From NCBI GenBank assembly GCA_963576735.1, contig OY755176.1, positions 9,905,423-9,969,422 of the forward strand: a DNA stretch of 64,000 bases, given 5' to 3'. Source of the DNA: Bedellia somnulentella. Its lineage: Eukaryota; Arthropoda; Insecta; Lepidoptera; Bedelliidae. The notes beneath the pieces were generated by a model. That model was given only the letters and a program-made list of their open reading frames with translations, had not been told where the DNA came from and did no database searches. A program made the position numbers and the translations under genes. Of this stretch, positions 1-64,000 are shown one piece after another. The first letter of the stretch is position 1. The number at the start of each line of letters is the position of its first letter.

Positions 1-2689
1 TATATCAAGTGGCCAGTGTTAGCGCATACATACATTCACAGTGTTACACTGATTATTTAAAAATATTTCGACTCAAGAGAAATGGTTGACCTAGTTTGTA
101 AAAACGCGATATCATATGTTGATCTATTAATAATGGTCAGACGTAATTGAAGAATTGATTATATTGTATAAATAATGGCAAAATTTGCAACAACACAGAA
201 GTACTAAACGTTCTTAGATTTTTCTCTGTATTTATGAGATATAGCTTTTTGTTCTATTAAGGAAGGGTTTTATCGCGTTTTTTACTGCATCGCAAGCCTC
301 GCGCACGCGCACTGTAACCAGTCGACAAGAACGTACCTCGACCGTTGAAGTTCTTGCACCTGCCCCAAGTCGTGCACTATTGTGCTCTCAACGAAAACAA
401 ATCGAATTACGTTTTTTGTGCACTATTATGGTATTTTAGTAAAAGTATAATTAATATTTTTATTTCATCATGATTTTTAGTTTTAGGAAAATATGGCTAT
501 AATTTCCAGGGATCTACTCTAAAAATTTAAAATTAACTAAGGTACCTTCTATAATATTTAAAAAAATGATGATAAATAATAAAAGGCAAAGTCTTAATTT
601 TCCATGCCATTCTGTAATCCACGATATAACTAGAGTTGTTAACATCGACCCTCAGCTATCATTTCACTGATCCCCGGGGGTTCATGGATCGCAGGTTAAG
701 AAACCCTGTAGTAAGGTTGTCAAAAAATACAAGAAAATGCAAAACAATTTTAAGGGGATATGAAGTCAAATACTGACTTTAATTCATCTGATGACACTAA
801 ATACAAAACTTATTGAATAGGCATATATAACGAAACAATATTTATGGCATAATCGTGACTAAAACTCGATTAAGTTTAGTTTGAGTTACGAATGCATTAT
901 TTAAAATCTTATACTTTATATTTTAAAATCATTACAATTAGGTTTTATTTCTGTTACTTTTATTTAAATAAAATTTACTATCCGACATAATTGAAACAGC
1001 CTTAGAAGCCAGCGATACTTTCGTAAGACATTGGGCACATTCGTATGAACAGCGGCACACACGCGCGGTCACGAGCTAATGATTTTCCGATAAAAACTAA
1101 CCACACATTTATTAGCTGCAATATCGACAAATTTATTCATACTAACGAGTAATTATATAGTATACGTGCTTGTTCTTTTACGTACACTGTCTTGGACTGA
1201 TTTGGCGTTGCTGCGACAGATATTTATGTGTGCCGGTTTTCTGTGCTAAGTTACATAAGCCATATGGTTTTGCTTGTATATTATTAACTGGGCAAGAATA
1301 CGGTTGATAAGAGATGAATGGCATAGAACCGAACTAATCGTGAACTAGGTAGTTGATACATTTAAAATAATTTATTGTATTCATGAGGTAAAACTAAGAA
1401 AACGTTGTTCGTGTTAAAACATGAGAGATCGAGAGCCGCAAATACAGATTTCAAAATATACATAAAAGTAGTAACCACTACTTTAACCTAATCAAACTCA
1501 CCAAATTTAATGCTGTATATAATATTAACAATGTAATATATATTAGAAATTTACATAACAACTTAAATAGATAGTAATTAAAAGATATATTCATCTTCAA
1601 TTAACATATCCTATATATTAAATTATCTCGGATTATAAGATACTATAACATTTAAAAAAGTCTTTTTAAAATCAAAACACGACTATTATATTTTAAAAAA
1701 TCAGAAAAAATATACATAATATCTAATATTTATTATAACAGTATAATATTTTTTTTATTATAAAAACTATCAGCTTACTAGGTATGCCACCTTTAAAAAT
1801 TGTCACACTTGACTCTTCCTTTATAATTTTTGGGTTGGGAAATTTCGTGATAAATTTTGAAGATCTCAACTCAAAGAAGTAGTATGACATAAACTTTACA
1901 CGTGTGGAAGCCGGTCTTAAACTTCAAACTCCCGGGTTCAAATTTCCCAACCCCCTAACATGTTATTCCTAATAAAAGTACTCCAATATGTACAGGGAAG
2001 TAAGAGTTACTATTCTTTCCTGCACTATTTAAGTATGATCGACAACTTGCTAGTGGAAGTAATAATTGGTAGTTGACGCTATAGCAACGATGTGATATAA
2101 TTAACTACCTACTTATAAATTATTCTTTAATGAAAGCGCTATTGAGTAAGTAGGTAATAACTAACAGAAGGAGAATAAACATATTTTTTCACAAATGTTT
2201 TCTTGTGAATAATTATAATTCCAAAAGAACAAGCACACAGTGTTTCAAAATTGACGAATTTTATCAATCTATTAGTATTTGAATGTGCAAAACTAAGCAC
2301 TGTACACACAAGGATTTATTCGTTATTTTTTAATCTCTATAATATTTGGACCATCGAACTAAAGTAGAAAGCGGAGCGTGCAAAATATCGATAAATTGAG
2401 ATATATAACAATTAACGCAGTATGGTATCACGACACGGACTGTTACGTTTTATGGAGACACTTTATGCGCACACTTTCTTATATATTTCGGTGAAACTTT
2501 CATATCACATTTAACATTTTCATAATCCAACAACACTTATTTCAATTAAGTTTTATATAACATCAAACATCCATCCCATTCGGTTCCGCATTGCTCTGAT
2601 TTAGCCGAGTTAATTAAACATTACTTTTCTCCGGCTCAACAAAAGTATAACGGTTGATTATCACAGCTCGGAAAGGGCTTAAAAATAAT
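1..2689. other. AT-rich non-coding DNA, probable TESK intron
   Basis: No supported exon or recognisable complete repeat was found here on either strand. The stretch is strongly AT-rich, with short CpG-bearing pockets near 290-370 and 1045-1075. A B-box-like string (GGGTTCAAATTTCCC) lies near 1932-1946 without a matching tRNA fold, so I do not call a tRNA. It probably belongs to the first intron of the minus-strand kinase gene whose exon lies at 28179-28592. Confidence 0.4.
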
Positions 2690-2940
2690 AAATACATACA
2701 TACATATACTCACGACAATAAATCCCTAAAAGGGGTAGCCAGAGCTGAGAAATTAGAAATACCTCAGCCACTTTTGGAAGTTGAGTGGGGAAAAAATGGT
2801 AGAATAAAGGTTGTTGGTGATAGGTCTCCAACCGCATCGCCCAAACATCCCTTAAAAAGCCCAAATTCCGTTAGTCGCCTCTTACGAACACCCACCGGAA
2901 GAAATGGGGTAGTGCTATTCTAAACCGACACTACACAGCT
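2690..2940 (-). mobile_element. SINE-A copy, near full length
   Basis: Read on the minus strand it has the family head (AGCTGTGTAGTGTCGG), the GCGATGCGGTTGGAGACC block in the middle, and the end block with CTACCCC and CGTGAG followed by an (ATGT)n tail. The same about 245-bp unit recurs many times in the window. Head and tail both resemble the ends of the intact RTE LINE at 46528-49943. Confidence 0.85.
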
Positions 2941-3123
2941 AATAAAGAAATAATAATAAAATTAACTATATTTCAATTTCTTTTGTATAATCAGGTAAAA
3001 AATAATTGAATAGATATAAAAAATACTTGTATTGTACCAAAAAATAAGTGCAATTATACAGTCTTATGTTCAAACTTTCGCCTTTTATGTTCAACAGAAT
3101 TTAAAAATGGGTGTTATTTAAAC

Positions 3124-4417
3124 GGTTAGCAAAGTATTGGTATATTTGTGAGCAGAAATATTTAATTGGTAAGCTAAAATTGATAGTTGGACAGCAACTT
3201 GTGTTCAGCAAATATTAATAAATCAGTCTGCAATATATATCATTCTGAACAGCAGTATTTTTTTTTGTACAGCTGTGTATATATCAAAGCTGCAATGAGT
3301 GACCTGTAGTTAATTAAATTTTGGTTAGCACTCAGAGAATAAGCAAAAAAATCAGTTTAGTGCCGCTAAAATTAGTCTAGCAAATAATAAATAAATATCA
3401 TACTTAAAAAGCACTAAATGGGCGCATCACTTACTGATGATTCATTTATTTATTCTCTCTCAGTAAGTAGGTTACTTTTAGTATTATAGCAGAGATATTT
3501 TGATGGAATAATAAAGAAGCTTTGAAATAAGTGTGTGTGTGTGATCTTGTGTGATCTTCAGTTCAGATCTTCATCTTGTGTGATCACTAGTGTGATCTTT
3601 ATATTTTTGCAGAAAAGCATTAGAAGCTGCGTTAAATACATTCTCGTGAGTTCTAGAATGCAACGAATCAACATCATTCAAAATATTATCACGCAAAACC
3701 TTGCTTTTGATCCTTTCAACCCTTTCTTGAATTTTTCTTTAATGCGTGTGTCCAACACATGCGCACTACCACGTGATCTCCAAAAATTTCAAGAAATGCG
3801 TTTTGAATACTTTTAGCAGCATCACAAACCAATACTTTTGGATTCCAAGAAATTTCAAAAATTTCGAATATTTTGTCCTTAAGCCCTTGAAACATCAATT
3901 TGAAGTCTTCTTTTTGTTCATTACTTGAAACCGTTAAATATATAGGATGGAACTTGCGGTTTTGGTCCGTGGTTCCACAGACCAAAATAGGAAAACCCTG
4001 CCAAATGATTTTGTATGTGGCATCTGCATGAACGACACTGGATTTTTTTTGAAATTTCTATCAAATATTTTGTAGAAATAATGAAACGGAAAATGGGACT
4101 TCTTTTTCAATACATACGCAAAACAATTATTTAAATTGCCATCCAAATTTAAAATATGCTATTCAGTCAAAAAAGTTGCGTGTAGAAATGTTTTCTCTGC
4201 TAACCGAATGTATAATCTTGCTGTCCAAGTAATTATTCTGCGGAGTGACTGTTTATTTTGCAGATACATAATAAAACTCGCTACTAGTTTGTGTTTAAAT
4301 TACAGACCATTGTCATGATTATTTACAGAACACGAATTGCAGCCTGATTTTAATTATTGCTAACAAAATCTTTGTATGCTAACCTAATGATTTATTAGCG
4401 GTTATTTCTTGCTAACC
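3124..4417. mobile_element. Probable extent of the MULE element with subterminal motifs
   Basis: The octamer GGTTAGCA occurs at 3124 and 3323 left of the transposase relic. Its reverse complement TGCTAACC occurs at 4198, 4377 and 4410, with a 7-base match at 4358, on the right. Inverted subterminal clusters like this often serve as transposase binding sites in DNA transposons. I could not fix exact termini or a 9-bp target duplication, so the boundaries are only the outermost motifs. Confidence 0.45.
3590..4060 (-). pseudogene. MULE (Mutator-like) transposase relic
   Basis: The minus strand encodes a MULE/FAR1-type DDE transposase core. It begins near HADATYKIIWQGFPIL, continues GTTDQNRKFHP, then VCDAAKSIQNAF and RMCWTHALKKN. 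These match the family pattern of a first catalytic Asp in DATYK, a GTTD-x-x-R-x-FHP strand and an Asp in the D(A/G)AK motif. A frameshift near 3720 moves the downstream part (IQERVERIKSKVLRDNILND) to another frame, so the gene is broken. N-terminal zinc-finger and C-terminal SWIM regions were not found. Family assignment rests on these motifs. Confidence 0.75.
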
Positions 4418-5276
4418 TAATTTTTTAATGGCATACACAGTAATTACTTCTCTTTAAAAATTAATGGGTGCATGTCCTCTTTCCATAAGTGCCATATAAA
4501 TGTACATACGACATCTCAATAAAGACTTTTTAATGGATCCAAAATAGAAATAAAGTTAATTGGTCGAAATTTAATGTTTCAAGTAAAACCATTCTAAAGA
4601 TTTTATTTACATAATGTTACATTAAAATTATATAAGATTTTATCGGTTCATGCGATTTTTGCAATACCATGCATAAGGAAATCACAAATTAAATTATGGT
4701 AATATTTATTCATATTACATTTGCTGGAAATTAAGGTTTGTTAGGTAATGTTAACAACTACATGAACTTAAATTATAACTTTAACAATGTTATTCTGTCT
4801 GTTCTGAAACGACTAGATTAAGTTTAGCAGGTCTTTCACTGGCATACAGCTGATATAGTAAGGGGTTACTTAGATTTTATTTTTATACTCTTTATACCCG
4901 TGCGTCACATGGCTTAAGTAAAAAGATACAGTATGTCTATGTATTCAGTATAGGAGCAGCCATTCGGTGCTTTTTTATTTTAAAAAGACAATATATTATT
5001 ACATTATCAGCAATATAAGAGCCAATCAAATATCATATATCATAATCAGCAATATAAGAGGAAAGCCAAGAAGCTTGAAGACTGAGAGAAAATGAGTTTC
5101 AATGATTCTGAAGCGAGATGATTAAAGGAGCACGTAACATAATAATTATGATCTGATAGGAGATGGCACCCAAAGAAGAATTAATTATAAAATATTGGCG
5201 ACATCCATGTTCGTATTTGAAAACGAGGTAGATTCACTCACTATCTTCCGACCATCCACTGAAGTCATTTCACATA

Positions 5277-5457
5277 CATACTTATACTCTCGCCGTTAGT
5301 TCCCAATGGGGTAGGCAGAGGTTATAGAACGCCACTTTTTACAATCCTGGCAAACCCCTCTAGCTACGTTCACATCCGTCAATGTTTTCATACATGCTCT
5401 TTTATTCTTCATACTTCAGAAACCTGCCTTTTTGAGCACATTTGCTCTGTTGATCTA
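5277..5457 (-). mobile_element. 5'-truncated copy of the RTE LINE
   Basis: These 181 bp match the last part of the RTE LINE at 46528-49943: the ORF end, the short 3' UTR with CCAATGGGAACTAACGG-like sequence, and the tail. The piece is bounded by a 15-bp direct repeat, AAGTCATTTCACATA, at 5262-5276 and 5458-5472. That is the target-site duplication expected of target-primed reverse transcription with early termination. Confidence 0.85.
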
Positions 5458-5472
5458 AAGTCATTTCACATA

Positions 5473-7345
5473 TGTTAAAAAAAAGATATACAGCGTTTCA
5501 ATTAGAAATAATAAAACGTTTACGGTTAGTTGTGCGATCATCAATTATTACGTTTCGATAAGGCATCTTATCAATTGGCATATCTTTATTCTAACTACAC
5601 CAGAAGGGCAAGCACGAGCGCTATTTTATCGACACGATAACGGTTAGAATGAGATGGCAGTATACGATACTAAGTAAGTGCGTAAGAGATGGCTGCTTTA
5701 TACCACGTGATATCTAGTTAAAAGAATGCTCGTACTAGCTATGCTGGCACTCAAGGAAATTATCCTATCTACACTGAATATATTAATCTCGTTCATAAAT
5801 ACGTTTCGCGCGGCTGAATGATAGTATTTACTGAAGCTAACTTTGCATACATTTAAATATTTATTTTCTAATTATAAAACAATTACTTGATCTTCTCTGT
5901 CATGACATCTAATTACCCTAAGAGTATGTAAACTAATTGCAAATTGAACTTGCTGAGTTTTATAATCGTTCTGTAAATCAGTGCAATCAAACATGAAATG
6001 ATTTGATTTTAAAATGCTTAAATGCTCCCTAATAAGATAACATAGAATTGTTGAAACAAAGGCTAATTAAATCGAGACGACCTATTCAAATTCGCAAATT
6101 GCGCAAGAGTCGTAAAGTCGCACACACGTAACAACCATAAAACAGTACGTTGAATTAAGAAAGTAATTGTAATACGAGATACATTCCGTTTAGTTTTTAT
6201 CGCGCAATTATATCATCTACGTAAGAGAAGAGTCCAAAATTTATAGTGCTGAAAGCGTATTTCATAACACATATTCGCATGGATCAACAATGCGTCGTTT
6301 TATTAAATAAGTTGTTACACTTTATAATTAAATTAATTGAAGCAGTTTTATCAGTCGAGAAATACGGAATTTCTTATTAAAAAGAAACTAAAGTCCTCCA
6401 TTGTCTCAAGATGGTATTTAAAGTAACTATACCCCAAGGCAAGCGGACAAAGTCTCAATATGACTGTAAATGTGTCCGTAGAAGTCTGTCGGTTATTTTT
6501 TTACATCATTTAAATTAATTTGTTTATTCATTAGGTGACTTAAACAGATAACAATCTAAGACTAACATAAAATAATAGGCAAACCAGGTATGGTACTAGA
6601 CTGTCATCCAAATAATACACACACTTGCGATATTTTTTTTACCTACACAATTATAATTTAAAAATATGTTAATTAATTATGCAAAATTAAAATTACCAAC
6701 ATTCTTAATAACTTGAAAATATATACCTATATAATGTATTTACTATTATTACTATAATAGTAGAATTTGCTTTTTGAGATAGTTATGGTAACAATGCCTT
6801 TAAAGACTTTCGAAAGGTATACAATGTATCGTTAAAAATTGTCTGTATGGAACTTTTACAGATTATATGTATTTTACTGAAAGTTTTATTAAATTTTAAA
6901 ATGAACAATGCACATACAAAATGCCATTCCCCATTGGTTTCATTACAAAGGAAAATGTATGCAAATCTCTTTTATATGTTTGCCTAGTCATATTTTAATA
7001 TGACAATAATTCGCACCAGAGAAGTGAAATGTCGGCTTGTTGTTAAATCTGATGATACATCAACATTCCACACAAATATATTGACTGTTAGACCAAACCG
7101 AACAATGGACGATAATGAGCACGAGTACACAATTATGTGGATGTTATTGAAAACAATTGATTTAAAAACAAAAATCTTCGGTATGAAAAAGTACTGACTA
7201 GAAAGTTAGAAATAATTAACTATGACAGGTTTATATTTTTAATTTTGGTATCTGTGATAAATTTTTTAATGTGAAGAACAAAAAAATTGCAAGAACAAAA
7301 TAACAGTACTTTATCATTGTTAAAACATTCAGAGTAAAAAACATT
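5473..7345. other. AT-rich non-coding DNA
   Basis: I see no exon, RNA gene or recognisable repeat in this stretch. An open frame at 7000-7197 encodes 65 residues without a motif I recognise. Confidence 0.35.
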
Positions 7346-7564
7346 CGTAAATCCTAAAAAGGGGTAGCCAGAGCTACAGAATTAGAAATTCCCAGCCACG
7401 TTTGGAAGTTTAGCGGGAAAAGAAATGCTCATTGGTTATTGATGGGTCTCCAACCACAGCGCCCAACCTTCGCTTAAGAGCCTAAAACCCTTAAGTAAGT
7501 ATGTATACTTTTTATAACACTCGTACGAAAGACTTGCCTTGCGCTGATCAGACACTAACCAGCT
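7346..7564 (-). mobile_element. SINE-A copy, degenerate
   Basis: The minus strand shows the family's tail block, the GTTGGAGACC block and a decayed head with several small deletions. Orientation is the same as the copy at 2690-2940. Confidence 0.65.
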
Positions 7565-7789
7565 TTAATAGATAAAAGATTGGGAGCATCTATAATTGTA
7601 TAAGCTAACTAGAATATAAATACATTAAGCATCTAATGCTCTTTACTATAATAATTTGAAACCATCAAAAAACCCTTACAAACGCAAAATCACAACTCTT
7701 CGATGAAGTTGTTCATCCGAGGTGTTGTTAATTGTAATTACAATGAAATTATAGAATATGAATGGTCCCCGATCACACGAAGGCAGTAA

Positions 7790-7925
7790 TAAATGTTGTA
7801 ATAGCGGTTATCGAGGTAATGATTGCGCATGCGCGGCCCTTGCTCGACTGTACTCTCGCTTTCGTCGCACGGAATGTCACCCGAGTGCGGCCCGGTCGGC
7901 GCCTGCTCACTGTTACACATGGAAG
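7790..7925. promoter_or_regulatory. CpG-bearing pocket with NRF1/Ewg-type palindrome
   Basis: In otherwise AT-rich DNA this 135-bp block is rich in CG dinucleotides and holds TGCGCATGCGC at 7824-7834, the palindromic consensus bound by NRF1 and its insect ortholog Ewg. It may be an alternative promoter or enhancer of the surrounding kinase gene. That is inference from base composition and one motif. Confidence 0.3.
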
Positions 7926-8036
7926 TGAACCTAACCCAATGCTATTAATACATTGCTCTTGCATTGCATTGGCTATTTGGCATATTATTTAAGCTTTATT
8001 AGGTGCATCAACAGCAAATACAAAAAAACAATATGT

Positions 8037-8174
8037 GTGGGGAAATGACTGTAAGATTGGTCTTCAATCACATTGCCCAACAATTACTTAAAGGCGCCAA
8101 TACTCTAAGTAGACTCTTACGACAATCGCGGGGGAAAAATGGGTTAGTGTTATTCTAAACCGACACTACACAGT
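8037..8174 (-). mobile_element. SINE-A fragment (head half)
   Basis: The minus strand carries the SINE-A head and the block around CAATGTGATTGAAGACC, but the 3' half is missing. Confidence 0.65.
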
Positions 8175-9027
8175 AGATATTAATGAACAATTTAATACAA
8201 AAGAGCTTGCAGAATATCATAACATATTACAAAACATATGCCACCCACAGGAATTACACAGCCAAGACTAAGAAATTATCATTTGAATAGAACATATGAA
8301 AATTTATCCGCTGTAGGAGTCCACTTTGCAGGCTCCGGTCAAGCAGTTTGCTATCAAACAAGCAAGGCGTTATAGAAACCAAGTGTAAAATTACGAGCGA
8401 TACTAGGCATTTTTCTGAAAAAGCTCTTCTCTAGTTTGCTGTATTTTTTTACAAAATACTTCTTTATCATCCTATATCATACCGATTCTTTATCAAGTAT
8501 TATATTGAGATTAAATATGTGATTTTTCTCAGTAAGCTTTTGCCTAGGGTTCGATCAGGGGATGATGGCCAATCGTCTACCACTCATTGTGATAATTTGT
8601 GTATGCTTTCAAAGACGAGTGACACAACTTTCTTCAGAATTAGTGAATTAGGTGCTGCATTAGGTCTCAGCACGCTCAGCTACAATCAAAATTAGTTAAC
8701 ATTACTTTAATAAGCAAATACCTATGTCTTAATTTTCACCTTTTTAGTGAATTGTTGGATAAAAAATTCCAGTAGACAAATTTTAAGGCAACTCTTTAGG
8801 AAGTGTACGGCCACCATGAATAAGCAAACACAATCACAGACCGTGACTTGGGAAAAGATGGAGAGCGTCAGATACTAGAGACGTGGCTAATAAATTAGAA
8901 ATAATTTGTACATATTTATACAGTATGTTATTATGTTTAATACTTATTTGCTTTCATAACATATGAAAAATATAAGATCCACCACACATTATGTGGCAAA
9001 ACGGTTAAATGAACTCAGTTTTTTATT

Positions 9028-9175
9028 ACTTACTTATACTCACGCGCATTATTCATATTGGGTTAGGAAGAGACTATCGATCGCCAATTTGCACGATCTT
9101 GACAAATCTCACTTGCTTCTCTTACATAAATTTTTCTTCTCAGTTCGGTATTCTTTCATTTACCTATAAAGCATA
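9028..9175 (-). mobile_element. Degenerate RTE LINE 3' fragment
   Basis: The sequence from the tail inward matches the 3' end of the RTE LINE, for example GACTATCGATCGCCA and the adjacent GTACGATC-like block, with many substitutions. It is an old 5'-truncated copy. Confidence 0.55.
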
Positions 9176-10091
9176 TTGTCACATAATGTAAGCAGACTTA
9201 AGACGATGTTACATCACACATTTCATAGTAGAATAGCGCGGTGTTTGCTGATAATCTCAAAGTTTGGTCCATAATGGCTTCTCCCATAACATGCGCAAGC
9301 GTTGTTGCGAGGTCGCCGACCTTTACCATGTAGGCTCGTGGGACAATGCTCAAAGCACCCTCGGTAAAAGTAAGATCTTACTTTCTTAATCACAGAGAAT
9401 CAATGGTTACATTATTACGCTGTCTTGTGTCTTGTCATTGTAAATCTATTTGATTACTTTGTTTAGTTTTTGCTAACTTCGTAGATGTAATTAGGGCTTA
9501 TTGAAAGAATAGTAATAAAAACATGAGCAACACAACTAGATTTATGTATAACAACGAAAATGTAAGAGCAATTCTCACAACAATAAAGAACCGTGAACAC
9601 CATACTCGTATTAAACTCAGATAAAATTGAGTAGGTACTTCCCTTCTACAAATTGATACACATAAACAATCGATAGCTCTTATTAAAAGTATTTATCAGT
9701 GATTTTTGTTCATGGTCGCGATACTTTGATACCTGATAATGCAGGCAGTTTGTATATTTTGTCACATTACAGAAGCGAAGAAGGAAGACAAATACGATAT
9801 GTAATAGTTCTTCATGTAGCCACTATTAGGCCGGTTAATAGTTGGAACAAATAGTTTAGTCTTATTCTTATAAATCTAGCAGCTCTATTGCAACGTTTAT
9901 AAATGCATTACTAATAGTCTATTATATTGTGTGTTTGTAATATTCAGCGTATCCGAGCATAATGGTGAGTTCAGTTCGATGTCAAATAGTGTGCCTAAGC
10001 GCAAGCAACTTATAAGGAACACATAGGAGATCGGTTTATGAAATCTCGGTAACCCGCGGTGAGAGGTCGTTGACCCGCGGACCGGCTAAAC
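9176..10091. other. Non-coding, with an unassigned repeat-like block
   Basis: The block near 9230-9370 is less AT-rich than its surroundings and stays open for about 47 codons on the minus strand. It looks like a dispersed insect repeat rather than a host exon, because no compatible splice sites are evident. The remainder holds nothing I can identify. Confidence 0.3.
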
Positions 10092-11092
10092 GCCATGCCT
10101 AGAGATGGGATTTTGCCCGGGCATTTTGGGCGGATTGGATTTATGCCCAATAAATGTCCATAAATGCCGAATAAATGTCCATTACTTGGGCATAAATCTT
10201 ATTTAATTTTAATTTTTAAAATATCATTATTGTAAGAGTGTGGTTGATGTTTTTAGTTAAAATCATCATAAAATGACCTATTTTATTTAAAGAATGAATA
10301 ATACTTATAGGGTTCATGATAGGGACCATTAGCATAAAATTTAATGGGTGCAATCCAATCCGTTTTATGAAGTTTTGCAGACAGAAACGCAAACATTTTT
10401 AAATGCAAGAATCTTATCATACTTTTTATGATAATTCATTAATTTGTTACAATACAATAGGGAAAAATTGTGATACTGTTTTAAACTTTTAATTTAAACA
10501 AACATTCTGGATGGTCATAGTCCAGATTATGATGATTTTCCACTATAAACGTATCTAACCGTATTTACGTTGGGCTCGTATCAAGTACAAATCGCGCGCT
10601 CCTATTGGACACTTTATATAATATAAAGTTGAGTATAATTATATAGAGTTGAGACCAAATTGACATTGACATTCCGCCGGATTCAATCTCGCTATTTTGT
10701 ACCTAGATTTTAAATTGCGTAGAATTCTGACAGCTGCCATTTTTTGACATGTCAGAGGTTATAAATCTTTTTGACCAGGCTCATTTTTTTTATTTCTATT
10801 AAAGTATAAACATCCACGTCAACTCATTTTATTTGTTAGAATATAATATATAATTTTTATTATGTTCTACGCTGCAAATGCAAAAGCGCATTCACGGTAA
10901 ACAGAAAATTTTAAAATATAACAGTAAATAATAAAAAATAATAGCAAATACCGAAAAGAAATGAGCGCATTTGAGTATTCAAAGAAGTCGAATGACATGG
11001 CATGACAAGACACACGCATAACGACAGCTAAGAGCGACATTGAATAAATAATACATAGCGAGCGATTTGCTTTACGTTTTACATCCATCTAC

Positions 11093-11330
11093 TTACGGCT
11101 ACAAATCCCTAAAAGGGGTAGCCTGCTCTTCTGAATCTTAAAATTCTTTAGCCACTTGGAAGTTAAGTAGAGAAAGATTGTTATATAAATATTTTTGGTG
11201 ATGGGTCTCCAACCGCATCGCCCAAAAGTCCCCTTACCTAAAAAAAAGATACCCTTAGTCGCCTCTTACGATAACCCATGGGAAGAAATGGGGTAGCGCT
11301 ATTTTAAACCGGCACTTAGCCGACACAGCA
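11093..11330 (-). mobile_element. SINE-A copy nested in the hAT element
   Basis: The tail block (GGCTACAAATCCCTAAAAGG), middle block and head are all recognisable on the minus strand. The copy lies wholly inside the hAT element 10100-12738 and is therefore younger than it. Confidence 0.75.
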
Positions 11331-11534
11331 AAAAGGTTTACTAAACCTGGACTAACAAAGAAGGTGCCAGCTAAAAAAAATAAATAAGGTAATTAAAATT
11401 GGATTGATATCATGTTCGTAATATTGAAATATTATATAATATATAAATATTTTTTACTATTGTATAATTTTACTTAACTTAGGTTATGTTTGCATTTGCC
11501 TTTAAAAAGGTAAGACACAACTTAACAAAAATCT

Positions 11535-11600
11535 AGCAGCGGATATACGCTCCCGTCGCTCTGCCAACTGAGCTATAGTATCAAGTGATCATGATCACTG
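11535..11600 (-). repeat. tRNA-like fragment (fold-back family)
   Basis: The minus strand reads as the 5' half of a tRNA-like sequence, with an A box in TATAGCTCAGTTGGCAGAGC followed by GACGGGAGCGTATA. It is close to the tRNA-like unit at 38410-38481 but lacks its T-arm. It lies within the hAT element. Confidence 0.5.
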
Positions 11601-12110
11601 GCGCGAAAATTGGTTTTTGCCTGTTTCTTTACTTGTGTCAACGCCATCTACCACCAAATTATTACAACCCGGAAACATGCGCCTTTTGCCACGAATAGTT
11701 CATGTCCTCTGTCAATATATGACATCAAAATCATTCGTGTCCGCTGTGGTTTTTTTTCCATACATTAATGCTCATTGACCTTTACTAATTAAACACGAAC
11801 TGTTTTTCAGTTTAAAACCCTAATACCTAAGTATTATTTCATCCCCTTTGAGTATAAAAAGTAGCGTGAACGTGAGTATTTACACATTTTAAAATTCTGT
11901 TAGCGGAATATACCGTTTTTACATTATGTTAATAATCTTGAAAAATAAAAATAAAATATATGTTTTTTTTCCGCTTAGTTACTTTATAACATTATTTGTT
12001 ATACTAAAGTTAATATCTTATAGCTACTCTATCGCTTGATATAATTGAATGTGTTTTTTTATTGTAAGGGTAAAGGGTTCAAAGTAAAAGTGGGTTAAGA
12101 TTAAGAATTT

Positions 12111-12474
12111 AACATAACATAAACGTTCACGCCGTTTATCAGAGCCGGTTGGCAGAGCTACCAATGATGAACATCACGTGACAGCGCCACTTAGTGTCCA
12201 AAGTAGGTACCAATGTTTTGCTTAGACAGTGAACTCACGTGATAGGGGGCAGGCCTATTGCCGTTTTGTACGAATACACTGTCATATGGCTAAGTACAAC
12301 TCGGCCATGTGGTTTCCTCACGATGTTTTCCCTCACCGTTGACAACCATGATAAATTAACCACACTTATGACATTAGAAAAGACCAATTGGTGTAGCCCC
12401 GACCCGGGATTTGAACTCACGACTGTCTGTTTACGGGCGGGCGTTCTACCCATTGGACTATAATGTCGTCTAAG
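12111..12474 (-). mobile_element. SINE-B copy, full length, tRNA-headed
   Basis: On the minus strand the head has an A box (TAGTCCAATGGGTAGAAC) and a B box (GAGTTCAAATCCCGG), followed by the family body and a (TTATG)n-type tail. A 9-bp duplication TAAGAATTT flanks it at 12102-12110 and 12475-12483. It sits inside the hAT element 10100-12738. Confidence 0.85.
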
Positions 12475-12746
12475 TAAGAATTTAAAGTACTTATCTGCCT
12501 ATATTTGGCATATTGTAACTTTTTTTTTCTTCTTATTACTTTATTCTGATGACGCTGATGTATATGTATAAGTTAAATACAATTAAAATAATGATCCACT
12601 TGTAGTTTAATTTTAAAGTAGAGTTTTGTTTTTCCGCCCAGCGATTGGCCATTTATCGGGCGTAAATTCATTTTTGCCCATTTTAACCCAATACGTCCAA
12701 TCTGCCCAATAAGTTTTTATGCCCTCGACCCATCTCTAGCCATGCC

Positions 12747-15700
12747 TCATTGTTGTCAGTAGAACTCGGTACTAGCACACAAACACGGATTAAACGTAAT
12801 GCGAACGTGACTCCACTTCTAAACATTCACAAAAACAATCTTAACTCGATGCAGACCTCTGCATTGTATAAACATATGAATAATTAATGTGCATGTTTCT
12901 TCAGCGGATATGAAAACATATTTTTGTTTTTGTTTATTTGTCCTTGATGTAACATTGCTTAGCTACTGCTATGACAATGATTTTACTGGGGTTTAAAGTT
13001 CAAATTGCGATGAATAAGTGGGCTCTACGAAAAAAATACGAATGAAGCGCATGGAGATTAACAGGATCGTACAAAGTGTAGAACGATAATCTCTTCCTAA
13101 CTTAATGGGAAGTAATGGTGTGACTAAGTGTATGTATGTCAGCCAAATTATCGATTATTATTTACTAATTATACAATTTTTCTTGCAAAGCCTAAGACGT
13201 CCAACTTAGTCAGTCCAAATAAGTACAATGAATTCAGAAAATCTGTCTTAACTGCTTAAACTTTTTTTTCTTAATTTTTTTATATGTAATAGCACCATTG
13301 TTACGTGTATTCATCGAATAATTACAATGTTTTAACAAATCTAGTGCCCTACCTTAACCTACCGCGCATATGAGACTCATTCGATTAATAATGAAAAGTG
13401 CAATTGCATCCAAAATGATGTTATGTGTGTCTGGAGCTCGCTGTGATATTCATGTAAAAGTTTTAATTGGTTTGGGGAGCGACAGGCTCGAACACAGTCA
13501 CAACACTAAAATATTTCTAAGGTAGACCTAACTGAAGAATCATTGGAAAATATTTAATTTTTACGGGCTAATCTTTATCGTTCTATACAGCGCTATTTTG
13601 ATTATGCAATAATATTTAAGAATATGATTAGAATGTTAGTAACTTGCACAGATTTCTTTTAACATTCGAAACTAAAATTGGTAATCTGAATAACATCGAA
13701 GTCATATAAGACACCAAACCGCATTCGAATTAAAAACAACGAGACGATTATAGATAGCATAACATAACACGTGCAATTCTATGCATTGAATCACGAACAC
13801 TTTCTAATTTTTCTGCAGCAATATGAGGGGAAAAAAGGTCCGTGTATTGTTTGTATGGAGCAAACGATCCGGCAACTTTTTGCGTCACCCCGCTCCGTGA
13901 AAGGCAATCTGATCAATTAATGACAAACACATCAAGATCGGCTTCTTGCTCTATTGTTCTATTGCCTCTCGGTTTAATTAATGGCGAAAGTTTTACGAGA
14001 GTGCGTGAAAGTCGGCGCATACGGCGGAATCCCACGAGCGAATTTTTATGTTGTTGCAACTGTTAGATGATTTAGCGAACAATACATATGCTGCTTTCCA
14101 TGAGTGCTTTACCGTTGGGCCGACTATTGAGCCACTCGCCTGTCTAGCTTTCAATACTTATATTCCTACTAGTCTGTGTAAGTGGCCGTTCTTCCTCATA
14201 TAGGAACTTATCTTTCCATATTCATATTAATTAAGTATATCTAACATCTTCATACCATACAAAAATATAATTATATAATTATGAGTATATTACACCGACC
14301 ATGACCGAAGAAAAGTGAAATTAAACGTACTACAGATCATTATCAGTCCGGTTCATTAACATAGACTTTCATGAGATACACAAAGTGTACACTGGGCACG
14401 GCGACGGGTGGTCCATTATATCAGGAGCCATCTCATTTTCTTAATTATGTACATAATGTTTGGAGTGCAAATTATCCGGACTACAATCTAATACAATAAG
14501 AAGGAATTAAAAACTAGATGCTGTTCATCTAATGCCATACGCAAAGAAACACATTGGAAAAATAGAAAAGAGATCTAAGTTATATTGTGTAATTAAATTA
14601 GCGACAGAGCTCTCAAGTTTTTTCGAAGAAGTTTCATGTAATTTGTAATGAGCATACTCGTATAATATTACAAACTACGATTATAATTTTAATCTCGCAA
14701 TAGGTAGCAGCATTAAATAAAATAAAACATATAAGAGATACCGAGACATAAGAAGAATGAGAGTTACAAGCTCCGTAAAACGATTGATTGAATTAAGTAG
14801 GCAAAGGGCCGCCCTCGTTAGCCGTAATCTATGTGCCGCACACATCAATTTAAACTAATTGACCATGTTGCTCAATACAAGGCAGACACGTAAATGTAAA
14901 ATGTATTGGCAAAAACTATAATAATGTTATATAATGATAGTGCTTATTTGTAAGTTTGTTGGAGGTAGATTTGGATAAACGATTTCAAAAAATCTTTTAG
15001 CAATAGAACAACGTGTTAGTATTTCTGATTTCCATTTAATTGGCTATTTTGCTGCATTGAGGTCTAAAACACCATTGATTAATTATATGTCTGGTGACTT
15101 TGATCCCTTCTCAAAATAATAGTTGCCTGTGGTAATCTCATAAGGAACAAGACCACGAGCCACCGGGTCATGTCATGTGAAAGACAACAAAAACGTATTA
15201 ACATTTGCAACGACGTATTGTTTCCGTAATTTGATCACAATAAGGAAATCAGGAAAGATCTCGGCCCGTTTAAGACCATCACACACTTTCACTTTATTCA
15301 TTGTAATTTTCATTCTGAGATGACAACTTTCCATTATCGGCAAACTGACAGTTGTGTGTTGTCCGTATACGCAATGTCATGCACAATCATGTTTCCCTCT
15401 CGTTTGGAAAGTCGGTAAAACTAGAGCCCAATATTACTGCAGTGAATGAATAATCACTATTTTGCGGTTGAAATTTCAATACAGTCAGATTTAAAAATAA
15501 TTACTAATACTTTTGAAGTTTTTGATGCTTTGAACGATATCAGCATATAAATTCAAGAAAAAAAGACGTAACTTAAAGGAAGCTTATTAACAATTGGATG
15601 GTCAAGATTCATAACAAGTTACTTATCGTAGTCTAAGTCGTCTAACGCTATTATTGGTTAGTACTATTCTAAAACTTCACCTCTTCATTTAATTGAACTT

Positions 15701-15940
15701 AGACTATAAATTGCATTTATTAATTACAATGACATAGCAAAGACTCGTGTAAAATGTAACTAGAATCGCAGAATCATTCAAAGAACTGTTGAGAGCTGCA
15801 TTGAAGTGTATCTTAAATATCAAATAATGAGTAGAAATGAATCCACTGTTAGAGAATCACCGTTTGTTAAATCTCTATTTACGGTTATGATATCACTTAC
15901 GCAAAAGTAAATATCTACATAATGGATAACTATGACAAAA
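12747..15940. other. Non-coding DNA; one small LINE relic and one unusual unique block
   Basis: Apart from the RTE tail at 13060-13137 I recognise no repeat. The block 13840-14060 is less AT-rich and includes CAATTAATGAC and TTAATTAATGG, which are homeodomain-type sites. No exon is supported. Confidence 0.35.
13060..13137 (+). mobile_element. RTE LINE 3' tail fragment
   Basis: The plus strand matches the last 80 bp of the LINE, including AGGATCGTACAAAGTG and the TGTATGTATGT tail. It is decayed and 5'-truncated. Confidence 0.55.
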
Positions 15941-15950
15941 CTGTAGTGTT

Positions 15951-16194
15951 GGCTTAGAATTGCACTACCCCATTTCTTCCGGTGGGTGTACACGTAAGAG
16001 GCGACTAACGGTATTGGGGCAAGGGATTTTTGGGCGATGCGGTTGGAGACCCATCACCAACAACCTTTATTTCACCATCTTGTCCCCACTCAACTTTCCT
16101 AAAGTGGCTGAGGAATTTCTAATTCTTTAGCTCTGGCTACCCCTTTTAGGGATTAATAGCCGTGAGTTTATGTATGTATGCATGTATGACAAAA
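15951..16194 (+). mobile_element. SINE-A copy, full length with target duplication
   Basis: This is the clearest copy: head TGTAGTGTTGGCTTAGAAT, the GATGCGGTTGGAGACCC block (possible Pol III B box), the tail block and the ATGTATG tail. A 10-bp duplication TATGACAAAA lies at 15941-15950 and 16195-16204. The length is 244 bp. Confidence 0.92.
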
Positions 16195-16204
16195 TATGGA
16201 TACT

Positions 16205-18065
16205 AGTCCAATCACTTAGAACATTATTACACATTAGAATCGCCATAACACGATAATCAACTCGATATGTCTTTTAACATATTACACACCTTAAAAACAC
16301 GGCTGAACTCTGTAGTAACTAATAAGTACCACAATCTAACCTTTCATCTACAGATTACAGTGAAATATAATTTCTTCGAGTCACTGAGCATACATTCTTC
16401 CGCCGCAACAATTGTTACGTAGGTGTGCCTTATGAAGAAGTATTCGTTGATACAGCATATTTGCATAGCGAGAAAGATGGCATGTTATCTACAGTGATAA
16501 TCGTAATTGCGATATTCCTTATACCGCTCGACGATATGCAAATCAACAATACAAAGGATGTAATGAAATTGAAATGGAAGTAAATGCTACGAGCATGGTT
16601 AGCGGAATTTGCCGACAATAGAAACCATATCTACAGACTATATATTTTCGTACAGGAACATACGTTGTTGGGCAGCAAAGCTAATCGTACTTCAGTTTAT
16701 GTCTATAGACTGAAATGATATCCATGTTGGAAAACATAGTTGTGTATGATATTTTAAGAGGTTCGGCAGAGCAAAGAGAGAGAAACATATTTTCAGATAC
16801 TAACAACACCGATAGAAATGGGAAAAGGGGGTAAAATAAAGAAATAAAAGCTCAGCGCCCAACTCCGCAAGGAAAACGGACAAAAAGGGTAGCGCCATTT
16901 AAAGCTGACTAGTGAAACAAAAAATTCAATTGCTACCTATTTAATTCGATATTATTCCACATATAACAGAATCTATGAACAAAAGTATAATTGCATTTCG
17001 TTAATACCAAAATAATTAAGCAAATGACAATAATTCATAGTGAAGTAATATGAACTAATTATGAATCGAAATTGGTAAACATCAACAGATATGTTAAGTT
17101 ATTGTTTACGCGTTTACATAGACCTAATGCGGATTGTAAATTCAATTCGGATTTCTCCGATATGTTTGTTTTGGTTGAAGTATTATTATAATAAATAATA
17201 TTATCATTTTGAACAATAATAAAATGTATGTGACAGTATCGCGTCATATAAGTATATCTAGTTCTTAGTACTACTAGTACTGTGTTTATTTCTTTCAGAC
17301 AGATCAGCAACTGATGGGCTTCGATTCAAGTTTCTGTCATATTGCTGACATGACGGAAATATGGATCTTTTTACAAAAATTGCAAGCAGAGCTAAGTTTT
17401 GGTGGAACCTTTGAGAAACTTATGTTAAACAATGAAAATCTATGAACTGATATTAAGTTAAAAATTCCTAAGTAGAGCTATCTTCGGCCATGACAATGGT
17501 TTATTGCTTATGACAAGAAGTTAATGGACTCCTTGACTTTCATTGTCAGAAATTAACGACCACAAAAAGTAACTTCGTCTAAAATATCATTCATTCGCAT
17601 GCAAATAAGGATATAAGTTTGCATGACGGGTAGTATGACGGATAATTAACATAATTGTCTTTTCATTACATACAACGAAACCAGAATGTGAAATCAGTTT
17701 ACTTACATCGTTACATGAATTAGAGGTATTTTACATTCATCATGTTTTAAGTACCTGCAGTTTCGTTCTTATAAATGAGTAATAAAATGAAGTGATTGAA
17801 ATAAATTACCATACAAAGTATAAGAAATTTATATGATTCAAATTTTAATCAATTAAATGAGGAAGTAAAAATAAACAAATTTTTACATGTCAACTTCACC
17901 ACATAGCTATTTATAGTGGTTGTGTTTAAAGCTAAAATTAAACTAGTGAAGATTCAACCCAGTTTGGTAGGACACTGCAGACTTGAATCACCTGATTATG
18001 CAAAAAAATCGATAATTCCGTGCTTCATTTCTAAACTATATATTCCTTAGAACAAAAAAAAAAAT
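16205..18065. other. AT-rich non-coding DNA
   Basis: A decayed minus-strand SINE-A piece is visible at about 16810-16915. Nothing else is recognised. Confidence 0.35.
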
Positions 18066-18313
18066 GTATACATACATATACTCACGGCTATAAATCCGTG
18101 GACGGGGTAACCAGAGCTAAGGAATTAGATATTCCTCAGCAACTTTTGGAAATTGAATAGAGAAAAGATGGTAAAATAAAGGTTGTTGGTGATGGGTCTC
18201 CAACCACATTGCCCAAAAAAATCCCTTAATAGCCCCAATACCGTTAGTCACCTCTTGCGTACACCCAGCGGAAGCAATGGGGTACTGCTATTCTAAGCCA
18301 ACACTACACAGCT
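18066..18313 (-). mobile_element. SINE-A copy, near full length
   Basis: The minus strand carries head, middle and tail blocks with an ATGTATGTATA tail next to an A-run. It directly neighbours the MITE that begins near 18360. Confidence 0.85.
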
Positions 18314-18368
18314 GAAAACTACAAAAAAACTGAATGATTAAAAGCAGATCGGAAGCAAGTGTATGTGT

Positions 18369-18989
18369 CGCAGGCGGATTGTATAATCCGCCGTTTTACA
18401 TTACGGCTAGCCGTTTTTTCGCAAATATTTTCGGACCTCCGATGATGCACCCGAGTATAAGTACGATGCGGCTAAACGTGGGCCGCCTTATTGAAGAACG
18501 TAAACATAACATAAACATAAACGTTCACGCCGAATATCCCCGAAGTGGTTGGCAGAGGTACTAATACTTCTGAACATCACGTGACTTTGTCACCTGGTGT
18601 TCAGAGTACCCACGTTTTGCATGGACAGTGTACTCACGTGATAGGGGGCAGGCCTATCGCCGTTTTGTACGAATACACTGTCACATGACTAAGTACAACT
18701 CAGCCATGTGGGTTTCCTCACGTTGTTTTCCCTCACCGTTAACAACCATGATAAATTAACCACACATATGTCTTTAGAAAAGACAAATTGGTGTAGGCCC
18801 GACCCAGGCATTGAACACTAGTCGTTTGCACGATAACGGAGTGTTCTACCCACTGGGCTATCACGGTATTGAAGAAAGTATCGCAATAAAAATTCGGCTA
18901 ATGCTTTCACCGCTGCATTACAAAAACGGCGCTGTTCCAGAAAACGGCTAGCCGTAATGCAAAACGGCGGATTATACAATCCGCCTGCG
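18369..18989. mobile_element. MITE with 49-bp palindrome-rich inverted repeats
   Basis: Inverted repeats of 49 bp at 18369-18417 and 18941-18989 differ at one position. Each repeat contains two smaller palindromes: GGCGGATTGTATAATCCGCC and ACGGCTAGCCGT. Similarity may extend a further 9 bp outward. No coding capacity and no clear target duplication were found, so the superfamily is unassigned. A SINE-B copy (18499-18866) has inserted near the middle. Confidence 0.8.
18499..18866 (-). mobile_element. SINE-B copy nested in the MITE
   Basis: On the minus strand: head with TAGCCCAGTGGGTAGAAC (A box) and a B-box region, full body, and the (TTATG)n-type tail. A 10-bp duplication TATTGAAGAA flanks it at 18489-18498 and 18867-18876, proving insertion after the MITE. 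Confidence 0.88.
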
Positions 18990-21788
18990 ATATATACATT
19001 TATCCCTAATATGCTTTTCTTTTGGAAGTGAACTTTACTTGAACGCGTTTATTTCAAGAACCTCTAGTCCGATTAAAAAAAAATGATGTGTTGGGTAGCC
19101 TATTTATCAAGGAAGTTTCATATCAAATAAAATATAATCAAACCGCATATTACCTGCGAAAACAGGGCGGATCGCTACTACACAGAAGAAACAGCGCGCA
19201 TATCTAACGTCATATCGTGTTCACGGCATAATCTGCCAAGGCATCATCGCGGGGGTCTACCGTATGTCTCATATTAATTATAACACTTATAACTGCACCG
19301 GCGGTTATGATATGATCGTTTTGAACTGGTTTACCTACGTGAAGGTGAGCCGCAGCTTTGCCGTGAAATTATCTTGTACTTGTTCTGATGTTAAGCCGTT
19401 GACATATTTTGCAGTGCCGTTTAACTTATCAAGGGGAAAGATTTTTATGGCACATTTTTGTGGAATGGTTCTTGTGTGTATACCTCTCGTACGATGATTT
19501 CCCCTTCTGTCGCTGAGAGGATGTTTTTTATAAGTATCTGAGCTTTATGTAACTAAATATAATATAAGCGTCATTTGCTAATAATAAGGCAAAACAAAAT
19601 GTTTTCTCTAAGAAAAAAAACTCACTAAAAACTTAAGGATATATTTGAGAAGAATAAAAAAACTTACATTCACAATAACAAGGAAGTTTAAGACTCAAGT
19701 TAAGGAAAAAAGTGTTTCGGTCTTGATAAACACATTTTAAATTCTAAAAATGTAAAGGTAAAGCGATGATTTCGGTCATAGGATATTTCTACGCGGCACT
19801 TTAAGTAGTTTTTCATACGTGAGTTCCTAGATCTTTGCATAGTGTAACCCTAACGTTTGTGGAAGGGTTTTAAGATTAAATACAAAAACAGATGCGTACA
19901 TACATATAAGCGCAACTTTAAGGTCCAAGCACATTTGTACAATCGCACGTACAGACGAGGTCGCACGGAGCGAAATAAACCTTTACCTTGGCTGCAGTCA
20001 AGGCGATATCCTGTGACTCACCCACTTCCTATACGAAAGGAAACAACCTAAGGTAATAAGTCTGGAACTAGTTTAGATAACTTCGTCACGGATTTAATTA
20101 AAAGGTGATTTGTACAAAATATATATTTAAAGGTATACCATACTGACTGAAGACTGGTTGGTTGATATAATTCAAGCATGATTTTAAGGTATCAGCATGA
20201 TAATTTAATATAAATATTTATATCAAAACATGCTCAAAAAAGCTACTATTTAAGGTAACGGCAATCTTGATACTTAGATGGGTGGAAGCATAACATGATT
20301 GCAGAAGGTGCCTTAATCGCTCACTTCCATGACAAATAGTAATTTTTACAATGACATAGCATCATTTATTATAGATGCCATGACAATGTATAATACGCCA
20401 CTCAATGCGCCCTTTTATGACTTAACATTAATTTAACAATGCACAATATTTTTGTGGGAAGATAAAAACAAAAAAGGCTTGTAAGAAGAAAATATAGCAA
20501 AGCCAGATGGATTATTGCCTAATGATAATGTTTCTCAAAAAGCATGCCATTAAAGAAATGGTTGATTAGTGCGCTACTGAGCATGCACAGATTCAAACAC
20601 ACCAAAAACACTAAGATCTCCCGGGATAAAGCTGTTTCACATTAAATGACATCACTCCTGTGAAATCGAACTCCCCAACACAGTATTATAAATAAATTTA
20701 CGTGTCAGAGTTTGAAATTAAAATTTCAAGGCTGTAATTTCCATAGCGAAACAAGTCACCTTTTTGTTGATACATCATTCTCTTTGCGAATGATGTCAAC
20801 TGAAAAGTATGGGACTACACGATTTTCATATTTAAAACGACACTTGTGATAACAGTGGAGCTGTGTTGTTACAGAGCTAATGTTGTGGAAAAAATACACA
20901 ATTTGAATACGCGAATATGATAATAAGCTCATTTTAAACATGATGTATTTGTAAAGCCATGTAAAGCCATTAAAATATATGATTGGAATTCTGTGTTTAT
21001 TGAGTTAGGCTATTGATTAATATGTGTCTCCGCCCTTAAATTGTGTATAACCATGTTAAACTCTCAGATCAATCTATATCTAAGAAGCCCCACGCTTTTT
21101 TTCAAGATAAATTTCATGACTTCGTTCTGTCAAACACTAATTGACATTCATCACATCATTAATGGATGTCATCAAATTGTAACATAAGAAAAATGATGTT
21201 TTTAATATTATCCTCACAATTTTTCCACATTTTCAGTAACTAAGAACTTTTACGCTTAGCAACACATTTAGCGCTCCATTTTTATTATATAGATTTTAAA
21301 AGATTAATGAAAGTCTAATGTATACCTAACTGCTATAATTATATCGTGTAAATTTTATATGCACAGTTATGCAAGTAGTGCTAATTTCTTGTTTATACGT
21401 GGAAAGTACTTTAGATCTTTAAAAACAGAAATAGGATACTATAATTAACTACACCAATATAATACACCAGTAGGTGTGCTGAAACATCGGGCAAACAAAT
21501 CACGTAAGTGATTAGAAATATTTTGTTGGTTAATGCAGATTATTATGTATAATGTCTACAAACCGCGAAAGTTTAAAAAGTGTATTTGGATACTACAATA
21601 ATTTCAGAAAAAGATTTTCGAATGCTTTAAATTGGATTTAAATAGATTTTGAACTCAAGACACAATTCAAAAGGAGCTTATAATAAAACTAAACGCCTGA
21701 GGTTTCAAATAAAACTGTCAATTCGGTTGTTTACCAGTTGCCAACATCAAAGGTTGTCTGGAAGTCATTGCTCAGGATAAACAGCCTA
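18990..21788. other. Non-coding DNA
   Basis: No repeat or exon recognised. Open frames at 19264-19497 and 19857-20051 encode no motif I know. Confidence 0.35.
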
Positions 21789-21932
21789 TCTATTATAATA
21801 AATCTGTAGAGAGGTCAATTCTGTACATGAAATATACTTTCAAAATAACCATCAGGTGGTGATTAGGGATCGATACTGATGCCAAAAATGCAATCAGTAA
21901 AATTTTTGTCTGTCTGTCTGTCTGTCTGTCTT

Positions 21933-21966
<34 letters not shown>

Positions 21967-22784
21967 GGTTTGTATGTTCCTTATGGAAACAAAAACTACT
22001 CGACAGATTTTAACGAAACTTGGTACAATTATTCTTCATACACCTGCGCAGGTTTTTGTATACTTTCCAGCAGAGTAGTAAAGGGGAATTTTGGGTAATT
22101 TTGGGAAAAAGGGAGAAGTTACTCCATTTTTTAAGCTTCCGTCGCGTGTGCAGCCTCAATGGTTAAACTTACATAAAAATCATGTGTGACGGAAATATTT
22201 TTCATAAAATTATCTAAAAGAAAATCCTCAGCAGTTTATGTCTATCTTTTACGGTTGGCTCACAATAACACGTGTAATTCCTGATAGCTTAGCAGTTCGG
22301 ATCATTCTGATTATATTTGTTTACTTTTACGTTTGTAAACGTCTCATTCATCCCAAATTTAAAAAAGGTAACATTATTACCTATTCAATAAAAAAAGAAT
22401 CATAGAAATCGGTAGACAAACACCGAAATTATACATAAAATAAGCCATCGCGCCCGTGATCAAAACCAAATCTTTACTAATTTACATATAACATACTAGA
22501 TGGCGCGAGTAGTTGTATCCTAAATCACGGAATGATTTATTTTTTAGATTGTTATAAATACTTCATAGTGTTTTATTTAAAAACTTGCTATTAAACGGAA
22601 ATACTGAACCGTTCATCAAAGCGCATTTAAAATCACCAAACTACACTGTTTAGGGAGTGCTATAAATTTAATAAATTGAAAACATTGCGCTGAATTTCAC
22701 AATGCTTGAGCAGTGACTGAAGAAAGAAACCCCAGATATTTAAAAAAACAACGCTACCCGTGCGAAGCTGGGACGATCCACTAG
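21789..22784 (+). mobile_element. Non-autonomous Helitron
   Basis: The element begins TCTATTATAATAAATCTG after an A and ends ACGATCCACTAG before a T, as Helitrons do (5' TC, 3' CTRR, insertion between A and T). About 10 bases before the end lies the hairpin-prone CCCGTGCGAAGCTGGG. A (CTGT)n tract sits at 21908-21966. No Rep/helicase frame is present. This layout matches abundant lepidopteran Helitrons. Confidence 0.7.
21908..21966 (+). repeat. (CTGT)n microsatellite
   Basis: About 14 copies of a CTGT tetranucleotide with one TTCT interruption, inside the Helitron. Confidence 0.9.
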
Positions 22785-22986
22785 TACATAATAATTTTGT
22801 ACAAGAAGCGGTTGCATTTATTAAATTTGGAAACTGAAAAAAGGTATTATACTAAAGATACTCTAATTTGATCATCATATAGAGACATTTATCAAAATAG
22901 ATCTCGAAAAATATTTAAAATAATTTGTCCACGGAAGTACGATTACGATTAAAATTAGCTGTTAATAAAGTGAGTAGGTAACCAAA

Positions 22987-23073
22987 AACTAAAAAAAATT
23001 TTGATTGGATAAGAAATTTCTGAACATAATTAGTATAATAATGAACTGTTGCAAAATTTAGAAATATATTCTA
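22987..23073 (+). repeat. Local repeat unit, first copy
   Basis: About 87 bp containing CATAATTAGTATAATAATGA is repeated in the same orientation at 24338-24424 with few differences. It belongs to no family I recognise. Confidence 0.7.
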
Positions 23074-23480
23074 TAACGATTCTAACAAAACCGAATCATT
23101 CTACGAGAGAGCATGTAATTTATGTACATCAAATAAGTTTCATTCGGCCATTAGAAAACCGGCTCTTAATTAAGTGTAAGATATTTGTTTATTAATTAGA
23201 GGTCGGTGCCCTAAAACACAAAACTTTTCTATTAAATAATTTGATACAACAAATATATTTATATACTATGTTAAAAAGTTGCTTATGTTGCTTATTGCAC
23301 ACGGCAAAAATCACTTGCGCGAGCTACTTGCTCAAGTTTTTCGGTCAAAATTGTAGACCGACAGATAAATCGATGTTAAAAAAATAACTAAGATATTGTT
23401 TTTCTTTAGTTCCGCATTTGGACTGTGAGAAATCTGGTAATATCCAGATTAACTAGGAAAGTTTCACTTAAAGGTACGGG

Positions 23481-23722
23481 TGTACTGCCGGCTTAGAATG
23501 TCACTACCCCTTTCTACCCACGGGTGTCGTAAGAGGCGACTAAGGCTGGGCTTTTTATGGTGGTTTTTGGGCGATGTGGTTGGAGACTCATCACCAACGA
23601 TACTTCATTTCTACCATCTTGTCCCCTTTTAACTTTCAAATGTGGCTGAGGAGTTTCTAGGTCTGAAGCTCTGGCTACCCATTTTTGGGATTTAAGATGG
23701 CTCACGGCCATGTATATAGGTG
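23481..23722 (+). mobile_element. SINE-A copy, near full length
   Basis: Head (TGTACTGCCGGCTTAGAATG), the GTCGTAAGAGGCGACTAAGG block, the GATGTGGTTGGAGAC block and the tail block are in order on the plus strand. Confidence 0.85.
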
Positions 23723-24337
23723 ATACACGATATATCATAATTTATTATGTAATAATAATTTATACATAAAAACTGCACTTCAACGTACCTATTCAGGTAA
23801 TTTGCCGATTACTTAGTTAATGGGGCTGGCTGAAAACCAGTGTGTAGCAGGTGACACGTCTTAAGGTATACGCAACTGAGGCCCATATGCTGAGTCTGAA
23901 CCGACTACATAATATGTTGCTATTTTCAAATCTTAAGTGCTGTTGTACCATGTATTTTCCAATAAATTCTTTTTCTTTTCTTAATGTGCAAGCTTTCTGA
24001 ACCCTTATATTAACATGTACAGGTTGGCTGTCTGGTATGAATGAAGGCATTTGTGGAATTCATAATTGGCTGGTTGGAACTACTAATTATTTATGTGTCG
24101 AATGGATTTGATGGCACAGACTTTCAAGGTTTACATTGTTAAAATTTATCTAATCTTATCATTATCACAATATACTGCTTTATTTTAAAATCAGAATGGC
24201 ATTCTGGTGACAGCAGATATGGGATAAGAAATAAATATTATTTAAATATTCGTCTACATTATTTAGCTTAGCCTTGACTCGTAACTATCTCAAAACTAAT
24301 AAAACGAGGTTCAGAATCAATCGCTCTGCATTTGATT

Positions 24338-24424
24338 ACTAAAAAAAATAGTTGTTTTGATAAGAAATTTTTGAACATAATTAGTATAATAATGAACTGT
24401 TCCAAAATTTAGAACTATATTCTA
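24338..24424 (+). repeat. Local repeat unit, second copy
   Basis: Second copy of the unit at 22987-23073. The pair brackets a SINE-A insertion. Confidence 0.7.
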
Positions 24425-24615
24425 GAGGTAGAGTATGAGGTAAGGAGATAGAAGGTGGATAAATAATAATAAAGATAGTAAGACAAATGAATTCTAACAC
24501 ACTGGAGGACATCCAGTAATCGTAATTAGTCAATTTTCTGCGAGAATGTTATAGCATTTTAATCTTGCTATAATCAAACAAGTATAAACCTTTATAAATA
24601 TTAAATTTTCGAATT

Positions 24616-24676
24616 TAGCTGAAGCTTTCTGGCTATTCCTTTTTAGGATATATAGGCGGGAATATAAGTATGTATT
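24616..24676 (+). mobile_element. SINE-A 3' fragment
   Basis: Only the last 60 bp remain (GAAGCTTTCTGGCTATTCC to an ATAAGTATGTATTT tail). Confidence 0.5.
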
Positions 24677-25850
24677 TAAAATAATATATTCTATTTTTAA
24701 TAGCAAGCGGTCGTCAGGGATCGTAAGGGCTTGCTCTCTTTAAGATTTTATTGGGGTTTTAATTTGACTCACTATTTTAAGCCACATAATTACTCTAAAA
24801 CTAGGGAAACCCAATCAATAGGCAATTTAGTGTTTGAAAGGGAAACTCCTTCAAAATCCCATTCCAATCCAAACTAACTCAGACTGTGTTTTAACAGGTA
24901 AACCGTCTCATTTCATTTTATTAAAAATCTAAATTATGCTCATCACATAAATGATGCTCAATGCAAACCTGCAACCTGGACCCTTAAACTAGTTACCTAT
25001 TGCTGTCCAGATGCTAAAACGCAGTAATGGCAAATTAATATTTCTATTTCTAAAAGGAAAAAAACATTTATCAAAAAGTACTTTCTTTAGAATATCAGTG
25101 AGCATATTATAGGCCCATAATAATGACACAAATCGCTTTAACATACAAATAAATTAAATATTAAATTTTAACCCCCCTGTAACGATATAATTTATAGTCT
25201 AGATTATTATTTATCAATGCTGCTTTGCTGGTTTTGGTCAAAACCCAAAGCATTCCTCGATGAAGGAGCCATCTAACATGCATATAATTTTTCAACTCCA
25301 ACAAGTAGTGAGAGACTACATGAGATAAGAATGTTCAAGCAAACAAACTCTTCAGCTTAATATTGTTCCATTAAATTTTTCAGTGACATCCAAACTATTT
25401 TCACTTACTTATGAACCAGTGAGATAAAAAAAGACATAATATTTAGAATAAAATATATGATAAACTTCAATTTGTTAGGTGATGATAGGTTGTGTCTTCG
25501 CTCATACCAACATCCACAACCACAACAAACAAATTTATATGTCTATAGCAATATACTCCACATAGAAATTTAAATAATTGGTTAAATCCGATTCTAAGAA
25601 GGCAATTCTATGCCTTTGTGGGCAGAAGTATGTATTTAGTATTTAATCATTCAAGAGTGAAGTTACTTTTTATTTGTTTTGTTTTTGTGATTTTAGTTTA
25701 AGTTGTATTTGCTTTTTGGGTATTTCTTATTCTTACATGTTTTCCATGTCCGCGTAAGAATAGCATTTGTTTTCTGAGCAATCTCAAATTGTATCTGCTG
25801 ATAGGGATGATTAGATTATTTTATTTAAAAAAATATACGCAAAATGTCAT
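24677..25850. other. AT-rich non-coding DNA
   Basis: No exon or repeat was recognised. Confidence 0.35.
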
Positions 25851-27568
25851 GACCGTGGCGTGTCCGTTTTCCAAAATATTGTGTGTATATGAAGGTTTAT
25901 ATTAAAAAAATCTAACATAATCGCTATATTATTGTCCTAATAGTTTCTTTTTTAGTTGTTTATCTTTATATAATATAGATATTTAAGCTATTTCTTGTGT
26001 ATATCACTAAAATTTCAGCATTAACTTTGTACGCAAGGTTTTGCGTCTCGACCGTAGAACTGGATAAAAAATTCCCGTAAATCAAAACTATTAGTCGTTG
26101 CCTGGTATTCTTTTTTTTAATTATTTAGCCCGGCATCACCAATCTATTTGTCTTTTCGTTGATAGCAGGGATCCTGTATTGACTGACTTTTTTTCAATTT
26201 AAATGTAATATATTTTAATCCGTCAAGCATACTGTGTGTGGACCGTAGTTTCGGATTTAAAGGTAAGTTCTTATGTTTTACTTATAAATTTTTGTAATAT
26301 GTTGTCAAAAGCAGTATACTTTGTTGCTTTTGCTTTATGTTTTTTGAGGTTTTGATGGGAATGGCCGAAAATTTTCGCGACCATAGGTGTCTCGACCGCA
26401 GGTTTTTCAATTCTTTTTTGCTACGGTCGCGACAAAAACAAACACGGTCGAGACATTTAGGTTTTAGGCCATACGCCTACGGTCATGGTGATATCTAATA
26501 TTGTTTTTGGTAATAAATAAAGAATAGTAATAATCCCCTCATGAGGTTTTCATGAACAAAAAAAAAAAAAATCAAATTATTGTTTTTGGTATTGATAAAC
26601 TTAGTTATTTTTCAGTTGAGTTACTTATCAATATACATTTAAAGAAAAATACAGTTTTCACATCAAGTTTTATATTTACACAATTCACATGCTATTTTTT
26701 TACTGGGCTGGAAGTCACCCTACACCTTCAAACCAAATTAATTGCAATTTTATAATAAACAGAATTAACGAATTTTGGAACATGGATAAGTTGGACAAAT
26801 GTCAAATAGATAACCTAGAATTAAGGACCTACCTACATTTAAGGAGCACACTAGAAGTAGTAAGGGAAAATACTATTTTTATACTTTTTGCATTTATCAG
26901 TTCATTATTTTTATTATACTTATATTACTAACAATAATGCCTTATCTTTTTTTAGAAACGAAGAATAAAACGAGAAGGTGCTCGTAAACATAGAGCAAGA
27001 AGCAAATACAAGTCGCAAGAGGAGACAAGAAAAAAATACTATGGATGATATGATATACTTTGAATGATTATATTACCTTACAGACTGCAATAATAAAAAA
27101 ATACATGTAATTGGTAGTTTTATTAAAATAATTCAGAATTACTCTGTTCACTACACAGGTAAAGACCACAAGCCATTGCTCAATTCAAAGAAGCGTTATG
27201 TAGATCAGTGAGGAAAGACTTTGTCCAGAGTGGCCATGCGACAGGCTTATTACTGTCACAGAATTTAATAGTAACACAACAACCTGTGTGTCAGGATTGT
27301 TTGTTATTGTCGCGACCGTACATGCCATTTAGGCGACCGTATCTGTTATTTTCAAGACCGTAGATGATATTGTCGCGACCATACCTAATTAACTTCATGC
27401 AGCCTAAAAATCATTAGGTTTCAATGCATAAATAAGTAGGTTATTTATAATATAACATCGGTACATTAAACAAACTAAACACATAAAACAATACAATTTG
27501 TATTCATACATGTATGAAACTCTTAACAAATCAGTCACGACCGTAGCAACAAAAGTCGCAACCATAGC
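25851..27568. repeat. Cluster of GTCGCGACCGTA-like motifs
   Basis: At least 14 copies of a motif near GTCGCGACCGTAG or its complement occur in two groups. The left group is at 25851, 26045, 26241, 26375, 26389, 26421, 26443 and 26476. The right group is at 27309, 27332, 27354, 27372, 27534 and 27555. The core GTCGCGAC is palindromic. Between the groups is AT-rich DNA with an open frame (26689-26931) and a basic segment near 26956-27050 preceded by a splice-acceptor-like T-run and AG. Subterminal transposase sites of an unknown DNA transposon are the simplest reading. Inverted termini were not found. Confidence 0.55.
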
Positions 27569-28178
27569 TTTTTCTCCCTTTTCCCATTTTCATTAAGCTA
27601 AGCCACTATTATTAGGGAACTTCTTTTGGTCTAATCTATAAGAATAACAATATACTTTTTTGAAAAAAACATGTTTACAAAAATTTTATTATTTTTTTCA
27701 TATGTGAGAAATACCCTTTTACTGTTTTGCCATTAGGCAATGAATAAATAATCTTACTTATTTCTTTCTATCTAAATCAATAAAAATAATGTAAGCTACA
27801 TAACAAAAATAGCACAACAATAACATTTATTTAGCAATAAATATTACTGCCACATAGTGGCAGCTTTAAACAGAACTAATCAACCTCAATTAATGTTTTT
27901 TAAGCTATTTGATTAGACACAGATTTATACCATCTTATCCTTCACAAAGTTTGCAAGTGGCTGAGAAATCATCAGCTACTTTAATGTTAATCCCTACAAG
28001 CAATCCTTCTGGCTAATTTTCTTTACAAGGACCATGTAACATAGTTTTGAATTAATACCGTCATTCTCAAGTTATAATACACTGACTAATACAGACATGT
28101 ATTCTAATATCTTTATAGGTTATAACGGTAGAATGCTGCAATTCCAATAGTATACAAATGTAATTGTTAAAAGCGTAC
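27569..28178. other. First part of TESK intron 1
   Basis: Minus-strand intron starting at the GT donor 28178-28177. A faint SINE-A-like piece may lie at 27925-28040. No other feature is seen. Confidence 0.4.
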
Positions 28179-28592
28179 CTTGAATACTTCAGAGAAGAAT
28201 CCGCTACCTATTTTCTCCAAATAAAAGTCATCAAATGGATAAAGTGCTGCCACTGCTGTCCTAAGAGCAGTACATGAAGATCCAGTAACTCTCTTATCTC
28301 CTACTCTCTCACTATCTTCACTAACACTCGACTCCTTATCAACATCATCACTACACAAGTCACGACGTCCTTTTCCATTCTCCAGGCCATCATATTTATA
28401 TCGTCTGCTAAGTTTCGAATGTGGACCTCTAACAAATCTCCCACTTTTCGCCGTTTCATCCAAATTCGTAAAGCTTTCGGCAATCTTTAAAACTTTAGTC
28501 GGTTTCCTGCGCTGGGAACATTCGATATTGGATCGACTCCTCACGCTGTCTTCAGCGGAGTAGTCGGTTTGCATCATGGAATTCATGGACAA
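28179..28592 (-). CDS. First coding exon of a TESK-type protein kinase
   Basis: The exon encodes 138 residues. Residues 1-105 are a polar, Ser/Arg-rich N-terminal tail. They lead into ALRTAVAALYPFDDFYLEKI and the glycine-rich ATP loop GSGFFSEVFK, which matches the start of the TESK (testis-specific kinase) domain, whose usual pattern is the same GAGFFSEVYK. TESKs are dual-specificity kinases related to LIMK that phosphorylate cofilin and so regulate actin; the Drosophila member is center divider. The exon ends AAG and is followed by the donor GTACGC (28178-28173), phase 0. The start is the first of three nearby Met codons (residues 1, 3, 6). No further kinase exon was found to the left, so intron 1 probably exceeds 28 kb. 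Kinase type is well supported; the exact orthology is inferred. Confidence 0.85.
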
Positions 28593-28979
28593 CGACGCTC
28601 ATCCCGCCTCAAGCATAGTGGAATAATCATGTATCGTCCAATAGCCACTTTATTGCAGTCACAAAATACACCATACTGAGACCCACAAGTGAGAATAGTA
28701 CGTAAATAATTCGACAAAAACACAACACAGATGGAACTAACTAATAACACATTTAGCTCAATTTCATTATTACTAAAGTCCACAATTCAAATTTACAAAA
28801 AATTGCTTGCAGTTTATTTATTTTGAGTGTGTTTATTTATGCGGTAAATATTAAGAAAATACGGCAACGGCAATTGACGCGACTGCAACTTAAGCAGAAA
28901 GCGAGAACGAAACGAAACGAATGAGAGGCAGACAAATGCGAGCGAAGGAGGCAAGGCAAAATTAACTAACTAAACGAAA
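28593..28979 (-). promoter_or_regulatory. TESK 5' UTR and promoter region (tentative)
   Basis: Directly upstream of the kinase start codon. Part of it (28870-28979) is less AT-rich and carries several GAAACG repeats that continue on the far side of the hAT insertion (29934-29990). The transcription start cannot be placed. Confidence 0.35.
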
Positions 28980-29274
28980 CAGTGTTGCAAAAGCGAAAGT
29001 TAAAAAATCGGGTAATTTTCCAGTTAAAAATCGGGAGAAAACGGGAGATTTTTTAGTCTTAATAAAACATCAGTATTTTATGCTGATAATCAAATTAAAG
29101 TGATTTATTAAACTATATAAAAATATATATGTAGGACTGATAATTCATTTTTGTACCACTTCTTGCTTACAATTTTAGTAAACAATTTTCCAGCAATAAT
29201 TAGATTTTGTTGGGCATGAAACCTCATGTGGGGATTATTTTACTGATCTATAAAATGACTATCATTTTATACCT

Positions 29275-29440
29275 TTTGCCGTTGAAAGTCTCGGCCCGTG
29301 GGGCAACGAGGCACGGCAATTCTTTAAAGAACTCTTCGCTCGCCTTGTGGAAGTGTGTGGTGATCCTAGAGCAGGCAGCTACCTCGGCCAACGCATTAGC
29401 TTAGCCATCCGAAGAGGAAATTCTGCTAGCATTTGGCAAT
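29275..29440 (+). pseudogene. LINE-like ORF tail fragment
   Basis: The plus-strand frame reads ESLGPWGNEARQFFKEL, then GDPRAGSYLGQRISLAIRRG. This resembles the C-terminal end of proteins carried by some LINE-type retroelements, and a related ending appears at 30228-30291. It lies within the hAT element. Family attribution is from memory and uncertain. Confidence 0.4.
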
Positions 29441-29514
29441 AATTTAATTCTTAATTTTTATACAATCATTGTAAATATTTTGTAATTGTAAAAGTGGAAT
29501 CAAGGAAAGAAAAA

Positions 29515-29575
29515 TTTCGGAGCCAGCAGGACTTGAACCTGCGACATTCCGGTCTACGCCCCGGCATCCTTGATT
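29515..29575 (-). repeat. tRNA-like 3' half (fold-back family)
   Basis: The minus strand has a T-arm GCAGGTTCAAGTCCTGC followed by GAAATTTTTCTTTCC, the same 3' flank as the tRNA-like units at 38410 and 43788. The D-arm is missing. It lies inside the hAT element. Confidence 0.5.
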
Positions 29576-30227
29576 GATAAGTATTTTAAGATAAATATTG
29601 AAATTTTCACAAGTCTGATTATTTTACAATAATGAACTCTATCGCAAAACGTTTCGGTGTAATATGTTTTGTGTATACTGACGTCACTGCCGTATTAAAA
29701 GACCCTGTGAGTGTGAGAATTTTATGGGAATTCCCGTGCGTGAGAATCCCGTGGTCAATGTTACTAGGTGATTCTTGATGTTTTCTGTCTTTAGATTGCT
29801 ATATTAATTATTACTTTAATCTCAAATGCAAAAAATCGGGAGATATGGTCACTAAATCGGGATATCGGGAGGGAAAGGCCAAAATCGGTAGATCTCCCGA
29901 TAAATCGGGAACTTTTGCAACACTGAAACGAAACGAACCCGACGGATTTACGAAACGTAACGAACGAAACCCACCGAACTGAACGCATCCAAGGAATCTT
30001 TGACGTTATTATGATAATGTTGGCAATGGCTCAGATTGTGTCAAAGCTATCTGTCTAAATTTAAAAAGTATTGCCATTATGATATCACAATTTCCCATAT
30101 CGATTTTTTTTTATTAGATGGACGACTTTATTATTGTTTTTATAAACTTTTAACTATATCGTCGAAAAAAAATATCCGTGATTATGGTCATGATTCTCGT
30201 ACTGGTGCTTTTTTGAGTCAATGACTC

Positions 30228-30420
30228 TCTGTGGCGATCCAGCGGGGCAATGCGGTGGGCATCATGGGTGTTTTTGCGCATGAGTCTGTTAGTAGATAAC
30301 TCATTTATTAAAGTTTATTGTTTAAGACATGTAGTAACTATTTAACGGTTTGTGTATCTTCAAATAAAATGATGTGTGTTCTTTTATGTAAATGTTATTT
30401 AATTATAAGTTTTCGTTAAT
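30228..30420 (+). pseudogene. LINE-like ORF tail and 3' UTR
   Basis: The frame IQRGNAVGIMGVFAHESVSR ends in a stop at about 30291. It parallels the ending of the fragment at 29275-29440. The following AT-rich DNA may be its 3' UTR. Confidence 0.35.
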
Positions 30421-31140
30421 ATTATATATATTGTGATAAGATTAGAAATAATGCTACTATGTTATGTTATAAATAAATAAATACGATACTCCTTACATAG
30501 ATTAAATTAGTTTAATATTATTCCGTAAACAAAGTTTGGCAGTTTTTATTAAGAAAGCATAAAAAGAGTGAAGCTCTGTCCGTAACATCTAGCAGAAAAC
30601 AGAAATGTCACTGATGTTTGGATAATAATCCCTGAACTTTTAATCATCGGATGGAAAAGTTAATCCAAAAATGCTAACATCAATAAATTATTATTTATAA
30701 GTTAACATCAATAAATTATTTTTTGAACAATTTCACAAGATTTTAATAATGTTTTCAAGTATTATAATAATATCAAACCAGCAGGGCAGGGATGAAATTT
30801 TCGAACTGGTAACGTAAGTTATTTAAATTTTCAGAAATAATCGCTGCATGCCTCTTTTCATAAAATTATCATCCGAAGCACTACGAAGGCCGATTAGCGC
30901 CTAAGGTAAGAGTACATATTCCTGTGGAAAACAAGTTGCTCCACTGCCACTAGCCATTTGATTTGAGTAGTTATGTTTTTTCATTAGTATTTATCCATTA
31001 AATCATTAAATTAATATATGTATATATATATATATATAATTTAAAATAAAATAGCAATACAATTGCATGCTATATGCCGTCATTAAGAAAAAATAAATTA
31101 ATGGACACCAAGGAAATTAGAACACGTGGTTTTGGTTTTC
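30421..31140. other. Intergenic AT-rich DNA
   Basis: Contains an (AT)n microsatellite at about 31014-31040. No gene is seen. Confidence 0.4.
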
Positions 31141-31382
31141 ATATACATATACTCACGGCTATAAATCCCTAGAAGGGGTACCCAGACCTAGGGATTTAGA
31201 AAATCTTCAGTCACTTTTGGTAGTTAAGTGGGGAAAAGATGGTGAAATAAAGGTTGTTGGTGATGGGTCTCCAACCGCATCGGCCAAAAATCCCTTAGAA
31301 GCCCCAATACCGTTAGTCACCTCGTACGTACACCCACCGGAAGAAATGGGGTAGAGCTTTTCTAAGCCGACACTACACAGCT
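31141..31382 (-). mobile_element. SINE-A copy, full length
   Basis: The minus strand carries head, the GATGGGTCTCCAACCGCATC block (as read on the plus strand) and the tail with GTATATGTAT. It is among the better preserved copies. Confidence 0.87.
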
Positions 31383-31648
31383 TTCAAAGGCCTAAATTGT
31401 AGTCAATTATATTAAAATAACATAAACAAATTCAAAGGAAGATATTAATTACAAAAAAAGGTTTTATACTTACAGTTATTGAAAAAATGTGAGTTCGTAG
31501 GTCTAGACATAAAAATAACAACGTTATGGCGAATTACCCGCTGCATTAACTGTATGATCTCAGCTTAGTTAGCTAGCTTAGATAAAAATAGTTCGATTGC
31601 AATTAATTCTTCCAGTTAATATCCTACGAAAGGACTTAGTATATGGAG

Positions 31649-31758
31649 ACTTTTAGGTTTTGTGGAGCGATGCGGTTGGAATCCCATCAACAACAATTCT
31701 TTATTTGACCATCTTTCCTCTTTAACTTCCAAATATGGCTGAGTACTTATCTAGTCAT
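31649..31758 (+). mobile_element. SINE-A middle fragment
   Basis: The GCGATGCGGTTGGAATCCC block through CAAATATGGCTGAG remains. Head and tail are lost. Confidence 0.55.
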
Positions 31759-31954
31759 TATTTTTATTGTTACGAGGGTACATTTCAATACCTCGGGAAT
31801 CAAAGTACGGTTCAAAATTTAGGTGCAAAATGCCGCCATATTTGTGATATTGTGCTTATCTGGCAACATTGTAAATTCCACTACTAAGTTGGCCAGCTTG
31901 ATTAGGGATTCGTTCAAGTTAAGTTAAATTAAATTTGTTCAATGCAGTACTAAA

Positions 31955-32661
31955 TAGGCGTGGGTAGATCCAGCTCCGCGAGATGATTCGAATCACCAGG
32001 TTCAGGCTCAGTTCCGGTACTGAATCCTCTTAACCGGGCCGGACCGCTTATCGAATCCGGCTCGGTTAAGAAATTCAGAACTGAATAAAACAACCAAAAA
32101 ATACCACGCTTACTTCGCGGAACGTAACGATTGCTATTGACATACATTTAAAAATCAATTAACTCATATGTATAATGATTCTGTTTGTATACAGGCAAGG
32201 GTCGCTAACATATATATATTCTTATGTAAAAAAATAAATAATATTTAGAAACATCTTAACAACATTTTACACAAAGTTACACAACATAAAACACTATCGT
32301 ATTTATAATATCACAATAAACACCATTATTTATGAAAAGATTGATAAATCTATTAAACGAAATTGGCAAACAAAGAACACAAAAGGACAACTCTCTTTTC
32401 GTCTCTGTCTCCCGAGTTCAAATTGTATTACATTCTTGTCTCGCTCTCACATCCAGTAAGCAAATGTAACGGTAATAATCGAACCGATCCTGAACCTGAT
32501 GCCTGAGCCTGTTGTTCGAAAACAATAGAACCGAGCCGGTGCGGAGCGGCCCGGTTAAGCGAACTGCACCTGATAAGAAAGAGTGGGGCCGGTTAGGCCA
32601 ATCAGGCTCACGCAGGGATTCGAATCATTTGAATCCACCGAGCCGGACCTACACACGGCTA
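31955..32661. mobile_element. Non-autonomous hAT with long imperfect inverted repeats
   Basis: The ends TAGGCGTGGGTAGATCC (31955) and, inverted, TAGCCGTGTGTAGGTCC (32661 leftward) match over about 65 bp with substitutions. A perfect 8-bp duplication GTACTAAA flanks it at 31947-31954 and 32662-32669. Both arms contain repeated CCGGTTAAG and GGCTCGGTT-like strings. It has no transposase and is 707 bp long. Confidence 0.87.
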
Positions 32662-32669
32662 GTACTAAA

Positions 32670-33322
32670 CCGCACGCATCGCAATCGTTTATTTTGGTTT
32701 GTTAGTCCATCACGGTAAGAAATACAAAGTATAGGTAGTTCCCCATGCGCCCCTCTTCTTTACCTTAGCGGCGCGAGGGCGGCAGGCGGGAGAATGAGGA
32801 GCGGTTTCGTTCGGTTTCATCAGTCGGAGTTTGTTTGTCTGTGTGTATATTTGCCCATGGCCCACATAGATAAATTAAAACCGTCTTCCAATAAATTAAC
32901 AACATAAAAATTAACAATAGAACATAAAAGAACCATATTCAAAGAATAACTTACAACGCAGTTTTGAATTGTATCAAGTGATTGGCTAAAATCTAAACCG
33001 TTGAAGTTGAAGAAATGCATGGCAGATTTTTCAAATAAGTATGAAAATGTAAGAAAATTAATTTTGTAGCAATACCACAAAATTATTGCGTGCATCACCG
33101 CCCTCTTACCTTTGAGCTGCATATCAAGCATCAATTAATATGTTGGTTTCTAAAAAGTTTACAAATGGTTGAAACAAGGATGCTGCTATCGCATCTTTGA
33201 AAGAAATAATAGTTTTAATAAGATTTTCTCATATCTCTCGAATAGATACAAATTGTTGTTCAGTGGCATCGACAATAGTGAATTATTAATTTTTGCTGCA
33301 GATTTCTGCATAAATGTTTTGG
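32670..33322. other. Intergenic DNA with a GC-rich patch
   Basis: A GC-rich patch (32745-32805) is followed by AT-rich DNA. An open minus-strand frame at 32820-33134 (104 codons) shows no motif I recognise, so I do not call it a gene. Confidence 0.35.
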
Positions 33323-33324
33323 TA

Positions 33325-34648
33325 CCGTAAGAGCGGGTTACTTTAGCTCTAGCGGGTAACTATGGCTCAAACCGGAAAAAAAATTAAACTTCCCACCTCA
33401 TCGTTACTATGGTGGCAAACTATCTAGTTGAATTTGCCAATGTTAGATGGCGGTATTAGCACTCGTTTTTTATTGGTTGCACAGTTCTGATATGAGTTTT
33501 CACTGTCAGTTTGAATTCAAACTTACCTGCCATGAACACTTGGACGATTTACGTCTGCAAACTTTTTTTAGAAACAGTGGGTTTTAGGTAAGTTTTACTT
33601 TATTATTTTATTTGTTGTGGTCAGAAATTTATTCATAAGTAAAATAACGGCAGAAACTATAGTGTTATCATAAGTTTGAGTACTAAAATATTCAAAATTA
33701 AGTGTGGGGTTACTTTAACTCATATATTCGGGTTACTTTGGCTGTTGAGCCAATGTTACTTTATCTTTACCTTTTACAATGTTGTCTTTGAACTACCTAG
33801 ACTATGAATGATCCAGGCAACAGATAGATACAGCAGGACCGAAAGCGGATGGATAGATGCAGTGACCTTTGAGGATTGGTTTATCAAACATCACATTCCC
33901 ATTCTTAGGAAAAAAGATGGATGAAAGAACCTAGAAGATCCTAAAGAGTCCTAACGTCCTGTCGGACTGTGAAAAGCCAAACATTGCGTTCGTTTGTTTG
34001 CCTCCTAATGCAATACACATTCTTCACCCACTGGATGTTGCTTACTTTAGGCCACTTAAATGGAAGTGACGTCAAATTCTATTGGACTGGAAGAGTAAGG
34101 CCCACCACACCAAAAGATCAAATTCTTCGCCGGTTGACAACAAGTAAAATAACGATGATTCTCATTCATAAGACTGGCTGATTAGATACTGTATGACTTA
34201 AGTTCCTACTATTTTTGATATTTTATTAGTATAAAGTAAAAATTACGTTTTTTATAATAAATATAAAGATTTTAACATTTTGTTAGCTTGCTGCTTGTTG
34301 ATTTTGGAAAAAAAAAGTTTTGTTAAAGTTTCCTTTGAAAATTTAAATTTTTTATATGTCAGATATTTCTTTTGTTTATACTCTATCACTTAACGGTATC
34401 GTTATGGAGTATAAAAAAAATGCAAGCCAAAGTTACCCTCTTTTTAGAACAACTTTGGCTCAAAGTAAAAAAAAATATAAAAAAATATCGTCACAGTTTT
34501 AATAAAAAATATATACATTTCTGGTTAGTTTTGATCCTCATAAACCATTTAAAACCAATAAACTGTTATAAACTCTTACCCCAACTCTACAGTAGTGATT
34601 TTTATAAAATTGTTAGAAAAAAGTAGCTAAAGTAACCCGACTTTACGG
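33325..34648 (+). mobile_element. pogo-type (Tc1/mariner superfamily) transposon relic
   Basis: Inverted termini CCGTAAGAGCGGGTTACTTT (33325) and, inverted, CCGTAAAGTCGGGTTACTTT (34648) are flanked by TA on both sides (33323-33324, 34649-34650), as in pogo elements. Further GGGTTACTTTRGCT-like motifs repeat subterminally near 33715-33770 and 34425-34465. The interior carries a broken transposase, so the element is dead. Confidence 0.88.
33780..34140 (+). pseudogene. pogo/jerky-like DDE transposase fragment
   Basis: The plus strand reads SGWIDAVTFEDWFIKHHIPI, a stop, and later FVCLPPNAIHILHPLDVAYF then RPLKWK and another stop. These match the DDE_1 domain pattern (GW-x-D-x-x-x-F-x-x-WF and LPPN-x-TH-x-x-QPLDV-x-x-F-x-PLK). 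The His in place of Gln before PLDV, and the stops, fit decay. The upstream DNA-binding domain is missing. Confidence 0.85.
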
Positions 34649-34814
34649 TACTTTGGAAGAATGCAAATGCAGAGCTGTTTATGTAGACCAGAGACAAGCT
34701 ACTTCCTGAGTGAGAATCCCCTTAAGGGTATTCCCCGAAACTTCTCAAACAAACTACAACTGAAGGAATCCCCGTAACTGTGATACTAACACGGTAATCT
34801 GTTTTTTTTTATAA

Positions 34815-34905
34815 CAAACATACATATACTAACGCCATTAGTTCCCATTGGGGTAGCCCGAGACTATTCATCGCCGCTTTGTACGATCCTGGCAAACCTT
34901 GAATA
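34815..34905 (-). mobile_element. RTE LINE 3' fragment
   Basis: The tail ATGTATGTTT, then GGGAACTAATGGCG and GTTTGCCAGGATCGTACAAA on the minus strand. It is a short 5'-truncated copy. Confidence 0.7.
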
Positions 34906-37598
34906 ACTTCTGAATAAGATGAGATGACACAGTTACTTCAACACCGTAAAGTGAGTCACACTTATAGAAACTACCACGGCGTGAACCGGTACACTACAAC
35001 GTGCACGAGTGGAGTGCAATGACTGACTTGGTGGAGCTGAATAAAGAAGTCCCCGGCAGTGTAATTATTGTTGGTCGTACGTACGTCAACGTAGTGTTAT
35101 TTACTCTGTGTTGTTGGTGTTACGTGAATAGGAGAGCTATGAAGAATAATATGCGGTAATAGTCCTGTTAATGAAATGAAACATCACATTTTGATTTATC
35201 TGTTTTTATTCAATTATCAATGCTGACTTGACTATCTTGTCTATCTTACACTAGTTAAAATTTACTTAATTATATCACACGATGGAAACAACGGTATATA
35301 AAATTGTAACAAAATCAACGCTGCAGAGGTGCTTTAAATGAAGTACTTGAGAGACGTGCCCACGAACATATAGAAAATAAAAGAAAGTAGTATGATCTTC
35401 TTATTGTGAACTTGAATGGTTAATAAATCCAAAAACCAGTAAAATTGGTTACGTAGAAATTAAAATGTATTTATACATTACAAAATGCTTTGACTGGCAT
35501 TTTAGATAAAAAAAGGATTAATTGACTTTAATATTTTATAAAATATTTAATTAGGAAATTTCAAGTTAGTTAAAGGAATTGTTTATGGTTTAAGAACCAA
35601 AGTTTTGATCTTCGAGATATTTATTTACTTCCTTTTATTTTAAGTACCTCGTGACTTAATCTATCATTTAATTATTATTGATGTACAAAAAACAATATTT
35701 ATACGGTACGGTTTTTACATGTTTCAATTAGTAAAATGTTTCACATTTTTTATTATTTATATTATAAGAAATCGTTTATTAAAAGTCAACACTGCATTAT
35801 TTAACTGCTTTTCCTAAATCTACTGTAAAATAAACTTTATAACGCTTTTTAGCTAATACAAATTATTGCTTTTGCGACGTTTCAGAGTCTACATTAATTT
35901 TATCTAAACTTACGTGTATTATACATTTACATCAATCTCAAAATGAGTATTTTCGATTAATTATCTAAATGTAAATATATTTAAATTTAATCGTACATTA
36001 ATATTGCTTGTGTGAAGGAAAGAAGATTCCTTTTAAGTTATATTAAAACAGTCTTATAATCTATTTGTGCAAATAGGGCCTAAAATAAAGTCTTCAGAAC
36101 AAATTAGCTTTCACCTGATGCTTAGGTGTAAATAAGTGCAATTATAAAAGTTATTTTATTCAAAGCAATGAAATCAGTATTTATGTTTATTTTTGTAATT
36201 GATTTTTTAAAGATAATTCTTGCAAAATGCATTCGAAAGTTTTGAAACATATTTAGCATGATGCTAAATCTTTGAAGAAAGTAAAATTATATTGGTTTTA
36301 ATATCTATGCCCACTTTGACCACTCTAAGCTATACCATATTTTCTAAAGTAAAGTAATAAACAAAAACATAAACAACTTTTTATTTTTTCGAAATTGAAA
36401 TATATCATAATTTTTACTTGAGTATTAAACTACCATAATTTATTATTTATTTAATAGTGCTGAATGTTAGTGTGTTGATTTTATATTAGTTTGTTACTTT
36501 TAAAGAACTAACTCTTACTTTTGTAACTTGGTATAGTGCGTACAAAAATACAGTAGATTTAAAAACAATTGATTATATATGTTTCAAATTTTGTCAATGC
36601 GGTTCAAGTGGGCTAATGAAAGGATATGCAACAGAAATCAAATCCAAATTTAACTTCAAAGAAAATGCCAAGCTTTTTAAGACTTCGTGTAAAAAATATT
36701 TATGATCATCTATTTTTTTTCAATCGATGAACAATTGGTGATTAAGCGAATAAATTTGACCAATAAAGTATCAAAACAATAATGTTCGAGAGTAAATTTC
36801 GCCATCGAAACTTATCAAGTCCCGATATAATGGTAGAAAGAATAAAAAAGTATATTTTTATTTGCACAGTATTGATGCAAATAAATAGGGAGAAATCTTA
36901 CCAGAAGTTATTCTGTAAATACTGAAAATGTCATTAGTCTAACTACTGGATTCAGGTAAATTTATTCGGCTACCTAAAGCATTTAATTACATAATCTTCA
37001 GCTTAGTCAATAATGAAAACTAACAAACTAAAAAAATATAGTATAAATGCAAAATTTATGTGAATATAATTTCAGTTGAGTAATCATAGTCAAACATATA
37101 AATATATACTTTAAATTCTATTGATGTAGTCAATAATAAATAGGGGTTTTGAAAATTAAATATGTGTACCTGGAAAGTTAAATACGCTACGAAATATTTC
37201 TTAAAATTAAAGGGACGATAAATGCAGCAGAACTGAGATATATTCGGAAAGACAATGTCTTCAGTTAATATTAAGTTTTTATCAACAGCAACAATAAACA
37301 GCAATCTTTCACAACCGTTCACGTCAAAACCCTACGTTAGTTAACATTAAAAACCATAAAGTTTAAAGACTAAGGTTTGTGTAGAGAATTAATAAACTTA
37401 CAAATATTTTTTATACAGAAATGAGTTCTATTCCTGGAGAATCCATTTTTAAGATGGTGAAGCAAAGATATTACGTATAAATTAAAGTTAAAATAAAATA
37501 AAGCAATATGACCAAGGAAAAAGACAAAAGTTCAGAGACTTAACAATATAACAAGAATTTCCGATTACAAATTGGTTTTGAAGCCCTGATTAAAAATA
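34906..37598. other. Intergenic AT-rich DNA
   Basis: No repeat or exon was recognised. An open plus-strand stretch at about 35000-35160 encodes a hydrophobic run, but nothing supports expression. Confidence 0.4.
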
Positions 37599-37599
37599 T

Positions 37600-37605
37600 T
37601 TTATT
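37600..37605 (-). promoter_or_regulatory. Candidate polyadenylation signal (AATAAA)
   Basis: AATAAA on the minus strand, 138 bases after the stop codon at 37743 of the cysteine-rich gene. Confidence 0.45.
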
Positions 37606-37742
37606 TTACCAACTGCTCAAACATATATAACAATGGTACAAATTTATGATACAAGTGGCTAGATCTGCTAAATATACAAACCTTAAACAAAAGTTGGGTA
37701 AGAATGTCATGAAAATGATTAATTAAGGATATTGTTTTGTGA

Positions 37743-37849
37743 TCACCGCTGTATGAAGTTTTGAACTAAATTATAAAAGAGAGTAGCTAAAATTAAATTT
37801 GTTGAAATGCTCTTCGTAATCTGGTTGCTTGTTTGATCTTGACATTCAC
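37743..37849 (-). CDS. Cysteine-rich gene, probable last exon
   Basis: Acceptor CTTCTCCTATTTTCAG. Phase fits the previous donor. Encodes ECQDQTSNQITKSISTNLIL, a short moderately hydrophobic end (LATLFYNLVQNFIQR) and TGA at 37743-37745. Less certain than the other exons because I do not recognise family residues in it. Confidence 0.65.
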
Positions 37850-40800
37850 CTGAAAATAGGAGAAGAAAAGTTATTGATAAATAAATATCATAATCACTAA
37901 CCAATACTTATGTTGCTATTATTTATCACCTAGAGGCCAACTAGAACATAAACTCGATGTCTAAAAAAAATTGTGTATTATAACGGACTTTAAGGTGTTT
38001 TATAATCAAAATAGAGTAATTAGTTGGTATATACGAGCGACGTGATACAAAGAGAACGATAGAAAAAAAGGGTAGTGTGATATTTAAGTCTAAATTCGCT
38101 TATTAAGCTAAACCTACGTTCACTTGCTACGCTACGCTCACAACTCAGCCATGTGGGTTTCCTCACGAGATTTTTCTTCACTGTTAACCGCCACACAATA
38201 AACCACACATTATGTCTTAAGAAATGACAAATAGGTGTAGGCCCAACCCTGGATTTGAACCCATGACGGACAAAAGTTCCCATCCATTGAGCTATCAGGG
38301 TTGGCGAAGGTGAAATATTGATAATAGTTGGTCTAGATGATATATTGTTTCTTATGGCAAAGTACACGTTGTTAATAAATAAAAGATAAATAAAGGAAAG
38401 AAAAATTTCGACACCGGCGGGGTTCGAACCCGCGACCTCGGGTATACGCCCCCGTCGCTCTGCCAATTGAGCTACAGTGTCAATGGCTTCCAGTGCGAAA
38501 TTCTTCTATCCTTTGTTTGTTTTAAATAAAGAAAAGATAAACATTCAAATTATGTGCTAGTTAGGCGTTCTCAACATTTGCATTCTATCTGAAAAGGTAG
38601 ACAAGTGGCCTTACGAATTTGTAAAAAATTCGGAGGTAGGGAACGCAAACACTAATTAAAAAGTGTAAAACAAACAAAGGATAAAAGAATTTCGCACTGG
38701 AAGCCATTAGCAGAGCGACGGGGGCGTATACCCGAGGTCGCGGGTTCGAACCCCGCCGGTGTCGAAATTTTTCTTTCCTTTATTTATCTTTTATTTATAA
38801 GTAATAATCCCCACTTAGGTTTTCATGTCAAAAACTTTAATTATAAACGTCATTAACATTATAAACGTTGTTAACTATTTATCCCTCAGTCATTCATGTA
38901 TATTTCCACCAAGAATCGGTCTGTATTAGATGTGCCAGTTTATTTACCAGGACTTCAATGCAAATTGCGATTGAAATGATTTGAGCTGAGCGAGTTAGGT
39001 AAGGATTTTTTTAGTGATTATTTCTTAATGGTAGGTTAGATAACGACATGCCCCCATCTACGACACTTAGCAATGTCCACTTGATAACTGTGCCAAATTT
39101 GGGTGAAATCAGTTCTACCGTTCCAGAGGATTTCGATCACAAAGAATTGTGGCCTACCCGCGTGTAATTATAGGACATGCAATCAACGGATGATTTCCGA
39201 TAACTTACCATTAGATTCAGCATTAAAAAATAATGAATCCTCCTTAGAATCTCTTTCACAATTTGTGGCTGATCTTGTGATAGCCAATATTGACCCCTTG
39301 CTCTCTCGAGATACGAAGCAATATCGTCTGGCAGCTTTGCTGTCTCTTGTAACGGGAGTGGTGACTACGAAGGATGCTCCATCTTCGTACCAACCTCCGT
39401 GGCAGGTATATGCTGGAAATAAAAAAAAAGTGTCGGTTTAGAATAGCACTGCTGACCCTTTTCTTGTCCGAGGTTGTCGTAAAAGGAGATTAAGAGTAGG
39501 GGCTGTTTAAGTGATTGTTAGGCAATGTGGCTGGAGACCCAAAGCCAATCATAGTTTATTTTGCAAACTTTACCCTTTTCAACTCCGAAAGAGGCTGTGG
39601 TATTACCAATTCCGAAGCTCTGGCTACCCTTTAACCTAACCAGTAACTAGTAACATACATAATGTTAGGGGCATAGTTGTGACAATTATTGCAAGGTTTA
39701 ATTCTATAATAAAAACAAAAAGATTATGTTTCTACTAATTTCCCCTTGTAGAATAAAGCGCAGTTTGACTTCGAATTAATAAGATCTATGTATGCGATAG
39801 ATCCCCATAGATGTACTAAAAACGTTAGATAGGTTATTTACGAGGAAACCAGCGCTTACGAGTGGCACCGATTACAGCAGATCTACGCACACCACTAGAA
39901 ATATATCCAAACAACACACCAAGAAATACATTTGAAATGTAAGCGAGATAGCACATCTTATAGCAAGTGCTAAAAAGAGGTAAACATATTTTCTCTGTAC
40001 CGAACTTTCTTTTTCTCTGTACTATACTGTAAAGAATAATTTAGATCTATACACACGATATACCTAATTTATTATAATTAAAGCGTTGTAAATTTATAAT
40101 ACTTACGAATGATAATCATTTTAGTAGTTTATTATAGTTTGTGCAAAATCTCATCACACACGACGGCATTCTCGATTATTTTGAAAAACAAACATGCCAA
40201 AACAGGTGTACGATTGCGACGGCAGTTAGTGTGCGACTAAAGTCAGATGAGCCATTTAGCCTATGTTTTAAGTGCCACTTATGAGCGCGCATAACTTATC
40301 TACGGTTTTTTATTAGGTCATCTATGTAGATCCCAGTTTTGCTCGTCAGGGTAGTTTTTGCTTTTTATTTCTATAACATAACATAAACATAAACGTTCAC
40401 GCCGAATATCCCCGAAGGGGTTGGCAGAGGTACTAATACTCGTTTATTTCTATGTAGCTCTTAAAATCCGTTTTCCTCTTTGAGCCTTAAAAGAAGCTCA
40501 TTAAGCCTTGCATTGCGTATGACGCGTTATTACTTTAGTATTACGGTAAAAGAACATTCTTATATTTTTACACTTTATTATTCCGATAAAACTACATCTC
40601 TATGATGCTAGTTATAAAATTTTGATAGAAAATGTCTTCTTACCTGTAACAACTTCCTTAGTCTCGCATTTAGAATAAAAATCCATATTCTTGGCGGAGT
40701 TACATCCTACTTCCAATCTATTGAACTCGTTACCATAACAATCTTCTTTCTCTACATCATACACTTCTCTTCTACTCCTTAAAGTTGGTAGATCTGATAC

Positions 40801-43800
40801 GTTTCTTATACTAAAATTGAAAAACCTACTAGAATTTAGTCTACGATTATGTTCATTTGTTAACATGTTCTTTTTGTGTTCATTATCAGATTCTATTACT
40901 TGTTGTTCATGTTCCACTGATCGAACTATTCTTTGGCGGTGATTTTTGATCCGATATTTTCCGGGATATGGACATTCTTTTGACTCTGGACTGCTGGCTG
41001 GAATTGGAGAAATAAATACAAGTTATTTTGGATCTAGAGACAATTAAATTGGTTTTATCTGCTGTGTAGTGTCGGCTTAGAATAGCACCACCCCATTTAT
41101 TCCCGTAGATTTTCGTAAAAGACGACAAAGAGTATTGGAGCTTTTAATTAATTTCTTTGGGATGCGGTTGGACACCCATTACCGATAACCATTATTTTAC
41201 TATCTTTTCCTCACTAAAAATCTATAAGTGGCTCAAGAATATCTTAATCTGAAGCCCTGTTCACGTACTAGGGATTTATAGCCGTGAGTTATATTGAATA
41301 TAAATAGGTAGGTAATGTTTATTTGTTTTTTTTAATGCAATGATTTAAATTACTTACCAACTAAAGTAACATAAGGAGCCGTAACAGCATTAAAATGGTG
41401 CGGCGAACAAGCGTCGTCCGGTCTCAGCGTGGGAGTGCCTCTTTGCAGCTCGGCTATGTACGTGTCACGGAGGTAGAGCACCACACATACATAGCGGGAT
41501 ACGCTTAAAATAATATAATTAATTTACACTATTATTGTTATGTAGGCCTAGGAGGAGATGGAGGGACGACCTGGACAGGTTCGATCCAGGGTGGTTGTGT
41601 ACAGCCTCGGACAGAGATGTGTGGGCTCAAAATTGTGAGGCCTTTGCCCAGCAGTGGGAAACAAATTAGGCTATATATACTATACATAAATATACACTAT
41701 TACATGTATATTACTGTGTATTGTCGGTTTAGAATATCTCTAACCCATTTATTTCTTTGGGTGTAGTAAGAGGCGACTTAGCGTATTTGGATTTTTAAGT
41801 GATTGTTGGGCGATGCAGATGGAGAACCGCCACCAACAACCTTTATTTTACCACCTTTCCCAAGGCAATTTCCAAAAGTGCTTGCTACCCCTTTTTGGGA
41901 TTTATGGTCTTGACTATATGTATTTCTATAAGTAAATAAAAAAACGTTTTACAACATGAGATGATAAATATTAGTAAAAATTTACTCGTGGTTTAGCTGA
42001 GGAAGAGTCGCTTCTAGCGTGTGTAATTTATTTTTATAAGAGTGTTTCCGAAAAGGATTATATAACCGAAGTAAAAAAAGAATCATAATATCAGTAACTT
42101 GGACTTAATGACAGAATACGATAGATTCTGTTAAAGATCCTTGTTTGAAATAAGATAAAAATAATTTGTTTTACAAATTAAAATTTGAATGTATTATATC
42201 AATCCAGAATAATAAAAATATGCTTACCAATGGTGTTGCCAATGAGCCACCAAAGCAACCGAATTTCCGCTCGGAGAACTTGCCTTGACATTCACACAGT
42301 AAACTTTTATATCAGCACCAGTTTGGTTGGTGATCCTCAAGGTGGCGTTTTTCTGGTAGAACGTGTAGTTGCTGCTGAAGTCTAGAGTATGCCAGGTATG
42401 GGAGAAGGTCATCCAAGAAGGAAATTGGCAATTGAAGCGGACTGAAACTGTAAAGAAGATACAAATAAATTAAAAGAATCATATTTTTTTAATTTTATTA
42501 TTTTGAAACTTGTGACAGCCTTGAGGGAAAGTAGGTATGAATTTATCAAACGCTGATAAGCAAACTTTCACATTTCCTTCCTCACTTTTAAACATAAAGA
42601 GTTCGTGATTGTAAAAAAAAGATAATACTCAGCAAATCAATGATATCTAAGAAAATCTAGTAATATATCGTCTATTCACAAAAATATGAAGTAAACAATA
42701 TTATCGGCTACATACTGATAACCACGTACTCGTCTTAAAATTCTTCAATAATAACAAAAAAAAGTCCAATGATTGTTTGTATTATAGACGTATAATAATT
42801 TTATTGCGAAAAAGTAACCCTAATTACCTCGTTTTAACGCCATAGTTCTGGAGCCTTCTGTAGCACTAAAGAGGCCATTACACGTGGCATCTCCAGACTG
42901 TGCCACTCTGTATTCTATTCCGTTATTTGGACTAACTTCATCCTTCATACTGCCACCTGAACCTGAAACATTCAAAAGTTACATTATTTCATATTGTTAT
43001 TTTGACTATAATTAAGTTACCACTTCATATTATGCTGTGTAGTGTCGGAATAGAATGGCACTCATTTCTTCCTGCGGGTGACGTGAGAGGTTACTTAGGT
43101 ATTTGGGGCTTTTTAAGTGATGGTTGGGCGATGTGGTAGGAGACCCTTGACAAAACATCCTTTATTTTGCAATCTATTTCCGTGTCAAAATCCCAAAGTG
43201 GAGAGGAATTTCTATTGTGAAGCTCTGGCTATTCATTTTTGGAATTAGCGTGAGTATATGTATATATGCTTTTATTATCTGGTGGTCCCAAAGCTATAAC
43301 AATTATTGTATTTGAAACCAGTAATACAGTTACCATATGATATACCTCTGTTCGTGTTATGTGTATGACGCATACCTCTGTTCAAACAAAAAAAATCAAA
43401 AAGTTTATTTTTCAAAATTAAGTTAACAACTATCATTTTTTGAACGTCAAAATTTTTAAAGTTACCCTTTAGGCCGTTGCTTCGGAAGGTGTTCGTAAAG
43501 AGAAGAAGCAACAAAGAAACTCTTTACATTCACACGTTTTAAAATTTTCAACATGTGGTTTGAACCATAAGAACATGACCCAAGATGTTCGAACGCGTAT
43601 ACCCGAGGTTTTCATGAATAAAAATATTCAAATTATGTGATAGTTAGGCGTTCTCAACATTTGCATTCTATCTGAAAAGGTAGACCAGTGGCCTTCCGAA
43701 TTTGTAAAAAATTCGGAGGTGAACGCAAACACTACTTAAAAGTGTAATAGAAACAAAGGATAGAAGAATTTCGCACTGGCAGCCATTGGCAGAGCAACGG

Positions 43801-46800
43801 GGGCGTATACCCGAGGTCGCGGGTTCGATCCCCGCCGGTGTCGAAATTTTTCTTTCCTTTATTTATTAATTCATAAGAACATAATAAAACTATCCTGTCA
43901 CACATACGAATCAAACAAGTGAAGCTATTTATGAGGCCGACTTTATGAGGAATTCACCATTACAGCCTACCTAATGTCCCCATCCAGGGTATCTAGCAAA
44001 CCCTAAATATAATGATTTGGCGGTAGATCCTCACGAAGGCTCAGTGCCGGTTGGCAGACTAATACTGCCGCAATGGTAGCTGGGACTGACGATGGCTTAA
44101 CGTGCCTTCCGGAGCATGCAATCATCTATATTTATCATCGTATAATCAGGTGATCAGCCTGGAATATCCTTAAATCTCACTCAAGACGTTGACGCCGTAT
44201 AGCCTCGAAGGGCTTGGCAGAGGTACTAATACTTCTGAGCATCACGTGAAATTGCCACTTGGTGTTCAGAGTACTCACGTTTTGCTTGGACAGTGTACTC
44301 ACGTGATAGGGGGCAGGCCTAGCGCCGTTCTGTACGAATACACTGTCACATGACTAAGTACAACATAGCCATGTGGGTTTCCTCATGATGTTTTCCCTCA
44401 CCATTATCAATTATTATATAATTTAATTACATAATATGACTTTAGAACGGAGAAATAGGTTGAGGCCTTGAATCTCATTAATTGAATTTGTCCGTTTACC
44501 CTCCGGGACCCAAACTCGAGACTTCCGTATTATGAACCGAACGCTCTATCGCTAGACCAAAAAAGGCAGTTATGAGGATGATGCGGGATAAAAATATTTA
44601 TATTTGTCGGTTTTTCTTACTTATAATAAAGAACATACCGATATTATTAGTCTTCTCATACACAAAACAGCGATATCTATCTTCGTTGCTCGTTGCATGA
44701 TTGTGGTGAATTTTTCCGACGAGGAATCTAAGGCTCCCTTCTTTCCAAGTTGCTAAGCATTCCAGTTCTTCCACTGAAAAACATACATTTATAAATTAAT
44801 CAATATCAAGTATTTGTTACTTTCCTAAAATCTTGGTTTCTATATGGTAAAGAGCTTGCTTCGATGTTTGTGGCAATGAATAAATCCAGTGGATTATATT
44901 AGTATTTGTTGAGGCAAATATTGGAGAGAGATAAGATGACAGTGACAACATTAATTTAATTAAAAATCTGAAAATAATAATTATATATAATAAAAAGGGG
45001 TAGCGACATTCTAAGCCGGCACTACACGGCAAAGGCGGCTAAGTCTACACGGGTGTCGTAAGAGGCGACTAAGGGTATTGTGGCTTTTTATTGGATTTTT
45101 GGGCGATGCGGTTAGAGATCCATTACCAAAAACCCTTATTTTTACCAGCTTTTCCCCACTCAACTTCCAAAAGTGGCTGAGGAATTTATAATTCCTTAGC
45201 TCTGGCTACCACTTCTAGGGAAATACAGCCGTGAGTATATGTATGTATACATAATATTAACGACTAAATAAATAATAAAATAAATTTCAGTATAAAACAT
45301 AACATATAACATAACATAAACGTTCACGCCGAATATCCCCGAAGGGGTTGGCAGAGGTACTAATTCTTCTGAAAATTACGTGACTTTGTCACCTGGTGTT
45401 CAGAGTACCCACGTTTTGCATGGACAGTGTACTCACGTGATAAGGGGCAGGCCTATCGCCGTTTTGTACGAATAAACTGTCACATGACTAAGTACAACTC
45501 ACCCATGTGGATTTCCTCACGTTTTCCCTCACTGTTAACAACCACGATAAATTAACCACACATATGTCTTTAGAAAAGACAAATTGGTGTAGGCCCGACC
45601 CAGGATTTGAACACTAGTCGTTTGCACGATAACCGAGTGTTCTACCCACTGGGCTATCACGGTTGTAAGTAGGAACAATTGGCGGTCTTATCTCCATTAT
45701 AAAAGCGATTTCTTCCAGGCAACCCTTGGATGGTAAAATCAATCAATAAAAAAAAATGTTGGGTAGATCATCAATAAAAGGTAGGAACAAATTATTTATT
45801 TACAAACTTATACAAGCATACACCATTTATTCACGCTATAAGGGTAGGTAGCTACTATCAATCGCCCGCTGTATATAATTAAGAATATTGTTATCCTATT
45901 CGTCGCCTCTTCTACACGTTTTCTATAGATATTAATTCATTGACTTTTAAGCCGTAAAATACGGCTTTAAACAGAACTGTAGAGAAATTGCCAATTCCGA
46001 AGTTCTGCTACAAAAATAAATAAAACGCAAAATAACATAAACATAAACGTTCACGCCGAATATCCCCGAAGGGGTTGGCAGAGGTACTAATACTTCTGAA
46101 CATCACGCGACTTTGTCACCTGGTGTTCAGAGTTCAAATAAAACACATTTATAACAAAGCACTGAATACATGATTGGTTACTATACTGAAACACGTATAA
46201 ATTCTATGCCTATTTATAGCTCCAAAGCGCAACACAAACTAAATTTAGTGTGACATGAATACAGCATTTGCTATCTAATTATTGTACAATCGTGTCTAAG
46301 TATTCTGATCTAATATGAATAGGACGTACTTGGTAGACTGTGAAATTATTCCGAGAATTGTAGGAAAGGAGTTATGCATTCTTTATAAGATAGGAAGACT
46401 GTGATTTGCTTTTAATAGTTGACATAGTGGGTAATGAATATCATTTTGTATTTGCATTTTGTATCAGGTAAGGTCTGCAACGCAATTAAGTAGTAAACGT
46501 AGTAACATAAATTATGATTTTTTTTACATACATACATACATACATATTCTCACGCCGTTAGTTCCCATTGGGGTAGGCAGAGACTATCGATCGCCACTTT
46601 GTACGATCCTGGCAAACCTCTCTAGCTTCATTCACATCCATCAATCTTTTCATACATGCTCTTTTATTCTTCGTACTTCGGACACCTGCCTTTTTGAGCA
46701 CATTTTCTATTTGATCTAAATGTGTCCTCCGAGGTCGTCCTCTACTAACATTACCTTCCACATTGGCTCTATAGATCTCTTTCACCACTTTACTGTCATC

Positions 46801-49800
46801 CATCCTATCTATGTGCCCAAACCATCTCAACATTCCTTTTTCTATCTTTCTTACAATATCATCTTTTACACCACACCTTTCACGAATCACATCATTCCTC
46901 ACACGATCACATAACCTTACATTACAAACTTTTCTGAGGGATCTCATTTCTACTGCATTTACTCTGCTTTCATGCTTCTTCTGCCACACCCAACATTCAC
47001 TGCCATACATAAGCGTAGGAACGAGGACAGCATCATGCACAGCCATTCGGGCCTTTTCGGACACCGATTGACTAGACATGAGACTATCCAGTGCTCCATT
47101 TACCGCATTACCCTTTTTTACTCTTCTTTCAATGTCTTCATCACACTTTCCATCCCTAGTAAACAAACTTCCCAGATATACAAACTCTTTCACTTGTTCC
47201 ACTTTCTTACCATTGATCTCAATCACGCATTCAAGCATATTCTCCTCTCTCTCGAAAACCATGGTTTTGGTTTTATCCACATTCACTCTCATTCCTTTTC
47301 TTTCAAACGACGCACATGCAATATTCATCATCTCTTGCAACTCTTCAACCGACGATGCAAGTAACACTTGATCATCACCATATAAGAGGCATTTGATGAC
47401 GAATCCACCCATTCTCAGTCCATAATCACTTTCACGCAACTCTATCAGACAGTCATCCATGAACAAGTTGAAGAGCCACGGAGAAGCTACACATCCCTGT
47501 CGGACACCCCTAGAGATACCGAACCAGTCCGTGTTTTCCCCGTTTATTCTTACACATGCACTAGAATCCTCATAGAGTGATACCAATGCACGTATAAGTT
47601 GGCTCCCCAAGCCGAACTTGGATAACACCTCCCACAAATACTTCCTTACCACCCTATCATACGCCTTCTCTAAATCTATGAAGGAGCAATACACCTTTCG
47701 ATTCTTGGCTAAGAACTTTTCAGTGATGCTCCTTAACGAGAAGATTTGATCCATACATCCCATTCCCTTTCTAAATCCTGCTTGCACATCCCAAATTTTG
47801 TCATCTGTTTCATTCATCACTCTTTCAATCAATACCTTTGCATTCAATTTACCGACAACACTGAGTAGGCTGATTCCGCGGTAGTTTTTAGCTTCCTGGT
47901 GTGACCCTTTTCCTTTATATAAGGGCACAATAACTGCCCTGCACCAATCTCGTGGTACTTTACCACTCGACCAACACTTTTGAAAAAGGAAGTACAGCCA
48001 GGAAGCCACCAACCCTTTACCAGCCCTCAGCATTTCGATACTTATCCTATCATACCCTGCCGCTTTCCCTACTTTCATACTTTTCAATGCTTTCATTACT
48101 TCTTCCATACTAATCTCACTGTCACTACTGTCACCCAATGCCTCATTCCAGTCAACATTGCTGCCAATTGGCGAAGAAATAGGTGAATCCTCTTTTTCAA
48201 AGAGTCCCTCAAAATAGTTCTTCCATACTCGTCTTATGCTACTTTCATCCGTCGCCAATTCACCCTGTTCATCTCTCACAACATTCACTCTCGTGTTTTG
48301 GGAAACTCCCTTTTCTTTCCGGATATATTTCCAGAACAACTTTTGGTTATTCCGGAAATTATCAGAGAGTTTCCTCTCACACCATTCTATCAGATCACGC
48401 TTTTTTTTTTCTATTTTCTTCTTAACCTCATTCTTAACTCTCTTATATTCATCTTCACTATTCTTCACTACATCATCTGTTACTCTCGCATCCATTCGTT
48501 TACTAGCTTTAATCGCTAGTAAATCTAACCAAGCTTTCTTCTTATCTCCAACTGCCTCTTTCACATCTTTATCCCACCAACTTGTTGGTGGTCTATTTGT
48601 TCTTTTACTCAATCCACATACTTCCGTCGCACATTCAACCATTGACGATTTGAGCACATCCCATACTTCTTCTATTTCCAATTCATCCTTCATCTTCACG
48701 CAACTTAGCCTGTCGTCCAATTTCTTCATATATTCATCTCTAATATTTTCATCCTCTTCCAATTTCTCCACTTTTATTCTCGCAAAATCAGTTGTTGACA
48801 CTTTGGCCCTGTGACGCCAACGCTTGCACAGTCCCCTCAATCGTGATAACACGAGGAAGTGATCTGTGCCAACGTTAATGCCCCTGTAGACTCTGGTGTC
48901 AACAACCTTTGCTCTTAGCCTTTCATCCACTATCACAAAATCTATCATACTTCTCTCGCTTCCCCTCTGTCTAGTGTACATATGGATATCTTTGTGTTCA
49001 AACAACGTGTTTGTAACACAAAGATTCCTCCCCAAACATACATCAATCACTTTCTCCCCATTCTCGTTCACTCTTTTATCACCAAACTTTCCTAAAACTC
49101 TTTCACAACCGTTGCGTGACACCCCAACCCAACCATTAAAATCTCCTAACATAACAATTCTCTCATTCTGATCACACCCATTCGCAACATCGTCTAACAA
49201 ATTCCAAAACTCCTCCCTCTCGGATTGTGATTTGGACATGTCCGGCGCATACACGCAAATTATGCGCATCCGGACCAGCCATACTTTCACCTTTATCCAT
49301 AGGAGCCTTGGACTCACACATGCATAATCTTTCATGCACTTAGCCATCCTTTCAGATATAAGAAGTCCCACGCCTTGGCAAGCTCTGTCACTCTCGGCAA
49401 CTCCCGACCAGATAGCTGTAAATGGGCCAAGTTGTGAAACCTCTTTTTCCTTGCGCTTCGTTTCATTCACACACAGAAAATCTAGGTTTCTTTCTTCCAT
49501 AATCAAACATACTTCATCTAATTTTTCATGCATCCCTCCACACACATTCATCGTACCAAAGCGGGTCTCTTCAGCCCACTTTTCGCCCCGCGAGGAACTA
49601 CGGCGTGATAGGTGGCGAGCCACATCGCCGCCATCGTGTTTTATTTTTGTTTCGAAACACATTTGGACCCCACGAAAAGCAAGGGAAATAAACTGTCCGC
49701 CTAGCCAGAGCCCCGCTTGACTAGGTAAGGTTACTTAGTACCCGGAGTGCACCAAGCTCCGGGACGGCGGCACGCTAGAGACCAGGCTCACCCCTGGCCA

Positions 49801-52800
49801 CGCATCCCTCGGCACGGCAGACCTTGGATTGGTGTAAGGGCGAAGATGGAAAAGCCCTGTTCCCTTAGTCGACTCCTACGAAACACCCACGGGACGAGAT
49901 GGGGTAGTGCTATTCTATGCCGACACTACACAGCCACACACACATTTTTTTTACCGTCAATTAAAATTGAAAAAGACAGCTTTTTGTGATACCGCTATTT
50001 ATTTTTGTAACATAACATAACATAAACGTTCACGCCGAATATCCCCGAAGGGGTTGGCAGAGGTACTAATACTTCTGAACATCACGTGACTTTGTCACCT
50101 GGTGTTCAGAGTACCCACGTTTTGCATGGACAGTGTACTCACGTGACAGGGGGCAGGCCTATCGCCGTTTTGTACGAATACACTGTGACATGACTAAGTA
50201 CAACTCAGCCATGTGGGTTTCCTCACGATGTTTTCCCTCACCGTTAACAACCATGATAAATTAACCACACATATGTTAGAAAATAGTCAATTTGTAACTT
50301 TAAACTGTCTCGAAAACGAATTCAAATGAGCTATGTTGGGTTCAAAATGAATTAAATTATAAAATTAGTGGCCAGTTTCCGTTTAAAAAGAATGAATCTA
50401 AATGTATTTCAAAACTCTCGCTTCCGGCGCCACTTTCGCGTGTTTTTGGTGGTAGGGAAGTGGCGGGGGAAGGACGAAATGACAGCTGTCTTGAGGCAGG
50501 CGAAGCGGCATTGCTGGCATTCGTACTGAGGCTCTCAAACAAACCAGTCGTTACCATTAGCTTGAATATTATGTTATTATTATTAACTTGTGATTTTGTA
50601 GAAGAAAATAAATAGCAGAACAATATTATTAAGTTTTATTTTCAGAGTCGTTCCTAAAAGGTCAGTAATTTCAATAGTTCAGAAGTGTTACGACTGTTAA
50701 ATCGCCCACTGGTATGTACAATTTATGTTATTAGTATAGTATTTTTCTTGTCAAATGTTTAGCTAACCTATTAGCACACGCGTTTTGCCAGGGCTACTCT
50801 CTGGAAACGCATCATTACTTATACATTCACAAATATTCACGCGTTTTGCCAGGGCTACTCTCTGGAAACGCATCATTACTTATACATTCACAAATATTCA
50901 CGCGTTTTGCCAGGGCTACTCTCTGGAAACGCATCATTACTTATACATTCACAAATATTCACGCGTTTTGCCAGGGCTACTCTCTGGAAACGCACCATTA
51001 CTCATAAATTCACAAATATTCACGCGTTTTGCCAGGGCTACTCTCTGGAAACGCACCATTACTCATACATTCACAAATATTCACGCGTTTTGCCAGGGCT
51101 ACTCTCTGGAAACGCACCACTACTCATTTATTCACAAATTTTCACGCGCATTACCAGAACTACCCTCTCGAAAATTAGTTACTCACGAAAACATTACCAA
51201 GCACTTATTCATTTTGCCAGGGTTAGCTGATCTTTAGAATGTTTTTTTTTTGGACGGTATGAAGTAGACGTAATATTTATATAAATGTATAATTCTAAAT
51301 ATTTGGATGAGTGTCGGGCTAGCATAGTTTTACACCATTTCTTAACTTGATATTAATGCAATTCAAATAAGAAAGTAGGACTTAAATATTTAAGGTGATG
51401 CGGTTAGCAACCCGTCGTTATCACTATTATATACCATCTTCGCGCTCAAAGTGAGAGACAGAGTGTAATGCTAAAGATCTGTCTGCCCTTTTATATAAAC
51501 ATAGCTGTGAATATCTGGGTTAAATATTTTATTTAATAAATTATTAAATTATTATGCTTACGTGAGTCTCGTTTGTTGTCGGTTAAGAATGGTACTAACT
51601 TTCTTATTTACCGCCTGTTATCTTTTACATCTTTTACCGGTTGGGTATTTTATGGTTTTTTATATTTTATTTCCAAATATCAAGTTTTGAATTAATTGTC
51701 ATGTATAAACTATGGCTAACCTCGTATCAAGGTGTATTTCTTTTGATTCAATGTCTGTAATTTGTTTTGTTGTTGTATTTTGTGTATGTATGTGAGTGTC
51801 AGCTGAAATAGCATTATACCGTTACTTATTTGATTTTAATGGAATACAATTTATATTATTAGGGATTTAAATTAGCAACTTATCACTAGTATCCGCTTCA
51901 TGTACCATCGTCACGCTCAGAGTAGGAGACAGACTTGGTGATTCCAAAGATCTGTCTATCCCTTTATTTTGAATATAGGCCTTAGTAGTTAAATTAAGAA
52001 TTCATTAGTTCCATTCCAAAATTATTGTTTTGGATTTACGACGTGTATGCAATGTCGGTTAAGAATGATATTAACCTACTTTTTATATCCTGTTAGCTAC
52101 CTTTTATATATTTTACCGCTGAAGACATTTTATAGCGTATTCTACTTACTAAATGCAAACAAATGAATACATTTTTATTCCATTTTATTTTATTATAAAG
52201 TTGCAATATTTTAACGTACTCTTGTGTGTTTACATTATGATAGCTAGAAGTTTCTAATCTGGATTTTTCAACCTATCCTCACCTAACCTTTCCTTTTCAC
52301 GAACGACTTTAAACGACTGTTTACTATTCTTTTAATTAAATTAGGCCAAAAAAAATAATATGACTGATACAAACGATACACTACTTAGGTTGACACCACC
52401 GTTACCAAACTTAGCCACAGGACGAAGCTTAACGACGATTAGGAGAGAGGGTACCTCATCGCTAGGTGTGACTCTTAGTCAATCCGTCAATCTGGACAAA
52501 TAAAGATCAAAGGCCGGACATGCTGTTGGATGAATAAGTTAAGCTGTTGACCAATCTTTGTACGTCTTAGCACTATTGTAGGGTAACGTTTGTTATGGAA
52601 TGCGGTTGTGGTATGGTCGCGTGATTGAGAAAGGATTGGCTGTTGTAGTTGCTATTGTAATTGACTTTTAAACTAGTGGAAGGTTGAAAGATTAACTCCA
52701 ATGTTTCAAAAATGTCACAGAGTCTAGCGGCTTGCAGAATACTCATAAAACATGAGTTTTAAATGTTTGTAATGTGATATTTTGTTTGTTGCTTATTCCA

Positions 52801-55800
52801 ATAATAAGAAAAAATTAATGAGAAAGCAAGTTAGTTTTCTGTATTTTATGCCACGACAGTTTTCCAAATGTTATAATCGTGATAGTGTATCTATTTGGTC
52901 TAAATGACCCTAGAGTTTTTAAAATCTTTTATAATGGCTATTATTTGAGTCAAAAACACTTACATGCTGTTTATTATTGTTAAATTTATGTTAAACGTTG
53001 TTTCCTTTCTCTCTCGCATCACTATGCCTCGAACGTAGTTTATGGAATGAATGAGTAACATAATTGTACAGTTTTAAATATTTATGTAATGGTGATAGGT
53101 AAATATTATTTCTATGCGCGATATTTATTTTTGTTTTATGACTAATCTTTTTAAATTATTTCATATATGTCTTATCGTTGCATTAATTTAATAACTTATA
53201 ATTACAATCAACCTTTTAATCACGAATTTCGTATCAAAATTTTTATTTTCGCTTTTAAAATCATCAATTAAATTTTAAACTTATTAATATATTTAGAAAT
53301 TATATTAAATGTGATATATTTTCGAGCAATAATTTGATATCGTAAAAGATTCGCAGTTTGTGAATTTTACCGTTTTACGTTAAATAAGATTTTATGATTT
53401 TCAATTTGAATTATTTATTTTCATTGATTGCCATTGCACAACTCTTTTGAGTGTTCCTAAATGCCAAGAGAGTAAAAAAATGCAACGATATGCATCATAT
53501 TTTCATGATAGGATGATCACAAGTATGATATAGGTGTGACTGCCGTTAGTGGTTAGTTATTGATAAATAGTTAAATTATTAGGAAACAAAATTACGCGCT
53601 CAAAATAGTATTTGGGTAGTTCCGCAAATGAGATTAAAAGTGGATGTTGTTTCTATTTAAGAATACATCTGTCAAGAGTTTTGTCTTCCTTTATGTTACG
53701 GTGATAAAATAATGTTCCTTCGTTCTTTCACCAGTTTTAATTGCAAAAATTAATTATTTTCTTCTAATTAATATTTTTGATTCGAACGACTGTGAATAAA
53801 ACATATTTTTTTGGAGGAGAATTGAAACAATTTATCGTGTATATATTGTAAAATAAATCTCATTTATCTAAGGAATGACACAAAATTCAGCGACAAGGGA
53901 ATATTCAGACATTTTCCTTTTTTTTTTCAACTTTAACTTACCAAAGTGGAAAGATTAGAATGGGGATAATATTCCATACTACTTATCCTCATTATATACT
54001 TTTTAATTATATACTTATTCCACTGTAGGTATTAAAAAAATGCGTAGACCTAATGTTCCATGTTACAATATAAGTAGTTTTTGTTTTTGATTCATCTTCT
54101 TTGGAACATTGGAAACTATATTAGTTTTATTGAATTTAAATTGTTATCTCTTAAAGATTTATTTTTGCGAAAAAGGAACCTTATATTTATTGTTATCGTC
54201 GCAATCGTAACGTTTTCTATTATTTATAATGTAATTATCATTGTTTTATTTTATCGTATTTATGGATTTGGTTAAGCGAAACCGGTACGGAATCACCAAA
54301 GCGAAGTTAATTATAGGGTTTTTGAATCGCGATAGCAAATCGTGTAAAGTTTCCTAGGGGACTTTTTATTTTTTTACTAACATATTTTTAAATTTGAATT
54401 AATCAGCTACTAAAGTATTAACAAATTTCTCACGTAGATAAAGCGGGGGCGTTTTTTTTACCTAATCATACAAATAAGTAGCACCATATTTTCTATGAAC
54501 ATAAACACTCAAAAACACTTTATTGGCTACTATAAACTGGATTCTTAATTCTTGATCATGTTGTTAGATTTTGATAATTTTGTGTATGTTTAACGTAATA
54601 CATACAGAACACACTAACGGGCTTCTTAAACCATACCATTACGTGGTTTAACAACTTATTGACATTGCTCAGGACCTCAGTGTAATGGTTCATAAATTCT
54701 ACAATAAATAATGCGTACAACATTTCGAAATGTAGTTTGATACACTGATTTCATTTGCCGTTGAAGGTTAACATACTACTAGATGCCTGACAAATATCAA
54801 TATACTGCTCCGAACCAGTACGCAAAGATTGTTTTTTAGATAAACTGTTACCCTGTTCTGTTGAACAGGAAATACACTCATTGGAATAACGCTGGGAAAG
54901 TATAATCGTGTCTTAGATTACCAATAATAACTATCAAACCTAATAAAAGCTCGCATAAACAGTATTCTAAGGGCCCTCTGTGGACCCCAGATTATAAGAG
55001 TTATAAGTGCAAAATCCTCAGTCAAAACATGGGACTGTACGTTATTTCATCGGCGTTCATTCCAATGAGGGTACAGTCGCAGAATATAAAAGGTATTTGC
55101 AAATTTTTACAAATTAATTGAAGCGCATAGTCTTAAAACAAGCAAGTTTCAACGTTATACTGAGCTAGCAACACCAATAGAAAAATATCTAGTAAATATT
55201 TTTTTAAAAATCTATAGCATAATTGGTATCCCCGTTTCGATGTAGCATTTGTAATTTATACGAAGAATAAAAACCAAAATAAGTGTAGGGAAAAGTAAAT
55301 TTACAAATGAATCTCCGATACAGTTTTCATAAATATGCAAACATTTTGTTTCTAGCTTAAATATATTTAAATGATAAAAATCATGCTTAATATAGATGAA
55401 TTTATAAATATGATTGTGTGTAAGTGGAGTGTGTAAATATGAATGACATGACGTGACAAGCGACGAGTCGTTGGAATGGCTCGCTGTCTATGACAAGAAA
55501 TCAAAGATATTACAGAACTGATACTGTAGATTTCCGATGGATTGTTAATTGATAGATATTTTTACTGAACAAAATCCACCAGAGTCTAAATAATGTAATT
55601 AATAAGAATATACTTAATTCTCTAATCCTCTTTGTTATTTAGTGATTATTTTTGTTTGATATTGTTTAGAAGTGATGTGAGTCGTTATTGTGTCACCTCA
55701 TAGTTTGATAGAGCCGTGTGGGGGCGCCTGTCCCTGCAGGAGTATGAATGTTCTAGTATTAATTGTAATTGTAAATAAGCTCTATCAAAACGTGAGGCGA

Positions 55801-58800
55801 CCTATTTGCGGTAGGTGGCGCGGGATGAAGCGATCGACAGAGATAGCAATACGCCAACTCGCTCTAACGAAGACGAACCAGCAACCCAACAAACGCAGAA
55901 GGTTGTCTTCACAATGCTATTTACGATTCTGTTGGAGCGACGGAGCCATATGAAACAAGAACGGCAATTCAAGCCTGTCAAAAGTTGTATTGAAAACAAT
56001 CAGCACAAAATGAAGATAAACTTCGATAAAAACCGAGCTCCTACAGTTCTGTTTAATAAAGGGGATCTTGTTATGATCCCAAATCATCATAAGCCAAGCG
56101 ATGTAAAGAGTAAAAAAAAACTATGCCCAAAATTTAGAGGCCCATACAGGATAGCAGCAATTTTGTATAATGACCGGTATGAGGTCTCAAGTATTGCAGG
56201 TCACTCAAAACGTAAATACAAAAGTATTTATCCGGCCGATCAACTAAAACGCTGGATAACTATCTTCTATCCCCGATACAGACGTTGATACCGACGATGA
56301 CAGTAATGAATTAAACCAGAACGCTGGTGATATTTTTCACAATTAAAATAAATTAAAAACAAAATTACAATGCCCGAAACCATATTCGAAAAGCGGATTA
56401 ATTTGACCTAACTATATTAACTCATTTACTTTTTCAAATGACAATGACATTACCCATTCCTCCTTAGTCCTTCCAGAACCCAATTTTTGTTTCAGAAGTT
56501 TTGGTGAATGGGAGCCAGTAATAAAAAGATAGCTCCTCAAATTAATCGGAAAGTGCAAGCGGTACTCACTAATGCGAAGGATGCCGAAGCGCAAGTGGTA
56601 CTCACTAATGTGAAGGATGCCAAAGCGCAAGCGGTACTCGCTACTGTGAAGGATGCCGAAGCGCTAGCACTGTTCTCAGTTATAAAACAGGCCAAAGTGC
56701 AAGCGGTACTCACTAATGCGAAGGATGCCGAAGCGCAAGTGGTACTCACTAATGTGAAGGATGCCAAAGCGCAAGCGGTACTCGCTACTGTGAAGGATGC
56801 CGAAGCGCTAGCACTGTTCTCAGTTATAAAACAGGCCAAAGTGCAAGCGGTACTCACTAATGCGAAGGATGCCGAAGCGCAAGTGGTACTCACTAATGTG
56901 AAGGATGCCAAAGCGCAAGCGGTACTCGCTACTGTGAAGGATGCCGAAGCGCTAGCACTGTTCTCAGTTAGAAAACAGGCCAAAGTGCAAGCGGTACTCA
57001 CTAATGCGAAGGATGCCGAAGCGCAAGTGGTACTCACTAATGTGAAGGATGCCAAAGCGCAAGCGGTACTCGCTACTGTGAAGGATGCCGAAGCGCTAGC
57101 ACTGTTCTCAGTTATAAAACAGGCCAAAGTGCAAGCGGTACTCACTAATGCGAAGGATGCCGAAGCGCAAGTGGTACTCACTAATGTGAAGGATGCCAAA
57201 GCGCAAGCGGTACTCGCTACTGTGAAGGATGCCGAAGCGCTAGCACTGTTCTCAGTTATAAAACAGGCCAAAGTGCAAGCGGTACTCACTAATGCGAAGG
57301 ATGCCGAAGCGCAAGTGGTACTCACTAATGTGAAGGATGCCAAAGCGCAAGCGGTACTCGCTACTGTGAAGGATGCCGAAGCGCTAGCACTGTTCTCAGT
57401 TAGAAAACAGGCCAAAGTGCAAGCGGTACTCACTAATGCGAAGGATGCCGAAGCGCAAGTGGTACTCACTAATGTGAAGGATGCCAAAGCGCAAGCGGTA
57501 CTCGCTACTGTGAAGGATGCCGAAGCGCTAGCACTGTTCTCAGTTATAAAACAGGCCAAAGTGCAAGCGGTACTCACTAATGCGAAGGATGCCGAAGCGC
57601 AAGTGGTACTCACTAATGTGAAGGATGCCAAAGCGCAAGCGGTACTCGCTACTGTGAAGGATGCCGAAGCACTAGCAGCTCTCTATGTTATGAAATACAC
57701 CGAAGCGCAAGTGGTACCATTAACAATAAGGTTTTTTTTTATTTACATTAATATACAGGCAAAAATCCTCTATTTCTAACTAGGATAACAAACCTACCAT
57801 AAATCTATTGTAAACCATTTTTTACAATTTTATTGATTAAAAGTTTCACGTAGAAAGTTTCTAAATTTATTAATGCAATGCAATAATTTCAGGTTACTGA
57901 TTCCTGCCTGGCTCGCTGAAACGGATCATTTTCGAATAGAAGATTCAGAAGTATTAAATCATTATGGATAAAACTAAGAATAAGTTATATAAGTAGCACA
58001 AGTTAAAATTTATTTTGAAATTTAAACATATCATAACATAACATAAACGTTCACGCCGTTTATCCCCGAAGGGGTTGGCAGAGATACCAATACTCCTGAA
58101 CTCGCATGGCAAGCGCCATCTAGTTTCCAGAGAAGGTACCCACGTTTTGCTTAGACAGTGTACTCACGTGATAGGGGGCAGGCCTATCGCCGAAGCCACT
58201 AAATTTAACACTGCCATGTTAAATTTAAACATATGTTAAATAGTCGATATTTTTTTTTAATTACTTATTAGAAACCACCGGACGGGTCGCGAGCCCGCGG
58301 CCGTCCCGTACACACTTGGCGCCGGAGCGTGAAGAGCGAGCTGCGAGCGGCGGGACTGAGTTGGAGTGCGGCCAGGGAAGTCGCGGCAGACAGGAAGGCG
58401 TGGCGGGAGCTTGTGCAGGCCCTGTGCACCAGTGGGGTGCCATAGGACGACAACAACAACAACAACTATTGCTCTTTGTTATCATTTTAATTGAAAATAT
58501 AAAATAAATAAATTGTCAGGTAGAGCTAGGAATAAGTAACTTAAGTTAAAACTGATTTTCAAAGTAAATCCTGCCTTGTTAAAATAAGCATTTCTTAAAT
58601 TGTTAATTTTCTTTGTTAAGTAACTATTATTATTTCTATATACTTTTGTATTTTTTTTTTATTTTTTTTAGTTGTGTTTTGTTGTATGAAATATGATATA
58701 AGTTGTGCAGATAAACGTCTAACGAACGATAAATGTATTTAAGATGATAAGATAATACATTAATATATAATGGTATACTTGCACGAAAATTAAAACGAAT

Positions 58801-61800
58801 GTTATGCCTCGACCAATTACGTAATATTTGACAAAACTGAAAATATAAATAATTATGTTACATATATTTCATTTGTTAATGTATGAGGACATAGAAGTTG
58901 TAAGCTCGAATGGCCGAAAAGGAATGAGGACATTCCTGCCTCAGGACGGCCGTCTGTTAGAAAATAGTCAATTTGTAACTTTAAACTGTCTCGAAAACGA
59001 ATTCAAATGAGCTATGTTGGGTTCAAAATGAATTAAATTATAAAATTAGTGGCCAGTTTCCGTTTAAAAAGAATGAATCTAAATGTATTTCAAAACTCTC
59101 GCTTCCGGCGCCACTTTCGCGTGTTTTTGGTGGTAGGGAAGTGGCGGGGGAAGGACGAAATGACAGCTGTCTTGAGGCAGGCGAAGCGGCATTGCTGGCA
59201 TTCGTACTGAGGCTCTCAAACAAACCAGTCGTTACCATTAGCTTGAATATTATGTTATTATTATTAACTTGTGATTTTGTAGAAGAAAATAAATAGCAGA
59301 ACAATATTATTAAGTTTTATTTTCAGAGTCGTTCCTAAAAGGTCAGTAATTTCAATACATATGTCTTTTTTAGAAAAGACAAATTGGTGTAGGCCTGACC
59401 CAGGATTTGAACAATAGTCGTTTGCACGATAACCGAGTGTTCTACCCACTGGGCTATCACGGTTGCATATTTTTGTGTAACTGTAATTATTTGCACATTT
59501 CTTTTGAGCATTCATGTTTGTTTAGAGTATGCAATTTGACGACTTTAAAGAAATACATGAATATTACAGAAATTTCATTCATATCTAACTAATGAAAAAA
59601 ACTCATGTAAGAGCTTTCATAATTGTTATTAACATAGACTTTATTATGTTGTATTTCATATTCTTGGATAACAACCATAAGGGTAATTTTTGAGTAACTT
59701 TCATTAATTTTAACTGAATATCTCCACTCGTTTCCGTTTAAAACGGTCTTGACACATAATATACTGTAAAAAGCAATAAACACTGAACCCGCCGGGCCGC
59801 CGACATTGCCCTACGACACAACGGCCTGTGTTGAAAGAATCATGTCTAACCTATGTATGAAAACTAGACCACCGACATAAAGTTGCCGACATATGTCGAC
59901 GGCCCGGCACGGTCGGGCTCAGTGTGTATTGCGCATAAGGCCGACAGATAACCAAATTTACAACATATGATTGTGTAAAAAGTTTTATGTAAAAAGGTTT
60001 TAATAAAGAGATTAAAGCGTTTGATGTGTTTTTTTCTGCAATCTTAGCATTAAGAAAGAAATTAACTTAAATGCAGAAATATTTAATTGGTATTAAAAAC
60101 GGTTTTAGTGCTATTCTGTTGAAATAGTTTGGCTAACTGGATCTAAATAGCTAATATATTAATACAATATTTCTCTTACCAGTGCTTTCAGACCCGTAGA
60201 CATCTGGGCAGGCTTGATAATTAAGAAGAAGTCTGGAATCGTCAGTGCAACTTTCTATCGAAGATACAGGACTCTTACAGTCACCATGACCTCTGAAAAA
60301 TCACAATGTGTTTATCGTAATGTTTTGTACAATCTGAAACAGGGTTCATAAATACATACATATACTCACACCGTTAGTTACCTTTGGGGTAGAGACTATC
60401 GATCCCCACTTTGTACGATCTTGGCATACATCTCTAGCTTCGTTCACATCCATCAATCTTCTCATACATGCTCTTTTATTCTTTTGGTTCACCTTTCCTA
60501 AAGTAAGATAAAATATATACTTATATCCAGCAGTTGCATCAATATGCTTGCGATCATTGTGTTCGTAAACACAAATCTTCTAACTCCCACCACACAACTC
60601 ATTTTAATGATATGAATATGCATGGTCGGTTTCATGATATTAACAATAATTAGATGTATATTTTTAAATAATGCATGTGTTAGGGTTTAGAAGGCATAAT
60701 CATGAGTGTGATTTTATTGCTGTGAACTATGTTGAAAATCTGAAATATTTTTTAGGATATATAATCCAATTCCAGGCTGACGGCTGGAAATCCATCACCA
60801 ATTCTTCTTTGTTTTGCAATCTTTTTCTTACTCTCACTCCACTCCACTCAATTATTTTTTTCCACTATTTGCATTTATAGCCATGAGTATATTTATATAT
60901 CAAAGCAGAGACAACACAGGTTATGAATAAATTAACTTAAACTAGTGAGATGTTACCTGTTATAAGTGAAAGTGAATGGACCCTTCAAGGGACAGTCAAC
61001 TGGCTCAGCGTTTTCCCTGAACATGGAGTAGAGAAGAGCATCTCCGGTGATTAGCGAACAAAGGTGGGGCAACGCTTCACGACGGTGGCAAAACGCTGTA
61101 AGGGAAAGTAGATATACTATAACTATTTAGTGCATAAATTATATTTTATATAATTAAGTTACTTTTTTAATTGCGCCGTGGAATATTGTAATATAATGTT
61201 TTTTAATGCATGTGCTCATTTATAGACCTTTATTGTCCTTGATTAAGGCATATATAAAAATTCATTTTACTAAACTGTTTTTTTTCGTTTGACACTAAAA
61301 ACTTAAGCTCTTTGCCATCAGAGAAGAGTTTTTATACCAAAACATAATACAATAAATTAACTAATTTTTACTCGAATAAATTATGCCAATATTATAGCCT
61401 GGTTTGTTAGCTAAATGACAACGTGTTAAAATTTGTAAAACGAATAAGGGTCAAAATTACCAAAACAGTAGAATATTATGCTTATTTTGTATAAGTATGC
61501 ACTCACTTTCTTTGTACTGAAGAACATTTTTGTGTTTCTCATGCATCACAACGCAACGGTAACATCCTTTCCTGAAATAATTAAAACAATTCTTATTTAA
61601 AATCCTGCTTCATTTTACGTATTCTAGCGTACCTAGTAGGGGTACTACCTACTGAGTTCTATTGAATTTTGTCTGTTCTTAAGATGCTATTCTGTAGAAG
61701 AAACCGAGTTATTTGATTATTCTACTGCCCTGTACATAATTGGAGCAATCACACATAAAAATTTGACAAATTTAATTAATAGCTTCACATAATATACCGA

Positions 61801-62972
61801 TTTTCAGAGTACCCACTGTCAGACTCAACAGTGTCGAAAATACGGTTTACCCCCTATGACATGGGTATTATTGTCGCCTACTCAGAATGGACTGATTTAG
61901 CCAAAGTCCACAACTATGGCCTAGTGCGGTTGGTCAGACTAAAGACTATTACCATTATAGTAGCCGAGGAATCCCCATAGCCCAGTAACGCGGAATCAAC
62001 TTATTTTCAGATGGTCAAGAGACTACCAAAATAAGATAAATTTAACAAATGTAAATATTACACTATAACAATGACTTCGCAAACAAAAAAAGAATATGAA
62101 CAGCACAAAAAATCGACTCAATAATAATGTAAACTAACATTAAAACCGAGCGATTTCATATGGTGTAGCTGATATGATAAGCAAATTAGCAATTCATAAG
62201 CTTTTAGAATAGTCACCGCATTTACGCCGGCTCGCCCTATAGGAAGTAATAGGGCAGTCCTATTCTATATATACTTAACAAAGCAATGTTCAGTGTTCAA
62301 CGTAGTCTATGTTAAACACAGGACCGCCCCGCCCCATTGAGCGATTATTAGTATGCTAATCTTCGAACAATGAAGGTCCTGGGTAATTCTAGGTTTTGAT
62401 TCCCGTGAGACATGAAAATGCGGTTGATAGGCACTAGGGATGTTATTGTTTAGAGGTTAGCTTCGACAATGTAAGATTTATAGGAAAGGTGTTACTACAA
62501 ATATTACAGATTGTATCGTAACTTAGATGGAACTAGCAACTAATGACTTGCACATCTAAAGCTCTCATATACATGCTGAGTTAATTTGCCTTAGGTTCAA
62601 ACCATTTATACTTACATATGTAATTTGATTGATTATTTCTTTCCTCATTATATTATTTTATAAATAGGCTACAAAATACATTAAATATATAATAATAAGC
62701 TTATATTTTGTTTTATATTACATTCTAATGTAGACTCAGTGGTCTGGGAACAACAAATAATAAATATTCTGAGAATTTAAGTGTAAGGTGATATTAATTT
62801 TGACGCTATTTTTTACAATGTGTGAAAACTTACTCATCAACTATGAAAAACTTATCCCCTTCGGAAGAAAGGCACTTTCCCTTGTTAGAGAGACGATCTC
62901 CCTCGATGAGGATCGGCTGGATCACCCCAGACTGGAACCAGCGGCCGTGCCAGTGAGCCGGGAATGTACAAC
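37743..62972 (-). CDS. Cysteine-rich, probably extracellular protein; 11 exons, 5' end outside the window
   Basis: Exons on the minus strand: 62972-62834, 61571-61507, 61095-60957, 60292-60180, 44773-44639, 42962-42828, 42447-42228, 41503-41358, 40997-40644, 39412-39209, 37849-37743. Every intron is GT-AG and all ten junction phases agree, giving 584 complete residues plus a stop. Successive segments show FPAHWHGRWFQSGV, KGCYRCVVMHEKHKNVLQYK, LCSLITGDALLYSMF, SCTDDSRLLLNYQACPDV, ECLATWKEGSLRFLVGK, YRVAQSGDATCNGLFS, FNCQFPSWM, CPYPGKY, RLEVGCNSAK and AYTCHGGWYEDG. I recognise this as a conserved arthropod family that I recall being annotated only with domains of unknown function (DUF7042-DUF7045; numbering from memory). 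Many paired cysteines and N-x-T sequons suggest secretion or cell-surface display. The signal peptide would lie beyond 64000. The function is unknown. Confidence 0.88.
38107..38305 (-). mobile_element. SINE-B head half
   Basis: On the minus strand: A box TAGCTCAATGGATGGGAAC, B-box region GGTTCAAATCCAGGG, and body sequence to the CCATGTGGGTTTCC block (plus strand). The tail half is lost. Confidence 0.75.
38371..38808. repeat. Fold-back repeat with tRNA-like arms
   Basis: Arms of about 140-155 bp at 38371-38525 and 38668-38808 are inverted copies, each including a tRNA-like unit and the flanks CTTTCCTTTATTTATCTTTT and CGCACTGGAAGCCAT. A spacer of about 140 bp separates them. The spacer and right arm recur at 43612-43875, so this is a dispersed element. 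The right arm lacks 18 bp of the tRNA-like 5' end. Confidence 0.8.
38410..38481 (-). pseudogene. tRNA-like sequence, 72 nt
   Basis: On the minus strand it folds as a tRNA. A 7-bp acceptor stem pairs GACACTG with CGGTGTC. The D-arm is GCTC..GAGC with A box TAGCTCAATTGGC. The T-arm is GCGGG-TTCGAAC-CCCGC. The anticodon arm pairs over only about four bases (CGGG with CCCG) with an oversized loop, so no anticodon is assigned and a working tRNA is unlikely. It is part of the fold-back element. Confidence 0.6.
39209..39412 (-). CDS. Cysteine-rich gene, exon 10 of the visible set
   Basis: Acceptor TTTATTTCCAG, donor GTAAGT. Encodes AYTCHGGWYEDGASFVVTTP and then ARRYCFVSRESKGSI. A SINE-A copy abuts the acceptor 17 bases upstream (at 39430), so the upstream splice signals may lie in the SINE. 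Confidence 0.86.
39430..39633 (+). mobile_element. SINE-A copy abutting a splice acceptor
   Basis: Starts within the family head (GTGTCGGTTTAGAATAGCAC) and runs to the CTCTGGCTACCC block; the last part is missing. It is antisense to the host gene and lies 17 bases from the acceptor of exon 39412-39209. Confidence 0.8.
40375..40442 (-). mobile_element. SINE-B copy, strongly 5'-truncated
   Basis: Only the last 68 bp, with the tail, remain. It is flanked by an 11-bp duplication TTTATTTCTAT at 40364-40374 and 40443-40453. Confidence 0.85.
40644..40997 (-). CDS. Cysteine-rich gene, exon 9 of the visible set
   Basis: Longest exon, 354 bp. Acceptor CAATTCCAG, donor GTAAGA. Encodes ECPYPGKYRIKN, a polar linker rich in Asn, Arg and Glu, then CYGNEFNRLEVGCNSAKNMD. 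Confidence 0.86.
41061..41292 (+). mobile_element. SINE-A copy filling a short intron
   Basis: Head TGTGTAGTGTCGGCTTAGAA to tail block GGGATTTATAGCCGTGAG. It takes up about two thirds of the 360-bp intron 40998-41357. Confidence 0.83.
41358..41503 (-). CDS. Cysteine-rich gene, exon 8 of the visible set
   Basis: Acceptor ATTTTAAG (weak pyrimidine tract), donor GTAAGT. Encodes VSRYVCVVLYLRDTYIAELQ and then RPDDACSPHHF. Confidence 0.82.
41541..41685 (+). mobile_element. LINE 3' end fragment
   Basis: The plus strand encodes RRWRDDLDRFDPGWLCTASD, then RDVWAQNCEAFAQQWETN and a stop. This is the ORF end of a LINE very common in Lepidoptera (RTE/CR1-like by its APE-RT C-terminus). It lies in intron 41504-42227. 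Confidence 0.7.
41713..41927 (+). mobile_element. SINE-A copy
   Basis: Head CTGTGTATTGTCGGTTTAGA, GTAGTAAGAGGCGACTTAG block and decayed tail, antisense to the host gene. Confidence 0.8.
42228..42447 (-). CDS. Cysteine-rich gene, exon 7 of the visible set
   Basis: Encodes FNCQFPSWMTFSHTWHTLDF, then three N-glycosylation sequons (NYT, NAT, NQT) and VALVAHWQHH. The acceptor may be at 42447 or six bases on at 42441; both keep the frame. Donor GTAAGC; the TG left over combines with the next exon to give Cys. Confidence 0.87.
42828..42962 (-). CDS. Cysteine-rich gene, exon 6 of the visible set
   Basis: Acceptor TGTTTCAG, donor GTAATT. Encodes IEYRVAQSGDATCNGLFSAT and then EGSRTMALKR. Confidence 0.87.
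43033..43268 (+). mobile_element. SINE-A copy
   Basis: Head TGCTGTGTAGTGTCGG, middle block GCGATGTGGTAGGAGACCC and tail GCGTGAGTATATGTATATAT. It lies in intron 42963-44638, antisense to the gene. Confidence 0.8.
43612..43875 (+). repeat. Second copy of the tRNA-bearing repeat
   Basis: Matches 38535-38800: the GTTAGGCGTTCTCAACATTT spacer, the GCACTGGCAGCCATTGGCAG junction and the tRNA-like remnant (43788-43842) followed by GAAATTTTTCTTTCC. It shares the 5' tRNA deletion with the right arm at 38.7 kb. The inverted left arm is absent here, apart from a stray GCGTATACCCGAGG near 43598-43611. Confidence 0.8.
44020..44560 (-). mobile_element. SINE-B variant with a different tRNA head, plus a SINE fragment
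   Basis: From about 44195 the body follows SINE-B. The head (44505-44560, minus strand) is different: A box TAGCGATAGAGCG and B box GAGTTTGGGTCCC. Positions 44020-44180 look like a piece of another SINE, with GGCTTAACGTGCCTTCCGGA. Head exchange or two adjacent insertions would both explain this. Confidence 0.6.
44639..44773 (-). CDS. Cysteine-rich gene, exon 5 of the visible set
   Basis: Acceptor GTTTTTCAG, donor GTATGT. Encodes VEELECLATWKEGSLRFLVG and then RYRCFVYEKTNNI. Confidence 0.88.
44993..45250 (+). mobile_element. SINE-A copy with inverted 5' head
   Basis: The main body (45032-45250) is on the plus strand with an ATGTATGTATAC tail. The first 35 bp (GGGGTAGCGACATTCTAAGC, then CGGCACTACACGGC) are the family head in reverse orientation. 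Such 5' inversions arise by twin priming during target-primed reverse transcription. Confidence 0.75.
45296..45664 (-). mobile_element. SINE-B copy, full length
   Basis: The minus-strand head has A box TAGCCCAGTGGGTAGAAC and B box GTGTTCAAATCCTGGGTC; then the body and the (TTATG)n-type tail. Confidence 0.87.
46031..46136 (-). mobile_element. SINE-B copy, 5'-truncated
   Basis: Tail and first 100 bp of body as read from the plus strand. Imperfect flanking AAATAAAACRCA repeats suggest a target duplication. Confidence 0.75.
46528..49943 (-). mobile_element. Intact RTE-type LINE, full length
   Basis: The element is 3416 bp, flanked by an 11-bp duplication ATTTTTTTTAC at 46517-46527 and 49944-49954. 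It has a 281-bp 5' UTR, one uninterrupted 1034-codon ORF (49662-46558) and a 3' region of only 30 bp ending in an (ATGT)n tail. A single APE-RT ORF, tiny 3' UTR and microsatellite tail are RTE-clade traits. The first about 95 bp match the SINE-A head. Lack of stops and the perfect duplication argue for a young, possibly active copy. Confidence 0.92.
46558..49662 (-). CDS. RTE LINE protein: AP endonuclease plus reverse transcriptase
   Basis: 1034 residues. The endonuclease (about 35-275) shows NET at 65-67, GDFN at 173-176 and TDH at 266-268. Lys-rich sequence (about 400-425) leads to the reverse transcriptase (about 525-800): KAAGYDRISIEML, NYRGISLLSVVGK, QAGFRKGMGC, FIDLEKAYDRV with catalytic Asp 663, GVRQGCVASPWLFN, and YGDDQVLL at 761-768. 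The more usual YADD is YGDD here. The C-terminal part has RWFGHIDRMDDSKVV and GRPRRTHLDQIENV, typical of this group. It would nick the target and prime cDNA synthesis on it, and may act on SINE-A RNA. All catalytic motifs appear intact. Upstream in-frame starts cannot be excluded. Confidence 0.93.
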   Translation of the reverse strand: MCFETKIKHDGGDVARHLSRRSSSRGEKWAEETRFGTMNVCGGMHEKLDEVCLIMEERNLDFLCVNETKRKEKEVSQLGPFTAIWSGVAESDRACQGVGLLISERMAKCMKDYACVSPRLLWIKVKVWLVRMRIICVYAPDMSKSQSEREEFWNLLDDVANGCDQNERIVMLGDFNGWVGVSRNGCERVLGKFGDKRVNENGEKVIDVCLGRNLCVTNTLFEHKDIHMYTRQRGSERSMIDFVIVDERLRAKVVDTRVYRGINVGTDHFLVLSRLRGLCKRWRHRAKVSTTDFARIKVEKLEEDENIRDEYMKKLDDRLSCVKMKDELEIEEVWDVLKSSMVECATEVCGLSKRTNRPPTSWWDKDVKEAVGDKKKAWLDLLAIKASKRMDARVTDDVVKNSEDEYKRVKNEVKKKIEKKKRDLIEWCERKLSDNFRNNQKLFWKYIRKEKGVSQNTRVNVVRDEQGELATDESSIRRVWKNYFEGLFEKEDSPISSPIGSNVDWNEALGDSSDSEISMEEVMKALKSMKVGKAAGYDRISIEMLRAGKGLVASWLYFLFQKCWSSGKVPRDWCRAVIVPLYKGKGSHQEAKNYRGISLLSVVGKLNAKVLIERVMNETDDKIWDVQAGFRKGMGCMDQIFSLRSITEKFLAKNRKVYCSFIDLEKAYDRVVRKYLWEVLSKFGLGSQLIRALVSLYEDSSACVRINGENTDWFGISRGVRQGCVASPWLFNLFMDDCLIELRESDYGLRMGGFVIKCLLYGDDQVLLASSVEELQEMMNIACASFERKGMRVNVDKTKTMVFEREENMLECVIEINGKKVEQVKEFVYLGSLFTRDGKCDEDIERRVKKGNAVNGALDSLMSSQSVSEKARMAVHDAVLVPTLMYGSECWVWQKKHESRVNAVEMRSLRKVCNVRLCDRVRNDVIRERCGVKDDIVRKIEKGMLRWFGHIDRMDDSKVVKEIYRANVEGNVSRGRPRRTHLDQIENVLKKAGVRSTKNKRACMKRLMDVNEAREVCQDRTKWRSIVSAYPNGN
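50000..50008. repeat. SINE-B target duplication, left copy
   Basis: TATTTTTGT, repeated at 59468-59476, more than 9 kb away. It shows that the SINE halves at 50009-50273 and 59358-59467 are one original insertion. Confidence 0.85.
50009..50273 (-). mobile_element. SINE-B, tail part of a split copy
   Basis: Contains tail and body up to CCACACATA, where the LTR element interrupts it. It continues at 59358. Confidence 0.9.
50274..50676 (+). repeat. 5' long terminal repeat
   Basis: 403 bp. Carries TATAAAA at 50358-50364, a GC-rich core (50420-50540) and AATAAA at 50607-50612. These could serve as promoter and polyadenylation signals, but this is inferred. Confidence 0.87.
50776..51170 (+). repeat. 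61-bp tandem repeat array
   Basis: Six near-perfect units, with GCGTTTTGCC starting at 50780, 50841, 50902, 50963, 51024 and 51085, are followed by a decayed unit at 51146. Each carries CCAGGGCTACTCTCTGGAAA, which contains a short inverted repeat (CCAG with CTGG). All three plus frames stay open because 61 is not a multiple of three, so the open frame is not evidence for a protein. Confidence 0.92.
51308..52140 (+). repeat. Degenerate SINE-A-like blocks in a diverged duplication
   Basis: Positions 51308-51520 resemble a decayed SINE-A (GTGATGCGGTTAGCAACCC). A related arrangement recurs at about 51850-52140: TACCATCGTCACGCTCAGAG parallels TACCATCTTCGCGCTCAAAG, and GTCGGTTAAGAATG occurs at both 51580 and 52053. 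This suggests an old duplication with a period of about 480 bp. Confidence 0.5.
52141..55689. other. Non-coding interior of the LTR element
   Basis: AT-rich DNA without gag or reverse-transcriptase motifs. A 64-codon hydrophobic frame lies at 54081-54275, without a recognisable domain. This is where an intact element would be expected to carry gag-pol. Confidence 0.4.
55815..56288 (+). pseudogene. Ty3/gypsy-type integrase C-terminal fragment
   Basis: The last 100 or so residues of this 157-codon frame include FDKNRAPTVLFNKGDLVMI, KLCPKFRGPYRIAAIL, DRYEV and PADQLKRW, which is the GPY/F module at the end of Ty3/gypsy integrases. The zinc-binding domain, the DDE core and all upstream pol domains are missing. 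The N-terminal 50 residues are not recognised. In the intact family this module helps the integrase bind target DNA; alone it cannot catalyse integration. Confidence 0.75.
56508..57779 (+). CDS. 423-codon ORF of hierarchical 12/48-residue repeats
   Basis: Starts at ATG 56508 and runs to a stop at 57777-57779. From 56551 the DNA repeats every 144 bp (unit starts 56551, 56695, 56839, 56983, 57127, 57271, 57415, 57559), each unit coding for 48 residues. Each unit is four related 12-residue blocks such as AEAQVVLTNVKD and AKAQAVLATVKD. The junction residue alternates Ile, Ile, Arg, Ile, Ile, Arg, Ile, so three units form a 432-bp higher-order repeat. The blocks are rich in Ala, Val, Lys and Asp and could be helical. 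The minus strand is also open for 364 codons. It follows the integrase fragment by 220 bp in the same orientation. Whether it is translated is unknown. Confidence 0.55.
   Translation: MGASNKKIAPQINRKVQAVLTNAKDAEAQVVLTNVKDAKAQAVLATVKDAEALALFSVIKQAKVQAVLTNAKDAEAQVVLTNVKDAKAQAVLATVKDAEALALFSVIKQAKVQAVLTNAKDAEAQVVLTNVKDAKAQAVLATVKDAEALALFSVRKQAKVQAVLTNAKDAEAQVVLTNVKDAKAQAVLATVKDAEALALFSVIKQAKVQAVLTNAKDAEAQVVLTNVKDAKAQAVLATVKDAEALALFSVIKQAKVQAVLTNAKDAEAQVVLTNVKDAKAQAVLATVKDAEALALFSVRKQAKVQAVLTNAKDAEAQVVLTNVKDAKAQAVLATVKDAEALALFSVIKQAKVQAVLTNAKDAEAQVVLTNVKDAKAQAVLATVKDAEALAALYVMKYTEAQVVPLTIRFFFIYINIQAKILYF
58030..58196 (-). mobile_element. SINE-B tail-half fragment inside the LTR element
   Basis: The ATAACATAACATAAACG tail and body through GGGGGCAGGCCTATCGCC, then sequence loses similarity. 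It was captured by or inserted into the retroelement. Confidence 0.8.
58265..58475 (+). mobile_element. 5'-truncated LINE tail inside the LTR element
   Basis: The plus-strand frame reads WRRSVKSELRAAGLSWSAAR, then EVAADRKAWRELVQALC and a stop at about 58444, followed by a (CAA)n tail. This is the C-terminal end of an APE-type LINE ORF, RTE-like. It is GC-rich, unlike the surrounding DNA. Confidence 0.65.
58476..58954. other. AT-rich 3' interior of the LTR element
   Basis: No coding sequence. The last 40 bp include GGAATGAGGACATTCCT, an imperfect palindrome, and the sequence that would have to act as plus-strand primer region. Confidence 0.4.
58955..59357 (+). repeat. 3' long terminal repeat
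   Basis: Same 403 bp as 50274-50676, without a difference that I can find by eye. AATAAA is at 59288-59293. Confidence 0.87.
59358..59467 (-). mobile_element. SINE-B, tRNA-head part of the split copy
   Basis: Completes the SINE begun at 50009-50273. The head has A box TAGCCCAGTGGGTAGAAC. The duplication TATTTTTGT follows at 59468-59476. Confidence 0.9.
59781..59924. mobile_element. Short MITE with GC-rich inverted ends
   Basis: The 144-bp unit starts CACTGAACCCG and ends CGGGCTCAGTG, with further inverted GGGCCGCCGACAT-like blocks. The ends fit hAT or CMC-like termini. No target duplication was found, so the superfamily is unassigned. Confidence 0.65.
60180..60292 (-). CDS. Cysteine-rich gene, exon 4 of the visible set
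   Basis: Acceptor ATTTTTCAG, donor GTAAGA. Encodes GHGDCKSPVSSIESCTDDSR and then LLLNYQACPDVYGSEST. The next exon lies 15.4 kb away. Confidence 0.88.
60352..60485 (-). mobile_element. RTE LINE 3' fragment
   Basis: On the minus strand: AAAGAGCATGTATGAGAAGA, CAAAGTGGGGATCGATAGTC and an ATGTATGTATTT tail. It is 5'-truncated, in the 664-bp intron of the cysteine-rich gene. Confidence 0.75.
60755..60900 (+). mobile_element. Degenerate SINE-A 3' half
   Basis: GACGGCTGGAAATCCATCAC to ATAGCCATGAGTATATTTAT retains the order of the family's middle and tail blocks. Confidence 0.5.
60957..61095 (-). CDS. Cysteine-rich gene, exon 3 of the visible set
   Basis: Acceptor TTCCCTTACAG, donor GTAACA. Encodes FCHREALPHLCSLITGDALL and then ENAEPVDCPLKGPFTFTYNR. 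Confidence 0.88.
61507..61571 (-). CDS. Cysteine-rich gene, exon 2 of the visible set
   Basis: 65 bp, acceptor TTATTTCAG, donor GTGAGT. Encodes KGCYRCVVMHEKHKNVLQYK. Phases fit both neighbours. Confidence 0.88.
62834..62972 (-). CDS. Cysteine-rich gene, internal exon (first visible)
   Basis: Acceptor TTGTTTCAG, donor GTAAGT. Starts two bases into a codon and ends in phase 2. Encodes CTFPAHWHGRWFQSGVIQPI and then the LSNKGKC and GDKFFIVDE motifs. Confidence 0.88.
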
Positions 62973-63655
62973 CTGAAACAAGACAGACATTTTAAATATT
63001 AGGATATAGTCATGAAAAGTGTGTTATCTATACTATACAAGAAGTTAATCGTTGAATCTAATCAACTTAACTTAATAACCTGATCATTTTTTATTTGAGT
63101 GATTATCGGTGCAACAAAATTTTTGTTGATCTAAATGCAGTAGACGTTTTTTTAAACATAGAAAGTGATGAATGATTTATCTGTATCTTAAAACTATTTG
63201 TTGGTAGGCATTATTGGTTTAAGGATTGTATGTAAAAATATAATTAGTACCCAGGATCCTAAATTTTTTAAACTTTTTATGAAAACTGTAAAGTACCAAA
63301 GCACGACCAAAACTTACAACCAATTGCCACTCCGAAACATCACTTACAAAACGATCATATACCAATTCAAACATAATTTACACTATGTTAATATGATAAG
63401 TCTACATTGTGCACCAATGGGTGGATCTAAACGACAATCGACGAGACCAATTAGAATACAATGGAGCCCGCAGCCGTTTGATAAGTTAAGCTTCGCCGTC
63501 TTGTAAGAGATGATGAATAAAAATGAAGCGGCGATGATTCGACTTATTGGTGCGGTTCATATGGGTATTATTTCAAAGGGGTGCAGGAAAATTAATTACA
63601 CACATTTTAACTTATCACGCATATAATCACCGCAGCATAATCCAGCAATATTCAG
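62973..63655. other. Intron of the cysteine-rich gene
   Basis: Lies upstream of the first visible exon on the minus strand. No further exon was recognised. An open plus-strand frame at 63198-63506 has no known motif. Confidence 0.4.
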
Positions 63656-63850
63656 CCTAAGCTGGCCGAATCTGGTTTAGAATATTATAGCACTAATCCA
63701 TTCTTCCATTGGATGCCGTACGAGTATAAGCAGAGTTAGGGTTGCTGGGCGGCAATGATTGTTGGGCGTCGTGGTAGGAGATCCATCCACCATACCCAGA
63801 ACCTCGAATACTACTACTAAAGACTCATGAACTCGTCAAAAGTTTCACCT
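63656..63850 (+). mobile_element. Degenerate SINE-A copy
   Basis: Head-like TGGTTTAGAATATTATAGCA followed by GGGCGTCGTGGTAGGAGATCC and CATCCACCATACCCAG, in family order but diverged. Confidence 0.5.
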
Positions 63851-64000
63851 CGTTCCCTTACAAAAAACAATTTAAAATATGATACAGTGTAATTTATTCT
63901 TATTTAGCAAAAACAATATCTGTTGTGAGGTTGCTTTTAATTTGAATACAATCCAATATTTTCTCATATTACCCCAATGTATTCCGCAAACAAAAACAAT

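What the first reader, a model, noticed from the sequence alone, without database searches (positions are those of the whole stretch)
50274..59357. Large LTR-bounded element with no gag-pol and a mixed payload
The 403-bp direct repeats look identical and flank 8.28 kb. The unit splits a SINE whose own 9-bp duplication is still intact on both outer sides, so a single recent insertion event is well supported. Yet the interior lacks gag, protease, RT and RNase H. It carries an integrase end, two unrelated tandem-repeat systems, and SINE and LINE scraps. A non-autonomous element this large that has recently moved must borrow its machinery, and it seems to accumulate foreign sequence.
Basis: partly seen in the sequence, partly recalled or inferred. 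Interest (0 to 1): 0.88.

Follow-up and report, generated by a model that had tools for sequence, protein, structure and literature searches.

The report
Jumping element that borrows a relative's machinery
This is a real, recently inserted insect retrotransposon that has lost nearly all its protein genes, belongs to a family seen at 28 places in the same genome, and very probably copies itself with the proteins of a rare full-length relative found in that genome.

Summary
Two identical 403-bp LTRs flank 8,278 bp and sit inside a SINE. The LTR element has a 4-bp TSD (CATA), and the SINE still has its own 9-bp TSD. No gag-pol was found in the interior apart from about 155 bp of gag start and the integrase end.

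The window's own genome (549 Mb, lepidopteran by its relatives) shows what it is. Probes from its non-coding core hit 28 places. In 14 copies with readable ends, 11 LTR pairs have no difference and 13 have matching 4-bp TSDs.

A full-length partner was found at two places. Its LTRs are 93-94% identical to the window's and it has a gag-pol frame (uninterrupted in one copy). Both tandem arrays belong to it too. So much of the "payload" is the partner's own untranslated DNA. Foreign are a 3.35-kb core that replaced 4.25 kb of gag-pol, plus a SINE and a probable LINE end that one subfamily shares.

This is a LARD-type non-autonomous Ty3/Gypsy-like element, presumably mobilised in trans (inferred): a new member of a known kind. 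The helper/parasite pair in a lepidopteran and the 28:2 ratio give it moderate interest.

The parts
50000..50008 (.). left copy of the 9-bp TSD (TATTTTTGT) of the host SINE
   Evidence: sequence
50009..50273 (-). 3' part of the interrupted tRNA-derived SINE (tRNA-like head recognised by eye)
   Evidence: unbroken copies at 18503-18867 and 45306-45665
50270..50273 (.). left TSD (CATA) of the LTR element
50274..50676 (+). 5' LTR (TGTTAG...CAATA)
   Evidence: 403/403 identical to the 3' LTR
50677..50713 (+). leader / presumed primer-binding region, identical 37/37 to the C9 partner
50777..51173 (+). 61-bp tandem array (6.5 units), part of the 5' UTR and shared with the C14 partner
51174..52356 (+). 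rest of the 1.6-kb 5' UTR, shared with the C14 partner (about 78-91% by 300-bp tile)
52357..52516 (+). start of gag (88% to the partner; ATG at 52360, stop after 47 codons)
52517..55870 (+). 3.35-kb non-coding core (GC 30%) in place of 4.25 kb of gag-pol; the probed part (53000-55870) was found only in this family apart from a 70-bp match
55871..56343 (+). integrase C-terminal end and following sequence, 94-95% DNA identity to the partner
56550..57677 (+). 144-bp tandem array (7.8 units), also in both partners with about 3 units
58018..58028 (.). left TSD (AAATTTAAACA) of the inner SINE
   Evidence: filled site read, empty sites
58029..58200 (-). truncated SINE of the same family as the outer one; absent from the subfamily B copies read and both partners
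58201..58210 (.). right TSD (AAATTTAACA) of the inner SINE, one A shorter
58271..58465 (+). inserted fragment with an (ACA)n tail that reads as a LINE 3' end; no clear TSD; absent from the subfamily B copies read and both partners
   Evidence: the label LINE is my reading of its tail and frame, not a library match
58466..58954 (+). 3' region up to the LTR, including a purine-rich stretch and the 10-bp palindrome GACGGCCGTC next to the LTR
58955..59357 (+). 3' LTR
59358..59361 (.). right TSD (CATA) of the LTR element
59362..59467 (-). 5' (tRNA-like head) part of the interrupted SINE
59468..59476 (.). right copy of the SINE's 9-bp TSD
   Evidence: sequence

Best explanation
It is a LARD-type non-autonomous LTR retrotransposon. 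It arose when most of gag-pol of a Ty3/Gypsy-like element was replaced by 3.35 kb of non-coding DNA. It kept the parts expected to act in cis: LTRs, leader, start of gag, 3' end. Its RNA is transcribed from its own LTR, packaged, reverse transcribed and integrated by proteins of a full-length relative such as the rare one in the same genome. Shown: shared ends, lack of gag-pol in the copies read, many recent insertions with TSDs, and a partner with a gag-pol frame. Inferred: trans-mobilisation by that partner, the order of events, and any role of the retained gag start in packaging.
For: LTR search: 71 candidates, 40 scored, 40 matches. Core probes hit 28 places: 27, 27, union 28. Of 14 copies with both outer ends readable, 13 have matching 4-bp TSDs and 11 have LTR pairs with no difference. 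In the parts read of 18 copies (window plus 17 others) blastn finds no match to partner gag-pol beyond its first 199 bases after the LTR, up to the integrase end. Partner C9 (L039): LTR 94%, TSD GTAG/GTAG, 1632-codon frame with zinc knuckle, RT, RNase H and integrase domains; the RT piece is nearest to Ty3 entries among solved structures. Partner C14: TSD ATAG/ATAG, no LTR substitution, 99.4% to C9 over 6.5 kb, has the 1.6-kb 5' UTR with the 61-bp array. A partner gag probe matches these two places and one weak 68% piece (3 of 3 candidates).
Against: Window and partner LTRs differ by 6-7%, so the actual helper might be another copy or an element not in this assembly. No transcript, particle or mobilisation data. 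No Pfam protease or capsid match was found in the C9 frame at E 0.01, so its completeness is not shown. The leader has no standard TGG primer-binding site. The search tool scores only the best candidates, so counts are lower bounds. One readable copy of 14 (C8) has a mismatched TSD (TTAG/GTAG).
Confidence: 0.88

Rival explanations
1. The element is mobilised mainly by other Ty3/Gypsy-like families in the genome rather than by the partner found here.
For: The integrase search shows many further families, some with long open frames (134 matches, 150 of 381 candidates scored). LTRs of partner and window differ by 6-7%.
Against: The two partners share leader, LTR, arrays and 3' region with the element. 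Outside this family and its partners the listed integrase ends are at most 56% identical; LTRs and leaders of those other families were not compared.
Confidence: 0.12
2. An ordinary decayed provirus in which gag-pol eroded by mutation.
For: Traces of gag start and integrase end remain.
Against: No DNA match to the partner, and no tblastn match of partner pieces in the window, between the gag start and the integrase end; the same core is shared at 28 places with identical LTRs in 11 of 14 readable pairs.
Confidence: 0.02
3. The 403-bp repeats are an assembly or segmental duplication, not LTRs.
For: One pair of copies (C20) looks like a segmental duplication.
Against: Different target sites, 4-bp TSDs in 13 of 14, split SINE with intact outer TSD.
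Confidence: 0.01
4. The 144-bp array encodes a useful repeat protein (423 aa frame).
For: Frame open through the array; an ATG-started frame is seen in 6 of the 15 fetched stretches scanned, all subfamily A. Three Pfam families pass their cut-off on it (MgtE_N best, 3.6e-15).
Against: No homologue among 7993 scored candidates; opposite strand nearly as open; the Pfam families are unrelated to each other, as expected of a repetitive query; the frames listed for subfamily B do not begin with that ATG.
Confidence: 0.05

Closest known systems
LARDs (large retrotransposon derivatives; Sukkula in grasses)
   Same: LTR element with a core domain and no protein, assumed to be mobilised in trans (PMC7215508, passages seen).
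   Different: Described from plants in the passages I read; here a lepidopteran, with much of the partner's own UTRs still present.
Dasheng with RIRE2, Spip with RIRE3, Squiq with RIRE8 (rice)
   Same: A LARD paired with an autonomous counterpart of high LTR identity (PMC1940013, passages seen; the Dasheng paper itself is not held).
   Different: Plant versus insect; here the partner has only two places.
cqUNK non-autonomous LTR elements of Culex quinquefasciatus (38 families)
   Same: Insect, many of several kb, tandem repeats between LTRs, no coding sequence, LTRs over 98% identical (PMC3286476, section 14 read in full; other passages).
   Different: The authors could relate them to no known active element; here a partner is found, and it carries both arrays. 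Most TSDs in their table are 5 bp, here 4 bp.
TRIMs, e.g. PbTRIM in an ant
   Same: Non-autonomous LTR element in an insect (PMC3532108, search listing and start of abstract only).
   Different: TRIMs are small; this is 9.1 kb.

Membership tests
LARD | two LTRs with TSD and an internal region of several kb | tested here: met
   403-bp LTRs, CATA TSD, 8,278-bp interior
LARD | no functional gag-pol | tested here: met
   (18 of 23 interior frames); only gag start and integrase end remain
LARD | internal core shared among many copies | tested here: met
   28 places
LARD | primer-binding site and polypurine tract | tested here: inconclusive
   leader identical to the C9 partner's but with no TGG start; a purine-rich stretch lies about 30 bp from the 3' LTR (read)
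LARD | mobilised in trans by a gag-pol-bearing partner | not testable with these tools
   partner present; mobilisation not observed
Ty3/Gypsy-like (partner) | RT then RNase H then integrase, RT nearest Ty3 | tested here: met
Ty3/Gypsy-like (partner) | recognisable Gag capsid and protease | tested here: inconclusive
   only a zinc knuckle in the gag part; no capsid or protease Pfam match at E 0.01
TRIM | small overall size | tested here: not met
   9,084 bp

The most novel reading that the evidence does not exclude
A long-lived parasite of a retrotransposon. The core may act as filler that keeps the RNA near the helper's length (9,084 bp here, about 9,276 bp for the C14 partner from positions). 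The lineage split into at least two subfamilies, both with recent insertions, while its helper was found at only two places, much as defective interfering genomes outnumber their helper. Against the filler part: LTR-to-LTR lengths of the other paired copies run from about 7.8 to 15.3 kb, the longest with nested elements, so any length control is loose.
Probability: 0.15. Interest if true: 0.6.

Novelty: new member of a known kind. Interest (0 to 1): 0.45.

Why it matters
Insect LTR elements with tandem repeats and no genes were reported in Culex without any partner (PMC3286476). Here both tandem arrays are traced to a gag-pol-bearing partner in the same genome, which offers a natural explanation for such elements. 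The ratio found (2 partner places against 28) also makes competition between helper and parasite testable in populations.

Tried and rejected
The 144-bp array frame was tried as a protein: no homologue, and the Pfam hits, three above cut-off, look like repeat artefacts. The BEL/Pao frame in the C8 copy was tried as a possible helper and rejected: it is a nested element with its own 197-bp LTRs. A donor for the core was sought with two probes covering 53000-55870 (52517-52999 was not probed): family copies match, plus one 70-bp match at C3:12891440 whose meaning is unclear. A probe of the 5' UTR did not complete. Self-priming or a tRNA-Leu primer was considered from memory only and not tested. 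TE-LNCR of Spodoptera was looked at and set aside: a 2-kb consensus said to lack structural elements for classing it (PMC3184123, outline with abstract and passages). Literature searches; no title in the listed rows names this family, which is not proof of absence.

Full report
What is there. Positions 50274-50676 and 58955-59357 are identical (403/403) and bound 8,278 bp. The unit lies in a tRNA-derived SINE on the minus strand. Its 9-bp TSD is intact outside (50000-50008, 59468-59476). The two SINE halves overlap by 4 bp on two unbroken, closely similar copies of the SINE in the same window, which gives the LTR element's TSD, CATA.

Host. The integrase end (55815-56285) matches three proteins, two of them named: Parnassius apollo and Scirpophaga incertulas. 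The window lies in G000:C7 of a 548.9-Mb genome in 486 contigs. The host is therefore very probably a lepidopteran; the species is not known.

Family. The LTR has 71 candidate places, 40 scored and matched. I fetched 20 stretches covering 17 further copies. The interior is shared along its length. The core probe 53000-54500 hits 27 family places plus one 70-bp match elsewhere (43 matches, 32 of 32 candidates scored). The probe 54500-55870 hits 27 places (33 matches, 29 of 29 candidates). The union is 28 places, some of them partial copies. Two of these (C20) look like a segmental duplication, and the two on C42 have identical scores in opposite orientation and may be another, so independent insertions may be about 26.

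Recent movement. In 14 copies, window included, both outer ends could be read. Thirteen have matching 4-bp TSDs: CATA, CATA, CCTG, AACA, AACC, AAAG, AACC, GAAT, TAAC, ATCT, GTGA, TTAT, TATC. The C8 copy does not (TTAG/GTAG). Eleven LTR pairs have no difference; the others have 1 (plus a gap), 2 and 4 substitutions. Left out of this count: the C20 pair (duplication), C278 and C3:18855771 (one LTR in the stretch). With a butterfly mutation rate recalled from memory (2.9e-9 per site per generation) the mean age is about 2e5 generations, to be taken as rough.

The partner. The integrase end also hits C9:17910222 (93% identity, 1632-codon open frame) and C14:10082603 (92%, 934-codon frame). The C9 stretch (L039) has a 403-bp 5' LTR 94% identical to the window's, TSD GTAG/GTAG, a 3' LTR with two insertions but no substitution, a leader identical to the window's over 37 bases, then gag-pol, then the 144-bp array and 3' region. 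Domains found by pieces: zinc knuckle, RT, RNase H, integrase H2C2, rve, and the SH3 end below cut-off; no capsid or protease match at E 0.01. The RT piece is nearest to Ty3 entries among solved structures (one of the two best rows is named Ty3, the other I know as Ty3 from memory) and has many insect relatives (753 proteins among 7994 scored, best 120 listed). The C14 copy is 99.4% identical to C9 over 6.5 kb, has TSD ATAG/ATAG and LTRs with no substitution (one 12-bp indel; 3' LTR 93% to the window's), its gag-pol is split over three frames, and it carries the 1.6-kb 5' UTR with the 61-bp array that C9 lacks. A partner gag probe matches only these two places, plus one weak 68% piece (3 of 3 candidates).

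What was replaced. Against the partner, the window element keeps LTR, leader, 5' UTR, about 155 bp of gag start, then differs for 3,355 bp (GC 30%) where the partner has 4,248 bp of gag-pol (GC 39%), and rejoins at the integrase end. No long matching sequence is visible at the two junctions. In the parts read of the 18 copies blastn finds no match to partner gag-pol beyond its first 199 bases (the stretch of C3:18855771 begins inside the core, so its 5' part was not seen).

Later gains. Subfamily A (window-like, about 97-99.5%) carries the inner SINE and the probable LINE end: 12 of 12 A stretches where the region could be measured, window included. Subfamily B (C20 pair, C42, C22, C8; about 94%) and both partners lack them. 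Five of five B stretches that span the site show it unfilled, with TSD AAATTTAA(A)CA for the SINE and no clear TSD for the LINE end. B copies in turn have about 570 bp at element position 3908 that A lacks; gain or loss is not settled. A tree of 16 rows groups the 10 A rows with support 100/99; the root is by midpoint only and the bootstrap had not settled. Array length varies: by motif counts 61-bp units 5 to 11, 144-bp units 1 to 8 among stretches that hold the array. Individual copies have further nested insertions, such as a BEL/Pao element with 197-bp LTRs in C8 and a Pif1-domain frame in C42.

Mechanism. The anatomy is that of a natural vector: cis ends kept, genes lost. I judge trans-mobilisation by the partner type most likely (0.88). 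Retention of gag start may serve packaging, as in retroviruses (established knowledge, not tested here), though its identity to the partner (88%) is no higher than that of neighbouring parts. The primer is unresolved. LTR-to-LTR lengths of the paired copies vary from about 7.8 to 15.3 kb, so strict length control is not indicated.

Known or new. LARD/partner pairs are known in rice, and gene-less tandem-repeat LTR elements are known in Culex without partners. This is a new member of a known kind.

Noticed in passing
46561-49734 (minus): Uninterrupted 1058-codon LINE frame with endonuclease and RT domains, its 5' end about 270 bp left of the SINE; strong GC skew over the same stretch.
   Followed up: partly
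L019 (C16:1512499): A second copy of the element is also inserted in the same SINE family, at another position (flanks; SINE match). With SINEs this common it may be chance.
   Followed up: no
58912-58954: Short inverted repeats next to the 3' LTR, including the palindrome GACGGCCGTC directly beside it, which the C9 partner also has.
   Followed up: no
51429-52118: Old duplication of about 220 bp at 470 bp spacing (67% identity) inside the 5' UTR.
   Followed up: no
54237-54306; L046:441-510: A 70-bp piece of the core recurs once elsewhere (C3:12891440, 97%), the only trace of the probed core outside the family.
   Followed up: partly
C20:6746296-6765203: Two copies in tandem with shared flank, apparently a segmental duplication of the element.
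   Followed up: partly
L039:7977-8566: About 590-bp insertion with strongly palindromic ends inside the 3' LTR of the C9 partner.
   Followed up: no
38408-38482 (minus): tRNA gene of unclear anticodon.
   Followed up: no
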